Source: Flectobacillus sp. BAB-3569 (GTDB lineage: Bacteria; Bacteroidota; Bacteroidia; Cytophagales; Spirosomataceae). Taken from it: 64,000 nucleotides of DNA. Below are positions 1-64,000 of the stretch, piece by piece (position 1 is the stretch's first letter; every line of letters begins with the position of its first letter). The position numbers were made by a program, and so were the translations under genes. The notes beneath the pieces were generated by a model that saw only the letters and a list, made by a program, of their open reading frames with translations, searched no databases and had not been told where the DNA came from. The DNA lies in assembly GCF_002270355.1 (NCBI RefSeq), contig NZ_NJFZ01000017.1, positions 62,001 through 126,000 of the forward strand, written 5' to 3'.

Positions 1-1161
1 GTAGGGAATTCGAGGGAGAAAGCACTTTTTGAGCATAATCAATTATCCAATCATTATTTGGAAATTTCTATTCAAGATAATGGCGTTGGAATGGAAGCCT
101 CAGCGCTTTCTCAGATATTTGACCCTTATTTTCAGGCATCTCATACCGAAACCATGAAATTGGTTGGAACAGGTATTGGATTGTCCTTGGTCAAGCAATT
201 TGTTGAAGCGCATCATGGTGAAATCTTGGTTCAAAGTGAAATCGGAAAAGGAACAACTTTTACCATAAAGCTCCCATACGGTTCTGCGCATTTGAAACCC
301 GAAGAAATCACGCAAAATACACCTAAAGAGCTTACTTGGTTGCAAAATCCTCCTCAAACGCTCCAAAATATTGACACAAACCATGATGCCAGCCATGCAC
401 AAAAAGTACTGATCGTAGAAGACCATCCTGAAGTACGACAATACATCCAAAAACTTTTTGAATCTCATTATCAAACTTTTACCGCCATTGATGGTCAAGA
501 TGGTTTGGAAAAAGCCAACCATTTGATGCCAGACCTCATTATTAGCGATGTCATGATGCCTCATGTCGATGGTTTGGAACTTTGTCGAAAACTAAAACAA
601 AATCCAAAAACTTCCCATATTCCTGTGGTGCTACTGACGGCTCGGTCGGCGGCAGCACATCAAATTGAAGGCTTGGAAAATGGGGCTGATGAATATTTGT
701 CAAAACCTTTTCATCCACAGTTACTACAAACCAAAGTCCAAAATCTCTTACACAATCGCCTGTTGATTCGGGATTATTATCAACGACAAATATTGCTTCA
801 ACCAAGTGCTGTTTCAATTCCTGATGATACCAAAACCTTCTTGGAAAAAGCGATGAAAATCGTGGAAGAAAATTTGAGCAATCAGGATTTTAATGTGCAA
901 GAGTTGGTAAAAGCAATGGCTATGAGTCAATCAGGTTTTTATCGCCAAATAAAATCAATTACGGGCCAGTCTGTGGTAGAATTTATTCGAGATATTCGTT
1001 TAAAACGAGCTGCGCAACTTTTATCCAGCACCGATTTGAGGGTGCAAGAAGTGGCAACCATTGTAGGAATAGAGGATGCCAAATATTTCAGAAAAATGTT
1101 CCAGCAAATTTATCAATACGCACCATCGGAATATGCTAAAATTCACAAGAATGCAAAGTAG
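1..1161 (+). CDS. Hybrid two-component sensor/regulator, C-terminal part (cut by window edge)
   Basis: The frame is open from base 1, so this is the 3' end of a gene that starts upstream. Seen in order: the end of a histidine kinase ATPase domain (G1 box DNGVGM, G2 box GTGIGLSLVKQ), a receiver domain starting at about window residue 134 (KVLIVEDHPEV, phospho-acceptor D183 in SDVMMP, conserved Lys in LSKPF), and a C-terminal AraC-type double helix-turn-helix over roughly the last 95 residues. That order is typical of hybrid two-component systems of Bacteroidota, which sense glycan fragments in the periplasm and activate polysaccharide loci. The sensor propeller and the partner locus lie outside the window, so the ligand cannot be inferred. 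No terminator is visible directly after the stop; repeat-derived DNA follows. Confidence 0.95.
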   Translation, partial: VGNSREKALFEHNQLSNHYLEISIQDNGVGMEASALSQIFDPYFQASHTETMKLVGTGIGLSLVKQFVEAHHGEILVQSEIGKGTTFTIKLPYGSAHLKPEEITQNTPKELTWLQNPPQTLQNIDTNHDASHAQKVLIVEDHPEVRQYIQKLFESHYQTFTAIDGQDGLEKANHLMPDLIISDVMMPHVDGLELCRKLKQNPKTSHIPVVLLTARSAAAHQIEGLENGADEYLSKPFHPQLLQTKVQNLLHNRLLIRDYYQRQILLQPSAVSIPDDTKTFLEKAMKIVEENLSNQDFNVQELVKAMAMSQSGFYRQIKSITGQSVVEFIRDIRLKRAAQLLSSTDLRVQEVATIVGIEDAKYFRKMFQQIYQYAPSEYAKIHKNAK

Positions 1162-1567
1162 AATTTAGATATGAATGTACATTTTATGCGTGGTAGGCTG
1201 TGGGCATAATGCCCTGAGTTAGTAGGCAAAATAGAATTTAATTTTTTGCCTAAGGCATTCAGGTATCGGCCTTCGGCGATGGGCTATGGGAAAATGCATG
1301 TCCGTGGTCGTTAAAAACATTTTAACACTCTTTGTCTTGTGCCTAAAACACAAAACTTAGATCTTTTTTTGCATGATTACTTAAGCTTAAATTTTAATAA
1401 TTTGTCTTTGAAAATAATATAAACATGTGCTTAATGCCAACCGCTTACAGCCTAAAGCCTATTTATTAATTTTTTTAAAAAATACGCTCTTAACGAAATC
1501 CAAATTATATCCAATTTCGTAAGTATGTTATTGGACAATTCCAATAACAACCCATAAAACTTTATAA
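1162..1567. other. 406-bp intergenic stretch with a degenerate interspersed repeat
   Basis: No coding potential is seen. Bases about 1267-1360 match the 139-bp repeat unit found at 21811-22088: a GGCTATGGG/GGCTTTGGG start, then AAAATGCATGTC, GTGGTCGT, CATTTTAACACTCTTTG and TAAAACACAAAACTTA in the same order. Bases near 1437-1460 resemble the GCTTAC/GCCTAA-rich DNA near 36140-36240. The promoter of the following receiver gene must lie in the last part, but no clear TAnnTTTG is seen. Confidence 0.6.
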
Positions 1568-1930
1568 ATGAAAGTATTAATTGCTGAAGACGAACCACTT
1601 CTTCGAAGATTGCTCATTGACAAATTTTCTAGAAACGATTGTACCGTTATTAGTGCCGAAAATGGATTAGATGCCATTGAAAGCTTTGATAATTTACAGC
1701 CTGATGTTGTCATTACTGATTTGAACATGCCGTATGCAGGAGGACAAGAATTGATTCTTCATATTCGAGAATCTAAGTTTGCAGACACTCCTATTCTGGT
1801 GTTATCAGGTACTAGTAATGAGCATACCATCAATGATGTTTTTAGATTAGGCGCCAATGATTTTGTAGAAAAACCATTCAGAATGAATGAGTTACTACTC
1901 CGAGCACAAAGATTGATTCATCTTAACTAA
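1568..1930 (+). CDS. Single-domain response regulator (CheY-like receiver)
   Basis: A 120-residue protein made only of a receiver domain. Seen: acidic pocket E7/D8 (IAEDEP), phospho-acceptor D51 (VVITDLNMP), the switch Ser80 region (LVLSGTS) and conserved Lys102 (VEKPF). There is no output domain, so it probably acts by protein contact or phosphotransfer; the partner kinase is unknown. It is separated from the upstream hybrid kinase by about 400 bp of repeat DNA, so co-transcription is doubtful. A strong intrinsic terminator follows at 1986-2016, so it probably forms a monocistronic unit. The ATG at 1568 is the natural start because MKVLIAEDE begins the first beta strand. Confidence 0.93.
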   Translation: MKVLIAEDEPLLRRLLIDKFSRNDCTVISAENGLDAIESFDNLQPDVVITDLNMPYAGGQELILHIRESKFADTPILVLSGTSNEHTINDVFRLGANDFVEKPFRMNELLLRAQRLIHLN

Positions 1931-1985
1931 TGAGTCTCAACAATCTAAGTTAAAACCGTCCTTACATATTACTGCATTAAATAGG

Positions 1986-2020
1986 AACCCAAGCCGAAAT
2001 CAATCGGCTTGGGTTTCGCT
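1986..2020 (+). terminator. Rho-independent terminator after the receiver gene
   Basis: A perfect 12-bp stem (AACCCAAGCCGA at 1986-1997, TCGGCTTGGGTT at 2004-2015) with a 6-nt loop, followed by a T-rich tail. It lies 55 bp after the receiver stop. Confidence 0.9.
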
Positions 2021-2249
2021 TTTTAGTATAACTTTATTTTATGAGAGATCCTTTAAAGTTCACAGTTTGAAGACTCACTGTACAGTGATTCCATTTAACG
2101 GGTGAATTTATTCATCTGTAACGAATATATTGAAACAGCCTCTATATTTGTAGCCATTTAAGCATGAGTATGTAGTAATATTGCTAATTATATTTCTAGC
2201 TAAATACTCTTATCTGTACCAAAATCAATTCCCCTTCAACCAATTTTTT

Positions 2250-4220
2250 ATGAAAAAAATTACCCTATTCATTCTATTCTTGTGGACTATTGGCAATTAC
2301 TCTGTTTCTGCAAAAATCACTAAAATTGAAATTCTCAAACAAGAATCGTATCAAAACGGTCGCGTATTTGGCAACGTAGGTGCTTTTGTGAGAATTACAG
2401 GTTTGGCTTATGGTGAAGTAAATCCTTTTGAGGCGCACAACAAAATCATTCAAGACATCACGCTTGCCCCTCGCAACAGCCGTGGAATGGTGGAATATGT
2501 CACTGAGTTTGTAATGTTGAAACCCGTAGACATGAGCAAATCTAATGGTTTACTCTTTTACAATGTTCCTAACCGAGGCAATGCGTATGGACCCGACACC
2601 ACTCTTATGAAGCGCGGCTATGTGTTCCTTTGGGGAGGCTGGCAAGGAGATTTGTATGGCGACAATAAGCTCAAAATTAAAGTTCCCGTGGCAACTCAAA
2701 ACGGCAAAACAATTATGGGCAGACTTCATACTGAATTTGTGGTGAATGATCCTACGCCAACTGTTCCTTTGAGTGGCACAACTTTTACAGGACAATTCCA
2801 TCAGCCTTATGAAACTGCCAGTTTAGATCCTAAGACAGCAAGATTAACCAGAAAATTTAACCCATTAGATGAGCCAATCGAAATTCCATCGACAGAATGG
2901 TCATTTAGTGATTGTAGCAAAGGCGACTGTGTGCCCAGCACAACCCAACTTTCTTTGAAGGGAGGCTTTGACCCAAATTATATTTACGAATTTCAATATA
3001 CTGCTAAAAATCCCTTAGTATTAGGCTTGGGATTAGCAGCTACGAGAGATATTGTCGATTTTTGTCGATACGATAAAAGTGTACAAAACCCATTGGCAGG
3101 ATATGTCAAAAAATCTGTTGCCATTGGAGTTTCACAATGTGGTAACTTTTTGAGAACATTTCTTCATTTGGGATTTAATGCCAGCGAAAAAAACCAGATT
3201 ATTTTTGATGGACTCAACGTTCATGTGGCTACTCGTAAAACTTCGGTAAACATCCGTTTTGGTCGCCCAGGAGGTGCAGGTTTACAACATGAAGAAATCC
3301 TATTTGCTGGCAATGAAGCCCCATTTACATGGAATATCACGACCGACCCGCTTTCGGGCACCACGGGCGGAATCCTTGAAAACTGTGCAAAACAAGGCTT
3401 TTTACCCAAAATTATGCACACCCTGAGTTCCACAGAATATTGGCAAATGCGTATGTCTTTACGTACCACAGATGTATATGGTAAAACAGATTTGGAAATT
3501 CCTAAAAATGTAAGAATCTATCATTTTGCCAGCACACAGCATGGCCCTGCCCCGAACGAAAACATCAATAAGATCACTGGGCAGTCTAACAATACTAACT
3601 CTTTCAATGATTCATGGAGAGCATTGCATGTGGCACTCGAACAATGGGTGATGGAAGGCAAAAACCCACCAGCAAGCCAATATCCAAAAGTGGCAGACAA
3701 GACGCTTGCTAAAAGTACCGAAATCGGTTGGCAAACGCTACCCAATATCCCATTCAAAGGATTGGTAGATGGTTATACAGTGAGAGATTTTGGTAAAGAA
3801 TTTCAAGCAAAATGGATGACAGGCATTGTACACGAACCAGCCAAACTCATCAAAGATAAGGTTTATACGGTTTTGGTACCTGCGGTAGATCAAGACAACA
3901 ATGAAATTGGTGGCTTACATACCCTAACAAGACGTGTTCCACTTGGCACTTACACAGGCTGGGCACTCAGAATCAAAGGCTATGGAGAAGGGAATTTAGC
4001 TCCATTAGACGGCTATTTTCTGCCATTTGCCAAAACTAAAGCTGAAAGATTGGTCAAAAATGACCCTCGTCTATCACTAGAAGAAAGATATGGTAACTTG
4101 GAACACTATGTTTCATTAGTCAAAAAAGCAGCCGAAGAAATGGTAAAAGAAGGTCTAATTCTCCCAGAAGACGCAGAGCGAGAAATTAAGAAGGCAGAGA
4201 ATAATAGTTTGTTTGATTAA
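2250..4220 (+). CDS. Exported alpha/beta hydrolase domain protein (Abhydrolase_10-like)
   Basis: 656 residues from the ATG at 2250. That start is chosen over the upstream in-frame codon at 2181 because it opens a clean signal peptide (MKKITLFILFLWTIG...VSA). The body matches large secreted alpha/beta hydrolase domain proteins of unknown substrate: an early GRVFGNVGAF segment, a NVPNRGN motif, and a nucleophile elbow GVSQCG (Gly-x-Ser-x-Cys-Gly, replacing the usual GxSxGG). The C-terminal helix is charged. Family members are annotated only as putative esterases or hydrolases; nothing in the neighbourhood gives a substrate. It is convergent with the ClC gene, with a shared terminator hairpin at 4233-4264. 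Confidence 0.85.
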   Translation: MKKITLFILFLWTIGNYSVSAKITKIEILKQESYQNGRVFGNVGAFVRITGLAYGEVNPFEAHNKIIQDITLAPRNSRGMVEYVTEFVMLKPVDMSKSNGLLFYNVPNRGNAYGPDTTLMKRGYVFLWGGWQGDLYGDNKLKIKVPVATQNGKTIMGRLHTEFVVNDPTPTVPLSGTTFTGQFHQPYETASLDPKTARLTRKFNPLDEPIEIPSTEWSFSDCSKGDCVPSTTQLSLKGGFDPNYIYEFQYTAKNPLVLGLGLAATRDIVDFCRYDKSVQNPLAGYVKKSVAIGVSQCGNFLRTFLHLGFNASEKNQIIFDGLNVHVATRKTSVNIRFGRPGGAGLQHEEILFAGNEAPFTWNITTDPLSGTTGGILENCAKQGFLPKIMHTLSSTEYWQMRMSLRTTDVYGKTDLEIPKNVRIYHFASTQHGPAPNENINKITGQSNNTNSFNDSWRALHVALEQWVMEGKNPPASQYPKVADKTLAKSTEIGWQTLPNIPFKGLVDGYTVRDFGKEFQAKWMTGIVHEPAKLIKDKVYTVLVPAVDQDNNEIGGLHTLTRRVPLGTYTGWALRIKGYGEGNLAPLDGYFLPFAKTKAERLVKNDPRLSLEERYGNLEHYVSLVKKAAEEMVKEGLILPEDAEREIKKAENNSLFD

Positions 4221-4232
4221 TCAAATAAAAAA

Positions 4233-4270
4233 CCACAACCCTTGGTTAAACTTTTGGGTTGTGGGTTAAT
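4233..4270. terminator. Shared hairpin terminator between convergent genes
   Basis: A 9-bp stem CCACAACCC (4233-4241) with GGGTTGTGG (4256-4264). The plus side is followed by TTAATTT and the minus side by a T-rich run, so it can serve both the hydrolase and the chloride channel gene. Confidence 0.7.
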
Positions 4271-4302
4271 TTAGGTTATCTCAGCCAAAAACTTGTCTCC
4301 TA

Positions 4303-5711
4303 TTACGTTTTCTCAACTTCTATCTTCTCTTCCACATCTTTTAAATACAAGTCCTTTAGTTGGTCGTAAAACGAGTGTGACGAAACGAAATTCGCAATTA
4401 CGTTGGCGATAAAGCCTCCTATCAATAAAAAGAAAATGATAGAATGTCGATCTGTCATTTCAAAAATAATGATTGCACTGGTGAATGGCGCACGCGTTAC
4501 ACCTGTCAAAAATGCCGTCATCCCAATCAGAATGAGTAAATTGGCATTGCCACCTGTAAGATGCAATAGCTGTGAAACATACGCACCGACGGTAGCTCCT
4601 GCACTTAAGGACGGTGCAAAAACGCCTCCTGCTCCTCCAAATCCGAAAGAAGTCATCAGTCCTACAATTCGTACTAAAGGTAAATACCATTCCACAGATT
4701 TATAGTTGGTAAATAATACCCGCTCCATGATTTCTTTGCCAGAGCCCATTGCCTCGAAGCCTAGAAAGTAAATCGTTGTCGCAACCCATAATCCACACAA
4801 AACAATGGCAAAAACTTTTTTAGGAATGGAAGAAATTCTACCAAAAAACTGCATGAACTTCAAGAGCAAAACACACATTTTACTCCCTAAATAACCTGCA
4901 ACAATTCCTACTGCTATTATTCCCACTATTACTGTCAAACCATCAAATCCTGTTTTGGGAGTACCTAAGTACAAATATGAACCTCCTAATCCTTGAGCTG
5001 TGAGACCCGCAGTAATTACTGTAATAAAAAGAGGCGTTTTATAATATCTGATATGAAATTTTGAGAGTTCTTCTATCGCAAAAATCACTCCGCCTAAGGG
5101 TGTATTAAATGCCGAAGCAAGCCCTGAAGCAGCGCCAGCAATCAACATGTTTTTCTCCGAAATATTAATCCACCATTTGGGTAAGGCTCTTTTTATTTCT
5201 AGAAATATTGAACTCCCTATTTGGATAGTTGGTCCTTCTCGCCCAACAATTCCTCCTCCAAGCACCTTGATTGCACTTGAAAATATTTTCACCAAATCAC
5301 CTTAAACCCTAGAAAATAGCGAATCATTGACTTTTCTTCTGGCTTTTCTAATTCCAATGCAGCCATCACTTGCGGAATTCCACTGCCTTTGGTATAGGGC
5401 GCAAAATGCTGAGCAATCCACCAAGAAAGAACAAATGAAAGCGGTGTAACCAAAAATACACTGAGCGGCGAATACTCAAAAAGTTGAATAGACCAATGTT
5501 CAGCGATACTAAAAATACGGCTATACAGAAAAGCTACCGCACCCGTAATTAGCGCTCCAATCAGATAAGGAATAATTTGGAAAGTTTGTTTTCTAAGGGA
5601 TTTATTGGTAGATAAAGTGCGCAGATATAGTTCCTTAACATAATTCCAAAACACCTTCCCAAGGGGATGTCTTTTGATTTTTACAATATTTCTTTTCCTT
5701 GAAAAATTCAA
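4303..5711 (-). pseudogene. ClC-type chloride channel/transporter, interrupted by a one-base frameshift
   Basis: Two abutting minus-strand frames together make one ClC protein of about 470 residues. The upstream piece (5711 to 5289) has the first membrane helices and the selectivity-filter motif GSGIPQV, then stops just after GFKVIW. The downstream piece (from 5295) starts VKIFSSAIKVLGGG and carries GREGPTIQIG (with the gating glutamate) and GVFAPSLSAGA. Adding a single T to the ATTTGG run (plus-strand A-run 5293-5295) would restore one continuous frame, FKVILVKIFSSA. So either the gene is freshly inactivated or the sequence has an indel. No C-terminal CBS domains are present. The start is a TTG at 5711; no in-frame ATG is seen before the stop upstream, which is unusual. 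Confidence 0.85.
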
Positions 5712-5814
5712 TTTTACAATTGTTTTAATGAGTATCTTTTTGATAGGTTAGATACAAAAATAGGATATTGATTTGTCGGAATTTATTAGAATTTCATTAG
5801 TAATCAGCTTACAT

Positions 5815-5882
5815 AAAAATAAAGTGCTTTAAAAACCTCATACCATGTTATTGTATCAGGATTTTTAAAGCACTTTATTTTT
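5815..5882 (-). terminator. Long perfect stem terminator after DUF952 gene
   Basis: A perfect 21-bp inverted repeat: 5815-5835 pairs with 5862-5882 around a 26-nt loop. The core AAAGTGCTTT / AAAGCACTTT is flanked by A and T runs, which give a U tract in both directions. It sits after the minus-strand DUF952 gene and before the chloride channel gene. Confidence 0.85.
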
Positions 5883-5900
5883 ATTAGAAAATTACAAGTC

Positions 5901-6224
5901 TTATCTTTTCCAAATACCATCTGTATCTGGCTGGATTACCTCCACCTGAGTCACTGCACTCATATTTAATTTACCATAAAGATGCGGAAATACACCATGA
6001 TCACCAGCTGATTCAAATTTTAATTCAGCTTCTAATAAATCTTGGTTGATATGTAGTAAAATCAAGCGAGGAACTCCCACAAAAAAGCGATTTAGCGTAC
6101 CTTCTACCTGTTCAGGGGTAGAAAAATGAATAAAAGTTTCTTGCGCTAATGTTTCGGATTCGTAATGGGATAATCCCTCAAACTTAGCCCACCATTCTGG
6201 CGTAACAATATGATGAAGTAACAT
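5901..6224 (-). CDS. DUF952 family protein
   Basis: 107 residues, the usual length for this family. It begins MLLHHIVTPEWW and contains the family-typical FIHFSTPEQVEGTLNRFF, a LILLHINQDLL strand, and GVFPHLYGKLN near the C-terminus. DUF952 proteins are small cytoplasmic folds of unknown biochemical function, distantly related to ADP-ribosyltransferase-like folds; no activity can be claimed here. It is probably monocistronic: a strong terminator follows at 5815-5882, and the upstream neighbour (GH2-GH53) ends 38 bp away on the same strand. Confidence 0.88.
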   Translation of the reverse strand: MLLHHIVTPEWWAKFEGLSHYESETLAQETFIHFSTPEQVEGTLNRFFVGVPRLILLHINQDLLEAELKFESAGDHGVFPHLYGKLNMSAVTQVEVIQPDTDGIWKR

Positions 6225-6262
6225 AATTGGTTGTTTTAAGATTTGGGTGCAAAGTTAAATCA

Positions 6263-9200
6263 TTACTTCAATAAAAATTGCTTACTTATTTCATCATACG
6301 TAGCCAAATGGTAATTGGCTTTTCCATCTTTTTCAAAGATAGCCTCCCAAGTATTGAGCGGTTCCCAAATACAAGTTCCTTTGCCTTTGCCATTCGGTAA
6401 ATTAAAAGCCACTTGATTGACTTCATTTTTCATTTGTGAGTATTCTACCACGATAACATCTTTGTTGTATCGCTCAATCAGGTTACTGAGATTGTCTCGC
6501 AAATCCTCAATGGTACCATGCCATTTTGGATAATAAGATTCCCCAATCACATCAAAATGAACGCCACGTGCCAGCATATTATCAATAAACTGAACCGATT
6601 CATGATTTTGTCCGCCCAAAGCTACATGTAACATCATGATAGTTTGTGGAGCCACCGCCTTCACCGCCGCAGTACCTGCATTGATGAGTTGTGCCAATTG
6701 GTCAGTATTCGAAAAACTACCTTCTGGCCAAACTAATCCATGATTGATTTCATTGCCTACTTGTACCATATCGGGCAAAGTTCCCTGTGCCTTCAAGGCT
6801 TGCATCACCTCATACGTGTAATCATATAAAGATTTTTTGAGGTCTGAAAATTTCTTCCCTTCCCACGCCAAAGGCTTAAACTGCTTGCCAGGGTCAGCCC
6901 AATAATCTGAATAATGAAAATCCAATAATACTTTCATCCCAAGTGCTTTGGCACGTTTGACCATTTCTTTGGTATGAGCCAAATCACAAAACCCTGTTGT
7001 TGGTGAATAGCCTTTTGGCTGGGCAGGATTATGGAAAATTCTCAAACGAACATAATTAAAACCATGATCTTTCAAGATTTGGATGGCATCTTTCTCAACA
7101 CCCTTGTCGGAAAATTTGATATTTTTTGCTTCTAATTCTGGTAAAAAAGAAATATCCGCTCCGAGCATTTTATCAATCGCTGCTGATTTTTTGGCTTCTG
7201 GTTTAAGTTGGTACGTTGGGTCGATACTTACTTGTGCTATTTTTTCGGGAGAAACGGTCAAAATATCTGTTCCACCAGCATATAAGCCTGTTGCCGATGC
7301 CTCAAACTGAATCATACTTGGATTTTCACCCATTTGGACAATTACCTGACATTTTCCATTAAATAAACTACGTTGCCACATTCCCTCAGAACATTGGTCT
7401 GGCTCATGACTACTTGGGTCGCCATTACCCACACCGATGATTTTTGCATCGCCTTTGAGCTTAAACTTTATCAAATTATCGGCATTAGGCACTTCACGAC
7501 CTTCTTTGTCTATTACCGAAATATTGATAATGCTTACATCTTTTCCATCAGCAATAGCCGTGGTTTTGTATGGCGTAACCACTACTTCGTAAGGCAAACC
7601 TGTAGTTTCTACTTTCGCTGTAATCTTTCTACCTTTTTTCCAACCTACGGCTTCCAATTTCCCAGCAGCATAATTCACAGACCAGTTCAAATGCCCATTG
7701 CGTGGCATCACCTTTTTACCTAAAGATTTTTCATTCAAGAATAGTTCTACCTCATCGGCATTGCTATTAACCCAAACATCAATCGGTTGACCTTCTTTTC
7801 CTTGCCAGTTCCAATGCGGTGCTATGTGCAACACGTCTTTGTCTGTCCACCAACTTTGATAGTAATAATAGAGATTTTTCGGAAAACCACAGACATCCAT
7901 CATCCCAAAATGCGAGTTGACATTTGGCCAGCGATATGGCGTTGGCTCGCCACGATAATCAAACCCTGTCCAAATAAAACCGCCTAACCAAAAGTCATTG
8001 TTGGCAGCCAACTTCCACCATTCTTCGGCTTTACTAGCCCACCAAGGTGCTGTAATATCTTGGTCGGGAACGTATCCTCTGATGGTATCTTTTTCATAAA
8101 TCCCTCTTGTGGTAACGGTACTTCCCATTTCAGTACCGATAATCGGCTGAGTTGGATGGTCTTTGTGATAATCTTCCACCGCAAACTGACGGTAGTTGAA
8201 ACCACGCACAGGAATCACTTCATTTACGCCTGCAAAATGATTGGCTAAGTCTGCGGCATACGTTGAAGTGCGGGTAGGGTCTAGTTGCTTTTGTTTGGCT
8301 AATAAAGTCAAAGCAATTCTTTTTCCAACCGTATTTTTCTGAATCCATCCCTCCTCGTTACCAATGCTCCACAAAAATACAGAAGCATGATTTCTATCTC
8401 TTTTTATCAGTCTTTCAAACTGATTCATATATTCTGTTCCACTATTCAATAATCGTTGTTCGTCCAACAACAACATTCCCAAACTATCACAAGCCTCTAT
8501 CAATTCGGGAGTTGGCGCATGGTGACTCGCACGATAGGCATTTGAGCCCATATTTTTCAGTAAACCGATTCGGTAATATTGCAAATAATCTGGCATAGCA
8601 CTACCTACTCCCGCATGGTCTTGGTGATTGTTGGTTCCCAAGATTTCCACATGTTTCCCATTCACAAATACGCCGTTCGGTTTGATATCAATAGTACGAA
8701 TACCAAATCTAAACTGTTGTTGGTCAACTACTTTACCTTGTGATTTCAATTCAACTTTAATCTTGTACAAATATGGGTCTTCTAACGACCAAAGACGAGG
8801 ATTAACGGTACTGATAGCTTGAATAGCGGTCTTTTCTTCTTGAGCTTTTAAGGTAAATGCTTGCTCAGGAGACTTGGCAACCACTTTTCCGTTTCTATCC
8901 AACAAATAACTTGTAATAGTCAGGTTGTCAGACTTATAATCTTCATTTTTGAAAGTCGTCTCTACCTTTATATTGGCTTTATTGCCTGTTATCTCAGAGT
9001 AAGCAAAAATACCATCTTCCTGAATATGAGCATTTTGATAGCGGTTTAGCCATACATGACGATAAATACCTGCACCTTCATAGAACCAACCTTCGTATTG
9101 CGAAGCGTCTACACGGACTACTATAACATTGTCTTTATGAAAATTCAAAAAATCGGTAATGTCATACGAAGCGCCCAAATAACCACTTTTGTTATTTCCT

Positions 9201-9679
9201 AGATAAAAGCCATTAATCCAAACATTGGCATCACGATAAATGCCATCAAATTGAATAGAATAGCGACTTCCCGAATCGGCTGGCGTCAAACTAAAATGCT
9301 TGCGATACCAACCAATGGAAGTTTCAGGGAATTGACCACCAACAGGCTTAAATCCATGTGACTCTACATGCGCATCTTCGGATTTGACAAATGGCAAGGC
9401 TACCACCCAGTCATGAGGTAAATTGAGTTTCGTCCATGAAGAATCTACAAACTTCGGGTCGATAGCGGTATTCACAGCCGAACCTGATTTATAAAAAAGG
9501 TTGGTTAAACCATAATTAAAATCTTTATCAGGATTAGAAAAATGTCCCAAATGAAAACGCCAATCCTTATCAAAATTGGTTTTTGTTCTTGAGTTTTGGG
9601 ATAAAGTAGGTTTCTGTATCAAAGTGACAATCGCCAATGCCAAAGTCAGTTTGAATAGATAAGTTTTTAGTTTTTGCAT
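6263..9679 (-). CDS. Bifunctional GH2 beta-galactosidase / GH53 endo-beta-1,4-galactanase fusion
   Basis: 1138 residues from the ATG at 9679; the frame opens earlier but this ATG starts the signal peptide (MQKLKTYLFKLTLALAIVTL). Residues about 30-800 are a GH2 enzyme: jelly-roll sugar-binding domain (NLPHDWVV, GWYRKHF), immunoglobulin-like domain, and a TIM barrel with acid/base E442 (WSIGNEEGW) and nucleophile E517 (IIGTEMGS). After a DUF4982/Big-like linker, residues about 805-1138 form a complete GH53 barrel (GADISFLPELEAK, DFHYSDYWADPGKQ) with acid/base E977 (QVGNEINHG) and nucleophile E1079 (VIVVEYSQM). GH53 cuts beta-1,4-galactan internally and GH2 removes terminal galactose, so one chain could do both steps. 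It is the last gene of the galactan locus, 89 bp after the single GH53 gene. Such a fusion is unusual; GH2 and GH53 are normally separate. Confidence 0.93.
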   Translation of the reverse strand: MQKLKTYLFKLTLALAIVTLIQKPTLSQNSRTKTNFDKDWRFHLGHFSNPDKDFNYGLTNLFYKSGSAVNTAIDPKFVDSSWTKLNLPHDWVVALPFVKSEDAHVESHGFKPVGGQFPETSIGWYRKHFSLTPADSGSRYSIQFDGIYRDANVWINGFYLGNNKSGYLGASYDITDFLNFHKDNVIVVRVDASQYEGWFYEGAGIYRHVWLNRYQNAHIQEDGIFAYSEITGNKANIKVETTFKNEDYKSDNLTITSYLLDRNGKVVAKSPEQAFTLKAQEEKTAIQAISTVNPRLWSLEDPYLYKIKVELKSQGKVVDQQQFRFGIRTIDIKPNGVFVNGKHVEILGTNNHQDHAGVGSAMPDYLQYYRIGLLKNMGSNAYRASHHAPTPELIEACDSLGMLLLDEQRLLNSGTEYMNQFERLIKRDRNHASVFLWSIGNEEGWIQKNTVGKRIALTLLAKQKQLDPTRTSTYAADLANHFAGVNEVIPVRGFNYRQFAVEDYHKDHPTQPIIGTEMGSTVTTRGIYEKDTIRGYVPDQDITAPWWASKAEEWWKLAANNDFWLGGFIWTGFDYRGEPTPYRWPNVNSHFGMMDVCGFPKNLYYYYQSWWTDKDVLHIAPHWNWQGKEGQPIDVWVNSNADEVELFLNEKSLGKKVMPRNGHLNWSVNYAAGKLEAVGWKKGRKITAKVETTGLPYEVVVTPYKTTAIADGKDVSIINISVIDKEGREVPNADNLIKFKLKGDAKIIGVGNGDPSSHEPDQCSEGMWQRSLFNGKCQVIVQMGENPSMIQFEASATGLYAGGTDILTVSPEKIAQVSIDPTYQLKPEAKKSAAIDKMLGADISFLPELEAKNIKFSDKGVEKDAIQILKDHGFNYVRLRIFHNPAQPKGYSPTTGFCDLAHTKEMVKRAKALGMKVLLDFHYSDYWADPGKQFKPLAWEGKKFSDLKKSLYDYTYEVMQALKAQGTLPDMVQVGNEINHGLVWPEGSFSNTDQLAQLINAGTAAVKAVAPQTIMMLHVALGGQNHESVQFIDNMLARGVHFDVIGESYYPKWHGTIEDLRDNLSNLIERYNKDVIVVEYSQMKNEVNQVAFNLPNGKGKGTCIWEPLNTWEAIFEKDGKANYHLATYDEISKQFLLK

Positions 9680-9768
9680 AAAATAGTTTAATAAAAATGA
9701 GAAATGCGGATATATATCTATACGCATTTCCAAATTTTCAAATCCTCAAATTTTCAAATCTATTGCAT

Positions 9769-10815
9769 TTAGTCAGCAAACGAATTGAGCGCCACCGTAG
9801 GTTTTCCAGTATTATCAAAAGCCCCTAAAGTATAACCCACCCAATTATTATACGCCTGTGGTTCCCAATACAAAACGCCCAAGCCTTTCGAGCCAGAAAC
9901 AGATTTTGTTTTTGTAATAATATCCTTAATGAACGCCTGACATTCGGTAGCCTGATCCCAAGGCATACCAATTTCCACAATCATCACTTCCTTGCCGTAG
10001 CGAGAAACCATATCATTCATGTTATTCAAACAATTTTGATTGGCCACCTGCCAAGTCGAATTGGCCCAAGTTGGGTATAAAGACATACCAATGACATCAT
10101 ACTTCGCTCCGTTTGATTTTAAGCCATCGAACATCCAACGAAATAGGCTGTTATCATAACCATTCGCTAAGTGCACAATCACCTTTGCCTGTGGGAAAAC
10201 CGCCTTAACGGCATCGTATCCAGCATTAATCATTTGAGCAAAACCACTCATATTCGTCGAGGCACGACCCGTTGGCCAAAGCATTCCATCGTTGGTTTCG
10301 TTACCTACCTGCACCCATTCTGGTGTAACATTATTCTTTTTGAGTTCATTTAGTACATCTGTGGTATGATTGGCAATAGCAGTTTTTAGTCCAGCCAAAT
10401 CCATATTTGCCCAAGCCGCAGGTTTGGTTTGTTTGCCAGGGTCAGCCCAGTTATCGCTATAATGAAAATCAATCATAATACGCATTCCCAAATTTTTGGC
10501 ACGAATCGCCTTTGCCACCACATCGGCTTTATCGTTATAGGAAGGCGATGGATTTACCCAAACTCTCAAACGAATGGTATTCATTCCCAAGGACTTCATC
10601 AAAGCCATTCCTTCCATTTGAGTACCTGAAGCGTTGTAGAATTTGATTCCCTTGGCTTCCATTTCTGTAATCCAACTAATATCTGCACCTTTGGCAAAAG
10701 TAGATGTCACTGGCGTAACAGGCGCTGGTTCGGCTGGAGCTGGCGAATTATTGCTACAAGAAATGAGCAATACCGAAGCCATCAAAAAATGAAAATGTCG
10801 TTTTAAATTCATCAT
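9769..10815 (-). CDS. GH53 arabinogalactan endo-beta-1,4-galactanase, surface lipoprotein
   Basis: 348 residues. A lipoprotein signal ends at Cys20 (LLISCSNN), followed by a Pro/Ala-rich tether to about residue 40. The rest is one GH53 barrel: GADISWITEMEAKG, RLRVWVNPSPSYND, DFHYSDNWADPGKQ, acid/base E173 (QVGNETNDG) and nucleophile E281 (VEIGMPWDQ). It hydrolyses internal beta-1,4-galactosyl bonds of pectic galactan or type I arabinogalactan, probably at the cell surface, supplying oligosaccharides to the SusC/SusD pair upstream. It is about half identical by eye to the GH53 half of the neighbouring fusion, which suggests local duplication. ATG at 10815 or 10812 (MMNL) are equally possible. 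Confidence 0.94.
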   Translation of the reverse strand: MMNLKRHFHFLMASVLLISCSNNSPAPAEPAPVTPVTSTFAKGADISWITEMEAKGIKFYNASGTQMEGMALMKSLGMNTIRLRVWVNPSPSYNDKADVVAKAIRAKNLGMRIMIDFHYSDNWADPGKQTKPAAWANMDLAGLKTAIANHTTDVLNELKKNNVTPEWVQVGNETNDGMLWPTGRASTNMSGFAQMINAGYDAVKAVFPQAKVIVHLANGYDNSLFRWMFDGLKSNGAKYDVIGMSLYPTWANSTWQVANQNCLNNMNDMVSRYGKEVMIVEIGMPWDQATECQAFIKDIITKTKSVSGSKGLGVLYWEPQAYNNWVGYTLGAFDNTGKPTVALNSFAD

Positions 10816-11109
10816 GAGAGTTTAAGTATTTGTTTTAATAAGTTAGTGCGTAAAAAAAATTCAATTATTTGGCTTTCGGCAATGGGTTTTCGGCAAGAAC
10901 ATATCCATAGTAACTAAAAAACATGTTAAAACTCTGATTACTGGACAAAACGAGAAAGTGTTATTCAGGTGCATAGAATTTTTCACTGAATTTTTTAAAA
11001 ACAGTTTTAAACTGTTGAAAAAATGAGTCCAAGACTAAGTCTTGAACTATTTTGTCCAATAATCAAGTTAACACTATTTACCTTGTGCCTTTTGCTTAAA
11101 ACACTATTT
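10816..11109. repeat. Intergenic repeat DNA with hairpin element
   Basis: This gap within the galactan operon has no gene. At about 10975-11056 it carries, in minus orientation, the palindromic element also seen at 12222-12308 and 47419-47503 (CAGTTTTAAACTG, then GTCCAAGACTAAGTCTTGAAC-like dyad). At 10866-10935 and 11085-11102 are degenerate pieces of the GGCTTTCGGC/CCTTGTGCC repeat also seen near 1300 and 21.8 kb. Confidence 0.6.
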
Positions 11110-12168
11110 CTATTCAATCGTATAAGTATAATTCCCAGCTTTCAAATCAAGGGTAATAGTTCTTGTTCCAGTTAAGTTTGACGGAATTTTAATATCTGTT
11201 CCATCATACTCAAGACTCAAGTCGGCACCAGTATCGCCCAAATTGATGGTCCAACCGCTATTGGCTCTAAATTTCAAACTACCGACATTCAATTTTGTAG
11301 TTACTTTCCAAACATTTTTGGCCGCATCAAACTGCATCGGAATATCGTTTGACCAATTTGAACCCTCGGGAGCGTCTCCAATAATTGACCAAGTTGTTTT
11401 GGTTGCACTCCAAGTATTCGTGTTGGTATTTGCTTTGATTAAGAAATAACCATCTCCTGGCACAAACAGGTTTCCTCCGTTAGAACTCATTGTACCTGAT
11501 ACATCTGTTCCTGACACAGTACTACTGACCCAACCATAAGCAATACCATTCCAATCTGGTTGACTTGTCAGTTTAAATTGACGAGTACCTCCCGATATCC
11601 AAACGTATCCTTCGTATATACCATTCGAATTCCTAGAGGAGATTTTTGGTGCTGTTGCTGGATTCCAGCCCTGAAAATCTCCTGCTACCCAAAGCGATGG
11701 GTAATTGATTACGACAATGTATGGCGTAACCGAAACGGTTAATGTATTTGAATACAAATCTGCCACAGATTCAGAAATACTTGATTTTACACGAATTTCT
11801 AATTGTCCTACAGCATTAGGTTTTAATCCTTGTAAGATTGCCAGTTGATTAAAATCTGCCGTAGTATATTTGAATGAGGTTGCATTTCCCAAACTCACTT
11901 CTTTAGGCGCTGCAAAATTGGTTCCTGCTTTGGCAATTTGCAAGGTATATTTTGCGGCAGCACTAAAACCATAATCCGAACGAGCCCACGTCAAAGAAAC
12001 AGTACTATCGTTGGCTGTATTGGCCGATAACACATAGCTGGTTTGAGTTGAGGTCAATTTAGGTGCTTGCGTCTGAGCACTCATATAGGTTTTTACTTCG
12101 TCATTTTCACAAGCCACAAGACTTTGCAAAAACAAGCTCAAACAGAGATATTGTATGATTTTTTTCAT
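11110..12168 (-). CDS. SusE-domain surface glycan-binding lipoprotein
   Basis: 352 residues from the ATG at 12168 (the frame extends 8 codons further but this ATG opens the signal). The lipobox ends at Cys20 (LQSLVACEND). An N-terminal SusE-type domain (about 30-150: LTSTQTSYVLS, TVSLTWARSDYGF, a LEIRVKSS strand) is followed by two beta-sandwich repeats with starch-binding-module-like signatures (SLWVAGDFQGWNP, then TTWSIIGDAPEGSNW). Proteins of this position and layout bind the target glycan on the cell surface without cutting it. It follows SusD and precedes GH53, the same relative position as the surface glycan-binding gene of the Bacteroides thetaiotaomicron galactan locus (known from memory). 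Repeats lie on both sides. Confidence 0.88.
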   Translation of the reverse strand: MKKIIQYLCLSLFLQSLVACENDEVKTYMSAQTQAPKLTSTQTSYVLSANTANDSTVSLTWARSDYGFSAAAKYTLQIAKAGTNFAAPKEVSLGNATSFKYTTADFNQLAILQGLKPNAVGQLEIRVKSSISESVADLYSNTLTVSVTPYIVVINYPSLWVAGDFQGWNPATAPKISSRNSNGIYEGYVWISGGTRQFKLTSQPDWNGIAYGWVSSTVSGTDVSGTMSSNGGNLFVPGDGYFLIKANTNTNTWSATKTTWSIIGDAPEGSNWSNDIPMQFDAAKNVWKVTTKLNVGSLKFRANSGWTINLGDTGADLSLEYDGTDIKIPSNLTGTRTITLDLKAGNYTYTIE

Positions 12169-12489
12169 TGAATTTCTATTTAGAAATACCAAAATTGATT
12201 TTTTGAACAGGTAAATAATTACTAGTTCAAGACTTAGTCTTGGACTTATTTTTTAATTCAGTTTATAAACTGAAACAAAAGCTAGTCCGAGACCAAGTCT
12301 CGAACTAGGTCATTATCCATTTCGGATATCGGATGTTGGATTTCGGAAGTGAATCAATTTTTTCGACTCATGTTTTTAAAATTCTAAAATTTCCGAAATC
12401 AAAAATCCCAAATCCGCAATTATTGGAAATCCTTCGTACGGTACTAATTTTACATTCTCAATTCATAACTCATCATTCAGCACTACTAC
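12169..12489. repeat. Intergenic repeats between SusD and SusE genes
   Basis: Bases 12222-12308 form an 87-bp palindromic element: CTAGTTC...GAACTAG ends, dyads CAAGACTTAGTCTTG and CAGTTTATAAACTG, and a GAGACCAAGTCTC dyad. Bases 12312-12440 hold CGGATATCGGAT / ATCCCAAATCCG-type short repeats that recur at 54508-54550, and 12448-12486 resembles 53152-53181 (ATTC.CAACTCAT.ATTCAGC). No gene is seen. Confidence 0.65.
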
Positions 12490-14097
12490 TTAGTATCCTT
12501 TATTCTGAACCAAATTCGGATTTGAAGAAAGGTCGTTGGCAGGAATAGGGAAGATATTGTATTTATCCTCCACCGAGCGACCGTTGGCAGTACCGCCCTT
12601 CCAAGCCCAGAGATAAGCTCCCGTAGTGAATTTTTTATAGCGAATTAAATCCGTTCTTCGGTGTGCCTCATAGTACAATTCACGACCTCTTTCGTCCAAG
12701 ATAAAATCTAAAGTCAACTGATTGGACACGATATTCCCTGTTGTTTTACCATTGTAGGCACGTGTGCGTAATTGGTTTACCAAAGACAAAGCCGTACTCA
12801 AATCGCCACCCGTTCCACCACGCAATACCGCTTCAGCATAGGTCAAATAGATTTCTCCCATACGGAAAAGTGGAAAATCTATATCCACAAAGTTTCCTGC
12901 CAAATCTTGATTAGGTGCTTTGGCTCCTGAACGAGTCTTGTTTCTGTATTTTGAAGAAGAATACCCATCTGTTCCAGTGTACAAATCAGTCATATCTCTA
13001 TTTTGTCCAATCGTGTAAAACTGAGCACGTGTATCAGTATTGCCAGAAGGGTCAACAAACAAACTCACAAAGTTTTGTGAATGGCGCAAGCCTCCCCAGT
13101 TGCCATTTGTACCTGATAAATCACCCGGCAAAGCCGCTTGACCATGCGTCAAATAGGTAGTTCCACCCCAGTTTTGGGTATTGGTACCATCGTAGGCAAT
13201 CATGAAAATATTTTCTTTGGTATTCAAATGGTTGTCGGCTATGGTCAATTCACGGTAATTGGTATGCAAACCATAATTCACGTCTCTCAACTTATTGCAA
13301 TACGTAATGGCGTCAGTGTATTTTGGCGTACCTGTGTACACTTCTGCATTGAGATACAAGCGAGAAAGTAATGCCCAAGCCGCTGATTTTTCAGCACGTG
13401 GATACTCGTTTTGCCCCGGTGCCATCAAATCGTTTTCGATAGCTTTTAACTCAGATTCGATATAATTGAATAAATCCTTACGCTGAATTTGCTTTGGAAT
13501 AGTTGTCCCTATCGCATCGTTTTCTGTAGCAAAAGGAGGATTTCCGAACATATCCATCAAAACCCAATATTGATAGGCACGAATAAAGCGAGCTTCAGCA
13601 CGGTATTTTCGGATATTGTCGGCATCAGTTCCAGTAATACCTCTTTTGCTTAAATTGGCATCCGACGATTCACGAATAAAGTCGTTACAAAGTGTTATCT
13701 GAAAAAACGAACGATAATACAATCCGTTGACAATAGGGTTAATAGCCGACCAAGACATTTCTTTTAACCCTTTTACACCAGCATCATTTTGCCAAGTCCA
13801 AGCAGCTTCGTCAGTCGTGATTTCCTGCAAATTCCAATACAAGCGTAAGAAATCGGAGTTTCCTTCATCTGCAATAATTTGAGAAGGAATATCAGGGCTC
13901 CCCGTGCCACCTGTATTACCCGTCAAAGCAAAAGCTGCATATACTTTCGCAAGCCCTTGTTTATATCCTTGTGGTGTTTTATAAACTGTTTCGGAAGTAA
14001 TGTCATTGGTTGGCAATAAATCCAAATCGCTTGTGCAGGACGTACCAATACTTAGTAAAAACGCTGCGAGAGTTATTTTTATATAGGAAATTTTCAT
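12490..14097 (-). CDS. SusD/RagB nutrient-binding outer-membrane lipoprotein (galactan locus)
   Basis: 535 residues from the ATG at 14097, which lies 10 bp after the SusC stop; a longer frame exists but this start gives the lipoprotein signal (LSIGTSCTSDLD, Cys21). Helical TPR-like SusD fold signatures: TVYKTPQGYKQGL near the N-terminus, EARFIRAYQYWVLMDMFG, and the C-terminal HRRTDLIRY...YNIFPIPANDL...NKGY. SusD caps the SusC channel and captures oligosaccharides, here probably galacto-oligosaccharides. Translationally coupled with SusC by spacing. Confidence 0.96.
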   Translation of the reverse strand: MKISYIKITLAAFLLSIGTSCTSDLDLLPTNDITSETVYKTPQGYKQGLAKVYAAFALTGNTGGTGSPDIPSQIIADEGNSDFLRLYWNLQEITTDEAAWTWQNDAGVKGLKEMSWSAINPIVNGLYYRSFFQITLCNDFIRESSDANLSKRGITGTDADNIRKYRAEARFIRAYQYWVLMDMFGNPPFATENDAIGTTIPKQIQRKDLFNYIESELKAIENDLMAPGQNEYPRAEKSAAWALLSRLYLNAEVYTGTPKYTDAITYCNKLRDVNYGLHTNYRELTIADNHLNTKENIFMIAYDGTNTQNWGGTTYLTHGQAALPGDLSGTNGNWGGLRHSQNFVSLFVDPSGNTDTRAQFYTIGQNRDMTDLYTGTDGYSSSKYRNKTRSGAKAPNQDLAGNFVDIDFPLFRMGEIYLTYAEAVLRGGTGGDLSTALSLVNQLRTRAYNGKTTGNIVSNQLTLDFILDERGRELYYEAHRRTDLIRYKKFTTGAYLWAWKGGTANGRSVEDKYNIFPIPANDLSSNPNLVQNKGY

Positions 14098-14107
14098 GGA
14101 GTTGTCA

Positions 14108-17095
14108 TTAAAAATCAAAGTTCAAACCTAAAGAGAATGTGCGTGGACGAGGATACAGATTGTTATCGATACCCGAGGCCACCTCTGGGTCTAGCCCTGT
14201 GTATTTGGTAATTACAAATACATTTTGAACACTGGCATTGAGACGTAAATTGACATTGCTATTTTTCATGATTTTACCTAAATCATAACTCAAATTCGCA
14301 TTGTCCATTCTCACAAATGAAGCATTTTGGATATAATAATCACTCAACAATTGCTGGCTGTTTCCTTTGAATCCTGTTGTCAGATAGTTCGTTGAAGCAT
14401 TGTAAAGGACATTATTCCCTAAAATTTGATTCTGTACACCACTTTGACTATAGTTGTTATTGTATACATAATTACCCACCGACGAGCGCATCACAACACC
14501 CAAATTCCAACGCTTATAATTGAGTGAGCTACTCAAACCAAAGAAAACTTTTGGCACTGAACTTTTTCCTCTGTACAAATCATCTTGGTTGATAACACCA
14601 TCACTATTTCTGTCTACGAATACACCTTCTAAGGGTTTTCCGTTAGCATCATACACTTGTTTGTACAAATAGAAAGTATTACGGGAATACCCTACTGAGT
14701 TGATGAAAGCAAACTGTCCACCAATTCCGCCAGCAATTCCGCCTGAAGGGAAACCAACATAATTTTGATCGCCAGGTACTACAGTAAGATTGGTAATTTT
14801 GTTTTCATTGTAAGTCGCATTAAAATCTAAATTCCAAGTCAACTCACGTTTACGGATAATTTGTGTACTCACACTAAACTCCACCCCTCTGTTTTCCATA
14901 CTTCCGACATTGGCAACGATAAACGCCGAGAAGTTAGACCCCGCAGGTTGCGGAATATTATTCAACAAATCCTTGGTGTTTTTTACATAAAAATCAACAC
15001 TACCTTTTACACGACCGTCCCAAAAACCGTAATCAATAGCAAGGTTGGTCGAAGCGGTTTCCTCCCATTTACGATTCGCGTAGAATCCTCCCGGGCGGTA
15101 ACCCTGATAATAACTATTGCCGAACTGATAAGCAGCATTTGGCGCACTTAAGGCATAATAAGAATAGTAATCATAGTTTCCGATACCATCTTGCTGACCC
15201 GTAACCCCATAACTGGCACGAAGTTTTAGGGTAGAAAGTGTTTCATTTTTTGCAAAAATTCCTTCTTCCTTCAAATCCCAAGCCAAGGCAATGGATGGAA
15301 AAAGACCCCAACGATTCGCAGGTGCAAACCTCGACGAACCATCACGACGAAGCGTAGCTGTCAAGAAATATCGGTTGTTGACCGAATAGTTAGCACGACC
15401 AAAAAATGAAATCAAGGTATTTTCTGGTTTGTCAAAAGGAAAAGCGGGGTCTGTGTTCGGGTACTTTTCGCCACTAGCGGTGTAGCTAGCATAATTATAA
15501 TTGGTGGTTAGGTAATTATTGTAAGAATAACCAGCCATTACATCTACACGACTTTTGAGGAAGCGTAAATCTTTGACATAGTTGAGATAAAATTCGAGTA
15601 AGGTATTTTGCTTGGTTTGTTTGTAAATATTGTTGGTTCCACCCTTGCCACCTACTACATAGCCAATCGCTGAGCTATCGGATACATAGACCGTACCTTC
15701 GCCCTTAGACACATCATAACCCAAGTTGAGGTTAGCACGTAGTTCGGGAAGAAAATGGAATTTATAGTCAAACTGAATATTCCCGATACTACGCTGCGGC
15801 GTACCTTCATCATAACGTTGCTCCAACATTCCGAGAGGGTTGCGTCCTGCCAAGTTCATCAAACCTGTTGGCGAGTTAGGGTCTAGCCATTCAAAATAGC
15901 CTCCAAAACGTTGCGGGTTTACTGTTGCATAAACGGGTTGCGTTGGGTCAAAGCTAACAGCTGCACCAATCGCACCTAAATTTGCGAATCTTGACTTTTG
16001 AAGTGAGCCTTTCAAACTTAAATCTACCTTCAAATGATTGTTAAAAAAGGTTGGGTTTAGTGAGAAAGCCAAAGAGGTACGTTGTAACTTATCAGTCTTC
16101 AAAACCCCAGTTTGCGTCTGAAATCCTAGTGAAACACGATAAGGCAATTTTGCTACCTCACCACCAATACTCAGGTTGTTATCAGTCATGTGAGCGGTCT
16201 GATAAATCACATCTTGCCAGTTCGTATTAGCTGTACCTAATAGAGCTTTTTGAGCGACTGTTCCTTTTTCATTTACGATAGTACGAAACTGATCTGCACT
16301 CAAAACACTAACTTGCTTAGCAACAGTAGAGAAGGAGTTTACAGAAGAAAAATTAATGCGTAAAGCTCCACTTTTTCCTTTTTTAGTAGTAATAATAATA
16401 ACCCCATTCGAAGCACGAGTTCCATAAATTGCCGCTGCTGAGGCATCCTTCAACACCGTAAAAGTTTCGATATCATTAGGGTTGATAAAACTCAAAGGAT
16501 TGGACGCACCCGCAATGCCTCCTTCGCCCTCTAATGGGACACCATCAATCACAATCAAGGGATTATTACTGGCACTCAAAGACGAACCTCCACGGATACG
16601 GATGGTACTACCAGCACCTGGCTGACCACTATTGGAGATAATAGAAACACCAGGGACTTTTCCAGAAATCAACTGTTCAGGTGTGGTAATTGCGCCCGTT
16701 TGAAAATCTTTGGAAGTAATAGACGTTACCGAACCTGTCAAATCTTTTTTGCGACTTGTTCCATAACCTACTACAACTACCTCCTCTAACGAAGTGTTGT
16801 CTGCTACCAAACTTACATTTAAGGTAGTTGCGGCAGAAACTGTTTTTTCGACTTTTACATAGCCTACCGAACTAAACACTAATATATCTCCAGTACTTGC
16901 CTTAATTTTGTATTCACCTTTGGCATCGGAGATAGTGGCAGCCTTTTTGTTTTTGACTGAAATACTCACGCCTGGGAGCGCCTCCTCAGAAGCATCTGTC
17001 ACGCGACCTGTAATTAATTTGTCTTGCGCATAAGCAAAAATACTGCTTAGCGTACACAGTATTGTCAAGACAGAATACCATAAACATCTTCTCAT
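14108..17095 (-). CDS. SusC/RagA TonB-dependent outer-membrane transporter (galactan locus)
   Basis: 995 residues, the usual length. A signal peptide (to about FAYAQ) is followed by a carboxypeptidase-regulatory-like domain (ITGRVTDASEEALPG), a TonB box-like EEVVVVGYG, the plug domain (GKVPGVSII, IRIRGGSSLS, VLKDASAAAIYG, ITTKKGKSG) and a 22-strand barrel ending in an aromatic residue (SLGLNFDF). It imports oligosaccharides across the outer membrane with energy from TonB/ExbBD. First gene of the galactan operon; divergent from the sensor at 17298, with a probable operator at 17170-17210 and a TAATTTTG -7 element at 17142-17149 on the minus strand. Confidence 0.97.
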   Translation of the reverse strand: MRRCLWYSVLTILCTLSSIFAYAQDKLITGRVTDASEEALPGVSISVKNKKAATISDAKGEYKIKASTGDILVFSSVGYVKVEKTVSAATTLNVSLVADNTSLEEVVVVGYGTSRKKDLTGSVTSITSKDFQTGAITTPEQLISGKVPGVSIISNSGQPGAGSTIRIRGGSSLSASNNPLIVIDGVPLEGEGGIAGASNPLSFINPNDIETFTVLKDASAAAIYGTRASNGVIIITTKKGKSGALRINFSSVNSFSTVAKQVSVLSADQFRTIVNEKGTVAQKALLGTANTNWQDVIYQTAHMTDNNLSIGGEVAKLPYRVSLGFQTQTGVLKTDKLQRTSLAFSLNPTFFNNHLKVDLSLKGSLQKSRFANLGAIGAAVSFDPTQPVYATVNPQRFGGYFEWLDPNSPTGLMNLAGRNPLGMLEQRYDEGTPQRSIGNIQFDYKFHFLPELRANLNLGYDVSKGEGTVYVSDSSAIGYVVGGKGGTNNIYKQTKQNTLLEFYLNYVKDLRFLKSRVDVMAGYSYNNYLTTNYNYASYTASGEKYPNTDPAFPFDKPENTLISFFGRANYSVNNRYFLTATLRRDGSSRFAPANRWGLFPSIALAWDLKEEGIFAKNETLSTLKLRASYGVTGQQDGIGNYDYYSYYALSAPNAAYQFGNSYYQGYRPGGFYANRKWEETASTNLAIDYGFWDGRVKGSVDFYVKNTKDLLNNIPQPAGSNFSAFIVANVGSMENRGVEFSVSTQIIRKRELTWNLDFNATYNENKITNLTVVPGDQNYVGFPSGGIAGGIGGQFAFINSVGYSRNTFYLYKQVYDANGKPLEGVFVDRNSDGVINQDDLYRGKSSVPKVFFGLSSSLNYKRWNLGVVMRSSVGNYVYNNNYSQSGVQNQILGNNVLYNASTNYLTTGFKGNSQQLLSDYYIQNASFVRMDNANLSYDLGKIMKNSNVNLRLNASVQNVFVITKYTGLDPEVASGIDNNLYPRPRTFSLGLNFDF

Positions 17096-17141
17096 TTTTG
17101 ACTTTATTTATCAATATAGTGCTATAAAATATTTTCAAAGT

Positions 17142-17149
17142 CAAAATTA
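17142..17149 (-). promoter_or_regulatory. Putative -7 promoter element of the susC operon
   Basis: The minus strand reads TAATTTTG, matching the Bacteroidota -7 consensus TAnnTTTG, about 47 bp before the susC start. No good TTTG is seen 20 nt upstream, which fits an activator-dependent promoter. Confidence 0.55.
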
Positions 17150-17169
17150 GAGAGGCTTTCAGGTAATTA

Positions 17170-17210
17170 TTTGTGCTATCGTTCTAAACTTTGTCGCTAT
17201 CGTTCCAAAT
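17170..17210. promoter_or_regulatory. Direct-repeat operator candidate for the galactan regulator
   Basis: Two adjacent copies of TTTGT(C)GCTATCGTTC(T/C)AAA lie at 17170-17189 and 17190-17210. The shared core GCTATCGTTC starts at 17175 and 17196, exactly 21 bp apart (two helical turns). They lie just upstream of the putative -7 element of susC, where an AraC-type activator normally binds. Confidence 0.6.
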
Positions 17211-17297
17211 ATGGGCTCAGTGAATCATTCTAGGTAAAAATGCCTTACTTTAGAATAACTATTTTTATCTTTTGATCTTGAAATCAGTCAGTCTTAT

Positions 17298-20200
17298 ATG
17301 TCAAAAAGATTCATTTTATTCATTCTTGGAAATATCCTATTATTATGTTTACCCAAGCCAATCGCTTTGGGGCAAAAATGGGATATGTCCTTCAAACATA
17401 TCAATATCGAGCAAGGGCTTTCCAACAGTACCATCGAATGTATCTATCAGGACAAAAGAGGCTTCATTTGGATTGGTACAAGAGATGGGCTCAACCGTTA
17501 TGATGGCAAACATATTGTAGTTTATAAAAATGAATCGAACAATCCATTTAGTTTGAGCGACAATTTTGTCACAGCTATTACCGAGGATGCAAAAGGAAAT
17601 ATTTGGATAGGAACGATTGATGGCTTGAATCGTTTGGATGAAAAGAAAAATACATTTGAACGTTTTTTTTACCAAAAACAAAACCCAAATAGCCTTGGAA
17701 ATAATGCGATTACCTCCTTATTGAAAGACCAAAAAGGACAACTTTGGATAGGCACTCAGGGGGGAGTTTTGAATCTTTGGAATGGAGACCATGCCTTTAA
17801 AAAGTATGCCTTAAATACATCTACACAAGGGCAAACTGCCATTACAAGTCTTTATCAAGATACAGAAAACAACTACTGGATTGGCTCAAACAAAGGGCTT
17901 TATTTTTTTGAGCCTCACAATGGTCATTTCCAATATACTGAAACAATTGCAAGCTCAAATCCTACCATTAACTGTCTCGCACAAGATGCACAAGGGAATT
18001 TGTTGATAGGAACAAATGGTCAAGGATTAATGAGTTTTAATCATCGTTTGGGATTGAAAAAACGTTTTGTGCAGCAAGATTTAAACCCGCATTCGCTGGC
18101 TAACAATCTGGTAAAATCCATTTGGGTCGATCATAAAAAACAAATATGGATAGGTTGCATCAACGGAGGTCTCAATCTATTTGAACCACTTACAGGTCAT
18201 TTTACCAATTATCAACCTCGTCCCGAAAATCCCAAGGGTCTTAGTCAAAGAACTATCTCAGCTTTGTTTGAAGACAACCAAGGAAACTTATGGATAGGCA
18301 CACATAGAGGCGGAATTAATTTGTATATGTCTCAAGTACAAAAATTCCTATTATTTCGACAGCAACTCAACGAAAATAGCCTGAGCTATAACGATGTTCG
18401 GGCTTTTTGTGAAGATTCCTCGGGTGATATTTGGATTGGTACAGACGGCGGAGGATTGAATCTTTTCCATAAAAACACCCAAACTTTTGAGCATTTCAAG
18501 CATAATCCTTTTCAGAGTAATAGTATTAGTTCGAACGAAATTTTAGGCTTGACACAAGACCATCAAAAACGACTTTGGATAGCCACTTGGGGAGGTGGAT
18601 TGAGTGTATTGGAAAAGGGTTCGCGTAGTTTCAAACGATTTTTACAACAAGAAAACAACCCCAATTCTCTTGGCTCAAACTACGTCCAACAGGTATTCGA
18701 AGACCGTCAGCAACGTCTTTGGATTGCTACCTATTATGGGGGTTTGTATCAATATTTACCCGATGGAAGATTTGTTAAAATACTTTATGGAAAAAATCGA
18801 AAATCCCAGTTGTTGGGCAATAATATCATTTGTCTAAACCAAGATTTAAAAGGAAGAATTTGGATCGGAACAGATGACGGCGGACTCAATTGTCTTGACC
18901 CACAGACGGGTATTTTTTCTCACTACTTTCACAAAGATTCCAAAAAACCAGACATCCGAATCATCTTCGTTGACCGACAAGGGCGTATTTGGGTAGGTCA
19001 TCGAGGACTTTATTTATGGCATGAAAAAGAACAACAGTTCAAGTTATTTACGACCAAAGCTCATTTATCGGAGGATTTCATCAAAGGAATCGTAGAAGAT
19101 GATGAGGGAAATCTATGGATTTCTAGTTCAAATGGCATTACCAAACTAAACCCACAAAACCTTCAATTTCAACAATATAACTCAGCTGATGGCTTACAGG
19201 GATTGGAGTTTGAGCCAAACGCAGCATTGCGTACCAAAGACGGACAGATTTATTTTGGAGGAGTGAAAGGCTTCAATGCTTTTTATCCTCACAAAATTTC
19301 AAACAATAACTACATCCCTCCTATTTATTTGACCAGTCTTCAAATTTTCAATAAAAAGGTAGGTGTTGGTAAAGAATCGCCTTTGGAAGAAGATATTAGT
19401 TACCTCAAAACGCTGGAACTAAGTCACAGACAAAATACCTTTTCGATTGACTTTGCTGCGCTCAACTTCACCGCTTCCGAAAATAATCAGTATGCCTACA
19501 AGCTCGAAGGCTGGGACAAAGATTGGATTATTGCAGGCTCCGAAAACCGTGCATCTTATACCAATGTAAGTCCTTCGAATTATACTTTTATGGTAAAAGC
19601 CTCCAACAATGACGGTGTCTGGAACCCAGAAATAACCACTTTAGAAGTCATTATTCACCCTCCATTTTGGGCAACTTGGTGGTTTAGGGCTATTGCTTTT
19701 ATTCTGATTCTGACGGGTATCCGTACTTTTTATCAGTTTCGGAGACGCATGGCAATTCAGCAATTAAAAGAACAACAAAAGGAAGAACTTCATCAGGATC
19801 AATTACAGTTTTTCACCAATATATCACACGAATTACGAACCCCGCTTTCTTTAATATTGGGTCCGTTGGATAAGCTCAAAAAGGATTTTCCAAGTCCTTT
19901 GGCGCTTCCCTATTATGATATGATTCAACGAAATGCCAAGAGATTATTGGCATTGACTAATGAGTTAATGGATTTCCGAAAAGTAGAATCTGGCGCTTTG
20001 CAATTGCATGTCATGCAGGGAAATATCAATATTTTCCTGACAGAAATAGCAGAAGAGTTTCAAGATTTGGCAACAGAAAAAGGAATCGATTTCAGGATTA
20101 TTCCTACATTTTCTCAACAAACGCAATGGTTTGATAGACAGATATTAGAAAAAATTGCGATAAATCTTCTTAGCAATGCTTTTAAATATACCTCTAACGG

Positions 20201-21407
20201 CAAAAAAATTGAGATACAGATATTGGAAAGTTTAGAAAATTTTCAGCCACAATATCAATCACAATTGCGTATTACCAATGGTTTTACGAGTTCTCAAATG
20301 CTATATCTCCGTGTGGCGGATCAAGGAATTGGTATTTCTCAGGAATCCATTTCCCAACTTTTTGAACGATATTATCGTACCACAGAGTCACATATTGGCT
20401 CTGGCATTGGTTTGGCATTTGTCAAAAGTTTAACCCAATTACATAAAGGTTCGATTTGGGTAAGTAGTGAGCGCGGTGCTGGCACAGAAATGTTGATTGG
20501 TATTCCTTCAGGAGAAAAAGACTACCTTGAACATGAAAAATGGCTCACGAATAGAACTCAAATCAGGTTAGAAAGTCTTTCTAATTCACTGGAAAGTCAA
20601 TTTACCGAACCAGAAGTACCTTCAAAGTCCTCATTGGCGCAGGCTTCCTCCACCAAAATTCTCATAGTAGATGACAATGACGAATTACGAACTTTTTTGA
20701 AGGATGCCCTACAACCTGATTATCAAATTTTAGAAGCTGAAAATGGGCAATTGGGATACGAACAAGCCAAGCAACATCAGCCAGATTTGATTATAAGTGA
20801 TGTAATGATGCCAGTCATGAATGGTGTTGAATTTTGTAAAAAGCTCAAAACTGACCCGCTTCTCAATCATATTCCTTTTTTGATGCTTACGGCCAAATCA
20901 GCTTCTGAAGCACAACTAGAGGGAATTGCTTCTGGAGCAGACTATTATTTTGCGAAGCCGCTTAGCATCGATATTCTGACGCTAACGCTCAAGAATATTC
21001 TTGGGCAAAGACAAAAATTCAAGGAGAAATACGGTTTTGCCCAACTTTCCGAAAAAATACAACAAATAGACGAAGAGAAAGACCAAGCCTTTTTGCATGA
21101 TTTTCTACAAATTATTCATGAAAATCTTTCGGATCCAGAAATGAATATCGAGTTGATTTGTAATAAAATAGGCATGAGTCGTACCAAACTTTACTCAAAG
21201 GTCAAAGATTTAACAGGTCAACCGATTGGAGATTTTATCAGAAGTATTCGCTTAAAAACAGCGCTTCAACTCATGACCGAGCAACAAATGCCAATTGCCG
21301 AAGTGATGTATCAAGTGGGTATTCAAACTCAATCCTATTTTACCAAAGCCTTCAAAAATGAATTTGGCAAAACACCAATGCAGTTTTTGAAGGAGTTGAA
21401 AGGGTAA
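17298..21407 (+). CDS. Hybrid two-component system sensor/regulator (galactan locus)
   Basis: 1369 residues, typical full-length HTCS. Signal peptide, then about 14 two-component-propeller repeats (FIWIGTRDGLNRYDG, IWIGTIDGLNRLD, LWIGTQGGVLNLW and so on) forming a periplasmic sensor, a Y_Y_Y domain (VSPSNYTFMVKASNNDG), and a transmembrane helix near residues 795-815. Cytoplasmic part: HisKA with H844 (NISHELRTPLS), ATPase boxes (NLLSNAFKY, VADQGIGIS, GSGIGLAFVK), receiver with D1168 (SDVMMP), and an AraC double HTH at the C-terminus. It senses imported galactan oligosaccharides (substrate is inference from context) and activates the divergent susC operon. The 5' untranslated region contains the shared regulatory gap with the 21-bp direct repeats. 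Confidence 0.97.
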   Translation: MSKRFILFILGNILLLCLPKPIALGQKWDMSFKHINIEQGLSNSTIECIYQDKRGFIWIGTRDGLNRYDGKHIVVYKNESNNPFSLSDNFVTAITEDAKGNIWIGTIDGLNRLDEKKNTFERFFYQKQNPNSLGNNAITSLLKDQKGQLWIGTQGGVLNLWNGDHAFKKYALNTSTQGQTAITSLYQDTENNYWIGSNKGLYFFEPHNGHFQYTETIASSNPTINCLAQDAQGNLLIGTNGQGLMSFNHRLGLKKRFVQQDLNPHSLANNLVKSIWVDHKKQIWIGCINGGLNLFEPLTGHFTNYQPRPENPKGLSQRTISALFEDNQGNLWIGTHRGGINLYMSQVQKFLLFRQQLNENSLSYNDVRAFCEDSSGDIWIGTDGGGLNLFHKNTQTFEHFKHNPFQSNSISSNEILGLTQDHQKRLWIATWGGGLSVLEKGSRSFKRFLQQENNPNSLGSNYVQQVFEDRQQRLWIATYYGGLYQYLPDGRFVKILYGKNRKSQLLGNNIICLNQDLKGRIWIGTDDGGLNCLDPQTGIFSHYFHKDSKKPDIRIIFVDRQGRIWVGHRGLYLWHEKEQQFKLFTTKAHLSEDFIKGIVEDDEGNLWISSSNGITKLNPQNLQFQQYNSADGLQGLEFEPNAALRTKDGQIYFGGVKGFNAFYPHKISNNNYIPPIYLTSLQIFNKKVGVGKESPLEEDISYLKTLELSHRQNTFSIDFAALNFTASENNQYAYKLEGWDKDWIIAGSENRASYTNVSPSNYTFMVKASNNDGVWNPEITTLEVIIHPPFWATWWFRAIAFILILTGIRTFYQFRRRMAIQQLKEQQKEELHQDQLQFFTNISHELRTPLSLILGPLDKLKKDFPSPLALPYYDMIQRNAKRLLALTNELMDFRKVESGALQLHVMQGNINIFLTEIAEEFQDLATEKGIDFRIIPTFSQQTQWFDRQILEKIAINLLSNAFKYTSNGKKIEIQILESLENFQPQYQSQLRITNGFTSSQMLYLRVADQGIGISQESISQLFERYYRTTESHIGSGIGLAFVKSLTQLHKGSIWVSSERGAGTEMLIGIPSGEKDYLEHEKWLTNRTQIRLESLSNSLESQFTEPEVPSKSSLAQASSTKILIVDDNDELRTFLKDALQPDYQILEAENGQLGYEQAKQHQPDLIISDVMMPVMNGVEFCKKLKTDPLLNHIPFLMLTAKSASEAQLEGIASGADYYFAKPLSIDILTLTLKNILGQRQKFKEKYGFAQLSEKIQQIDEEKDQAFLHDFLQIIHENLSDPEMNIELICNKIGMSRTKLYSKVKDLTGQPIGDFIRSIRLKTALQLMTEQQMPIAEVMYQVGIQTQSYFTKAFKNEFGKTPMQFLKELKG

Positions 21408-21409
21408 CA

Positions 21410-21692
21410 GGCACAAAGGAGCAAAGGCACAGAGGCACAAAGTGGTTAGGGGTTAGGCAAGGAGGGGATAGGGGTTAGTGTTATGGTTGAGGGATCAGGG
21501 GACAGGCACAAAGTGTTTTCACTCCCTTCAAAGTTTTTAGTTTAACTATTTTAAACCCACGTTGTGCCTTTGCCACTAGACGCAAGCATTGCGTCTCTAC
21601 TGAAAATCTCTTTGTGCCTAACCCTAAACCCTATCCCCTGAACCCTATCCCCTAACCCCACTTTGTGCCTAAACCAAAACCCCTCCCCCCTC
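21410..21692. repeat. Inverted low-complexity block with telomere-like G-runs
   Basis: The left arm (about 21416-21480) has AGGCACAAAG copies followed by GGTTAGGGGTTAGG and GGGGATAGGGGTTAG. The right arm (about 21608-21692) is the inverse: CTTTGTGCCTAACCC, CCCTATCCCCTGAACCC, CTATCCCCTAACCCC, CTTTGTGCCT. On the minus strand 21619-21660 has six runs of three or more G separated by 3-4 nt, a standard G-quadruplex pattern. A small perfect hairpin AGACGCAA-GCA-TTGCGTCT lies at 21578-21596. Confidence 0.8.
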
Positions 21693-21810
21693 ATATCAAA
21701 CTATACAACCACTCAACATATCCTTATTTCCTTTTTCCAAGAAAATACTATATTGCTAGAATTCTCATTTTGGGTTCGATTTTATCCTATTTGGTTAGAT
21801 ACAAACTAAA

Positions 21811-22088
21811 ATTTAAGATTGTTGTTTGGGCTTTCGGGTAATAGCTTCCTGCGGTGGGCTTTGGGTAAAATGCATGTCTGTGGTCGTGAAACATTTTAAC
21901 ACTCTCTGCCTTGTGCCTGTTGCCTTGTCCCTAAAACACAAAACTTAATATTTAAGATTGTTCTTTGGGCTTTTGGGTAATAGCTTCCTGCGGTGGGCTT
22001 TGGGTAAAATGCATGTCTGTGGTCGTGAAACATTTTAACACTCTTTGCCTTGTGCCTGTTGCCTTGTGCCTAAAACACAAAACTTAAA
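21811..22088. repeat. 139-bp tandem duplication upstream of the M16 peptidase gene
   Basis: Two nearly identical units, 21811-21949 and 21950-22088, each beginning ATTTAAGATTGTT and ending AACACAAAACTTA. Both contain TAGCTTCCTGCGGTGGGC, AAAATGCATGTCTGTGG and CCTTGTGCCTGTTGCCTTG. Only a few substitutions separate them. A diverged single copy is at 1267-1360. Confidence 0.9.
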
Positions 22089-22124
22089 TAGTATTTTGCA
22101 CTAATACTTAAATAGTTCATCAAA

Positions 22125-25109
22125 ATGACTAAATCTTATTATAAAAACATCTTTAACAGTATGCCAACTTTCTTTAAAGCACTTCTCACTTCGGCATTGG
22201 TGGTATCGAGTTTAGGTTCCATCGCCCAAACTAAGTTTGAGTGGAAATCGGCTAATTCAAGTGGTTTTACCTACAAATACGTAAGTAATGACCCGATGAA
22301 AGCTCGTTTTTACCAGCTCAAAAATGGATTAACCGTTATTCTCAGCGAAAATCACAAAGAACCACGCATTCAAGCACTAATCCCTACACGTGCTGGTTCA
22401 AACACAGACCCTAAAGACCATACTGGTTTGGCGCACTATCTTGAGCACATGTTGTTTAAGGGTACCGACAAATACGGTTCATTGGATTGGTCAAAAGAAA
22501 AACCGCTTTTAGACAAAATTGATGCACTTTATGAGCAGTACAACAAAACAACTGATGCTGCCAAACGTAAAGAAATCTACAAAGAGATTGACAAAACTTC
22601 TGGCGAAGCTGCCAAATATGCCATTGCCAATGAGTACGATAAAATGATGGCAGCGATGGGTGGTCAAGGTACCAATGCCTTTACTTCGTACGAACAAACG
22701 GTTTATACAGAAGATATCCCAACAAACGCTATTGACCGCTTCTTGGCATTACAAGCTGAACGCTTCAGAAATCCAATTCTTCGTATTTTCCATACTGAAT
22801 TAGAAGCAGTATATGAAGAAAAAAACCGTAGCTTGGACAATGACCCTTGGAAAGTTGAAGAAATCAAATACGCCGCGTTGTTCCCTACTCACAATTATGG
22901 TCAACAAACGACCATTGGTACAATTGAGCACTTGAAAAACCCATCGTTGATCGAAATCAGAAACTATTTCAAGAAATACTATGTGCCAAACAACATGGCC
23001 ATTATCATGGTAGGGGATTTCAATTCTGATGAGTTGATTAAGAAAATTGACAAGGCTTTTGCTTACATGCAACCAAAGCCTGTACAAGAATATAAGCCTG
23101 CTCCAGAAGCTCCAATCACTGCTCCAATTGTGAAGGAAGTGTTCGGTCCAACGCCTGACAATATTACGATTGCGTGGAGATGGCCAGGCGCGGTAAGTCC
23201 AAAAGAGCATATCATTGGTACTATTGTAGACGAATTGATGTCTAACTCAAAAGCTGGTTTGATTGATATCAACTTGTCGAAAGCACAAAAAGTACTTCGT
23301 GCAGGTTCAAATCCAGATTGGAATAAGGATTATTCCGTGTGGACTTTGAGTGGTACTCCGAAAAATGGACAATCCTTAGAAGAAGTTCGTGATTTACTTT
23401 TGGGTCAGCTTGACTTATTGAAAAAGGGTCAGTTTGACGAGTCTATCATCAAAGCAATTGCAGCCAACTACAAACTTAATGCCATTCAGGGTCTGGAGAA
23501 AAATGATGCTCGTGCTTATAAATTATTGAATGACTTTGTGGTTTCTAAAGGCGCAGACTGGAACGAAACGTCGGCGATGACCGATGCTTTGAGCAAAGTT
23601 ACTAAACAACAGGTAATTGATTTTGCAAACAAATATTGCGGAAATGGTTATGTAATTGTTTACAAACGTAAAGGTGAAGATAAAAACATTATTAAGGTTG
23701 ACAAGCCAGAAATCACACAAGTTGAAACCAACCGTGAAAAACAATCTGAGTTTTTGAAATCGGTTAATGGAATGCCAATGAAGGAGATTCAACCAAAATG
23801 GTTGGATTATAACAAAGACCTCCAAAAAGGTAAGGTTGGACCAGCAGAGGTACTTTATGTAAAAAATGAAGACAATGATTTATTCCGTTTGACCTATCGT
23901 TTTGATATGGGTAGCTGGAATAGTAAGGTATTACCTATTGCTTTGCAATATTTGAATTTCTTAGGAACGCCAACTATGTCGGCCGAGGAAATCAGTAAGG
24001 AATATTACAAATTGGCGAGCAACTTCGGAGCAAACTTTACCGACCACCATATCAACCTTTCGCTCTCGGGCTTGAATGAAAACTTCGACCGTACCGTTTC
24101 GATTTTCGAACAACTTATTACACAAGCAAAAGCAGACCCTGCAACGTTTGAATTGCTAAAAGGTCGTTTGATTAAGCAACGCAATGATGCAAAAGCCAAC
24201 AAAGGCGCAATACTTCAAGGTTTGGCACAGTATGCACAATTTGGGGCGAAAAATCCTCGTACTGCGCTGAACTTTACCAATGATGAATTGAAAGCATTGA
24301 CAGTTGACGAGGTGGTAAACTTCCTAAAAGATTTATTCAACTTCAAGCATACAGTTATTTACTACGGTCCAAAATCTTTGGAGCAATTCAGTGCTGATAT
24401 TTCAAAAGTGCATAAATTCCCTGCACATTTCAAAGCAGACTTACCATTGGTTGCCAATTTTGATCGAATTACTCCTTCAAAAACACAAGTCTTGTTTACA
24501 AACTTTGACATGGTACAAGCTGAAATCGACTGGATTCGTCCAACTGTGAAGTTTGATCCAGCTCAAACGCCAGTGGTGGAGTTATTTAATAATTATTTCG
24601 GTGGAGGTATGTCGTCAATCGTTTTCCAGACTATTCGTGAATCAAAAGCTTTGGCTTACTCGACATATGCCTATTATTTCACGCCAAATACAAAGGATGA
24701 AAAATACTATTTAGTTGGCTATGTAGGAACACAGGCCGATAAATTGAATGAGGCTATCCCTAGTATGAATGAGCTTTTCAACGTTTTCCCTGCTTCTGAA
24801 AAGAACTTGGAAACCGCGAAAGAAAGTATGTTAAAAAACTATCAAACAGAGCGCATCACGCAAGATGCTATTGCATTTAACTACTTGGCAGCTCAAGAAA
24901 AAGGCTTGAATTATGACGAGAGATCTAAAATCTTTGAAGCATTAAGGAAGTTAGGTTTGGAAGACTTGAAAAAATTCCAAGAAGCAAATATTGCAAATAA
25001 ACCTGTTACCTATTGTATTGTAGGTTCGGACACTAAAATCAAAGTAGATGAACTTAGCAAATACGGAGAAGTGAAAAAATTAACACTTGAAGAGGTGTTT
25101 GGGTATTAA
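22125..25109 (+). CDS. M16 family zinc metallopeptidase (insulinase-like), exported
   Basis: 994 residues, a fused two-half M16 enzyme. The N-terminal half has the inverted zinc site H104-Y-L-E107-H108 (LAHYLEHMLFKG) and the distal Glu in AVYEEKNRSLDND; this half is the active one. The C-terminal half (from about residue 540: LRKGKVGPAEVLYVKN-like start, GGGMSSIVFQTIRESKALAYS) is the non-catalytic partner with the conserved Arg/Tyr motif. A signal sequence lies near the start (ALLTSALVVSSLGSIAQ), so it acts in the periplasm or at the outer membrane on peptides. Starts at 22125 or 22161 (MPTFF) are both possible; the second gives a more standard signal peptide. Terminator at 25208-25245. No functional link to the flanking loci is visible. 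Confidence 0.94.
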   Translation: MTKSYYKNIFNSMPTFFKALLTSALVVSSLGSIAQTKFEWKSANSSGFTYKYVSNDPMKARFYQLKNGLTVILSENHKEPRIQALIPTRAGSNTDPKDHTGLAHYLEHMLFKGTDKYGSLDWSKEKPLLDKIDALYEQYNKTTDAAKRKEIYKEIDKTSGEAAKYAIANEYDKMMAAMGGQGTNAFTSYEQTVYTEDIPTNAIDRFLALQAERFRNPILRIFHTELEAVYEEKNRSLDNDPWKVEEIKYAALFPTHNYGQQTTIGTIEHLKNPSLIEIRNYFKKYYVPNNMAIIMVGDFNSDELIKKIDKAFAYMQPKPVQEYKPAPEAPITAPIVKEVFGPTPDNITIAWRWPGAVSPKEHIIGTIVDELMSNSKAGLIDINLSKAQKVLRAGSNPDWNKDYSVWTLSGTPKNGQSLEEVRDLLLGQLDLLKKGQFDESIIKAIAANYKLNAIQGLEKNDARAYKLLNDFVVSKGADWNETSAMTDALSKVTKQQVIDFANKYCGNGYVIVYKRKGEDKNIIKVDKPEITQVETNREKQSEFLKSVNGMPMKEIQPKWLDYNKDLQKGKVGPAEVLYVKNEDNDLFRLTYRFDMGSWNSKVLPIALQYLNFLGTPTMSAEEISKEYYKLASNFGANFTDHHINLSLSGLNENFDRTVSIFEQLITQAKADPATFELLKGRLIKQRNDAKANKGAILQGLAQYAQFGAKNPRTALNFTNDELKALTVDEVVNFLKDLFNFKHTVIYYGPKSLEQFSADISKVHKFPAHFKADLPLVANFDRITPSKTQVLFTNFDMVQAEIDWIRPTVKFDPAQTPVVELFNNYFGGGMSSIVFQTIRESKALAYSTYAYYFTPNTKDEKYYLVGYVGTQADKLNEAIPSMNELFNVFPASEKNLETAKESMLKNYQTERITQDAIAFNYLAAQEKGLNYDERSKIFEALRKLGLEDLKKFQEANIANKPVTYCIVGSDTKIKVDELSKYGEVKKLTLEEVFGY

Positions 25110-25207
25110 AATGACATGACATTTCATCAAACACAAGTCATTTCAAATTAGTGATTTAGTGGTTGAGTGAATGTGTGATTATTTTGAAAAACTAGAAATA
25201 TAGTATC

Positions 25208-25245
25208 AAAAAGGCGGTCGAAATTAGTTTTTTGATCGCCTTTTT
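25208..25245 (+). terminator. Rho-independent terminator after M16 peptidase
   Basis: AAAAAGGCGGTC pairs with GATCGCCTTTTT (one G-T wobble), with the loop side also A/T complementary; the T run gives the U tract. Confidence 0.85.
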
Positions 25246-25262
25246 GATTAAAATAAAATTGA

Positions 25263-25322
25263 TGTAGTGGTAACTCTTGCTTTACCACATGCAAAATGGC
25301 AACCGCAAGGGTTGCAACTACA
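25263..25322. repeat. Imperfect palindromic intergenic repeat
   Basis: TGTAGTGGTAACTCTTGC (25263-25280) is nearly the reverse complement of GCAAGGGTTGCAACTACA (25305-25322). The spacer contains TACCACATGCAAAATGGCAACC. No second copy was seen in this window; a repeat family is inferred from form only. Confidence 0.5.
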
Positions 25323-25566
25323 CGTTAAAAAACAATGAAAAATAACTCTTTTTAACAAGATAATAACTTTCGTACGGCCCTAACTCTAAAATTGGAATTC
25401 CGAAGAATAAATAAGTTTGTATTCCTAAAATTTACAAAATTTAAAACAAGGTATTTTTTACAATAATCACTCATCCACTCAAACACTAAATCGCTCAATT
25501 AGAGATGCGTCGTAAACTTTCACCATCTTCCAGAAGTTATTCATAAAATACTATCTCAAATATCAG

Positions 25567-26694
25567 ATGGAAACTAACAATACAGAAATATATCCCATTG
25601 CAATAGTTGGCGGAGGTTTGGCAGGATTATGCGCAGCAATCCATCTCCAAAAATCTGGAAAACAGGTAATTTTATTCGAAAAAAAGCATTACCCTTTTCA
25701 TCGGGTTTGCGGTGAATATATTTCTAATGAGACCAAGAACTACTTAACTAAAATTGGACTTAACCTAGAAAAGTTAGATATACAGAAAATTAGCAAGTTT
25801 CAATTAACAGCGCCATCTGGTAAAAGTCTTCACTATCCTCTAGACCTTGGTGGCTTTGGTCTGAGTCGATATACTTTGGATAATGAACTTTACAAAATTG
25901 CCCTAAAATGCGGGGTAAACTGCCAAACTGGTACCGAAGTTGAAAGCATTCATTTTGAAGAAAACCAATTTAAAATTCAACTAAGCCATTCTAATCAAAT
26001 TATTTATGCCAACTATGTATTAGGCGCTTATGGAAAACGAACCAAGCTAGATCAGTATCTACAACGCCCCTTTCTTCAGGCACGAAGCCCCTACATTGGA
26101 GTCAAATATCATATACGTTACGACTATCCAAAAGACCTCATCAGTTTGCACAATTTTGAGAATGGATACTGTGGAATTTCGGCTATTGAAGACAACAAAT
26201 ACTGTTTGTGTTACTTGACAACTCGGGAAAATTTAAGAAAATATAAGAGTGTATCTGAGATGGAAAGGAATATTCTCTGGAAAAACCCTCATCTTAAGCA
26301 AATATTTTTGGAGGCAGAATTTCTTTATGACAAGCCTGAGGTAATAAATGAAATTTCATTTTCTCCTAAAAAACAAATTGAAAATCATATCATTATGATT
26401 GGAGATACAGCAGGACTCATTACACCACTTTGTGGAAATGGTATGGCAATGGCTATTCATGGCGCCAAACTTATTTCGGAAATTATACTAGAAAACTTTG
26501 AGCACAGAGAGGTTGTGGAAGCCCAATATCAAAAAACTTGGAAGAATTATTTTGGGTTTCGTTTATGGGCTGGCAGACATATCCAATCATTGTTTGGGCA
26601 TCCAGTACTAACAGAATTTGTACGCTACTTTTTTAAAATTTGCCGTCCAGCACTAGGTATATTCATACAATCTACGCATGGAAAAGAATTTTAG
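25567..26694 (+). CDS. FAD-dependent oxidoreductase (geranylgeranyl-reductase / FixC-like)
   Basis: 375 residues. N-terminal Rossmann FAD-binding motif IAIVGGGLAGLCAA with the acidic end of beta-2 (LFEKK), then the family-typical PFHRVCGEYIS; a second FAD contact GDTAGLITPLCGNGMAMAIHGA lies near residue 280 (motif positions 278-299). This layout matches the geranylgeranyl-reductase/flavin monooxygenase group, which reduces or hydroxylates lipid-like substrates. In Bacteroidota such genes often sit in aryl-polyene or flexirubin clusters, but no such cluster is visible here, so the substrate is unknown. It is monocistronic as far as seen; the next strong terminator (26881) is 190 bp downstream and seems to belong to a separate small transcript. 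Confidence 0.87.
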   Translation: METNNTEIYPIAIVGGGLAGLCAAIHLQKSGKQVILFEKKHYPFHRVCGEYISNETKNYLTKIGLNLEKLDIQKISKFQLTAPSGKSLHYPLDLGGFGLSRYTLDNELYKIALKCGVNCQTGTEVESIHFEENQFKIQLSHSNQIIYANYVLGAYGKRTKLDQYLQRPFLQARSPYIGVKYHIRYDYPKDLISLHNFENGYCGISAIEDNKYCLCYLTTRENLRKYKSVSEMERNILWKNPHLKQIFLEAEFLYDKPEVINEISFSPKKQIENHIIMIGDTAGLITPLCGNGMAMAIHGAKLISEIILENFEHREVVEAQYQKTWKNYFGFRLWAGRHIQSLFGHPVLTEFVRYFFKICRPALGIFIQSTHGKEF

Positions 26695-26823
26695 CGAAAA
26701 AAATTTTATTTGGCGATAAAGACTTTCTGCAAAATCAAATTTGCATTTTTTTAATATTACAAAACTTAATTAATCCACAGGAGCTTTCTTTAAATATTTT
26801 AATATTAAGCAAAAATACTCATA

Positions 26824-26855
26824 TTTGTTTATGTGAAATATCGGTGTTATGTTTG
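26824..26855 (+). promoter_or_regulatory. Consensus Bacteroidota promoter in front of a small transcript
   Basis: TTTG at 26824-26827 and TATGTTTG at 26848-26855, separated by 20 nt, fit the TTTG-N20-TAnnTTTG consensus exactly. Transcription would start near 26861. Confidence 0.7.
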
Positions 26856-26859
26856 CATA

Positions 26860-26922
26860 CTAAATTACACTTCAACGATAGACCTGTAAGCGTTTTCGAA
26901 CTACTTACAGGTCATTTTTTTT
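26860..26922 (+). ncRNA. Candidate small RNA of about 60 nt
   Basis: The region starts about 6 nt after a consensus promoter and ends in a perfect 10-bp terminator hairpin (GACCTGTAAG 26881-26890, CTTACAGGTC 26904-26913) followed by nine T. There is no reading frame with a start codon inside, and the next gene is on the opposite strand, so the transcript would be a free-standing small RNA. It matches no RNA family I recognise. Alternative: a leftover of the FAD gene's 3' end. Confidence 0.55.
26881..26922 (+). terminator. Rho-independent terminator with strong U tract
   Basis: 10-bp perfect stem, 13-nt loop, then ATTTTTTTTT. It ends the candidate small RNA and also backs up the FAD oxidoreductase gene. 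Confidence 0.88.
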
Positions 26923-27011
26923 TACAGCGATTCTCTTCATTATTATCAATCGTAAAGCCTTAGGATTACCACCCCCAAATAATAGATATTCTATTAAAGA
27001 ATAACTCCACA

Positions 27012-27470
27012 TTATAACGGAATTACCGTAGTTGTTTTCACTTCAGACATCACAAAGGAACTACTGATATGTGCCACACTCGCTAAGGCAGAAAGTTTTC
27101 TTTGGTAAAAATCGTTGTAGGCTTCCATATCTTTTGCAATTACTTTAATTAGATAATCATAATTGCCTGATACAATGCAGCATTCTATCACCTCTGGGTA
27201 CTGACGAATAGCCTCCTCAAATTCTACAAATTGGTTTTTCTGTTGTTTATCCAAGGTAATACTACAATATACCATCAGGGGATTCCCTAACTTCTTTCGA
27301 TTCAGAATAGTTACGTATTTTTCAATGATTTCTTCCTGTTCCAATCGTTTGATTCGGTCGTGAGTCGGCGTCATTGACAAATTGATTTGTCGTGCAATCT
27401 CCTTGATGGTTAATTGCGCATTTTCTTGAATTAATTGTAATATTTTTACATCTATAGAGTCTAATTGCAT
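27012..27470 (-). CDS. Lrp/AsnC family transcriptional regulator (next to alanine dehydrogenase)
   Basis: 152 residues. N-terminal winged HTH (ILQLIQENAQLTIKEIARQINLSMTPTHDRIKRLEQEEII) over residues about 5-50, shown here only by position and key segment KEIARQINLS, and a C-terminal RAM ligand-binding domain (VECCIVSGNYDYLIKV, LSALASVAHISSSFV). Such regulators form octamers and respond to amino acids. It is divergent from ald at 27812, separated by 341 bp, the classic arrangement in which the regulator controls the adjacent alanine dehydrogenase in response to alanine (inference). A paralogue is at 54580, next to a cysteine-synthase-like gene. Confidence 0.94.
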   Translation of the reverse strand: MQLDSIDVKILQLIQENAQLTIKEIARQINLSMTPTHDRIKRLEQEEIIEKYVTILNRKKLGNPLMVYCSITLDKQQKNQFVEFEEAIRQYPEVIECCIVSGNYDYLIKVIAKDMEAYNDFYQRKLSALASVAHISSSFVMSEVKTTTVIPL

Positions 27471-27643
27471 GGCGAAAAAGAAATTTTTATTGGTTGAGAT
27501 TAGAAAACATATCCCAAAACAGGATTTTTTCCTCTATAAAGACAAATTTATTTTAACTATTTCTTATTTTTAATGGAAGCATAAAATATTTTTCTGTTAT
27601 CACTAATTTTGTCAAACACTTCATCAACACAAACAACAAACAC

Positions 27644-27789
27644 CTAAGAAGTCGGTTGTAAAATTGTCATTTTATGTGTGGCGAATTGGACTAACGAGAT
27701 TGAATACAAGGGATAGATAGAAAAAATTTCGAATGAGGGATGACCAGTATTGACTGGTACATAACACAATCATCAACCGACTAACTTAG
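27644..27789 (+). promoter_or_regulatory. Large foldable leader of the ald mRNA (candidate cis-regulatory RNA)
   Basis: Two distant arms pair almost perfectly: CTAAG-A-AGTCGGTTG (27644-27658) with CAACCGACT-AA-CTTAG (27774-27789), enclosing about 115 nt. Inside are hairpins TAAAAT-TGTC-ATTTTA (from 27659) and ACCAGT-ATTG-ACTGGT (27742-27757) and a possible TTATGT/ACATAA helix. A TAATTTTG -7 element at 27604-27611 would put the transcript start upstream of the whole structure. It ends 22 nt before the ald start codon, so folding could affect ribosome access. It could instead be spaced binding sites for the Lrp protein. Confidence 0.5.
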
Positions 27790-27811
27790 GCTTAAACCCC
27801 AACCAAAACTT

Positions 27812-28927
27812 ATGATCATCGGCGTACCTAAAGAAATCAAAAACAACGAAAACCGTGTAGCACTTACACCTGCTGGTGTTGCTGAATTTAAGAAAAACGG
27901 TCACACTGTATATATTCAGACTTTGGCTGGTGTAGGAAGTGGATTCACTGATGAAGCTTACGAAAAAGCTGGTGCTACTATTCTTCCAACTATCGAGGCA
28001 GTGTATGAAATTGCTGAGATGATTGTGAAAGTAAAAGAGCCAATCGCTTCTGAATACAAATTAATCAAAGAAAACCAATTGTTATTTACGTATTTCCACT
28101 TTGCTTCGTCGGAAGAATTGACGCATGCCATGATTGAACGTAAAGCAATTTGTTTGGCATACGAAACAGTAGAGAAAGCAGACAGAAGCTTACCATTATT
28201 GGTTCCAATGTCTGAAGTTGCTGGTCGTATGGCGATTCAAGAAGGAGCAAAATACTTAGAGAAACCAATGGGTGGACGTGGTATCTTGTTGGGCGGTGTA
28301 GCTGGTGTAAAGCCTGCCAACGTATTGGTATTAGGTGGTGGAATCGTGGGTACACAAGCAGCTAAAATGGCAGCAGGTTTGGGTGCAAACGTAACTATCA
28401 TGGATATTAGTTTGCCAAGATTACGTTATTTGGAAGACGTAATGCCTGCCAACGTTGACACAGTAATGTCGAATGAATACAATGTACGTGAGGCAATCAA
28501 GTTAGCTGATTTAATTATCGGCGCTGTATTGATTCCTGGAGCAAAAGCACCACACTTGATTACTCGTGACATGTTGAAAGAAATGAAGCCTGGAACAGTG
28601 CTAGTTGACGTAGCAGTTGACCAAGGTGGTTGTATCGAAACTTGTACACCAACAACGCACGAAAATCCAACGTTTGTAATTGATGAGATTGTACACTACT
28701 GCGTAGCTAATATGCCAGGAGCTGTACCATATACATCAACGTTAGCATTAACAAACGCTACTTTACCGTATGCAATCCAATTGGCAAACAAAGGCTGGGA
28801 AAAAGCATGTAAAGAAAATGAAGAATTGAAAAAAGGCTTGAATGTAGTGAATGGCAAGATTGTTTACAAAGGTGTTTCTGAAGCCTGGAAATTGCCTTAC
28901 TGCCATATTTCAGAAGTTTTGGCTTAA
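27812..28927 (+). CDS. ald: Alanine dehydrogenase
   Basis: 371 residues, the standard length. It catalyses reversible NAD-dependent deamination of L-alanine to pyruvate and ammonia in the cytoplasm. Seen: N-terminal MIIGVPKEIKNNENRVALTP, substrate-binding Arg15, catalytic Lys75 (VKVKEP) and His96 (TYFHFA), the Rossmann motif VLVLGGGIVGTQAA (residues 171-184) and Asp270 (VDVAVDQGG), all at the positions known for the Bacillus enzyme. The ATG at 27812 starts the conserved first strand. It has a long structured leader (27644-27789), a divergent Lrp/AsnC regulator, and a terminator at 28952-28979. Confidence 0.98.
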   Translation: MIIGVPKEIKNNENRVALTPAGVAEFKKNGHTVYIQTLAGVGSGFTDEAYEKAGATILPTIEAVYEIAEMIVKVKEPIASEYKLIKENQLLFTYFHFASSEELTHAMIERKAICLAYETVEKADRSLPLLVPMSEVAGRMAIQEGAKYLEKPMGGRGILLGGVAGVKPANVLVLGGGIVGTQAAKMAAGLGANVTIMDISLPRLRYLEDVMPANVDTVMSNEYNVREAIKLADLIIGAVLIPGAKAPHLITRDMLKEMKPGTVLVDVAVDQGGCIETCTPTTHENPTFVIDEIVHYCVANMPGAVPYTSTLALTNATLPYAIQLANKGWEKACKENEELKKGLNVVNGKIVYKGVSEAWKLPYCHISEVLA

Positions 28928-28951
28928 TTGATTATATATTAGGTGATTTTT

Positions 28952-28982
28952 AAAAGGCTATCCGATTGGATAGCCTTTTCTA
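28952..28982. terminator. Terminator between ald and the SGNH-like gene
   Basis: Perfect 12-bp stem AAAAGGCTATCC (28952-28963) and GGATAGCCTTTT (28968-28979) with loop GATT; A and T ends make it usable from both sides. Confidence 0.9.
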
Positions 28983-29019
28983 TATAAGTCTTGAAATACT
29001 TGAGAGTGAAAAATTATTG

Positions 29020-29955
29020 TCATTTCTGATTATATAACTGCTTAATTTCGTTGTTAAGTTGATTTATAACAAATGCTTGCCCCTGAGGGTTTAGATGACC
29101 ATGATCTAAAAATGTCTTGTAATCAGAATTTATAGTTTTGTATTTTTCATCATTAAGATTTATCAAAACATCCGAAGATTTAAATAACTTACCAATTGCC
29201 CTCTGATAAATCGAGTACTCATTTCTCCCTAATGAGTAAAGTTGATATGGTACAGGAGTGAAATAAGCAATAATCTTTATATTCTTAGCACGTATTTGTT
29301 TTAACAGGTGGTCTAATTCATGATATGCTACAGAATCAATGGAAGTATTTTCGAAACTCCTTAAGTTAACTTTATCTGTGATTGCTTTTCGTGCATTGGC
29401 ATTTGGCGTTTCAAGTCCAAAATTATCCCATCCAACTTCATTATGTAAATTAGGTGCATATCTAGAAGGGATAAGATTATAGTTTCTAATAAAATAGAAA
29501 AGATATGTTCTCAATAAGTTAGTTGATCCTAATGCGCCCCAGTACTCTTGTGGTATCATTGTGGAAGTTTTTCTACCATGATCTTTTGTAAGATACGGAT
29601 CTAAACAAATAAGCACAGTTTTCATCTTTCCTCTTGAAAGAATATTTTCCATCAATAAATTCAACTCCGAAATATTGGCAGACATAATACTAGCATTATA
29701 AACATTTAATCCCTCAAAATGCTGAGGATTAATATTTGCAGATAACGAAGGTCCTATTAGTACTGCATTAAAGTTGTCAGGAATATATCGATAAGAAAAT
29801 AGAAATTTTGAAGTACGTTCGTTGATATAAACCTTTCGGTTGAGGGTACCTCTAAACAGTCCAAATATATCAATATAATAGTTTAGTCCAGCGAATAATG
29901 TTGTAGAAACACTTACTAACAGAACAAATCTAGATAAAAAAGTTTTGTAAGTCAT
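29020..29955 (-). CDS. SGNH-hydrolase-like membrane-anchored protein, partner of the MBOAT protein
   Basis: 311 residues with an N-terminal signal anchor (FLSRFVLLVSVSTTLFAGLNYYI). The body has an SGNH/GDSL-like pattern: GPSLSANIN with a candidate nucleophile Ser70, and a C-terminal D284-x-x-H287 pair (FLDHGHLNPQG). It ends 5 bp after the stop of the MBOAT gene, so the two are one operon. In known systems (AlgI with AlgJ/AlgX, DltB with DltD) an MBOAT membrane protein carries an acyl group across the membrane and the SGNH partner transfers it to an extracytoplasmic polymer; the same role is likely here. The acceptor is unknown. No close family name is recognised. Confidence 0.75.
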   Translation of the reverse strand: MTYKTFLSRFVLLVSVSTTLFAGLNYYIDIFGLFRGTLNRKVYINERTSKFLFSYRYIPDNFNAVLIGPSLSANINPQHFEGLNVYNASIMSANISELNLLMENILSRGKMKTVLICLDPYLTKDHGRKTSTMIPQEYWGALGSTNLLRTYLFYFIRNYNLIPSRYAPNLHNEVGWDNFGLETPNANARKAITDKVNLRSFENTSIDSVAYHELDHLLKQIRAKNIKIIAYFTPVPYQLYSLGRNEYSIYQRAIGKLFKSSDVLINLNDEKYKTINSDYKTFLDHGHLNPQGQAFVINQLNNEIKQLYNQK

Positions 29956-29960
29956 TTAGC

Positions 29961-31357
29961 TTAGAAATCAAAGTATAAAAAATCGCTTGATGTAATGGAG
30001 TTTAAGTAAAGTGTACTAATCAGAGCTAGAACAACCATATAAATTAAATGGGGTATATTTGGCTTAAATTCTTTAGTTAGTTCTTGAGGGTTTTTCAAAA
30101 AAAGAAGAATCACACCCAACACAACAACAGGTAAAGTAAAAATATCAGTAAAAACAACTGAACCATTACGCACACCTCCAGTTCCACCAAGCATACATTT
30201 TAAAACTATTATTGCATCATTAAAGGTTAATGCTCGAAAGAATACCCATGTAAAATTGACAAAGAAAAAGGTAAGTATCCAACTTAAGATATTTGGCAAA
30301 AAATATCCTCTCTTAATCCAAACCCTATGTATTACCAATGCCAAGCCATGCAAAGCTCCCCAAATCAAAAAATTCCAGTTCGCACCATGCCAGATTCCTC
30401 CAACCAAAAATGTTACGAATAGATTAAATAAAGTTTGATATTCACCTTTTTGATTTCCTCCTAAAGGGATATAAATATATTCTCTTAAGAAATTACCTAA
30501 CGTAATGTGCCATCTTCTCCAAAAATCTTGAATATTATTAGACTTATATGGAGAGTTGAAGTTGAGAGGGAGATGAATATTAAAAATTAATCCTACCCCA
30601 ATTGCCATATCTGAATACCCACTAAAGTCAAAATATAATTGTACCGTATAAGAAAGTGAAGTTAACCAGCTATCCAGAAAAGTCAGCTCAGGTACATTCG
30701 CGTAGCCAGCATTCGCCATTAATGCAAAAGTATCAGCAATCACAATCTTTTTAAAAAGTCCCATCAAAAACATATAACTACCCTTTGTTACATTCTCAAG
30801 ATTTAGCTTCAAGTTATTTTTATCTTGAAATTGAGGCATAATAACTTTATGGTGAACAATCGGTCCTGCAATAAGCTGAGGGAAAAATGCAACAAACAGA
30901 CAAAAATCTAGAAATTTATATCCTTTGGTCTCTCCCCGATAACTATCTGTGATATAAGCAAATTTCTGAAAGGTAAAAAAACTAATAGCTAGGGGTAAGG
31001 CTATCTTATCAATAATAATATCATTCGAAATAAATAAATTAACATTATCTACGATGAAATTAGTGTATTTATAATAGAGCAAAACTGATAGGTTTAACAA
31101 CAGAAAAGTGATGTACAATACCTTTCGTTTCAGTTTATTTTCAACATAATTGAGATATTGTCCAGCAAAGAAATTCAGTATCATGGACACTATTATCAGA
31201 ATTAAATATTTTGGATTCCACCAACCATAGAAGAAAAACGAGGCAAAAAGTAGCAAAGTTTTTGCATATTGAACTTTATTGAAATGCAAAAACAGAAAGT
31301 AGAATGCAAAAGTTAATGGAAGGAAAAAAATAAGAATTCGGTAGAATTAAATAACAT
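29961..31357 (-). CDS. MBOAT family O-acyltransferase (AlgI/DltB-like), start region frameshifted
   Basis: Polytopic membrane protein with MBOAT hallmarks: FFYGWWNPKY, LPLAISFFTFQKFAYITD, the catalytic-His segment FLVGGIWHGANWNFLIWG, and DFWRRWHITLGNFLREYIYIP. The unbroken frame runs from about 31348 to 29961; its first plausible start is only a TTG at 31289. Just upstream, ATG at 31357 begins MLFNSTEFLF, the family's typical N-terminus, but in a different frame. One extra T in the 7-T run (plus-strand A-run 31324-31330) would fuse the two. This suggests an indel error, phase variation, or a young lesion. A minus-strand TAAATTTG -7 element lies at 31413-31420. Partner gene 29020-29955 follows after 5 bp. 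Confidence 0.85.
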
Positions 31358-31709
31358 AATAGAGCAGTTATATTTTAAATTTTAGTAAAGGTCAAGTTAG
31401 AGAAACGCCTTCCAAATTTAGGAAAATAAACGCCTATCTTCAGAAACTACCTAAATCAAATTCCATGCCATATTTATATCAATATGAGCCTACTAATTTG
31501 TATTGACTTTAACCAGACAGTAATAAAAACCTTAAACTTGCAATCAAATTTCCTGCATCCATACACAAAATCCTTCTATCAAAACTAACTAACCATCTAT
31601 AAATTCATCCGCAAATGTTAACCATTCATATGATTTGAATAAACAAAACGGTTCATCAAAATTTTGACAGAAATCCTATGTTAAGACTGTCATTTAGATC
31701 TCTCAAATA
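31358..31709. other. 352-bp gap with a probable promoter, no gene
   Basis: AT-rich DNA without a convincing frame. The plus strand CAAATTTA at 31413-31420 reads TAAATTTG on the minus strand and is a fair -7 element for the MBOAT operon. No clear terminator is visible for the glycosidase gene that ends at 31710. Confidence 0.5.
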
Positions 31710-34124
31710 TTATATTTTCATCACCTCCACTACATTCTTCAATCCACTCACCCATATATACTCAAATCCCTCTTGGGTCGTTGGCTTTGCTGATTTCCCA
31801 TTAACTTTCCAACTGGTGTATTTCCCTTTAGGATATTGTACTTTTATTTTCCAAGCAGCTTGTGTTTGTTGTAAATCGACTTTTATAGAAGATGTTGTTT
31901 TGTGATAAGCCATAGTTAGAGTATTATCCCCAATATGTACTTGTTCAATTTTAGCATCGTTCCATGAAGATGGCATTTGAGGTTGCACAACAATCATCTT
32001 CTCTCCCGCTTGAGGACGAACACCAAAAAACTGTTTGATAATCGGAGTAGCATAACTGTACAAATTCCAAGCTTGACACATCATACCATAGTCTGGCGAA
32101 ACTTCATAAATTGCCCCGGGAAGCACATAACTAAATGTTTTAGTCATTTTATTCAAATACCACAAAGCCCCATCAGGATTACCATAATTGTTTTCTCCAA
32201 TAGCCGCCACACCCGTTGGCAAAGTCATCACCGCACCTGTATAAGTAAAAGATTTTCTTACAAAAGTTGAAGGAGCCTCCTCAGCATTAGAGCTTTCGTC
32301 TCGGTCAATACCTGTGACAAATGCACCAAATGGATTAGTATATTTTCTGGCATTAGTCAACGCCAATTTAGCTTTTTCAGGGTCGGCTATCCCCATTTCC
32401 ATAGGCGTATTGATGACCCAGTTATGGTGTAAGGCAAATCCCTTTTTTGTTCCTTGTGGCAAAGCCTCCACGCTAGACTTTAATTGTTTTAACTCTGCAA
32501 CTGCCCAAGGTTTTTGTAGGGTATCTGCTCTTACAATTGCGTCGTCTATCAAGTGTAACGTTTGTTCTCTCGTTCCTATAAAGTCGGCAAAAGATTGACT
32601 TTCTGGCACCCAAAAATCAGTATTAATTTGATGCTTGATTTGTGTAGCATTGCGTTCGTATTGCAAACCCTGTTCGGTATCTCCAACGATTTTTGCGATC
32701 TGAGCAGCATCTGCAAAGGCTTTTTGGGTATAAACTGCCACATCAATCATCTCGCTATTGAGTCCGTGAATTTCCATCATACCGAAGCCATCAGGAAGCA
32801 AGTTTTTATCTTTATCATTTTCTTTTAAAAGCCAGTCTAATCCTTTTTTGATAACAGGATAATACTTTTGTAAAAACGATTTGTCGCCTGTCCACTGATA
32901 AATCTCCCAAATCATACTGGCAAATTGTGGGGTTTCATTGACATTGCCAGGATTAAAAACTACTCCATTTGAAGATACCTCATGTACGATACGCCCATTT
33001 CCATTTTCTTTTTCTGAAAGTTTATTCAAAACCTCTACAGCATCGTAAACTAAATCCTTTTTTCCTGTTGCTACCAATCCCTTTAAAGTATATTCAGCAT
33101 CTGTTCCAAACCACCAAGGATAATCGGGCATACCTGCCGACATACCTCGTCCCACAGCTGGGACATCGCGCACCAGCCAATCGGTATTGTATTTTACCCA
33201 ACGAAAGGCTTGCTCTAATTTTTTATCAGGAACAGTCAACGCAGATTGCTTAGCGATAGCCTCATATCTTTTGATTTTTTGTTGCAATAAAACAGAAGCA
33301 CTTTTCTGCGTTTTTGTAAAAGTACTATTCGCCACAGTTTCCGATTGATAAGAACCTGCAATAACAATAGGCAAAATAAAGGTTGATTTTGGCGCTATTA
33401 CTATGCTATATACCAAGCTTGCCTTTGTTCCTAAACCTTGAGATTTAAACTGGCATTCTGATGTATTTTGATGATGTGATGTAGGAGAAATATTAGCACC
33501 AAACTGCACATACCAAGGATTGTTTTGGTCTTTAATCACCCAAGATTGAGTTTTATTTTGCCAAGTAGCTTTATCCTCGGCATCAATCATATTAGTTCTT
33601 TCACCTAACCACACAGGACGTAAATCGCTATGTCCAGTAAATTCAAACTCTATGGTTTGAGGACTTAAGCCATGATTTTCAAAAGTGTATTCTACTACAA
33701 CTGCTTCTGTTTTATCTGGAACAAACTGAAATCTTTGAATAGAAAGGTTTGGCAATATATCCTGATAAATATGCTTATTTCCATAAGGGAAATTTACGAA
33801 AGAAGTAGCTTGGTCGAGACAGTGAGAAGTACCGTTGGCCTGTATTTTAGCCGAAAAGCCATCCATCAATTTGATAGGATGATTCCAAATTCCTCCCATT
33901 TCGCCAGTGACGTGCCATCCCAAATCGGGAAATTGCCCATTTTGATGCCCGACCATATAAAGTCGGTCGCCAGCAGTTACATAAGGTGTATTCAGATACG
34001 ATTTTTTCCCTGAAATACTCTCACTATTTTTGGTTAAATCAAGTAAAGAGGCTTTTTGAGCCTTTGCTTGGATAGAGGCCACAGCCATGCTTCCCAGCAA
34101 AAGGGTTTTGAGGATTGATTTCAT
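31710..34124 (-). CDS. Exported six-hairpin glycosidase (glycogen-debranching/GDE_C-like)
   Basis: 804 residues with a signal peptide (LLLGSMAVASIQAKAQ). An N-terminal beta-sandwich (about 40-290: GDRLYMVGHQNG, GEMGGIWNHPIKLMDG) is followed by an (alpha/alpha)6 barrel (about 300-710) with WWFGTDAEYTLKGL, MIWEIYQWTGDKSFL, a LPDGFGMMEIHGLN segment holding a candidate catalytic Glu, and GAIYEVSPDYGMMCQAWN, then a small beta domain. This type is annotated as glycogen debranching-like or amylo-alpha-1,6-glucosidase-like, but the true substrate is not established. Lying last in the glucan locus next to GH144 enzymes, it may act on oligosaccharides released from the same polymer (inference). Confidence 0.8.
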   Translation of the reverse strand: MKSILKTLLLGSMAVASIQAKAQKASLLDLTKNSESISGKKSYLNTPYVTAGDRLYMVGHQNGQFPDLGWHVTGEMGGIWNHPIKLMDGFSAKIQANGTSHCLDQATSFVNFPYGNKHIYQDILPNLSIQRFQFVPDKTEAVVVEYTFENHGLSPQTIEFEFTGHSDLRPVWLGERTNMIDAEDKATWQNKTQSWVIKDQNNPWYVQFGANISPTSHHQNTSECQFKSQGLGTKASLVYSIVIAPKSTFILPIVIAGSYQSETVANSTFTKTQKSASVLLQQKIKRYEAIAKQSALTVPDKKLEQAFRWVKYNTDWLVRDVPAVGRGMSAGMPDYPWWFGTDAEYTLKGLVATGKKDLVYDAVEVLNKLSEKENGNGRIVHEVSSNGVVFNPGNVNETPQFASMIWEIYQWTGDKSFLQKYYPVIKKGLDWLLKENDKDKNLLPDGFGMMEIHGLNSEMIDVAVYTQKAFADAAQIAKIVGDTEQGLQYERNATQIKHQINTDFWVPESQSFADFIGTREQTLHLIDDAIVRADTLQKPWAVAELKQLKSSVEALPQGTKKGFALHHNWVINTPMEMGIADPEKAKLALTNARKYTNPFGAFVTGIDRDESSNAEEAPSTFVRKSFTYTGAVMTLPTGVAAIGENNYGNPDGALWYLNKMTKTFSYVLPGAIYEVSPDYGMMCQAWNLYSYATPIIKQFFGVRPQAGEKMIVVQPQMPSSWNDAKIEQVHIGDNTLTMAYHKTTSSIKVDLQQTQAAWKIKVQYPKGKYTSWKVNGKSAKPTTQEGFEYIWVSGLKNVVEVMKI

Positions 34125-34266
34125 ATTTATTTATAAAAATGGATTTATTCTACATCAAATTTAATGATTTATGGATACTTTCTTATCAGGGTTTATTTTT
34201 TAACAAAAATCCGTGACACTCATAGAATGCCACGGATGCAGAACTACGCGGTTTAAAATATTTTTT

Positions 34267-34336
34267 GAAAAGCTCGGGTTGAAAAGCTCGGGTTGAAAAA
34301 CTCAGTTTGAAAAACTCAGTTTGAAAAACTCAGTTT
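34267..34336. repeat. Five tandem copies of a 14-bp repeat over a stop codon
   Basis: GAAAAGCTCGGGTT twice (34267-34294) and GAAAAACTCAGTTT three times (34295-34336). The two types differ at four positions. The last copy contains the TGA stop of the GH144 gene (34330-34332, minus strand). Confidence 0.93.
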
Positions 34337-35991
34337 GACAACTCAAGCTTCTTTAGGCCATTTTTCACTTCAGGACAAGACATCAACAAATTCCATAAGA
34401 GTCCAGAACGATGGTTTTCTATCATTACAATAATGGGTCCTTGGTCGATGGCTAAAAAGCTATCGGCGTACCAAAACTTATTTAGATTGAAAGCATCTAC
34501 GAAGCCATATTCTTTCCAGATTTTATCACCCAATTTGTAATAGAAAAACTGTAAAGCCTGCATAGATTCTGTTGGTGTATAAGGAAACGAAGATAGCGCT
34601 GCCGTAGGCGAAATCACGCCTAAATCATTATCAGGCGCATGCGCAGAATACCCATTTTCATTGTCGCTGGCAGTGAGTCCCCAACAATTTTCTCCATAAA
34701 AAGCATATTGTTTAGGATTGGCTTTGCAATAGAGATAATTGATTTGCGCATGTGCTTTATTTTGGTCAAAATAATTGGTGTATTGGTCCGTCAATAATTT
34801 GGGATTAAGTCCTAAAAATGAATAGTGGGTGAAAAATAAGGGGCCACCCATATTAATTCCCAGCGGAAGCTTTACACCGAAAAAGCTATTCCCATTTTTG
34901 AAAGCGCCATTACGAGTCCAGCCATTTTGATATACGTCTTTGGATATCGCATATTTTTCAGAGGAAGCCGCTAAAACATAAGTAATCAAAGCCTCATTCC
35001 AACCTGATATTTTCATATTCATCGCCCAAGCATCGGTTGGCGACCAGTGCCAATAAAGCCCATTGGAAGTATTTTGAGTAAACCAATTCCATTCGACCCC
35101 ATTCCAAAGGGTATTGATTTTTTGACGAAGTGTAATTTCTTCCTGAGTATTGCCATCAAAATATTGTCGAGCTGTCAATAAGCCTTGCATCAAAAATGAG
35201 GTTTCGACCAGATCTGCCCCATTATCTTTAGCACTAAATGGCACCGTTTTACCCGTAGCGCCATTGAGCCAATGTGGAAATGCTCCATGAAACTTCTCAG
35301 CTTGATTCGTCAAAAAATCGACTATAGTGGTGAGGCGTTGTAGCCCTTGTTCACGTGTAATAAACCTACGCTCGATTCCAACCACCATCGCCATAATGCC
35401 AAAGCCCGAGCCACCAGAGGTGACTATATCTCCAGAGGTATTACGTTCACGAGCCAGCCCCGAAACAGGATGTCCAAAATCCCAGAAATAGCGAAAGGTT
35501 TGTTGTTGAACCTTGGTCAGCAATTCCTCATCGCTAATTCTTGGAAATTTGTCTTTTGTGTCTAATTGAGTAGTTAGATTTACGGTGAATTCTGTACGCA
35601 AATTGCCTCCTGCTTTTGATTTCAGGAGATTATTGATTGATAAAGTGTATTTGTTAAGGTAATCCAAATCAAGTGCGGGTTTGATTACAATCGCACTGTC
35701 ATTTTGAATTAAAGAAGTTTGTACAGCAAAGGAATTGCCAGCAGTATTTTTTAACAAAATCGCTGATGCTAGCGAACTAGCATCTAGCGCTGTATTGAAA
35801 GTAAGGATTATTTCAGGTTTTGTCGTAACATCTTTATAATCAAAGCCATTGAAGTCTCCGTTCACTCTTAAAGTATTGAGACTAAACGAGCTAGGTATGG
35901 GCGTTGGCTTTACCTCCTCTGTTGCTTTTTTGGAACAAGCGCAAAGAAGAGAAAGCAACACACAAAATATTTGATAAGGTAAGACTTTCAT
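34330..35991 (-). CDS. GH144-type endo-beta-1,2-glucanase lipoprotein with N-terminal Ig-like domain
   Basis: 553 residues from the ATG at 35991, preferred because it opens a lipoprotein signal with Cys19 (LLSLLCACSKK). Residues about 30-130 form an Ig-like domain (LRVNGDFNGFDYKDV, PEIILTFNTALDASS). The rest is the glycoamylase-type (alpha/alpha)6 barrel (PF10091): TFRYFWDFGHPVSGLARER, VTSGGSGFGIMAMVVGIERR, FPHWLNGATGK, DLVETSFLMQGLL, WHWSPT, and the C-terminal FLAIDQGPIIVMIENHRSG. GH144 enzymes of Chitinophaga and Bacteroides cut beta-1,2-glucan to sophoro-oligosaccharides. A second copy is at 42054. Probably surface-exposed. Confidence 0.88.
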   Translation of the reverse strand: MKVLPYQIFCVLLSLLCACSKKATEEVKPTPIPSSFSLNTLRVNGDFNGFDYKDVTTKPEIILTFNTALDASSLASAILLKNTAGNSFAVQTSLIQNDSAIVIKPALDLDYLNKYTLSINNLLKSKAGGNLRTEFTVNLTTQLDTKDKFPRISDEELLTKVQQQTFRYFWDFGHPVSGLARERNTSGDIVTSGGSGFGIMAMVVGIERRFITREQGLQRLTTIVDFLTNQAEKFHGAFPHWLNGATGKTVPFSAKDNGADLVETSFLMQGLLTARQYFDGNTQEEITLRQKINTLWNGVEWNWFTQNTSNGLYWHWSPTDAWAMNMKISGWNEALITYVLAASSEKYAISKDVYQNGWTRNGAFKNGNSFFGVKLPLGINMGGPLFFTHYSFLGLNPKLLTDQYTNYFDQNKAHAQINYLYCKANPKQYAFYGENCWGLTASDNENGYSAHAPDNDLGVISPTAALSSFPYTPTESMQALQFFYYKLGDKIWKEYGFVDAFNLNKFWYADSFLAIDQGPIIVMIENHRSGLLWNLLMSCPEVKNGLKKLELSN

Positions 35992-36349
35992 AAAATTGGG
36001 ATGTTTTGCATAGGTGAATAAATTCACCCGCTAAATGGAATCTTTGGTCGAAACTATTCATATTGTAAAACTTCAACCCAAGCATCTTTTTTCCTCAAAA
36101 ATAAAATCAACGACCTACCCGAAGATAGGTCGTTTGAAACATAAGGCTCTAAGCATTAAGCTTTATGCAGTAGGCTAAAATTTCAGAAAAAATTCTCCTT
36201 TCTCGCCTATTACTTACGGCTTATACAATTTGAAGCTTCATAATAATTAAATCAATTCGGGATAGATAGATTTAAGTGATAAGCTGAGAATGAAGATTTA
36301 TCTTTTCAAAAAACTCTTCACTTGCACTCCCAACCCAGCACTTAAAAAA
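35992..36349. other. 358-bp gap with a terminator and degenerate repeat DNA
   Basis: Contains the minus-strand terminator at 36109-36134. About 36140-36240 has alternating GCTCTAAGCATTAAGC / GCCTATTACTTACGGC text that resembles bases near 1437-1460. No gene is seen. Confidence 0.55.
36109..36134 (-). terminator. Terminator after the SusC-SusD-LamG unit
   Basis: AACGACCTA (36109-36117) pairs with TAGGTCGTT (36126-36134). On the minus strand a run TGATTTTATTTTT follows. It would end or attenuate the mRNA before the downstream glucanase gene. Confidence 0.75.
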
Positions 36350-37183
36350 TTATTTTCCTCTACCTTCTAGCTTCACCAAGGCATTTACCTCGTTTTCGGC
36401 TAGGGCTTTGTTATAGATGCGTACTTCGTCGAGTTGACCATTCAAGAAACTAGCCCATGACTGTTTGTCACCACCATTTAAGCTAGGACTTGTTTGGAAT
36501 TGAACTGTTCCAAACACCATTTTAGCAGCATTTTGAAACTTTATTCCTCCGTAGCCTGCAACTACTTGCGTAGCGATTTTATTACCGTTATAATACACCT
36601 TGAACGTTGAAGTGGTAGCATCATATGTAACCGCAATATTTGCCCAAGTATTCCAAAGGTTATTTAAGTCATAGTTGCCCAACCAAGCATCTTTTCCAGC
36701 GTTGTTGACGTGTACTTTTAACAAACCTTTTGAGTCAGTGGCACCATTTTCCAAGAAAATAGTAAGATTTCCCCAGAAAGATCCAGAATTGGCAATGTCA
36801 ACCAAGCCCACAATTCCTGCGTCGTTTTTCTTCATGTTCACCCACGTAGTAACGGTGAAGCTAGAAAGGTTTTGGATAGCCGAAGGTACATTGCTCACTA
36901 CATATTTATCGACACCACCCACCATAGCTTGACCTTTTATACCACCTGCAAAGCTAGTGCCTGTGGCATCGCCCGCAGTTTTGGATACAGCATCAATATA
37001 GTTGTTATCGAACGACCAATAACCAACCAAATTACTTGGTGCAATTTCTGTCGTGCTTGTATATCCTCCGATAGAAACAGCTGGCGCATAGGTAGAAGCA
37101 TCAAACTTCTCGTAGCAAGAACTCAACAACATAGATGAGCCAAGTAAGCCAGCTAATAATGATTTATTTTTAAAAATATTCAT
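36350..37183 (-). CDS. LamG-like (concanavalin-fold) surface lipoprotein
   Basis: 277 residues. Lipobox with Cys23 (MLLSSCYEKFD). From about residue 50 it forms one LamG/Laminin_G_3 domain: LVGYWSFDNNYIDAVSKTAG, FTVTTWVNMKKNDAG, WANIAVTYDATTSTFKVYYNG, and FLNGQLDEVRIYNKALAENEV. Such domains bind carbohydrate; third in order after SusC and SusD it probably serves as the surface glycan-binding protein of this locus, in place of a SusE/F protein. 40 bp after the SusD stop, followed by a terminator at 36109-36134. Confidence 0.86.
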   Translation of the reverse strand: MNIFKNKSLLAGLLGSSMLLSSCYEKFDASTYAPAVSIGGYTSTTEIAPSNLVGYWSFDNNYIDAVSKTAGDATGTSFAGGIKGQAMVGGVDKYVVSNVPSAIQNLSSFTVTTWVNMKKNDAGIVGLVDIANSGSFWGNLTIFLENGATDSKGLLKVHVNNAGKDAWLGNYDLNNLWNTWANIAVTYDATTSTFKVYYNGNKIATQVVAGYGGIKFQNAAKMVFGTVQFQTSPSLNGGDKQSWASFLNGQLDEVRIYNKALAENEVNALVKLEGRGK

Positions 37184-37223
37184 AGTTACGAACTCAGATT
37201 AAAATGTTAGATATTGGCAAAAA

Positions 37224-38711
37224 CTAGTATCCAGGGTTTTGCTTAAGTACTCCAGCACTTAGGTCAATTTCATTTTGAGGAATTGGGAAAACCTCATGAA
37301 CACCCGCTTTAAACCCTTTTTTACCTAAAACTTCTGCACCTCTCCCCTGACGAACCACATCAAAGAAACGATCAAACTCCATCGCCATTTCTACACGTCT
37401 TTCATGATAAATTGCCTTACGAAGTTGTGCTTGATCGGTTGTAGTTACCTTTGGCAAAATCGCCGAATTACCTTGACGAGCACGAGCGCGAACCATTTCC
37501 AAAGATGCCAAAGCATCTGCAGTATTTCCTAGCTCCATATTTGCCTCGGCATTCATCAACAAAATTTCAGCATAGCGCATCACTCTAATATTTTGCTCCG
37601 CACCTTCACTATAACCTGACACAAACAACGAGAATGGCACATACGATTTTTGATTGTACATAGGGTTATCTCCAGTAGCAGGAATCGCATCACCTTGTGG
37701 AGTCGTTTCTCCACGGAAAATAATTGTTGCATCCAATCTTGGGTCACCAGCTTCAAATTCAGCCACTAGATCCTGTGTTGGCACATTGAAGCCCCAGCCA
37801 CCTCCTTGCACACCACGAACCCCTTGCACTTGAGAGTATTGAGAACTAGAAGCAGCCGCATTTCCTAGAATCAATTTACATTGAATTTCGAAGATAGATT
37901 CTTTAGAGTTTTCGTTTGGAATACGGAAAACTGAATCATAATTAGGGAGTAAGCCATACCCCATTCCCATTACTTGCTTGGTAAGACTAACTACATCACT
38001 CCATTTTTTCTGATACAAAGCCACTTTGGCATTCAGTCCCAATGCTGCTCCTTTTGTCACACGACCTATATCAGCGGCGCCATAAGTTTGAGGTAAGACC
38101 GTTGCAGCATCTTGTAAATCTTTCTCAATAGCAGCCCATACCTGCGCTTTTGGCGTACGAGCCAAATTGTATTGAGAGGCATCACTAGCCAAAGACAAAC
38201 GCAAAGGCACATCACCAAAAGCACGCACTAATCTAAAGTAGCAATAAGCACGTACAAATTTTGCTTCAGCGATATAACGAGCCTTCAAACCTTCGTCCAT
38301 GCTGATAGCAGGGATGTTTGTTAATACCTGATTAGCATAGTTAATAGACTGATATTGACCTGTCCAAAAATCAGCAATTTGACCTTCGGTAGAGGTATGA
38401 GTAAATGTATCAAACTTGTTGAAGAAGGTTGCATCACTTGGGCTACTTCCTTTTTCAGCATCATCTGAAGGTACACTTTCGACCGCAATTGGAGCAAAAG
38501 CCGTGTTATTCCATGAGCGAAGGTTTGCGTACATGGCATTTACTGCCTTTGTTGCGTCTGCTTCATTTTTCCAGAATTGTTCAGATGGTTGTTGTCCTTG
38601 TGGTGGAACTTCCAAAAAGCTATCACTACAGCTTGATAAAGTCAACACTAAGGCAACTGGTAAATATTTCCCCGCTTTGAGGGCTGTTGAAATAATGCTA
38701 TATTTTTTCAT
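37224..38711 (-). CDS. SusD/RagB nutrient-binding lipoprotein (glucan locus)
   Basis: 495 residues. Lipobox with Cys28 (LVLTLSSCSDSFL). SusD signatures: LEVPPQGQQPSEQFWKNE at the N-terminus, AEAKFVRAYCYFRLVRAFGDVPL, RYAEILLMNAEANMELG, HERRVEMAMEFDRFFDVVR and the C-terminal VFPIPQNEIDLSAG...NPGY. It caps the SusC channel encoded 51 bp upstream and binds imported oligosaccharides, probably beta-1,2-glucan fragments judged by the flanking GH144 enzymes. Confidence 0.96.
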   Translation of the reverse strand: MKKYSIISTALKAGKYLPVALVLTLSSCSDSFLEVPPQGQQPSEQFWKNEADATKAVNAMYANLRSWNNTAFAPIAVESVPSDDAEKGSSPSDATFFNKFDTFTHTSTEGQIADFWTGQYQSINYANQVLTNIPAISMDEGLKARYIAEAKFVRAYCYFRLVRAFGDVPLRLSLASDASQYNLARTPKAQVWAAIEKDLQDAATVLPQTYGAADIGRVTKGAALGLNAKVALYQKKWSDVVSLTKQVMGMGYGLLPNYDSVFRIPNENSKESIFEIQCKLILGNAAASSSQYSQVQGVRGVQGGGWGFNVPTQDLVAEFEAGDPRLDATIIFRGETTPQGDAIPATGDNPMYNQKSYVPFSLFVSGYSEGAEQNIRVMRYAEILLMNAEANMELGNTADALASLEMVRARARQGNSAILPKVTTTDQAQLRKAIYHERRVEMAMEFDRFFDVVRQGRGAEVLGKKGFKAGVHEVFPIPQNEIDLSAGVLKQNPGY

Positions 38712-38762
38712 AATTCTTTCTCTTTTCAGTTTCTAAAAATTCTTTTCGCTTAATTGGAATGA

Positions 38763-41700
38763 TTAGAAAGTAACATTTAGACCAAAGTTGTAGGTAGCAT
38801 ACATCGGATACACGTTGGTATCAATACCCGCATTGATTGTTGCGCTTGTACCGCTTGTAGCCGCGCCACTGCTGTTGTAAGCACCTGTAACTTCAGGCGT
38901 AAAACCTCTATATTTGAAGAAATTCAGAGCATTTTGTGCGTTAGCAAATACACGCAATTTTTTGATATGTAATTTGTCGGTGATATTGCTAGGAAGCGAG
39001 TAGCCCAACTGGATATTACGTACACGGAAGTAAGCACCGCTCTCTACGAAGAAAGAGTTTGGACGATAGTTATCACCACCACCGATATTTACTGAAGGAT
39101 AGGTATTTGAAGTACCTTCACCATGCCAACGGTTGTTGTAGAAATCTTTAGTAAAGTTTTCGTTACCGTAACGCAAGCCTAGGTTGGCATTATAAATATC
39201 TACTCCCGCTACGCCTTGGAAATCTAACATTAAATCAAATTGTTTGTAGTTCCAGTTGGTATTGATACCATAGCTAAATTTAGGGTTTGGATTACCTAGT
39301 GGAGCACGGTCAAGGTCTGAAATAACGCCGTCTGGCTTGCCATCTGGACCGCTAATATCACGATATTTGAAATCGCCTGGTTTAGCATTTTTCTGAGCAG
39401 AAGCAGCTACCTCAGCTGTATTTTGGAAAATCCCATCTACGATGTAACCAAAGAACTGACCAATAGGCTGACCTTCGATGGTACGAGTTGATAAAGCACC
39501 ACCCGTTGAAGCTGCACCACCTGAATAGATAGGGTTAGCACCTGTTACTACACGCAAAACCTTGTTATCGTTGATACCAATGTTACCACCGATTGAGAAA
39601 GAAAGGTCATTTGAAATCGTATTTTTGTAGTTCAACACAAACTCATATCCTCTGTTTTGAATATCAGCTTGGTTACCTGTGATTGTGCTAGAGCCAGTAC
39701 CAATAGAAGAAGGAATGGGAATATCAAAAATCGCCATTTCAGTTTTTCTATTGTAATAATCAGCTTCGAATGTCAATTTGTTTTTCAAGAAAGCCATTTC
39801 TATACCTACATCTGTACCCACACTTCTTTCCCAGAAAGTAGTCGGAGGAACGACTGAGTTAATACTCGCACCTGTATAGATTTGATCTCCGAAAATTGCC
39901 GTTAAATTAGCCGCTTGATTTACACGCAATACTGATACGTTGGCAGGAACAGAAGCGTTTCCTACTTTACCCCAGCTCGCTCTAAATTTCAAGTTGTCAA
40001 AGATTTTTTGGTCTTTCATGAAATCTTCTTCAGAAACTACCCAACCCAAACCAACAGATGGGAAATAGCCCCAACGGTTATTACCAGCAAACTTTGAAGA
40101 ACCATCCGCACGCAATGAAGCATTTACCATATAACGGTTTTTAAAAGCATAGTTCACACGGCCGAAATAAGAAGCAATTGTACTCAAATCGCCGTAATCA
40201 CTAATCTGACGACCGTCAACATTTCCTAAGGTTAAATACAAATCCCCTTCAGATTTGTTAGGAACATTTTGCGCAGAAGCATTGATGCCATAGGCACGAT
40301 AGCTCTGTGCCGACTGACCTACCAAAATTCTCACATTGTGATCTTTGTTGAAGGTATTGTCATAGCTCAAAGTATTTTCCAAAATCCAATTACGGTTTTC
40401 CGCTCTACTTACATTTAGCGTACTTACGGTAGTACGTTGTCTTAAAGTAGCAGCAAAAACTGGCGTGTAGTTACGCACTTCTGTTTGTCTGAATTCGCCA
40501 CCAATACTTGTATGAAAAGTGAAATGTTTGGCAAAATTCAAATCAGCAAATACATTACCTGTCAGGCGATAGTTGGTTGTTTTTTGGTTGTAAAAATCCA
40601 ACGTAGCTTGAGGGTTATAGTTAGCACCATCCCCTAAATTGTAATCACTTGGATCGCCATATGTTCCGTCCGCATAATACACTGGTACTACAGGAGCTGC
40701 TGAATATAATTGTCTAAATATTGCTGGAGGAGCATCTTTTGAAGTACTTGCCGCACCTGTTACCGAATAACCAACTTTCAAGTTTTTGAATAATTGGTAA
40801 TCATTTTGTAAGCGAGCAGTGTAACGGTCAAAGTTATTACCTTCTACCAAACCTGCTTGGTTCAAATAGCCTAATGAGAAATTATAAGTTGACTTCTCAG
40901 AACCACCAGCTAATGAAATTTGGTGATTGGTTACTGGTGCACTTCGCAACCCAACACGATACCAGTCAGTACCTTTGCTAAATTTAGAAGGATCAAGCAC
41001 TTGGCTACCACCGTTGATAATCGACAATTCGTTTACCATTGTCGCAAACTCGTTAGCATTAGCCATTTCTAATTGGTTGCTCACACGTTGAACACCATAA
41101 GAAGCATTATAAGTAATAGTTGTTTGCTCAGCTTTTCCTTTTTTAGTAGTAATCAAAATTACACCATTCGCCGCACGAATACCGTAAATAGATTGCGCAG
41201 AGGCATCTTTCAATACGTTCATTGACTCGATATCAGCTGGGTTCAAGAAAGAAATATCATCAAACCAAACACCATCTACCACGTATAAGGGGTTAGGATT
41301 ACCATACACCGTACCCAAACCACGAATACGAATTTGTGGTGAAGCACCAGGCGCACCAGAGTTATTAATCTGTACCCCAGCTACTTTACCTTGTAATGAG
41401 CTCACGGCGTTTACAGAAGCTTGTTTTGAAATTTCTTCGCCTTTTACCGATACAACAGCTCCTGTCACATCCATTTTTCGCTGAGTACCATACCCTACAA
41501 ATACTACCTCAGCCAATTCTTTTGAAGAATTTTGAAGGGTAATATTGATACTACTTCTGCCGTTTACCGACACTTCCTGCGTTTCATATCCCACCGACGA
41601 AATCACTAATACAGCATTGTCGGTCGTAGAGAGAGAGAAATTACCGTTTACATCGGTATTAGCGCCCTTGTTGGTTCCTTTAACACGAACCGCCACGCCA

Positions 41701-41900
41701 GGAATAGGCTCACCTTTAGCGTCGGTTACTTTACCAGTCACTTTGGTATCTGCCACTGACTGCACATATCTTGGCAATACTTTCGCTTCCGAAAATACTG
41801 GCCCTGCGACCATCGTCGCCAAGCAAGCATATCTAAAAAATTGGGTTATTGGTTGTACGTACCCTTTTCTAGATAAAAAAGTAAATGGTTTTTGTTTCAT
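38763..41900 (-). CDS. SusC/RagA TonB-dependent transporter (glucan locus)
   Basis: 1045 residues. Long N-terminal signal region with a FRYACLATMVAGPVFSEA core, carboxypeptidase-regulatory-like domain (VTGKVTDAKGEPIPGVAV), TonB box-like AEVVFVGYG, plug (GKVAGVQINNSG, IRIRGLGTVYGNPNPLYVVDG, VLKDASAQSIYG) and barrel ending YNFGLNVTF. Imports oligosaccharides with TonB energy. It begins a unit SusC-SusD-LamG and lies 154 bp after the second GH144 gene, which may be its own transcript or the operon head. Confidence 0.97.
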   Translation of the reverse strand: MKQKPFTFLSRKGYVQPITQFFRYACLATMVAGPVFSEAKVLPRYVQSVADTKVTGKVTDAKGEPIPGVAVRVKGTNKGANTDVNGNFSLSTTDNAVLVISSVGYETQEVSVNGRSSINITLQNSSKELAEVVFVGYGTQRKMDVTGAVVSVKGEEISKQASVNAVSSLQGKVAGVQINNSGAPGASPQIRIRGLGTVYGNPNPLYVVDGVWFDDISFLNPADIESMNVLKDASAQSIYGIRAANGVILITTKKGKAEQTTITYNASYGVQRVSNQLEMANANEFATMVNELSIINGGSQVLDPSKFSKGTDWYRVGLRSAPVTNHQISLAGGSEKSTYNFSLGYLNQAGLVEGNNFDRYTARLQNDYQLFKNLKVGYSVTGAASTSKDAPPAIFRQLYSAAPVVPVYYADGTYGDPSDYNLGDGANYNPQATLDFYNQKTTNYRLTGNVFADLNFAKHFTFHTSIGGEFRQTEVRNYTPVFAATLRQRTTVSTLNVSRAENRNWILENTLSYDNTFNKDHNVRILVGQSAQSYRAYGINASAQNVPNKSEGDLYLTLGNVDGRQISDYGDLSTIASYFGRVNYAFKNRYMVNASLRADGSSKFAGNNRWGYFPSVGLGWVVSEEDFMKDQKIFDNLKFRASWGKVGNASVPANVSVLRVNQAANLTAIFGDQIYTGASINSVVPPTTFWERSVGTDVGIEMAFLKNKLTFEADYYNRKTEMAIFDIPIPSSIGTGSSTITGNQADIQNRGYEFVLNYKNTISNDLSFSIGGNIGINDNKVLRVVTGANPIYSGGAASTGGALSTRTIEGQPIGQFFGYIVDGIFQNTAEVAASAQKNAKPGDFKYRDISGPDGKPDGVISDLDRAPLGNPNPKFSYGINTNWNYKQFDLMLDFQGVAGVDIYNANLGLRYGNENFTKDFYNNRWHGEGTSNTYPSVNIGGGDNYRPNSFFVESGAYFRVRNIQLGYSLPSNITDKLHIKKLRVFANAQNALNFFKYRGFTPEVTGAYNSSGAATSGTSATINAGIDTNVYPMYATYNFGLNVTF

Positions 41901-42053
41901 ACGTTTTGCTAATTAGAAATGTAAGCACTAAGCATTGAGGTAAGGAAAAAGGTGATTAAGTAATGGTTTGGGGTTTTATCAACACTTACCCTACACTCGT
42001 TTATTTAAAATATGATGGAGAGTCAGAAACAATTCTTCCCTTCCATAGATGTT

Positions 42054-43646
42054 TTATTTTAAGTGGATTGTTAAAGAAATCTCAGTGTTATTTTGCAAAA
42101 TTGTGGCCTTGTACGTTCCATATTTCGCTTTGAAATGTACCTTTTGCATCCCTTTTAGGTTCGATGTGGAAGCTACTAAAACTTGTTTATTACCATTTTT
42201 GTCAGTAATAAATACCTCAACGGGTTCTGAACCTTTTACTGCAAAGTCTAGGATAAAGTCATCCGAATCTGGGTGTTTGGTTAGGTTCACATCCTTGGTT
42301 TCAGGGTCGGGCTGATACATATAGAACCCAGTTGGATATTCAGGTTTATTGATGCCCATTTTCTTCAAACCTATTTGTAGTTCTTTAATGTTCTCGCCAA
42401 GCTTCCAAAGCAAACCTGAACGATAGTTTTCAATCATCACCACCATTGGTCCTTGGTCTATGGCCAAATACTGATTTGAATACCAGTTTTTGGTAGCATT
42501 GAAGGCATCATAAAATCCGTACTTTCCGAAAAGAGTAGCTCCTTTTTTCAAATACATAAAACGCATCGCCTGATAGGACTCGAAAGGTGTGTACGGGAAA
42601 GATGACACCGCTGCCGTTGGGCTAATTGTCCCGTTGTCGTTGGTTGGTGAGTGAGCATCATAAAAATTATAATCATCACTTGCGGTCAAACCCCAGTTTT
42701 CGGTCGAATAGCCAAACTCCTTCGGTGCTTCTTTCACACAATGTTTATAATTGATGAGTGTTTGAGCTTGATTATGTTGCCAGTAGTTAGTCTTTTCATC
42801 TTGCATCAAACGTGGGTCAAGACTTAAGTATGAATAATGAGCAAAAAACAAGGAGCCTCCATACGGAAATCCTACTTTTAGTTTATATCCTAAATAGTCT
42901 TTACCGTTTTCGTAAAAATCACTTTTCTTCCATGTGTTTTGATATACCTCTGGCTTGATGGCATGTGTTGGCGAACCCAATGCTAACACATAAGTAATCA
43001 AACACTCATTATAGCCTCTAATAGGCATATTCATATCCCAATTGTATTGCGGTGACCAGTGCCAGTACAAATGCCCATCGCCTCTTGAAGCATACCAATC
43101 CCATTCTACACTTTCCCATAGTTTTGTAATGGTATCTCTTAAATTCTTCTCAGCAGGGTTATTGGCGTCAAAGTATTCACGTGCTACCAACAAACCATTG
43201 ACCAAATAAGCGGTTTCTACCAAATCTCCTCCGTTGTCTTTTTCTCCAAAAGGCACCATTTTTCCCGTTCTTCCATCCAACCAGTGTGACCATGCACCAT
43301 GAAATCGCTCTGCTTTCCCTAAGAAGTTTGCCATCTTTTGTAAATGCTTGACAGCCTCTGCTCTCGAAATCCAACCTCTGTGAACTGCAGCTACAATACT
43401 TTGTATTCCAAAACCAGTACCTCCCGAGGTAACTATATTAGGTGTGGCAGTCCGCTCGGGAGCCATGCCAGAAATCGGATGTGCAAAATCCCAGAAATAT
43501 TGAAATGTGGCTTTTTGTACCGTCTCTATATACTCATATTTTTCATTGAGCTTTACCAGTTTTGCAGGTGTTTCTATCTTATGTTGTGCCCATCCAGACT
43601 GCATCATTCCCAGTGCAAGTCCCAAAGCTAATGTTGCTTTTTTCAT
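42054..43646 (-). CDS. GH144-type endo-beta-1,2-glucanase, exported, with C-terminal beta domain
   Basis: 530 residues. Cleavable signal peptide (LGLALGMMQSGWAQ) rather than a lipobox, so probably periplasmic. Glycoamylase-type barrel as in the 34330 paralogue: TFQYFWDFAHPISGMAPERT, VTSGGTGFGIQSIVAAVHRG, WSHWLDGRTGK, LVETAYLVNGLL, LYWHWSPQYNWDMNM, YLAIDQGPMVVMIENYRSG. It carries an extra C-terminal beta-sandwich (about 435-530, KGSEPVEVFITDKNGNKQVL) instead of the N-terminal Ig-like domain of the paralogue. First minus-strand gene of the locus, divergent from the regulator at 43883. Confidence 0.88.
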   Translation of the reverse strand: MKKATLALGLALGMMQSGWAQHKIETPAKLVKLNEKYEYIETVQKATFQYFWDFAHPISGMAPERTATPNIVTSGGTGFGIQSIVAAVHRGWISRAEAVKHLQKMANFLGKAERFHGAWSHWLDGRTGKMVPFGEKDNGGDLVETAYLVNGLLVAREYFDANNPAEKNLRDTITKLWESVEWDWYASRGDGHLYWHWSPQYNWDMNMPIRGYNECLITYVLALGSPTHAIKPEVYQNTWKKSDFYENGKDYLGYKLKVGFPYGGSLFFAHYSYLSLDPRLMQDEKTNYWQHNQAQTLINYKHCVKEAPKEFGYSTENWGLTASDDYNFYDAHSPTNDNGTISPTAAVSSFPYTPFESYQAMRFMYLKKGATLFGKYGFYDAFNATKNWYSNQYLAIDQGPMVVMIENYRSGLLWKLGENIKELQIGLKKMGINKPEYPTGFYMYQPDPETKDVNLTKHPDSDDFILDFAVKGSEPVEVFITDKNGNKQVLVASTSNLKGMQKVHFKAKYGTYKATILQNNTEISLTIHLK

Positions 43647-43882
43647 TATTTCAGTCGATTTGGGATAGATTTTTCTAAAATCAAAAACGGTTGTTTTATG
43701 GTTTTAGAAATAATACTTCTCTAAAGAATTGTTATTTTTTTTATAAAAACTTTAAATTTGACATGGCAAATGTAGATTTAAAAACAACCTCATTCCTAAT
43801 TTTGGGGTACATCATTACTACATCAAAACCCTTTTTTTTCACTGTTTAGGCATATTTTAACTACGTCATACACAATTTTAGG

Positions 43883-46750
43883 ATGATTGAAGCGACTTTG
43901 GGATTGACAGAATTATTTTACCAGAAAAATATTCGTGTATTTTTCATCTTCTTATTTTTGAGCACCTCTCCCCTGTTTGGTCAGGGTACAGGAACAATCA
44001 ATTCGATTGGCAGTCCTGAGGTAATAAATTTTAACAAACAGCAATACGGCGCCCATTATCAAAACTGGGATGCAACGCAAGATCCACTGACTGGTTTTAT
44101 GTATTTTGCGAATTCGAAAGGAATGCTAGAATATGATGGTAGCAACTGGAAAACCTTTGAGTTGCCCCGTAAGCAAATCGTTCGATCGGTGGCTGCAGAT
44201 GGTACAGGCAGAATTTATGCGGGAGGTATGGGGTGTTTTGGATACTGGGAAGCGAATGATAAAGGAACCCTAACTTTTCACTCTTTGACCCACCTAATCA
44301 AAGATCAGGAATTTCCTCGTGAGGAAGTATGGCATATACTACCCTACAAAGACGGCATTTTATTTCAATCTTTTGCTTTCATGTACTTTTACCAAAATGG
44401 TAAAGTTACTAAGCTTAAAAACCCCGGTACAATTCTTTTTACCCATGAGGTACATGGGAGGCTTTTTGTAGAAATTATTAATAAAGGACTTTATGAAATC
44501 GTCAATTCTACCTTTCAATTATTACCTCAAGGCGAAAAGTTGAGCAAAGAAGCTATTGATGTGATTTTACCTTATGGAAAGAACCAATTATTAATTTGTA
44601 CCAACAATGGTCTTTTTGTACATGATGGTAAATCCGTAAAACCACTCAATGCCAAAACCAATGAGTTTTTCCAACAATTTCGACTCAATCGTGCCATCCA
44701 ACTTCATAATGGACAATATCTTTTTGGTACCTTATTAAATGGTATTGTCTTGACCGACCAGCAAGGCAATATCCTTCGTCATATTAATCAGCGTCAAGGT
44801 TTACAAAACAATACCGTGCTGACGCTCTTCGAAGACAAAACACATAATGTATGGGTCGGACTAGACAAAGGAATCGATTTGTTGATATTGAGTTCGCCAT
44901 TGAGATTTTATCGAGACTTAGAAGGCTATCTGGGAACGGTGTATGATATTGAATCTCTCAATGGTTGGCTATATGTCGGAACCAATCAAGGATTGTATTG
45001 TAAACCGATCAACTCTGCTGAGTCATTTAAAATTGTTCCTCGTACCCAAGGGCAAGTATGGGACTTGAGTGTTATCGACAATCAATTATTTTGTGGACAT
45101 AACAATGGAACCTTCATTGTTGACCAAAACCAAGCAACTCAAGTCTCAGAAATCACAGGAGGATGGACTATCAAAAGACTTCGAAGTAATCCTAATTGGC
45201 TAGTTCAAGGAACTTACACAAGACTCTGTTTTTACAAAAAACAAGAGAATGGCTCATGGAAATTTGACCATGTTTTAGAAAAGTTTCCCGGCTCATTTAC
45301 TCAGGTCGAAGAAGACAATATGGGTGATTTATGGATACATGGTCCGTCTACTGGCATCCACCACCTTCATCTTGATAAGAATTTTAAAACTATTCTTTCC
45401 AATCAAAAATTTGATGGTGCTGAGTTTCAAAACAACACTTTAAACCTTCGATTTTTCCAAAATAAAATCCTCATTACCACCTCCGAAGGTTTAAAATCTT
45501 ACAATTCACAATACAAACAATTTAAGGTTGATGAGCAACTTCAGAAGTGGCTATTTGGCGCTGTCATTCAAAAGATTTTCCCAATCTCCAACGATGAGCT
45601 CTATGTATTGCGAAAGGATGGCTCTCTTAGCTATGCCAAAGTAGGTCATACCCCCATAGATATCCCTGTTCCTAATAATCGCTGGGTAGACCTTTATGAA
45701 AATGTGGTAAAAATGAACAATGGAGAGGTACTGGTTTGTACCGAAGATGGCTTTGTCACCTTACCAGACCCACATACCCTTTCGAATGTCAGCACTGAGA
45801 GTGCAAAGCCATTTATTCGAAGTGTATCAGTACTTGAAGATAGCACAGCCTACATTTATCGATTTCCTCCTCAAAATCAAGAAATCACCCTTAATTACGA
45901 TGAGAACAGTTTGAACATTATTTTCAGTACCACTAGTATAAACCCCAAGATAAAATATAGCTACTGGTTAGAAAATGGAATGAAATCATGGTCTCCATAT
46001 CAGTTTATTTCCATGAAAGAATTCAGTAATCTTCAATCTGGAACTTATATTTTTCATTTGAAATCTAATCAAGATAATTCTGAAAATACTATCACCATCA
46101 CGATTTTACCACCTTGGTACTGGAATGCATGGAGTAAGGGACTATATCTGACCATTTTTATCGTCATTAATTTACTTTTTTATAGATACCAAGATCGAAA
46201 ATTCCGACTAAAACAGTTAAAAGAACGTAGAAAACTCGAACGCAGAATCAGAAGACAGGCTGAGTTGAACGAACAGGAAATTATTCGTTTACGAAATGAA
46301 CAATTAGAGCAAGATGTAATCAGAAAATCGGAGGAGCTTGCCAACTCTACGATGACGTTGATTAAGAAAAATGAACTGCTTTTGGATATTAAGCAAGAGG
46401 TAGACAATCTCAAAAAAGAATCTGGTCGAAATGTTGGCAATCAAGCCTATCGCCAGATTATGAATTTGATTGATAGTAATATCTCATCAGAACAAGATTG
46501 GCAGGTTTTTGAATCAAATTTCAATAAAGTACACGAAGAGTTTTTGAAAAAACTGATTGAGCTTTATCCCAATCTCACACCAAGCGATTTGAAATTGGCG
46601 GCCTATCTACGCATGAATCTATCAAGTAAGGAAATTGCACAGCTCTTTAACATTACGCACCGAAGTGTCGAACTAAAGCGTTACCGTTTGCGTAAAAAAA
46701 TGGAATTGGATACCGAAGTAAACCTTGGTGAATTTATGATGAAAATATAA
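43883..46750 (+). CDS. Propeller/Y_Y_Y sensor with LuxR-type HTH (kinase-less regulator of glucan locus)
   Basis: 955 residues. Signal segment (FFIFLFLSTSPLFGQG), a periplasmic two-component-propeller region (WDATQDPLTGFMYFANSKGMLEYDG, NVWVGLDKGIDLLI), a Y_Y_Y domain (about 640-735), a transmembrane helix near 746-768 (GLYLTIFIVINLLFYR), a long coiled coil rich in Arg/Glu (770-870), and a C-terminal LuxR-type HTH (about 895-950: LTPSDLKLAAYLRMNLSSKEIAQLFNI region). There is no histidine kinase or receiver, so a signal would pass directly through the membrane to the HTH. Divergent from the GH144/SusC genes, which it probably controls. Confidence 0.88.
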   Translation: MIEATLGLTELFYQKNIRVFFIFLFLSTSPLFGQGTGTINSIGSPEVINFNKQQYGAHYQNWDATQDPLTGFMYFANSKGMLEYDGSNWKTFELPRKQIVRSVAADGTGRIYAGGMGCFGYWEANDKGTLTFHSLTHLIKDQEFPREEVWHILPYKDGILFQSFAFMYFYQNGKVTKLKNPGTILFTHEVHGRLFVEIINKGLYEIVNSTFQLLPQGEKLSKEAIDVILPYGKNQLLICTNNGLFVHDGKSVKPLNAKTNEFFQQFRLNRAIQLHNGQYLFGTLLNGIVLTDQQGNILRHINQRQGLQNNTVLTLFEDKTHNVWVGLDKGIDLLILSSPLRFYRDLEGYLGTVYDIESLNGWLYVGTNQGLYCKPINSAESFKIVPRTQGQVWDLSVIDNQLFCGHNNGTFIVDQNQATQVSEITGGWTIKRLRSNPNWLVQGTYTRLCFYKKQENGSWKFDHVLEKFPGSFTQVEEDNMGDLWIHGPSTGIHHLHLDKNFKTILSNQKFDGAEFQNNTLNLRFFQNKILITTSEGLKSYNSQYKQFKVDEQLQKWLFGAVIQKIFPISNDELYVLRKDGSLSYAKVGHTPIDIPVPNNRWVDLYENVVKMNNGEVLVCTEDGFVTLPDPHTLSNVSTESAKPFIRSVSVLEDSTAYIYRFPPQNQEITLNYDENSLNIIFSTTSINPKIKYSYWLENGMKSWSPYQFISMKEFSNLQSGTYIFHLKSNQDNSENTITITILPPWYWNAWSKGLYLTIFIVINLLFYRYQDRKFRLKQLKERRKLERRIRRQAELNEQEIIRLRNEQLEQDVIRKSEELANSTMTLIKKNELLLDIKQEVDNLKKESGRNVGNQAYRQIMNLIDSNISSEQDWQVFESNFNKVHEEFLKKLIELYPNLTPSDLKLAAYLRMNLSSKEIAQLFNITHRSVELKRYRLRKKMELDTEVNLGEFMMKI

Positions 46751-46771
46751 ACACGAATCCTCAAAAACACG

Positions 46772-46797
46772 TAGAGCCGTTGCATGCAACGGCTCTA
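46772..46797. terminator. 26-bp perfect palindrome between convergent genes
   Basis: TAGAGCCGTTGCA followed by TGCAACGGCTCTA is self-complementary over all 26 bp. It lies between the stops at 46750 (plus) and 46843 (minus). There is no long U tract, so terminator function is likely but not certain. Confidence 0.6.
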
Positions 46798-46842
46798 AAC
46801 AAAATTCGTATTGAAATACCTAATACTGATCGTTTTATCAAA

Positions 46843-47301
46843 TTATTCCTCCAATTTGTAGGGCAAAAATTCATCAACATTGGTACCATAACGGTGTAAG
46901 TCACGAATTATCGTAGAACTGATGGGTGCCAAGTGTGGCGATGTTATCAGAAATACCGTTTCCAGTCCTTTTACCAAATAACGATTTACCTGAGAAATAG
47001 AGTTTTCATATTCGAAATCAGTCGTATTTCGTAGACCTCGAAGAAGAAAATTTGCATTCATCTCTTGTGCTACAGTAGCAGTTAAATTGTTATAAGCCAC
47101 TACCCTCACTGGTTTTCCTACAAAAGTTTGCTCAATCCACTCGGTCATTTTTTCGATAGAGAAATAGCGACTTTTGTTTGTGTTATGACCAATACCAATA
47201 ATTACCTCATCAAAAATCTCCAAAGCTCGTAGCACGATATCTTCATGCCCTTTGGTGAATGGATCAAATGACCCAGGGAAGAACGCAATTTTTTTATTCA
47301 C
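46843..47301 (-). CDS. coaD: Pantetheine-phosphate adenylyltransferase
   Basis: 152 residues. It transfers AMP from ATP to 4'-phosphopantetheine, the penultimate step of coenzyme A synthesis, in the cytoplasm. Seen: nucleotidyltransferase motif FPGSFDPFTKGH with T16-K-G-H19, the phosphopantetheine contact region LLRGLRNTTDFEYE, and the C-terminal ISSTIIRDL (second ATP motif). The start is a GTG at 47301; an in-frame TGA just upstream leaves no alternative. The upstream gene on the same strand is a DUF3822 protein, a frequent companion of coaD in Bacteroidota, separated here by 216 bp of repeat DNA. Confidence 0.97.
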   Translation of the reverse strand: MNKKIAFFPGSFDPFTKGHEDIVLRALEIFDEVIIGIGHNTNKSRYFSIEKMTEWIEQTFVGKPVRVVAYNNLTATVAQEMNANFLLRGLRNTTDFEYENSISQVNRYLVKGLETVFLITSPHLAPISSTIIRDLHRYGTNVDEFLPYKLEE

Positions 47302-47361
47302 TTTTTCTCAAGTTTTAATCACAGTTAAATGAAATAAGTTTTCATGCAAAACTAAATTGCA

Positions 47362-47503
47362 TTATTTGGCTTTCGGCTATTAGCAATGGACTCTTGGCTA
47401 AAAGTATAAAATTATATTACTATTTCAAGACTTTATCTTGGACTTATTTTTTAGACAGTTTGTAAACTGAAGCAAAAGCAAGTCCGAGATTTAGTATCGA
47501 ACC
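47362..47503. repeat. Interspersed palindromic element between coaD and DUF3822 genes
   Basis: Bases 47419-47503 match the element at 12222-12308: TTCAAGACTTTATCTTGGAC, then ACAGTTTGTAAACTG, then GTCCGAGATTTAGTATCGAAC. Bases 47362-47410 match the GGCTTTCGGC... start of the other repeat family seen near 10870. The same two families are thus adjacent at two places. Confidence 0.7.
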
Positions 47504-47516
47504 AGAAAGTTAATTT

Positions 47517-48419
47517 TTACATTCCATCTTTCATTCCGATATAATTTTTCGGAATTTGTCCCTCCTCCCAGGCTCTCACTGTCTGAAAATCCCCTAATTC
47601 TACATTGGTAACATATTCAGAAAGAATGGCCAATAACTGTCCGTCAGCACCTAACTCACCAAACAGCTTCACAAAGGATTTTTCAGGACTGATTGACAAT
47701 TCACTTAACGTTGCTAAGATATAAAATAATGCATCGTTGGTGGATCTTATTGGAAACCTATTGCACAACTGCAATTTTCCTTGTTTGATCACAACCACAT
47801 TTATGGCGTCTTCTTTGACATAAACGTACATCACAGGCTCGTTGCGTGCCTCTGCTTTTGCCACTTCTAAAACTATCTGACAAATAGGAGTGTATTGAAT
47901 CTCAACAAGCGGATACGTTTGAGAAAACCAATTTAATAAAGCAGTTTCAATACTAAAAACATGCACTAATCCGAATGACTCATCTGCCTGAGAAAGAATT
48001 TGCTCTGAATTGCTAATCAATTGACCTTTTGCCAATTGAAGATATTTCTGCATAAATTCTTTTCTAAAATATGGCAAAGGTACTTGCACAAAAGACTGAG
48101 AATCGCATTGTATATGAATTGAATGCCATTTGATAGACTTCAAAAATTCATGCGAAGAATAAACAAAACTAATATTATCAACCACACTCGAATCGGCATC
48201 TAACCAAGAAAGAGAATATTCTTCGACCCAAATAATTTGTGCTGTGACAGAATCTTTTACCCAAAAACAGAAACTCTTCGATGAAATTTCGAAGAATAAC
48301 TGATAAGTTGGAATTTTCTCAACATCAAAATTTGGGAGAAAAAATTTTCCTTTAGGTTGAATATTTGAAATAATCGCCTCCAATTGTCGTATGGGGTTGA
48401 AGAGGGTAAAATCCATCAT
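47517..48419 (-). CDS. DUF3822 family protein
   Basis: 300 residues, soluble, no signal peptide. The layout fits DUF3822, a Bacteroidota family with an actin/ASKHA-like two-lobe look: repeated strands in the first half (YQLFFEISSKSFCFWVKD, IIWVEEYSLSW), then a second half with IQYTPICQIVLEVAKAEAR and VYVKEDAINVVVIKQGKLQLCNRFP, and a C-terminal LFGELGADGQLLAILSEYV. Function is unknown. The family often sits beside coaD, as here, which points to a housekeeping role but does not define it. Start MMDF: 48419 or 48416. Confidence 0.8.
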   Translation of the reverse strand: MMDFTLFNPIRQLEAIISNIQPKGKFFLPNFDVEKIPTYQLFFEISSKSFCFWVKDSVTAQIIWVEEYSLSWLDADSSVVDNISFVYSSHEFLKSIKWHSIHIQCDSQSFVQVPLPYFRKEFMQKYLQLAKGQLISNSEQILSQADESFGLVHVFSIETALLNWFSQTYPLVEIQYTPICQIVLEVAKAEARNEPVMYVYVKEDAINVVVIKQGKLQLCNRFPIRSTNDALFYILATLSELSISPEKSFVKLFGELGADGQLLAILSEYVTNVELGDFQTVRAWEEGQIPKNYIGMKDGM

Positions 48420-48640
48420 AAAGTACTACATTGTATTTTCACTACCAGAACCACTATCATTATTTCCTGTTATGAAAACATTAAATCTACATTAACAGGG
48501 ATGCAAAAATACAATTCTGCTTCAAAATATGTGAAGAATTCTATGAATTGCAAACGATTATTCGTAATTTTTGCTGACAATCAAGCAATTAGCCTTTTCA
48601 TCAAACAGAATTAGACTTTTTACTTTTGTGATTGTCAAGC

Positions 48641-49141
48641 TTAAGGCATTTTAGCGCAAAATCCTTTTATGGAGAATAACTCCTCTAGAGAGTTACAGAG
48701 CGAGAAAACTCTATGTGCTTGAGCTGTTGGCAGTTGTTTGATTTCTTCAAAACTCATCCATTTAATTTCCTGAATTATTTGGTCTTTCATCTCTGGATCA
48801 TATCCTTTTTGGGCTTTTCCGTGTGTGATTTCAACCTTAAAAAATAATTCGATAGCATGAAGAGGAGGTTCTAGGAATTCATTTACAAAAAGCATCTCTC
48901 CTATGGTAATGTCGGTTTGAGTTTCCTCTAAAAATTCTCTTTTGAGTGCTTCATTCACTGCTTCGCCGTATTGAAGCCCCCCACCTGGCGGACACCAGAA
49001 GTCTGCCCCTTGCACTACACCAGCGTGATTAATCATTAATATTTTTTGGTCTTGGACACAAATTCCACATACTCTCAATCGTAACTTTTGAGCATATAAA
49101 TTCAAGACTTGTTGGTGTGCCACATCTGTAATGGTACTCAT
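48641..49141 (-). CDS. Nudix hydrolase
   Basis: 166 residues. The Nudix box is seen as G-x5-E-x7-REFLEETQT, around residues 54-76, with Gln in place of the usual Gly near its end. The preceding GADFWCPPGGG and the strand LRVCGICVQDQKILMINH are typical of the fold. Nudix enzymes cleave nucleoside diphosphates linked to another group; the substrate here cannot be told. Divergent from the C69 peptidase at 49340. Confidence 0.92.
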   Translation of the reverse strand: MSTITDVAHQQVLNLYAQKLRLRVCGICVQDQKILMINHAGVVQGADFWCPPGGGLQYGEAVNEALKREFLEETQTDITIGEMLFVNEFLEPPLHAIELFFKVEITHGKAQKGYDPEMKDQIIQEIKWMSFEEIKQLPTAQAHRVFSLCNSLEELFSIKGFCAKMP

Positions 49142-49339
49142 TATAGTAGTTTGTTAACCAAGTGATTAAGTAATTTTGTACAAGGATATATCTCCACTAT
49201 GTTTCGATGGGAATTAAGCTTCAAAAAGAACATTTCCCTAAGATATACCAGATTAAGAGGGTAAAAATACAGCAAAAAATACTAGGATTTCACAAAATAT
49301 CAGAATCATATTTCCGAATTGGCAAATTTTTAAAAAGTC

Positions 49340-50668
49340 ATGTGTGATACTTTCGTAGTGCCTCCTAAATCGAGTAAAGAGCAATGTTGGATTTTTGGAA
49401 AAAATTCCGACCGAGAACCCAATGAGGCTCAGTCGGTTGTGGATATACCCGCTCAAGAACACGCTGCTGGTAGCCTCCTGAATTGCACCTATCGAAGTGT
49501 TCCGCAAGCCCGATTTACCAATCGAGTGATTCTTTCAAAACCTTTCTGGATGTGGGGTGCCGAAATGGGAGTTAACGAACAGGGAGTCGCAATAGGGAAT
49601 GAAGCAGTTTTTACCAAAATACCGCTCAACAAAGAAAACACAGGACTTACAGGCATGGATATGCTTAGAATTGCCTTGGAGAGAAGTAATTCGGCCGAAA
49701 ACGCCTTGGATTGTATATTGGAACACCTTCACAATTTTGGGCAAGATGCTTGCGGAGGCTATCAAAATCGCAATTTCTTCTATCATAATTCCTTCTTAAT
49801 CGCCGATGCAGAAAAAGCTTTTGTCCTCGAAACAGCAGGTAAATTATGGGCTATCGAGTACGTAAAAGGTGCCAGAAGTATTTCGAATGGACTTTCTATC
49901 GGAAACAGCTACAACGAATTGGCTCCAGATGCGATAGATTTTGCCAAAAAGAAAAAGTGGATTAAACCGCATGAAGATTTTAACTGGGCAAAAGCCTTTT
50001 CATCGTCCTTTATGAGTTGGGCTAGCGGCTGTAAAGTCCGACAAATACAAAGTAATACACAGGTACAACAACCTTATTTTGACTTACATCGTGGTATCGA
50101 TCTTTTGAGTTCGCACCATGACGGAGAAGATTTTCAGGCGCATAAGGCCACGACCAAAGATATTTGTATGCATGCCACAGGTGTGCTTTGTCCTAATCAA
50201 ACGGTTGGCTCCATGTTAGCTTTCCTCAAACCTCGTACTCATAGTTCGGTTTGGGTGACGAATACCTCAAATCCCTGTTTATCGGTTTTTAAACCATTAT
50301 ATTTTTACGATAAATCAGAACTACCGCTTCAACCAACACAATCGGCTGATCATTCGATATGGTGGCAAGCCGAAAAACTGCATAGATTGCTCCTATCAGG
50401 AAAAATAGAAGAACCTCACCTCCAATATATCCTCCAAGACATTGCCAAAACCAGAGATACGATTCATCATCAAGAGATTGGGCATGATGTGTTGGTAAAA
50501 CAAGGGCTAATGTCGTCTGTTTCGGCCACCCGATTTGCCTTTCAATCGTATCAAAATCACTTAAAAGACTGGTTAAAATGGGCGATTGAGTCTCCACAAA
50601 AGCGTTTGGTATATCCTCCAATGTATAATTTTTTCTGGAAAAAACAGGGAAAGAATGCTGGGCTTTAA
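49340..50668 (+). CDS. C69 family dipeptidase (secernin-like Ntn hydrolase)
   Basis: 442 residues beginning MCDTFVVPP. Cys2 would become the N-terminal nucleophile after removal of Met, the hallmark of the C69/Ntn-hydrolase group. Other family marks: IFGKNSDREPNEAQ, MWGAEMGVNEQGVAIGNEAV, ERSNSAENALDCILEHL, and NGLSIGN. Family members hydrolyse dipeptides; the eukaryotic secernin relatives may differ, so the exact substrate is open. No export signal. The gene stands alone between divergent and convergent neighbours. Confidence 0.9.
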   Translation: MCDTFVVPPKSSKEQCWIFGKNSDREPNEAQSVVDIPAQEHAAGSLLNCTYRSVPQARFTNRVILSKPFWMWGAEMGVNEQGVAIGNEAVFTKIPLNKENTGLTGMDMLRIALERSNSAENALDCILEHLHNFGQDACGGYQNRNFFYHNSFLIADAEKAFVLETAGKLWAIEYVKGARSISNGLSIGNSYNELAPDAIDFAKKKKWIKPHEDFNWAKAFSSSFMSWASGCKVRQIQSNTQVQQPYFDLHRGIDLLSSHHDGEDFQAHKATTKDICMHATGVLCPNQTVGSMLAFLKPRTHSSVWVTNTSNPCLSVFKPLYFYDKSELPLQPTQSADHSIWWQAEKLHRLLLSGKIEEPHLQYILQDIAKTRDTIHHQEIGHDVLVKQGLMSSVSATRFAFQSYQNHLKDWLKWAIESPQKRLVYPPMYNFFWKKQGKNAGL

Positions 50669-50693
50669 ATTCTTACTCTGAGAGGTCTTTGTT

Positions 50694-50969
50694 TTAATCA
50701 TTTAAAAACAAAAATGAAAGCCATGCAAAGAAAACTAATATGTGAATTATTAAGATAGATTTGTCGCTGCTGGGATAAGTCATCAAATTGATAATCGAAA
50801 CTAAAATCGCACCTAAACTGATAAGTCCAATCAAGAAAAAGAATAACATATCAAAACTTGGCGTACAGACTCCAGATTTAAAACTCTTACTATTGTGAGC
50901 TAGAACAGCGAATACGAGTAGACCAATATACATACTCAAACACAGGACAACTTTCTTATTTTTTATCAT
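50694..50969 (-). CDS. Small three-helix membrane protein, unknown
   Basis: 91 residues with three hydrophobic helices (about 8-24, 42-62, 70-88) and short polar loops, including HNSKSFKSG and TYPSSDK. No family recognised. It is convergent with the C69 dipeptidase (26 bp apart) and upstream of nothing on its strand, so it may form its own unit. Coding is supported by an ATG start, clean hydrophobic periodicity and a gap of matching length. Confidence 0.6.
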   Translation of the reverse strand: MIKNKKVVLCLSMYIGLLVFAVLAHNSKSFKSGVCTPSFDMLFFFLIGLISLGAILVSIINLMTYPSSDKSILIIHILVFFAWLSFLFLND

Positions 50970-51214
50970 CTTGTTTATTTTAAGTAATAGGAAAGATTAA
51001 ATTGATAATATATCTGCGGTATATAGTGACAGTATCCTTCTGATTATGAGTTTATTCTGATAGATGATATACTGTTAACTAATAACTCCCTTCTACTTAT
51101 TAAGTATAAACAAATAATTTCCAACCACAACCACCTACATTCAAATTTACATAGTAAGCTTTGATGATAGAATCTTTCTGAAATGACCTCTTTCAAGGTC
51201 ACGATTTACAAAAC

Positions 51215-51967
51215 TCAATCATTAGATTGTAAAAAATGTAAAACGTAAGTTTGAATCTCTTTTCTTTGGCGTTCGTCAGCGTGGTTGTCCATGTCGTTAT
51301 GGGGAGTATTAGGAAGCATAATTATCTGAATTGACCATTTTTTTTGCTCGAACTCATTTGGCAAAACGCCCTCATCTGCTGGTTGATCGCTGGATCTCAG
51401 CGTATAAATTTTGGGTAATTTTGTCCTAGGAAGAGACATCCGTCGATTATCGAGGGTAATTAATTTATGGACAAGATTGGGATATTTTTGACCAAACAGT
51501 GCGGTTATATCTCCTCCATTAGAATGCCCAATCAACGACAAATTTTTGAAATCTAATTTCGGATATTGGAGTTTTAATTGGTCTATTGCAAAATGGATAT
51601 TAACAACCCCTCTTTCCCAGAAAGGTCGGCGCACAATTTGAGGAATTCCCGAGGTAGGAATAAGACTGTCTGTCGTAAGTTCATGCTGAATACTAAGTAC
51701 AAAAAATCCGTTTTCCGCTAAAAAATTCGTCAAATAGGTGTAATGAAGATAAGCTGTTCCATCATTTTGACCATATCCGTGATTGAAAATAACAACTGGA
51801 TACTTTTTTGTTTTGGAAAAAGTCTTGGGCTTAAAAATGGCAACAGGTACTTTACGATTTCTCGAAACATCAAACCACGTTAGCGTATCACATGAAACAG
51901 TTTTTGACTGCGAAAAAAGAGGAATTGAGATAAGACTCAGAAGCACCCAACAAAGTAATTTATGCAT
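51215..51967 (-). CDS. Exported alpha/beta hydrolase (esterase/lipase-like)
   Basis: 250 residues with a signal peptide (LLCWVLLSLISIPLFSQ). Alpha/beta hydrolase core: VVIFNHGYGQNDG (oxyanion His-Gly), nucleophile elbow LIGHSNGGD (Ser in GHSNG), an acid around LRSSDQPADEG, and a final His in LPNTPHNDMDNH. It resembles platelet-activating-factor-acetylhydrolase/dienelactone-hydrolase-like lipases; substrate unknown. Single gene by spacing. Confidence 0.87.
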   Translation of the reverse strand: MHKLLCWVLLSLISIPLFSQSKTVSCDTLTWFDVSRNRKVPVAIFKPKTFSKTKKYPVVIFNHGYGQNDGTAYLHYTYLTNFLAENGFFVLSIQHELTTDSLIPTSGIPQIVRRPFWERGVVNIHFAIDQLKLQYPKLDFKNLSLIGHSNGGDITALFGQKYPNLVHKLITLDNRRMSLPRTKLPKIYTLRSSDQPADEGVLPNEFEQKKWSIQIIMLPNTPHNDMDNHADERQRKEIQTYVLHFLQSND

Positions 51968-52043
51968 TTGGTTTTAGAGACAAAGATTTCAAAAATCAAA
52001 AGTATAAATCCTTCGAAATAATCAGGGTACTTCATGGATTTAA

Positions 52044-52565
52044 TTATTCGATAATTCTCAACTTTTTTATCAATGCTATCTTTTCAGGTGTATCACCACA
52101 CACCATATTATTGATAAAGTGGTTGAGTTGAGTTCCATCGATTGACAAATCAGACGTAAAAATATACATTTCCGAAATTTCATTTTTACCGAAATAACTC
52201 AAAAAAGAATGCTTTTTGACTGTTAATGGCTCACGGAGTTTAATACGAATAAATTGCTGTTTAAAAATCGAAATATTCTCCGATAACCTAATATCGTCCC
52301 ATCTGATTAGCGAATTTCTTGACCAACGGTAATCACATATTCCTTCCTCAGAAATAGATACTTGGGTTTTATCCGAAAATAGTTTGACCACACCCTGTAA
52401 CACGCCAGCTCCGAAAAAAAGAATTCCGACAAAAAAAATACAAAACTCTGTGATATCAAGCTGCTTATGGGTGAGTCCCCAAGTACAAAGCAAAACAAAA
52501 ACGAAAGAAATAGTAAAGGGAGCAATAGTCTTATTGAATTGCGAATGGAAATTGATGGTAGCCAT
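52044..52565 (-). CDS. STM3941-type membrane protein with PH-like domain
   Basis: 173 residues. Two N-terminal transmembrane helices (about 15-32 and 40-60) are followed by a cytoplasmic PH-like beta domain: TQVSISEEGICDYRWSRNSLIRWDDIRLSE and a final amphipathic helix. This matches the two-helix-plus-PH architecture of STM3941/YcxB-like proteins, whose function is unknown. No operon partner. Confidence 0.7.
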   Translation of the reverse strand: MATINFHSQFNKTIAPFTISFVFVLLCTWGLTHKQLDITEFCIFFVGILFFGAGVLQGVVKLFSDKTQVSISEEGICDYRWSRNSLIRWDDIRLSENISIFKQQFIRIKLREPLTVKKHSFLSYFGKNEISEMYIFTSDLSIDGTQLNHFINNMVCGDTPEKIALIKKLRIIE

Positions 52566-53235
52566 AATTCAGGTGTTTTTATGTGTACATTTCTGCATCT
52601 AAGTTACTATCAATTCCGTAAAAGAAAAGATTTTGGTTAATTTTTTTGATGATACAATCGTATTAAAAATCCTAACAAAAAACTTAGTCTTGAACTTAGT
52701 TATGAATCCCCAATCGCCGAATTAAATATTTGATTACTAATATATTGCCACCTCAATTTACTAGATTCAATTTTATAAAAGCCAAAAGCACCATAGGTAC
52801 GACAGACTTCAACATGGTTGGCTTTCTATCGCTCCTACGGCGCAAATGGAATAAATCTTTTTTGAAAATCATATACACTCATTACTCAACAAGAGTCCCA
52901 TACAAAAGATTTTCGACTATTTCAGATTTGGAATTTCTGATTTCAAGGATGAAGTAGAATAACGCGAGTTTTTACAAAAATAAATTAGGTATCCAATATC
53001 TAAGTTAGCGAGCAAAATAAGCTTTAATAAACGAAAATTATCTTGTCTTCCTTTGTACAAGCTCCGTAGGAGCTGATAAAAAGACTGAGTTCTGTAGAAA
53101 ATCCTAATAAACAGGCTTATCAATGTTATATAATTGATAATTAAAATTTTACATTCACAATTCACAACTCATAATTCAGCAGAAATACTTGACATCTGAA
53201 ATAAACAGTTTCCATCATCCTACGTAAACTCCTGA
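52566..53235. other. 670-bp gene-poor stretch of degenerate repeats
   Basis: Contains CTTAGTCTTGAACTTAGTTA (52680-52700), a fragment of the palindromic element found at 12.2 and 47.4 kb; GCTCCTACGGCGC at 52831-52843 and the palindrome AGCTCCGTAGGAGCT at 53060-53074; and a block at 53152-53181 like that at 12448-12486. A 75-codon open frame at 52730-52957 starts with TTG and looks like chance. No gene is called. Confidence 0.6.
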
Positions 53236-54297
53236 CTAACAACTCGTCATAACAGGTTGTGGTAGTCGACTTATAGCTCTAAAATCCACAAACTCTGTTT
53301 CCGATGAAATATACTGAGGCTGAGATGGCTCCTCTTTTACCAAATCTGTACTTAAATATTTTTTATTACTATCGCACAACAAGGTTACGACCACAGAATC
53401 TTGACCTAGCTGTTCATGGAGTTTTATCGCACCTATCACATTGGCACCAGCAGAAATCCCAACCGCTAAACCTAACTGCGTCGAAAGTTTTTGTGCCATA
53501 ATAATGGCATCCCCATCATTTGCCTGAATCACCTCATCCAATTCTTTTAATTTTACCAAATCAGGAATGAATTCATCTGAAATCCCCTGAATTCGGTGAG
53601 AACCAACCTTATAACCAGTCGTCAAAGTTGGACTTTCAGCAGGTTCTAATGGATGAAGCTTGATGCTTGGATTCATAGACTTCAGAAAAGCTCCAGTTCC
53701 CATTATGGTACCACCTGTTCCAACACCAGCAACAAATGCATCAGGAACTAATCCAATACTCTCTAGTTGATGCCAAATTTCGGGTCCAGTAGTTTTTTCA
53801 TGTGCCATGGCATTCCAAGTATTTTCAAACTGGCGTGGCAAAAAGTAGGTATCAGAATTAGCACGCATCTCTTCTGTCAACTTAATACTTCCCAAAAATC
53901 CACCCTCCTCCTTACTTATCAGCAGAATGTCTGCACCAAGTGACTTGATAATATCAATTCTTTCTTTACTCAACCAGTTGGGCATCACAATAGTCACAGG
54001 ATGTCCAAGCGCTTTACCGATGGCAGAAAATGCTATCCCAGTATTGCCACTTGTCGCCTCAATGATGGTATCTGTTGGACGAATCAAATTTTGAAGGTAG
54101 GCCTGTTGCAAAATAAACAAAGCCATACGGTCTTTAATACTTCCTGTCAGATTATAGTGCTCACATTTTACAAAAACTCTCCCCTCCTTTCCTTTGTACA
54201 AATACTTGAGCTCAAGCATAGGCGTGTTTCCCACCAATTGCCATAAACTCTTAAATTTAGTTTGCACACGATCGTTTGTTTCAACAGAATAGTTCAT
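53236..54297 (-). CDS. PLP-dependent cysteine synthase / cystathionine beta-synthase-like enzyme
   Basis: 353 residues of the fold type II PLP family. Seen: LVGNTPMLEL near the start, the PLP lysine K55 in NLTGSIKDRMA, the substrate loop EATSGNTGIA, the phosphate cradle AGVGTGGTIMGTG, and GISAGANV. These enzymes perform beta-replacement on (O-acetyl)serine, giving cysteine or related amino acids. There is an extra polar tail after residue 320. CysK, CysM, CBS-like and SbnA-type enzymes share these motifs, so the exact reaction is open. Divergent from an Lrp/AsnC regulator 282 bp away, which probably controls it. Confidence 0.9.
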   Translation of the reverse strand: MNYSVETNDRVQTKFKSLWQLVGNTPMLELKYLYKGKEGRVFVKCEHYNLTGSIKDRMALFILQQAYLQNLIRPTDTIIEATSGNTGIAFSAIGKALGHPVTIVMPNWLSKERIDIIKSLGADILLISKEEGGFLGSIKLTEEMRANSDTYFLPRQFENTWNAMAHEKTTGPEIWHQLESIGLVPDAFVAGVGTGGTIMGTGAFLKSMNPSIKLHPLEPAESPTLTTGYKVGSHRIQGISDEFIPDLVKLKELDEVIQANDGDAIIMAQKLSTQLGLAVGISAGANVIGAIKLHEQLGQDSVVVTLLCDSNKKYLSTDLVKEEPSQPQYISSETEFVDFRAISRLPQPVMTSC

Positions 54298-54579
54298 GAT
54301 AGTCTTTATCTAATTATTTGTAAATTCTCTGACAAATGTCCTAGATTTTCAAATTTCATCATATACCTACGATAATTTTCCATAAAATATTCGGTTATTT
54401 ACACAATTACTGAATATTTTTCAGAATTAGATTTGAGTTATGAGCTTAGGCAATTGGTAACAGGCATTTTAAATCCAATTTTGCTCACATACAAAAAAGC
54501 ATATTTCTCTAATTCCGAAATCAGAAATCCCATATCCACAATTGATTAAAATCCTTCATAAAGTCCAAATAGCAATAAC

Positions 54580-55041
54580 ATGAACTCCTTAGACCAGACC
54601 GACATAGAGATATTGAAACTGCTTCAAGAGAATGCAGAGTTATCCATCAAAGAAATAGCCAATAAGACCTTCAAATCGAACGCCTCTGTTCACGAGAGGA
54701 TTCGAAGACTTAAGGAAAATGGCTATATCAAAAAAACCGTAGCCATATTAGATAGACGACTGGTAAACTGTAATTTGATAGCCTTTTGTCATGTCCTATT
54801 AAATAATCATGCTTCAAAAACCTTAGATTCTTTTGAAAAAGAAGTGATTAAGTTTCCAGAAGTAATGGAGTGTTATCAGATGACGGGGACTTTCGATTTT
54901 ATCTTAAGAGTAGTTACGCCAGATATCGACGCATATCACGATTTTTACAGAAACAAACTCGCTAACCTAGCAGATATTGCAACAGTTCAAACTTTCTTCG
55001 TTCTTTCTGAAGCAAAAAGTGAAACTGCTTACCCACTTTAG
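54580..55041 (+). CDS. Lrp/AsnC family transcriptional regulator (next to cysteine-synthase-like gene)
   Basis: 153 residues; HTH with KEIANKTFKSNASVHERIRRL and a RAM domain (VMECYQMTGTFDFILRVV, LANLADIATVQTFFVLSE). It is a clear paralogue of the regulator at 27012-27470, with the same length and C-terminal pattern (SEAKSETAYPL against SEVKTTTVIPL). Divergent from 53236-54297, so it likely senses a sulfur amino acid or serine derivative (inference). The upstream region has the ATCCCATATCCACAATTGAT block shared with 12.4 kb. Confidence 0.94.
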   Translation: MNSLDQTDIEILKLLQENAELSIKEIANKTFKSNASVHERIRRLKENGYIKKTVAILDRRLVNCNLIAFCHVLLNNHASKTLDSFEKEVIKFPEVMECYQMTGTFDFILRVVTPDIDAYHDFYRNKLANLADIATVQTFFVLSEAKSETAYPL

Positions 55042-55269
55042 CGAATCCATTTGAATTTAGTGAAAGAATTGGATGGGGTGCATTTATTTAAAGGTCGAAC
55101 ATTTAAAATATCAGCTTGCTGATTCCGTTATACTAACCTCAGCAAGGTGCACCTTTATTACTTATAATATAAATTGTGGGGAATCAATCAAGCACAAATA
55201 ACCAACACTAAATTTCTCATATACAGCACACTACATTTTACTAAAATTTCATTTAACCTTCTTCCTATT

Positions 55270-56127
55270 ATGAAAATCTATTTTATTCTTGCGCTAATTT
55301 TCTTGACTAATCATTGCAAAGACACAACATCTTCCAGCACCACATTAAGCAATAACCCTAGGAATACAGTCAATCCACAGAAGTTGATTAATGCCACTGG
55401 GAACACCCTTGCCACTAGGTTCAATCCACCTTTGGGATATAAAAGAAGAAAACTACCTCCTGCCTCCTTCGGCTATTTTTTACGAAATCTTCCCTTAAAA
55501 CCCATAGGTTCAAAAGTGATGTATTATAATGGTTCCTTTAAAAAAGCGAACGTTTATGAAGCTGTAGTTGACATGGAAATATCAAATGAGAATTTACAGC
55601 AATGCGCCGATGCTGTCATGCGTTTGAGGGGAGAATATTTGTACGCCAAAAAAGCTTACCATGAAATTTCCTTCAGACTAACAAATGGCTTCAGGATGGA
55701 TTACTCAGAATGGATAAAAGGCAACAGACTTGCTGTGGAGGGCAATCACACGTATTGGCGAATGAAATCATCTCCTTCCAACACTTATCAAGATTTTCGT
55801 AGATACATGGAGGTTGTTTTTGCCTATGCTAGTACGATATCCTTATCTCAATCTCTCAAATCTAAGAATTTAGGAGAGCTTCAGATTGGTGATGTTTTTA
55901 TTCAAGCAGGTTCGCCAGGACATGCAGTCACCGTTGTGGATGTTGCAGAAAACGATAAAGGGAAAAAAATGTTTCTGCTCGCACAGAGCTATATGCCAGC
56001 TCAAGAAACACAAATATTACGAAACTTTAATGACAAGAACATTAGCCCTTGGTACTCAGGCGATATAGCTGACAAGCTATTCACTCCTGAGTGGACTTTT
56101 ATGTCTTCTCATTTAAAAGCATGGTAA
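55270..56127 (+). CDS. DUF4846 lipoprotein
   Basis: 285 residues from the ATG at 55270; the frame opens 32 codons earlier but this ATG begins a lipoprotein signal with Cys16 (LIFLTNHCKD). The body has DUF4846 features: FNPPLGYKRRKLPPASFGYFLRNLPL, VYEAVVDMEI, QQCADAVMRLRGEYLYAKK, and a C-terminal catalytic-looking block GDVFIQAGSPGHAVTVVDVAE with FLLAQSYMPAQE. The Gly-His-Ala block and a preceding conserved region recall amidase-type folds, but the function of the family is unknown. Confidence 0.85.
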   Translation: MKIYFILALIFLTNHCKDTTSSSTTLSNNPRNTVNPQKLINATGNTLATRFNPPLGYKRRKLPPASFGYFLRNLPLKPIGSKVMYYNGSFKKANVYEAVVDMEISNENLQQCADAVMRLRGEYLYAKKAYHEISFRLTNGFRMDYSEWIKGNRLAVEGNHTYWRMKSSPSNTYQDFRRYMEVVFAYASTISLSQSLKSKNLGELQIGDVFIQAGSPGHAVTVVDVAENDKGKKMFLLAQSYMPAQETQILRNFNDKNISPWYSGDIADKLFTPEWTFMSSHLKAW

Positions 56128-56404
56128 AATCACCGATATTTCCAGAAATTCAAACTTTCTTCACAAATACCTCTCATAGGCAAAGCAAATTCATTTGTCT
56201 GGTGGCAAAATAATTCATCGCTTTCCGTGTAATAGATCGAACAGCTTTTCAAGTGATAATCGTATAAAATCATAAATCAGACAACGCCTTTTTAGCTATA
56301 TTTATAAGGAGTTGACAATTTTTTAAGTTATTGAGAAAAACACTCCATGTTATAAATCAAAGATCACAAAAACGTTTTTATTCACCTTATAAATTCCTAG
56401 CATT

Positions 56405-56878
56405 ATGTCTGATGACCAAGAAATTACACCAGAGAATTCAGTTATTAAATATGGACACTTTTCTGTGATCGAAGAAGAGTTAGACTTTCCTTTCGATGAT
56501 TTAGAATCAAGATTTGACAAGGTAACTAGCTGGCTCCAACAAATATGTGATGAAGGTGGTCCAGCACATTCAATCAAAGAATATAGAATCGGTTTAATCT
56601 ATTCAGAATTTGAATATACACTTTCATTTCATGGCGTTAACGCATACCAACAAGATCGCCATACAGAACTAATTAAAATAGAATTTCAACCCACTGAACT
56701 ATTTTTTACCCTTCCAAATGACTATTTTGAAGGCCTTACATACGACGCAATTAAGGAAAAAATCATGGAAGAGTTAAGCAAATTTGTAAAGAGTGATGCT
56801 TTCAAAAAATCTTTTATCTCACAAGCCCAAAGTGTAATTTTTCAACCCACTGGAGATGTGCTTTGGCCAGAGGAGTAG
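56405..56878 (+). CDS. Acidic hypothetical protein
   Basis: 157 residues, strongly acidic (many D/E, for example ELDFPFDDLESRFDKV and WPEE at the C-terminus), soluble, no signal. No family recognised. Its size, charge and lack of motifs resemble immunity proteins, but there is no toxin gene in the neighbourhood, so this is only a remark. It starts with ATG and lies just left of the phage-like island. Confidence 0.55.
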   Translation: MSDDQEITPENSVIKYGHFSVIEEELDFPFDDLESRFDKVTSWLQQICDEGGPAHSIKEYRIGLIYSEFEYTLSFHGVNAYQQDRHTELIKIEFQPTELFFTLPNDYFEGLTYDAIKEKIMEELSKFVKSDAFKKSFISQAQSVIFQPTGDVLWPEE

Positions 56879-57011
56879 TATGTAATAATTGGGAGAATTG
56901 AATTGGGTATTGTAATTGTTTAATTTTTTAACATTTGTAAAACTGTGTAAAATTTAAGTAATAAAAAAAGCTTAAACACAGGTCAAAAAGTGTTCCAAAA
57001 CAACGAAAAAT

Positions 57012-57250
57012 AAAAATGTTAGTAAAATTAAAAAAGTGCCTTGGTTGCAAGTAGAGGGGCTTTTTGAGGTATTTCAGAGGATTGCGGAAAATCTGATATA
57101 AAACAAAAAAGCGAGCTAAGTAGCTCGCTTGCAAGTCCTTAATTCTGTAGGTTGTGGTCTCGTAGGGATTAAGACCTTGCTGATTATCAATGGCTTACAA
57201 GTCAAAACTTGCAACTGTTAGTAAAAATGTTAGTAAATGGGGCAAAAAAA
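57012..57250. other. Structured left margin of the small-gene island
   Basis: AAAAATGTTAGTAAA occurs at 57012-57026 and again at 57223-57237 (the second also preceded by GTTAGT). Between them lie the terminator at 57109-57130 and an interrupted stem: GCAAG-TC-CTTAAT (57131-57143) with ATTAAG-AC-CTTGC (57168-57180). On the plus strand 57018-57090 reads a stop-terminated peptide tail VPWLQVEGLFEVFQRIAEN without a start, possibly a gene remnant. No integrase is seen. Confidence 0.45.
57109..57130 (-). terminator. Terminator after the XRE repressor gene
   Basis: AAGCGAGCTA (57109-57118) pairs with TAGCTCGCTT (57121-57130), loop of 2 nt; on the minus strand it is followed by TTTTTTGTTTT. It ends the repressor transcript 120 bp after its stop. 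Confidence 0.8.
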
Positions 57251-57252
57251 AC

Positions 57253-57615
57253 CTAAGCCACACTTGCCAACACGCCTTGTCTTCTACTAACATACTTAAA
57301 ATTTCCGCTTTGCGTCAATTGGGATTCAGCTTTATAGGCTCTTATTTTCCAATTTTGAGCTTCTAATGTTGCTTCTTCAACTAATCTTTTCCAAAATCCA
57401 ACTGGTTCAGCCTTTACAGGTTCGATATCCAAGAAGTAGTTTAATGGTACTTCCAACACCTCACAAATTTGCTCCAAAGTCCTTACCTTAATAGTATCAT
57501 TATCCTCCATACTTTTAAATCCATCCAGCGACATTCCAATATGCTCGCAGAGCTTACCTTTTGTCATTCCCTTGTCTTTTAGGGCTTTTTTAAGTTTTTC
57601 CGAAAAATTTTTCAT
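57253..57615 (-). CDS. XRE/Cro-family repressor-like protein
   Basis: 120 residues from the ATG at 57615; an upstream in-frame ATG (57693) would place 26 poorly structured residues and overlap the operator region, so 57615 is preferred. HTH_3 domain at residues 1-65: EKLKKALKDKGMTKGKLCEHIGMSLDGFKSME, with NTIKVRTLEQICEVLEVPLNYFL, followed by a helical tail. This is the form of a phage or mobile-element repressor. Divergent from a Cro-like small gene at 57766, with phased repeats between them. Terminator at 57109-57130. Confidence 0.85.
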   Translation of the reverse strand: MKNFSEKLKKALKDKGMTKGKLCEHIGMSLDGFKSMEDNDTIKVRTLEQICEVLEVPLNYFLDIEPVKAEPVGFWKRLVEEATLEAQNWKIRAYKAESQLTQSGNFKYVSRRQGVLASVA

Positions 57616-57651
57616 AATGTTTTCGTTTTTTATGCCTAAATGTTTTGAAGT

Positions 57652-57731
57652 TTCGTTATTTATACCGATTTTTGTTGAACAAATACCGAACAAATAACGA
57701 ACATTAAGCGAATATATGATGAACTTCGTTT
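57652..57731. promoter_or_regulatory. Divergent switch region with five 11-bp phased repeats
   Basis: GAAC/GAAT words start at exactly 57677, 57688, 57699, 57710 and 57721, an 11-bp period: GAACAAATACC, GAACAAATAAC, GAACATTAAGC, GAATATATGAT, GAACTTCGTTT. An inverted pair TTCGTTATTT (57652-57661) and AAATAACGAA (57692-57701) overlaps them. It lies between the repressor and the Cro-like gene, where operators are expected. Confidence 0.75.
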
Positions 57732-57765
57732 ATTTTTCAGCATTTTGATAAAAAAATTTAAAACT

Positions 57766-57957
57766 ATGGAAGGTTCTTTAGACAAAATTCTAACTGCATA
57801 CAGAAAAAAAGCTAGAAAAGACAAAGCTCCGTTTAAACAAAAAATGGGTATTTTTTTCGGTTATGGAATCAGAGCAGTTGACCATAGATTAGAAGGTAGA
57901 ACTCCTTTAAGTGAAGATGAAGAGATATACCTTTTAAAAGAGCTTAAATTATTATAG
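57766..57957 (+). CDS. Small Cro-like DNA-binding protein candidate
   Basis: 63 residues from the ATG at 57766 (the frame opens at a TTG 7 codons earlier). Basic N-terminal half (AYRKKARKDKAPFKQK) and a possible HTH/turn region FFGYGIRAVDHRLEGRTPLS followed by an acidic helix. No family recognised, but size, position next to a divergent XRE repressor, and the XRE-like RLEGRTPLSEDEE tail fit a Cro-like partner. This is inference. Confidence 0.55.
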   Translation: MEGSLDKILTAYRKKARKDKAPFKQKMGIFFGYGIRAVDHRLEGRTPLSEDEEIYLLKELKLL

Positions 57958-57986
57958 ACCCTTTAAACTATGACAACTTTACACCC

Positions 57987-58361
57987 TTATACCCTAAGTC
58001 GAATAGAAACTGTATGCTCAATTTCAATCGTATTATTTTCCATCGGATTATTTGAATCTGAAGTTTTAATGCCATTTAATGAAGAGCTTACACACATTCT
58101 GAAATAAGATTCTACGCACTTTTTAAATTGTTCAAAATCTATCGGGTTTGTATTTGAAAAAGGGTTGCTTATTTGCAGAGGAGCTGATTGGTACGAAAAA
58201 TCAAGAGAGCAAGTTTGCATGATATCGCAATAGTATTCTAAATATCTCCCATTGAGTATCAACGAGAAGAAAGTTCTTGAAAACACGTGTTCATTATCAC
58301 AACTAAGTTTTGGTGATTTTTGAACGCATTTGTAGAAAGTAATTGTTGCGCTTTGAGTCAT
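57987..58361 (-). CDS. Hypothetical protein, minus strand within the island
   Basis: 124 residues, ATG start at 58361, neutral, seven Cys residues (for example YKCVQKSPKLSCDNEH and DIMQTCSLDF). No membrane segment or signal. No family recognised. It is the only minus-strand gene between the Cro-like gene and the plus-strand membrane-peptide operon; the intergenic distance to both sides is short. Could be a lysogenic-state cargo gene, but nothing supports a function. Confidence 0.55.
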   Translation of the reverse strand: MTQSATITFYKCVQKSPKLSCDNEHVFSRTFFSLILNGRYLEYYCDIMQTCSLDFSYQSAPLQISNPFSNTNPIDFEQFKKCVESYFRMCVSSSLNGIKTSDSNNPMENNTIEIEHTVSIRLRV

Positions 58362-58477
58362 TCTGATTTATAGCTTTTGAGTTTTCTAAGAGAACTATTT
58401 TGTCATTATTACTAAGATACGCATTTTATTTGATTGGATTAATAGTTCATTACGTTCATTTAACCCTCTATTACACC

Positions 58478-58642
58478 ATGAATATTCCAGAGTTCGTCCG
58501 TTCTTTGTCGAGTGACCCACTTATTCAGTTTTTCTTTGCCATGTGTTTGGGAGGTTTGTTTATGGCCTTCTTTGGTGAGCTTCTCTGCAACTCGAAGTTT
58601 TTCAGAGATTTATTGATTGGAAAGGACAACGATAATGCCTAA
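58478..58642 (+). CDS. 54-residue membrane peptide
   Basis: Starts at ATG 58478 (a TTG at 58400 gives a longer frame with two hydrophobic parts; the shorter form is preferred because ATG follows CACC and the peptide is compact). One hydrophobic segment LIQFFFAMCLGGLFMAFFGE (residues 15-34), acidic tail GKDNDNA. Its last codons overlap the next gene by 8 bp (58635-58642). Unknown function; small single-span proteins of this type occur in phage and plasmid operons. Confidence 0.5.
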   Translation: MNIPEFVRSLSSDPLIQFFFAMCLGGLFMAFFGELLCNSKFFRDLLIGKDNDNA

Positions 58643-58736
58643 CGATTTTCATATATACGCAGGATTTGTGATAGGTGCTTTGCTAGTGGCATGGTACTAT
58701 CGAAACAACAAAAGACCTCCGACCAGTTGCCTATGA
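58635..58736 (+). CDS. 33-residue single-span membrane peptide (mini-gene)
   Basis: ATG at 58635 overlaps the end of the upstream gene by 8 bp, and its TGA (58734-58736) overlaps the ATG of the next gene (ATGA). The peptide is MPNDFHIYAGFVIGALLVAW followed by YYRNNKRPPTSCL: one transmembrane helix with positive residues after it. Precise start-stop overlaps on both sides strongly support that it is translated. Function unknown. Confidence 0.6.
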   Translation: MPNDFHIYAGFVIGALLVAWYYRNNKRPPTSCL

Positions 58737-59245
58737 AACGTCCGAATATCCTTTCAAAAGTCTATGACGTGATGGATGATTCTCAGCAGGAAACCTTTCG
58801 GCAAAAGCTGAAGGAAATCGGCTTGAATTCTAGGGTTTTCCATGAGAATTACAAGCTTGACACCTGCAAAATCAATGTCATGGATTGTTACGATTTGATG
58901 GTGCTGATACTCGCACCCGACCGACAATTTGAGCATCCCTATTATGTGCTTGACTCGATTTTGAATCCTAGGAAAAAGCCTAAAAAAGTAGCCTCAACAG
59001 TGACACCTGAGCCACGAAAAAACGTAGCTAAACAAGTTGATTTAGAGGATATTATTGAGGAGAGAAAGGAGGAGTTGAAAGAGGTGGATTTGTCGAGCAA
59101 AATCCTGAGAATTGTATTTTCTGGTTACTCCTTACAACAATTGAAATTAACTGACGGCTCGCTCGTGAAAGTTGATCCACGATACGAGTACCATTATAAA
59201 AAAGATATTGTGGGCTATCGAATGGTAGCACCGACAATGAAGTAA
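58733..59245 (+). CDS. Hypothetical island protein (170 residues)
   Basis: Starts at ATG 58733 in an ATGA overlap with the mini-gene; a longer frame from 58691 is rejected for that reason. Soluble, charged: N-terminal helical part (LSKVYDVMDDSQQETFRQKL), a Lys-rich linker (NPRKKPKKVASTVTPEPRK), and a C-terminal part with VDLEDIIEERKEELKEVD and a small beta region (LKLTDGSLVKVDPRYEYHYK). No family recognised. Followed by a terminator at 59262-59295, so the operon of three genes ends here. Confidence 0.7.
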   Translation: MKRPNILSKVYDVMDDSQQETFRQKLKEIGLNSRVFHENYKLDTCKINVMDCYDLMVLILAPDRQFEHPYYVLDSILNPRKKPKKVASTVTPEPRKNVAKQVDLEDIIEERKEELKEVDLSSKILRIVFSGYSLQQLKLTDGSLVKVDPRYEYHYKKDIVGYRMVAPTMK

Positions 59246-59261
59246 GTTTAGAGAGAGCATC

Positions 59262-59295
59262 ATAAACACCCGATTCGCTTGGGTTGGGTGTTTAT
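59262..59295 (+). terminator. Terminator after the first island operon
   Basis: ATAAACACCC (59262-59271) pairs with GGGTGTTTAT (59286-59295), 10 bp perfect, loop of 14 nt, then TTC. Confidence 0.8.
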
Positions 59296-59564
59296 TTCAA
59301 CAATGTTGGCTTTATCAAGAAATTACCCTTGGTAAGTGGGTTCGATTCCCAGTGTTGAGCTAGGCCTATGCCTTTTGTAAGTAACGTTTCACCTTTAAAT
59401 TTTCCGTTTATGGATTCATCCTAGACAATCACGTATATAGCGACTCGTTAATTCTGCCTGCGTAGCTAACAGGGGGATTTATACACTTTTTTTCCAAACA
59501 TAATTTTGTGTTAGGGTGGGTAAATATTGCCTGTACTTTAGCAGTTTTTTTTCAGAGTCGCGCT

Positions 59565-59696
59565 CTGTTATTCCATAGTTATTCAATCTGTTATTCTGAC
59601 AGTTATTGTTAATCATAGTAGCATAACATTTTAGTTAGAATAACTCTTAACGTGTTTTTTTTAGATTTTTATTACTGTTCCCTAACAGAATAACAG
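59565..59696. promoter_or_regulatory. Iteron-like cluster of CTGTTATTC repeats
   Basis: CTGTTATTC at 59565-59573 and 59588-59596, a near copy ACAGTTATT at 59599-59607, GAATAACTC at 59638-59646, and the exact inverse GAATAACAG at 59688-59696. They lie in a 500-bp AT-rich non-coding region just before the gene at 59753. The pattern suits a replication origin or a multi-site operator; which one is not decided by sequence alone. Confidence 0.5.
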
Positions 59697-59752
59697 ATAG
59701 GACGCCCCTGCCTGAATGGGAATTCTTTGCTCAAAACTAAACTCACAAAACA

Positions 59753-60547
59753 ATGACAAATTTTCAGATTTCTAAAGACCAATTCGCTAGCATCGCACCA
59801 CGCAAACTTTATGGCAACAAACAAGACTCAAGTTTCTATTGGGTAATTCAGTTAGACCCCACTCAGAATAAGGCACAGGAAATCGTAGGATACTCCATGC
59901 TGAATAATGACCGTGAGAACGACGATAAAGTCTATGTACTCTGCCAAAAGCTTACCATGCTATTTACCAAGGGATACGTATTTAGATGCCTTAGAATTGA
60001 TTTCTACAGCCTTTTAAACCCTGATACTACTCCATTCCTTACAATTTCACCTCAAGGTTTCAACGGAGCTGAGAAGGTCATAAAACACCCCATTATTAAT
60101 TCAGTCCTCAATAAGCTATTTGACACACACTTTAGATGCGTTGAAGCAAAGCAAATACCTAATTTTATAGCTGTCCTCTACAACCAGTTCCCTGAAAAAC
60201 AATCCAAAGGCAAAAAGTACAAAGACGAAATCGCAAATACCAAACTACCTCGCAACTACAATTTCTTTAGAGACTATCAACACCTTTGCGAATATATGTT
60301 GACCCTGACTAAGTCTAATACAGTCTCTCAGGAACGAATTGACGGCTATTTTAGAGATTGTGTAAAAGTCAGATTTCCAAACTATGATGGAACAAATTTT
60401 AATAATCAAATAGCATCTGTCCCACAACAAGCCACCACACCAACCCACGAAGAAATTCGACAAGAACAACAAAAGAGAATTGAGAAACAGCAAAGAACCA
60501 GAGAGGAAATGGAGGCTCGAAAACGCCAAATCTATGGTATCAAGTAG
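59753..60547 (+). CDS. Hypothetical protein downstream of the iteron-like region
   Basis: 264 residues, ATG start. First two-thirds are a mixed alpha/beta domain (SSFYWVIQLDPTQNKAQEIVGYSML, GYVFRCLRIDFYSLLNP, FRCVEAKQIPNFIAVLYNQFPEK) and the last 45 residues a Gln/Arg/Glu-rich coiled coil (TTPTHEEIRQEQQKRIEKQQ region). No nuclease, helicase or polymerase motif is visible. The position behind an iteron-like cluster makes a replication or packaging role thinkable, but there is no motif evidence. Longest gene of the island. Confidence 0.7.
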   Translation: MTNFQISKDQFASIAPRKLYGNKQDSSFYWVIQLDPTQNKAQEIVGYSMLNNDRENDDKVYVLCQKLTMLFTKGYVFRCLRIDFYSLLNPDTTPFLTISPQGFNGAEKVIKHPIINSVLNKLFDTHFRCVEAKQIPNFIAVLYNQFPEKQSKGKKYKDEIANTKLPRNYNFFRDYQHLCEYMLTLTKSNTVSQERIDGYFRDCVKVRFPNYDGTNFNNQIASVPQQATTPTHEEIRQEQQKRIEKQQRTREEMEARKRQIYGIK

Positions 60548-60591
60548 CTAAATGAAGGAATTGAGCGTCTGCCAATTTCGGACGCTCATAA

Positions 60592-60657
60592 TTTGATAGC
60601 AAACCAAAAGACCAGGAATTTAGATATCCTCTCGAGAGGTAAAAATTGATAGCAAAA
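60592..60657 (+). pseudogene. Duplicated 3' fragment of the following gene
   Basis: Bases 60593-60656 align with 61058-61122, the 3' end of the gene at 60712-61128: same TTGATAGCAAA, then GAATTTAGATATCCTCTCGA (60616 and 61081, both 23 bp after the motif), then TAAAAATTGATAGCAAAA. Read in frame the copy encodes EFRYPLE as in the gene, then stops. It looks like the tail of a former tandem copy. Confidence 0.65.
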
Positions 60658-61187
60658 CATTCAACTAAAAGAAACCTTCGGCTGAAGCTCTTTAAAATTT
60701 TGATAGCAATTATGTACACTGACCAAACACTTTTGACTTTTGGGAAATACAAATTCACTCAATTGTGTAGAGTACCACCAGAGTATCTATTGAGAATACA
60801 TCAAGCTAAGAGCTATTTTAATGCTGAACTCAAAGAGTACATTATCAATAATCTCGAAAGGATAATTCAGCGACGGGACGGCATCATACCAACACCAATA
60901 GTATATTTCCCATGCAAAAAGGTTATCTATATTTCGAAAAAAGAAGCTAATAAGTTCCTTGAGTCAATTAAATATTTGGAACAAAATCACAAAAAGCCTG
61001 TACGAGCTTACGAGTGTGACAAGTGTGGATATTGGCATATTACTTCACGAGAAACTTTTGATAGCAAAATGAAAGCCCATGAATTTAGATATCCTCTCGA
61101 GAAATTAAAAATTGATAGCAAAAATTAAAGCACTGTTGTGTCGACGCAAACAGATCCGTTAAATCTTCACTAAAAATTGATAGCAAA
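60593..61187 (+). repeat. Six copies of TTGATAGCAA, partly spaced 53-54 bp
   Basis: Copies start at 60593, 60646, 60700, 61058, 61112 and 61177; intervals 53, 54, 358, 54 and 65 bp. Three are inside the longer TAAAAATTGATAGCAAA. The copies at 60700 and 61177 end 2 bp before ATG start codons of the genes at 60712 and 61190. Repeats are too short for CRISPR. Confidence 0.8.
60712..61128 (+). CDS. DUF3820-like / zinc-ribbon protein of the island
   Basis: 138 residues from the ATG at 60712, chosen because it directly follows a TTGATAGCAA copy and because MYTDQTLLTFGKYKFTQL begins the recognisable domain. N-terminal LLTFGKYKFTQLCRVPPEYLLRIHQ-type segment is like DUF3820 (putative quorum-sensing-regulated virulence factor family; a 'usually phage or plasmid' domain). 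C-terminal zinc ribbon candidate CDKCGYWHITSR (Cys-x2-Cys-x3-His), a pattern common in Bacteroidota mobile elements. Its 3' end is duplicated upstream (60592-60657). Confidence 0.65.
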   Translation: MYTDQTLLTFGKYKFTQLCRVPPEYLLRIHQAKSYFNAELKEYIINNLERIIQRRDGIIPTPIVYFPCKKVIYISKKEANKFLESIKYLEQNHKKPVRAYECDKCGYWHITSRETFDSKMKAHEFRYPLEKLKIDSKN

Positions 61188-61189
61188 CT

Positions 61190-61489
61190 ATGGAATGTAA
61201 TATATGCAAAAAGGAATATGCATCCCTTTCAAAAGTACCCCTTGGTAAATTGTGTAATGTATGGGCTTGTGATGAGTGTTTGAGAATAATAGAGAAATTG
61301 AAAAAGCAATCAACAATGGAAAAGGTAGAGTTTAGAGTATTGCGCTTCGAAGATAGTAGAAGCTCACAAAGTGAATTAGAAATCGGTGGTGTCTACACTG
61401 GAGAGATTGACAAGAACAGAGTCTACTTCACAGACCAAGCAGGTGATAATTGGACTTTTTATTTGAACGACACTTGCGAACTTGTATGA
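61190..61489 (+). CDS. Small zinc-finger-like island protein
   Basis: 99 residues, ATG at 61190 two bases after a TTGATAGCAAA copy. N-terminus has two Cys pairs, CNICKKEY and CNVWACDECL, which may bind zinc. The second half is a beta domain (ELEIGGVYTGEIDKNRVYFTDQ). No family recognised. Its TGA (61487-61489) overlaps the ATG of the next mini-gene by 4 bp. Confidence 0.65.
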   Translation: MECNICKKEYASLSKVPLGKLCNVWACDECLRIIEKLKKQSTMEKVEFRVLRFEDSRSSQSELEIGGVYTGEIDKNRVYFTDQAGDNWTFYLNDTCELV

Positions 61490-61599
61490 AAAAATCAACT
61501 GCTCGCAACGAAGCTTTTAACATAGAGTTTTTTGCAGAATCTGTCTCCAATATCATTACTGCGCTTATTGTTTTACTCTTTTTAGCACTTACCAAATGA
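61486..61599 (+). CDS. 37-residue membrane peptide (mini-gene)
   Basis: Sits in ATGA overlaps at both ends: its ATG (61486) overlaps the stop of the gene before, and its TGA (61597-61599) overlaps the ATG at 61596 of the gene after. The peptide has a polar N-terminus (MKKSTARNEAFN) and one hydrophobic helix NIITALIVLLFLALTK at its C-terminus. Second such mini-gene in the island after 58635; function unknown. Confidence 0.6.
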   Translation: MKKSTARNEAFNIEFFAESVSNIITALIVLLFLALTK

Positions 61600-61901
61600 A
61601 ACAATTTACAACAATGACGCTCCGAGCTTTGGACAGCGAGGAGAACGAAGACCTAGTTCGAATAATGAACAACGTCATGGACAAAGAAGGTCTCAAAACG
61701 GGTCAATCTGTTATAGAATTCATTATCCGTGACTACATCCGTAAAAAGAATGAGCTATACAATGTCAGGGAGGATTTTACCAAGTATAGACAAAATGCTG
61801 AAAAGGAGATTAAAACTCTCACAGAGGATAATAAAGGCATGAAGGACACAATGAAGCTTTTCAATGAGTTTTCGAAAATGGTAAAGAAGTATGATAAATA
61901 A
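61596..61901 (+). CDS. Coiled-coil island protein
   Basis: 101 residues. N-terminal half TLRALDSEENEDLVRIMNNV and TGQSVIEFIIRDYIRKK resembles ribbon-helix-helix or plasmid mobilisation accessory folds; the C-terminal half is a Lys/Glu coiled coil (YRQNAEKEIKTLTEDNKGMK). ATG in an ATGA overlap; its 3' end overlaps the next gene by 11 bp (61891-61901). A DNA-binding accessory role is possible but only an inference. Confidence 0.65.
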   Translation: MKQFTTMTLRALDSEENEDLVRIMNNVMDKEGLKTGQSVIEFIIRDYIRKKNELYNVREDFTKYRQNAEKEIKTLTEDNKGMKDTMKLFNEFSKMVKKYDK

Positions 61902-62355
61902 CATAGAACTCAACATTGACCTGTATGAATACCAAGTAATCAGAATAGTTTGCTACAGGCAATACCAACTAATTTCAGCACATTTTAGAGTTCAAAAGTC
62001 TGCAAGTATTGACCCATCTTTAATCGTGGCAACACTGTACAGCACTATGTTTTCTGTAAGTCCTGAACTCATCAAGTTGAAAAAGAATGGCTACAAGAAA
62101 ATAAAGCTCCACTACTACGAGGCACAAGCACTATTCAATATTTTGGGTTTGGAAGGAAGCAACGCCTCACAGCATATCAGGGACAAACTCGACCATTTTA
62201 TCACCAACTGGAAGCCGACGTATAGAAAGAACTGTCAAGAATGGTACAAAGACTCAGGCTTAGAACAGGCATGGGGAAAATACGAAGATGTTAGTGAGGA
62301 AATGGCTGAAGCTATTGAAGGATTTTATAATAAGAATTATTTGAATATTGGGTGA
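61891..62355 (+). CDS. Hypothetical protein at the end of the island operon
   Basis: 154 residues. Soluble, Tyr-rich: IELNIDLYEYQVIRIVCYRQYQLI, ASIDPSLIVATLYSTMF, YKKIKLHYYEAQALFNILGLEG, NCQEWYKDSGLEQAWGKYEDV. No family recognised. It overlaps the upstream gene by 11 bp, so translation is likely coupled. Last gene of the plus-strand unit; next gene is a lipoprotein 58 bp away. Confidence 0.65.
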   Translation: MINNIELNIDLYEYQVIRIVCYRQYQLISAHFRVQKSASIDPSLIVATLYSTMFSVSPELIKLKKNGYKKIKLHYYEAQALFNILGLEGSNASQHIRDKLDHFITNWKPTYRKNCQEWYKDSGLEQAWGKYEDVSEEMAEAIEGFYNKNYLNIG

Positions 62356-62412
62356 GTTGAATTGGCATAAATGATGGCAATTTTGTTAGTTTTGTGAAAA
62401 TAAAACTACATA

Positions 62413-62808
62413 ATGAAAAAAACTGCACTACTTCTATTATCTGTCATTGCAATGACATCTTGCACCCGAACTGTAAACCTAACTGACAAAAACGGTGGCG
62501 TAAACAAAATCCAAGAAGGGAATATTTCTAATCTCAAAAGAGAGGACATCAAAGTACTTGCAAACGTTGAAGGCTCGAAAACATGGGTTAAAATGGGTCC
62601 ATTGTTTTTCCTCTTTGGCTCAAAAGGAGGAAATGAATCTGCCAGACGTGAAAAGGTTTATTTGAAGGTCTGTAAGGAGAATAAAATTGACGGGCTACTT
62701 CAACCTAAGTTTGAAACAAAGTCTTATACTATACCATTGATTGTTTTCAATTATGTGAAGTATAAGACTTATGTTACAGGGAAGGGGTATGTTATAAAAG
62801 CTGATTAA
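62413..62808 (+). CDS. Small lipoprotein, unknown
   Basis: 131 residues. Signal MKKTALLLLSVIAMTSC with lipobox Cys17. The body is a short beta domain (VNLTDKNGGVNKIQEG, LANVEGSKTWVKMGPLFFLFG, KVYLKVCKENKIDGLL, FETKSYTIPLIVFNYVKYKT). Resembles small periplasmic lipoproteins of Bacteroidota; no function. The stop is inside the left arm of a 44-bp palindrome (62805-62848). Confidence 0.7.
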   Translation: MKKTALLLLSVIAMTSCTRTVNLTDKNGGVNKIQEGNISNLKREDIKVLANVEGSKTWVKMGPLFFLFGSKGGNESARREKVYLKVCKENKIDGLLQPKFETKSYTIPLIVFNYVKYKTYVTGKGYVIKAD

Positions 62809-62848
62809 ACGGAAAAGCCTTGAGAATTCTCAAGGCTTTTCCGTTTAA
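62805..62848. terminator. 44-bp perfect palindrome terminator
   Basis: The left arm TTAAACGGAAAAGCCTTGAG and AA (62805-62826) is the exact reverse complement of 62827-62848, with no loop. It lies between the convergent lipoprotein (stop 62806-62808 is inside the arm) and the minus-strand gene ending at 62865. Confidence 0.8.
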
Positions 62849-62864
62849 AGTATTAATAGCCATT

Positions 62865-63185
62865 TTAATCAATTTCAATATTATTAAAATATTCTCTAAA
62901 ATGAACCATTAGCAATTCAATAAATCTCCCTAAAATATATCCTTTAACTCTATTTTCAGGTTCTTCATTTTTTGACCACCAATTTATAACAAAAACTAAT
63001 GAATTTTCTTTTTCTACAGGTTTCATCATTGCTTTTTCACTCCATTGTTCGGGAGAATGTGAGAACAAATATTCATCTTTTTTATTTTTCTTAATTTCCC
63101 AAGTCTCAATTTCCCCATTTGTGATTTGTTTTATGATTCCTCGTAATAGTGCAGGTGGATTATCACAGTTTACTTTTATTTGCAT
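62865..63185 (-). CDS. Hypothetical protein
   Basis: 106 residues, ATG start at 63185. Sequence MQIKVNCDNPPALLRGIIKQ, then a stretch ETWEIKKNKKDEYLFSHSP, NSLVFVINWWSKNEEPENR and a C-terminal amphipathic helix LGRFIELLMVHFREYF. Soluble, no family recognised. Convergent with the lipoprotein. Confidence 0.6.
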   Translation of the reverse strand: MQIKVNCDNPPALLRGIIKQITNGEIETWEIKKNKKDEYLFSHSPEQWSEKAMMKPVEKENSLVFVINWWSKNEEPENRVKGYILGRFIELLMVHFREYFNNIEID

Positions 63186-63253
63186 AGTTATCTAGTGTGT
63201 TATAGAGTTATGGGAAAGTTTACACTTCTATAAAACTGACCTTTAATTATTGT

Positions 63254-63427
63254 TTAACGGCGCTTTCTATAATGGTTTCCTGTACTTGGATTCTTATACT
63301 TTCCTCCCTTATGAGAACTTCCCCTACCATTTTTATAGTGTCCTCTCTGAGCAGGTACTTCAACTCCAGTTATTGCAGTTATTACGAATGCAAATAGCAG
63401 TCCAATTAATAATGATTTTCTTAACAT
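63254..63427 (-). CDS. Small exported basic Gly/His/Lys-rich peptide
   Basis: 57 residues, ATG at 63427. Signal peptide MLRKSLLIGLLFAFVITAIT to about VPAQ, then a mature peptide of about 31 residues: RGHYKNGRGSSHKGGKYKNP followed by STGNHYRKRR. Very basic and His/Tyr-rich. Similar small secreted peptides with a GxYKN and GSSHKGGxY pattern occur in Bacteroidota genomes (from memory); function unknown. Too short for a usual length cut-off. Confidence 0.7.
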   Translation of the reverse strand: MLRKSLLIGLLFAFVITAITGVEVPAQRGHYKNGRGSSHKGGKYKNPSTGNHYRKRR

Positions 63428-63536
63428 GATTTTTTCTTTTTGAGGTGATTAAATACGATTTACAAGTCTAATTGAATTCTAAAAATAGTGATAAACTACT
63501 CAAAATAGAGAAATTTAACAATGTCGAATTCGTTAT

Positions 63537-63574
63537 AAAAAGATGAGTGTATATTAATATACACTCATCTTTTT
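63537..63574 (-). terminator. Palindromic terminator at the end of the PH-like gene
   Basis: AAAAAGATGAGTGTATAT and its reverse complement meet at 63555-63556 and span 63537-63574; T runs on both sides. The TGA of the minus-strand gene (63565-63567) is within it. Confidence 0.8.
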
Positions 63575-64000
63575 AATAATCTTTCAAGCATCATGCAAAA
63601 AATATCTACATTTTGTTTAATTTGTAGTGTTGGATTTTTACCAGTATCCTTTACAATTTCCACATAATCAGAGTAGAAAGCAAAATTGGCAATCCTTTCA
63701 ATTCGAATATTGGAATTCTTTTCGATTCCTTGAAATATTATCCTTTTATTAGTCAGATATAGTGTACCTATATCAATTTTTCTAATGTTACTTATTTTAT
63801 GACTATTTGATGTTGAACCTTCTGGATTTAGATAGAAATCTTTTATAAGATTATAGCTAGTTGAATGACCTGTATGACTTTTAGTGTATCTACTTCCTCT
63901 AAATTCAAACCAATTGACATTTGGAATTTTCAAGTACAAGACTTCTGATTTTTGGATTGTAATATCGGATTCTATAACAGGAAGATCTAGATTTTCAATA
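63565..64000 (-). CDS. PH-like (bPH) domain protein, cut by window edge
   Basis: The frame is open through base 64000, so the N-terminus lies outside. At least 144 residues are visible. They show a bacterial PH-like domain: LYLKIPNVNWFEFRGSRY, IRKIDIGTLYLTNKRIIFQG (the typical 'TNKRIIF' strand), and IERIANFAFYSDYVEIVKD. Such domains are often joined to a zinc ribbon or SHOCT tail; here the C-terminus is a short basic helix. Function unknown. Confidence 0.75.
   Translation of the reverse strand, partial: IENLDLPVIESDITIQKSEVLYLKIPNVNWFEFRGSRYTKSHTGHSTSYNLIKDFYLNPEGSTSNSHKISNIRKIDIGTLYLTNKRIIFQGIEKNSNIRIERIANFAFYSDYVEIVKDTGKNPTLQIKQNVDIFCMMLERLLKR

Follow-up and report, generated by a model that had tools for sequence, protein, structure and literature searches.

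A conserved, promoter-phased row of 11-bp direct repeats forms a putative operator in prophage-type switches of Flectobacillus

The window analysed here is a 64,000-nucleotide stretch of the genome of Flectobacillus sp. BAB-3569 (genome G000 in our set), and positions without a locus name refer to it. A leftward gene for an XRE-family protein and a rightward gene for a 63-residue protein are arranged divergently around a 150-bp intergenic region with a predicted rightward promoter, a row of short direct repeats and an inverted repeat (Table 1). The XRE protein matches PF13443 (HTH_26) with 30.2 bits against a cut-off of 22, which identifies it as an XRE helix-turn-helix protein, and its PHROG match is to transcriptional regulators.

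The switch belongs to what looks like an integrated element of about 33 kb, provided that both ends found belong together. The tRNA-like fragment at the left end was recognised by eye, and ARAGORN reports no whole tRNA in the 64-kb window. The right end (contig C22, about 151.2–152.7 kb) carries a gene for a tyrosine integrase (PF00589) together with an intact tRNA-Arg(ACG), and with an integrase of this type and attachment at a tRNA gene the element qualifies as temperate. The ACTAACA/TGTTAGT repeats occur at both ends and are probably integrase arm sites. To the left of the XRE gene, positions 57011–57170 are near-identical over about 160 bp to the right end of the element (L044 14479–14638), which makes the left neighbour appear to be the end of a further element, in tandem at the same tRNA-Arg site.

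Table 1 Features of the switch in the window and repeat units of the related switches
Feature	Position	Strand	Basis or detail
Left attachment region: tRNA-like 3' fragment and ACTAACA/TGTTAGT repeats	57120..57252		Adjoins the 3' end of the XRE gene
XRE-family gene, 120 aa, HTH_26, likely prophage repressor	57253..57615	-	Pfam and PHROG
-33 element TTG of the predicted rightward promoter	57645..57647	+	TTG-N19-GATTTTTG
Dyad, candidate XRE operator	57652..57701		Axis 2.5 bases past TTTG, over the promoter and first units; 16 of 21 pairs
-7 element GATTTTTG (nAnnTTTG) of the predicted rightward promoter	57667..57674	+	Promoter scan
Row of five 11-bp units TTGAACAAATA CCGAACAAATA ACGAACATTAA GCGAATATATG ATGAACTTCGT	57675..57729	+	0, 11, 22, 33 and 44 bases past TTTG
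Invariant unit ACGAA	57697..57701	+	21–23 bases past TTTG in 7 of 7 switches
63-residue protein, first gene of the rightward operon, predicted four-helix HTH-like fold	57766..57957	+	AlphaFold2
Units, L002 and L026			Three ACGAA each
Units, L003			ACGCA and two ACGAA
Units, L018			ATGAA and two ACGAA
Units, L024			ACGCA, ACGAA, CCGAA
Units, L027			Four ACGAA

Between the divergent XRE gene and the small Cro-type gene, as a sequence-only reading of this DNA had claimed, the words GAAC, GAAC, GAAC, GAAT and GAAC stand 11 bp apart at 57677, 57688, 57699, 57710 and 57721. With the two preceding bases the units read TTGAA, CCGAA, ACGAA, GCGAA and ATGAA, starting at 57675, 57686, 57697, 57708 and 57719. 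Five GAA words in an 11-bp register occur once in the window and are matched by none of 100 dinucleotide shuffles, and 20,000 shuffles of the 150-bp intergenic region never put five GAA in register, whichever period between 8 and 14 is allowed. A generic test for three phased 5-mers, which presupposes no core, returns P = 0.01 for period 11, or 0.024 when all the periods 9–12 are allowed. Taken alone, the window switch would be only moderately strong evidence, and relatives are needed because this core-free test is the weaker one.

The XRE gene and its six relatives make seven members in the five genomes of the genus, three of them in G000, two each in G303 and G305, and none in G304 and G306 (L018, a Flectobacillus longus locus, coincides with G303:C39). 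Every member adjoins a divergent gene for a protein of 62–66 residues. Because the rows of L002 and L026 are identical, we count six independent switches, which still have common ancestry. In all seven, (A)CGAA-like units repeat at exactly 11 bp, three of them or more, and the 6-bp spacers between them have diverged. Related elements had been named in advance as the place where a random period would count against the row, and the period is exactly 11 throughout.

At period 11 the three-unit score is 13–15 of 15; the other periods from 6 to 18 reach 12 at most on that strand. Three (A)CGAA units at period 11 have a shuffle P of 0.0005–0.0015 in each of the seven switches. Over the first 33 bases, pairwise identity is 0.80–0.93 in the core and 0.17–0.67 in the spacers, with L002 and L026 set aside as a near-identical pair. 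The core-free phase test is not significant in L003 (P = 0.10) and L024 (P = 0.53), where the rows are visible only with the core known. In this comparison the conserved core is (A)CGAA, in three to five units, unlike the GAAC/GAAT of the sequence-only reading, whose helix-phased row in a repressor/Cro-type switch is upheld, with an exact period of 11 that shuffles fail to reproduce. As far as sequence can decide it, the comparison of seven switches settles that the row exists.

Row and predicted rightward promoter also keep a common register. The consensus of Bacteroidota promoters is TTG-N19-TAnnTTTG, and a box of the form nAnnTTTG lies upstream of the row in all seven switches, with a TTG 19–20 bp upstream of it in six. 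L024, where the -7 box was picked by word search and not by the promoter scan, is without TTG, and L026 offers another, equally scoring promoter candidate elsewhere. Three register positions, 10–12, 21–23 and 32–34 bases past TTTG, are found in every switch. The middle position is ACGAA in all seven and the third is ACGAA, GCGAA or CCGAA; the first ranges from ACGAA to TCGCA. The latter is the case of L002/L026, in which only TCGCA (3 of 5 bases) stands 10 bases past TTTG, three ACGAA follow at 21, 32 and 43, and the row proper begins at the second register position.

Taken modulo 11, the offsets between row and promoter in the six independent switches are 0, 10, 10, 1, 10 and 0, and an arc this narrow would arise from random phases with P = 0.004, with the caveat that the elements are related by descent. 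Given the period of 11 and the narrow arc of phases, both the period of the row and the helix face on which it lies relative to the promoter are therefore fixed. This register is a feature that the sequence-only reading missed, and with it we regard the row as a real, conserved, promoter-phased direct-repeat structure, putatively an operator, in a prophage-type switch. With a transcription start a few bases past the -7 box, the row would span approximately the first 45 transcribed bases. A consensus search found no leftward promoter; TAnnTTCG, seen by eye on the minus strand inside one unit of each row, has no -33 element and is too weak as a leftward promoter.

A row downstream of the predicted start could in principle work at the RNA level, as part of the rightward transcript's 5' leader, and the L018 leader does fold better than most shuffles (z = -2.53, 3 of 200). 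The leaders have no common fold, however: z is -0.28, -1.70, 0.59 and -2.53 in four of the seven, and the structures differ. There is no Rfam match at the gathering threshold, and an exact period of 11 bases fits the DNA helix better. We give an RNA role almost no credence.

The register to the -7 box would also suit a host protein, or RNA polymerase itself, that reads the row as a feature of the initial transcribed region of the promoter, and a similar layout is present upstream of gldK in one genome (G341) and, more weakly, in another (G242). A host site should be common, yet TTTG followed by the row at the right distance has three matches in 390 genomes of the order (the window switch, L027 and one in G367) against 15 for the reversed control, in a pattern that only the window switch and L027 can fit. 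Among the 30 gldK upstream regions examined, G341 and G242 alone show the row. A host reader is thus highly improbable, and a host regulon at gldK was rejected on the same count. The 30 loci include G341 and none from the window's genus; gldK is present in 59 of 61 genomes. In G341 (L146, G341:C19, about 38250), TATATTTG is followed by CCGAA, ACGAA, ACGAA and ACGAA at 10, 21, 32 and 43, a spacing counted by eye, and the gene is assigned by TIGR03525 (442 bits, cut-off 350). The row in G242 (L273) scores 13 of 15.

How far the row is restricted to the switches was examined at several scales. In 247,658 bases of elements and their surroundings, overlaps included and the seventh switch (L027) outside the set, the three-unit row has 7 distinct matches, all in the six switches. 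Period 11 gives 9 hits in this DNA (the 7 distinct ones and two repeated in overlapping loci), the control periods 8, 9, 10, 13 and 14 give none, and period 12 gives two (C22:99915 and 146592), neither at a switch. Across the five genomes of the genus, a strict pattern matches 7 times, with 5 of these in four switches, and its reversed control 9 times; the count does not rise above background, and it is the location that is informative. A search for three ACGAA units in 222 genomes of the family returned 9 matches against 7 for the control and no new family member. Four of the 9 are in three switches, and 3 of the other 5 lie inside ORFs. Since the row is confined to these switches in the elements and surroundings searched, its reader is probably encoded by the element.

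A widespread viral motif was considered and rejected. Four ACGAA units at 11 bp occur in 90 stretches of viral contigs, but the control word AAGCA has at least 120. Among the 80 stretches listed per set, 58 (ACGAA) and 63 (AAGCA) lie inside an ORF of at least 100 aa; diverged spacers and no such ORF are combined in 2 ACGAA stretches (one sequence twice) and 1 AAGCA stretch, again among the 80 listed for each.

Besides the row, the sequence-only reading had described an overlapping inverted repeat. This exists in the window, with arms at 57652–57672 and 57681–57701, and has a counterpart in L002/L026, but the other four switches are without it. Its axis is the best of 194 centres in the window switch, and the best dyads of L002 and L026 (14 and 15 of 21 pairs, best of 211 centres) lie on the identical +2.5 axis with different letters. 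On this axis L003, L018, L024 and L027 have 7, 4, 10 and 8 of 21 pairs. The +2.5 dyad is therefore common to two of the six independent switches; the axis was noticed after the fact, and the ranking of centres is the sole measure of its significance. The best centre is at -28.5 in both L018 and L027, which are otherwise diverged, at -43.5 in L003 and at -3.0 in L024, and two classes of dyad axis are possible. A search for recurrent 8-mers as XRE half-sites gave P = 0.007–0.09 in four switches and nothing in three. Judging from these patterns, the XRE's own sites seem to be dyads separate from the units, with letters that change between elements.

The main competitor for the row is nevertheless the XRE repressor. 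It may read the units as asymmetric direct-repeat operators, with the 63-residue protein as a co-repressor or anti-repressor that needs no DNA binding, like MOR of TP901-1. XRE genes adjoin all seven rows, and of the two proteins Pfam puts only the XRE in a DNA-binding family. It is a further point for this reading that some phage repressors bind asymmetric operators, for which PMC1934351 gives the example of mycobacteriophage L1. The profile of the 63-residue family compares very weakly with MOR (E = 1.1), and 6tri is among the structure matches. Against an XRE reader, the residues at positions that we take to correspond to Gln44/Ser45 of lambda repressor, mapped by eye on that protein, are LD, QG, DS, EA, MD and QN across the six types, whereas the core is constant. 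The +2.5 axis and the shorter element-specific dyads upstream of the -33 element (AATCACACTTTTGTACGATT in L002/L026, TTTTTACTTTTTGGTAAAAA in L003) also look more like XRE sites. We consider this reading unlikely, and because the Gln44/Ser45-aligned residues vary while the core is fixed, the 63-residue protein is the more likely reader.

The XREs are 47–84% identical to each other. Outside the genus, six Lactococcus plasmids match the XRE in part, and 194 genomes of the order yield seven matches that are more distant; there are also two Runella loci, and viral contigs and phages have no relative. A loose row scan of those nine distant loci flagged one place (L014, cores TAGAA, TGGAA and CCGAA). 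Near the XRE C-terminus (57253–57310), six of the seven XREs share fourteen identical residues (NFKYVSRRQGVLAS), and the identity of the DNA extends beyond the stop codon. The stretch contains TGTTAGTA, so the gene end and an integrase arm site may overlap.

The 63-residue protein has no name in Pfam, PHROGs or NCBIfam: none of the seven family members has a Pfam HTH match at E = 10, and the window's protein has no NCBIfam match at E = 0.01. Beyond the genus, the family has no match in 390 genomes of the order at E = 1e-4 and none in viral contigs, and six weak hits (E = 0.002–0.007) in 395 genomes of the phylum at E = 0.01. AlphaFold2, given the seven-sequence alignment, predicts four helices (pLDDT 89.3, pTM 0.70) and no strands, hence no wing. 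Foldseek matches of the model to HTH repressors are weak, the best being lambda repressor at E = 3.6, and VIA aligns it to that chain (3kz3) with Z = 7.0 and an rmsd of 3.0 over 61 residues, a level that is common by the tool's own account and can reflect a common helix arrangement. As these matches are weak, the label HTH rests on the predicted model. The small proteins are 28–42% identical between groups and so more divergent than the XREs; Arg36 is kept in all seven, and position 41 is Lys or Arg, a constancy that counts for this protein as reader of the row. Just 3' of the gene, at 57972–57993, the 22-bp sequence GACAACTTTACANCCTTATACC is exact in all three elements of G000 (window, L002 and L003), has one change in L018 and is not kept in L024, L026 and L027.

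Our main explanation, which we hold to be moderately probable, is that the row is a cooperative head-to-tail operator at the start of the early operon, read by the 63-residue protein in competition with the XRE repressor. The row would then be the operator of a prophage-type decision switch, with the product of the first early gene as its most likely reader. Concerning its mode of action we infer cooperativity, autorepression and mutual exclusion, as follows. Beginning at or shortly past the -7 box and covering the initial transcribed bases, a bound string of protein would block rightward transcription, which amounts to autorepression. It would also interfere with transcription of the XRE gene, since leftward transcripts have to pass through the row or begin within it. 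Element-specific dyads would serve the XRE repressor; in the window switch and in L002/L026 these straddle the -7 box and the row start, so we propose that binding of the two proteins is mutually exclusive.

A natural chimera, L024, favours the small protein as the reader. Its XRE is 84% identical to the window's, and its small protein is 77% identical to that of L003 and 34% to the window's. The row of L024 resembles that of L003 in its spacers (0.67 against 0.50) and in having ACGCA as a variant first unit. This pattern could be explained by linkage alone, as the row adjoins the small gene. A constant core alongside divergent small proteins fits poorly with reading by the 63-residue protein, unless few residues matter.

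According to the sequence-only reading, the array differs from the usual phage switches. The lambda CI/Cro system has a divergent repressor and small HTH gene, and dyad operators bound by both proteins. The switch described here likewise has a divergent repressor and a small HTH-like gene around a common control region, but the element conserved in all seven cases is a direct-repeat row. The lambda CII sites (TTGC-N6-TTGC, period 10, two units, with the activator at -35) share the short core, the 6-bp spacer and the direct repeat, and differ from the row in its three to five units, its period of 11 and its location downstream of the -7 box.

The claim of a difference is only partly right, because coliphage 186 has phased direct repeats between repressor and first early gene, in the form of seven Apl sites (PMC7498355). 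In the 186 record (U32222), cI runs leftward, CI sites lie over pR, the seven Apl sites begin two bases past the -10 box of pR, and the early genes start with apl. The resemblance extends to the cI-type repressor leftward, the early gene rightward, direct repeats from the -10/-7 box onward and a small regulator as the first early gene. Apl binds such direct repeats cooperatively, as described in PMC7498355. By analogy, the 186 Apl operator is the closest precedent, and the row most likely works like it. The two differ in that Apl sites are 10–11 bp apart with the best autocorrelation at 10, whereas the window's row has exactly 11 and a different core; moreover, pL is known in 186 and a leftward promoter was not found in the window switch.

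This precedent raises the question of whether the small protein is itself a recombination directionality factor (RDF, an excisionase) like Apl or Cox, with the row in the switch as a second job. Direct repeats one turn apart are given as the usual RDF layout, and Apl-like RDFs as first genes of the early operon, in PMC7498355. The element, too, has a tyrosine integrase near tRNA-Arg. Apl sites, however, are also present at the 186 attP, and a search for ACGAA pairs with 9 or more of 10 matches found none in five end stretches, four of them left ends of elements and the fifth the right end of the window's element. Comparison of the family's profile with Apl by hhalign gave a probability of 0.3%, for a shallow profile against a single Apl sequence, and the AlphaFold2 model has neither strands nor a wing. 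With no Apl homology detected and no ACGAA pair at the ends tested, an excisionase role is not supported and appears improbable, and on present evidence we do not place the switch in the Apl/Cox group of RDFs.

Head-to-tail protomers, one per helical turn on direct repeats, have been proposed for P2 Cox, lambda Xis, RdfS and BldC (PMC7498355, PMC11963761), and we propose the same arrangement for the row in the window. RdfS and BldC are winged HTH proteins in the account of PMC11963761, whereas the fold predicted for the 63-residue protein consists of four helices without strands. A more specific version of our explanation, offered tentatively and with rather less than even confidence, would be that a different family of proteins has arrived at an Apl-type switch operator. 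In this version, a lambda-repressor-like HTH protein with four helices and no wing, about 63 residues long and confined to Flectobacillus elements in the genomes searched, would string head-to-tail on an operator whose 11-bp period and promoter phase are fixed by selection; it would not be an excisionase, and the XRE would read overlapping dyads of changing sequence.

If this is true, helix-phased direct-repeat operators would have at least two origins in temperate-phage switches. One would lie in P2-like phages (Apl/Cox) and the other in Bacteroidota elements, whose small protein has no detected kinship and no sign of an excision role. Seven rows, six repressor types and one chimera would form a natural series in which operator phase, repressor specificity and promoter position each change independently. 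In open-licence PubMed Central we found no title on such a switch for Flectobacillus prophages or Bacteroidetes lysogeny.

Elsewhere in the elements, a P-loop protein starting MN(P/Q)KGNVWGFFGTRNTGKT is encoded in both (L044 8736–9443 and L004 1076–1783) and is possibly, from its sequence, the packaging ATPase of a tailless phage; the L044 copy has no Pfam family above the cut-off, and the L004 copy has a weak PHROG match. Defence-like cargo is also present, in the form of an AAA_21 ATPase beside a small ORF and a KAP NTPase (L006 8931–10765; L044 5069–7045).
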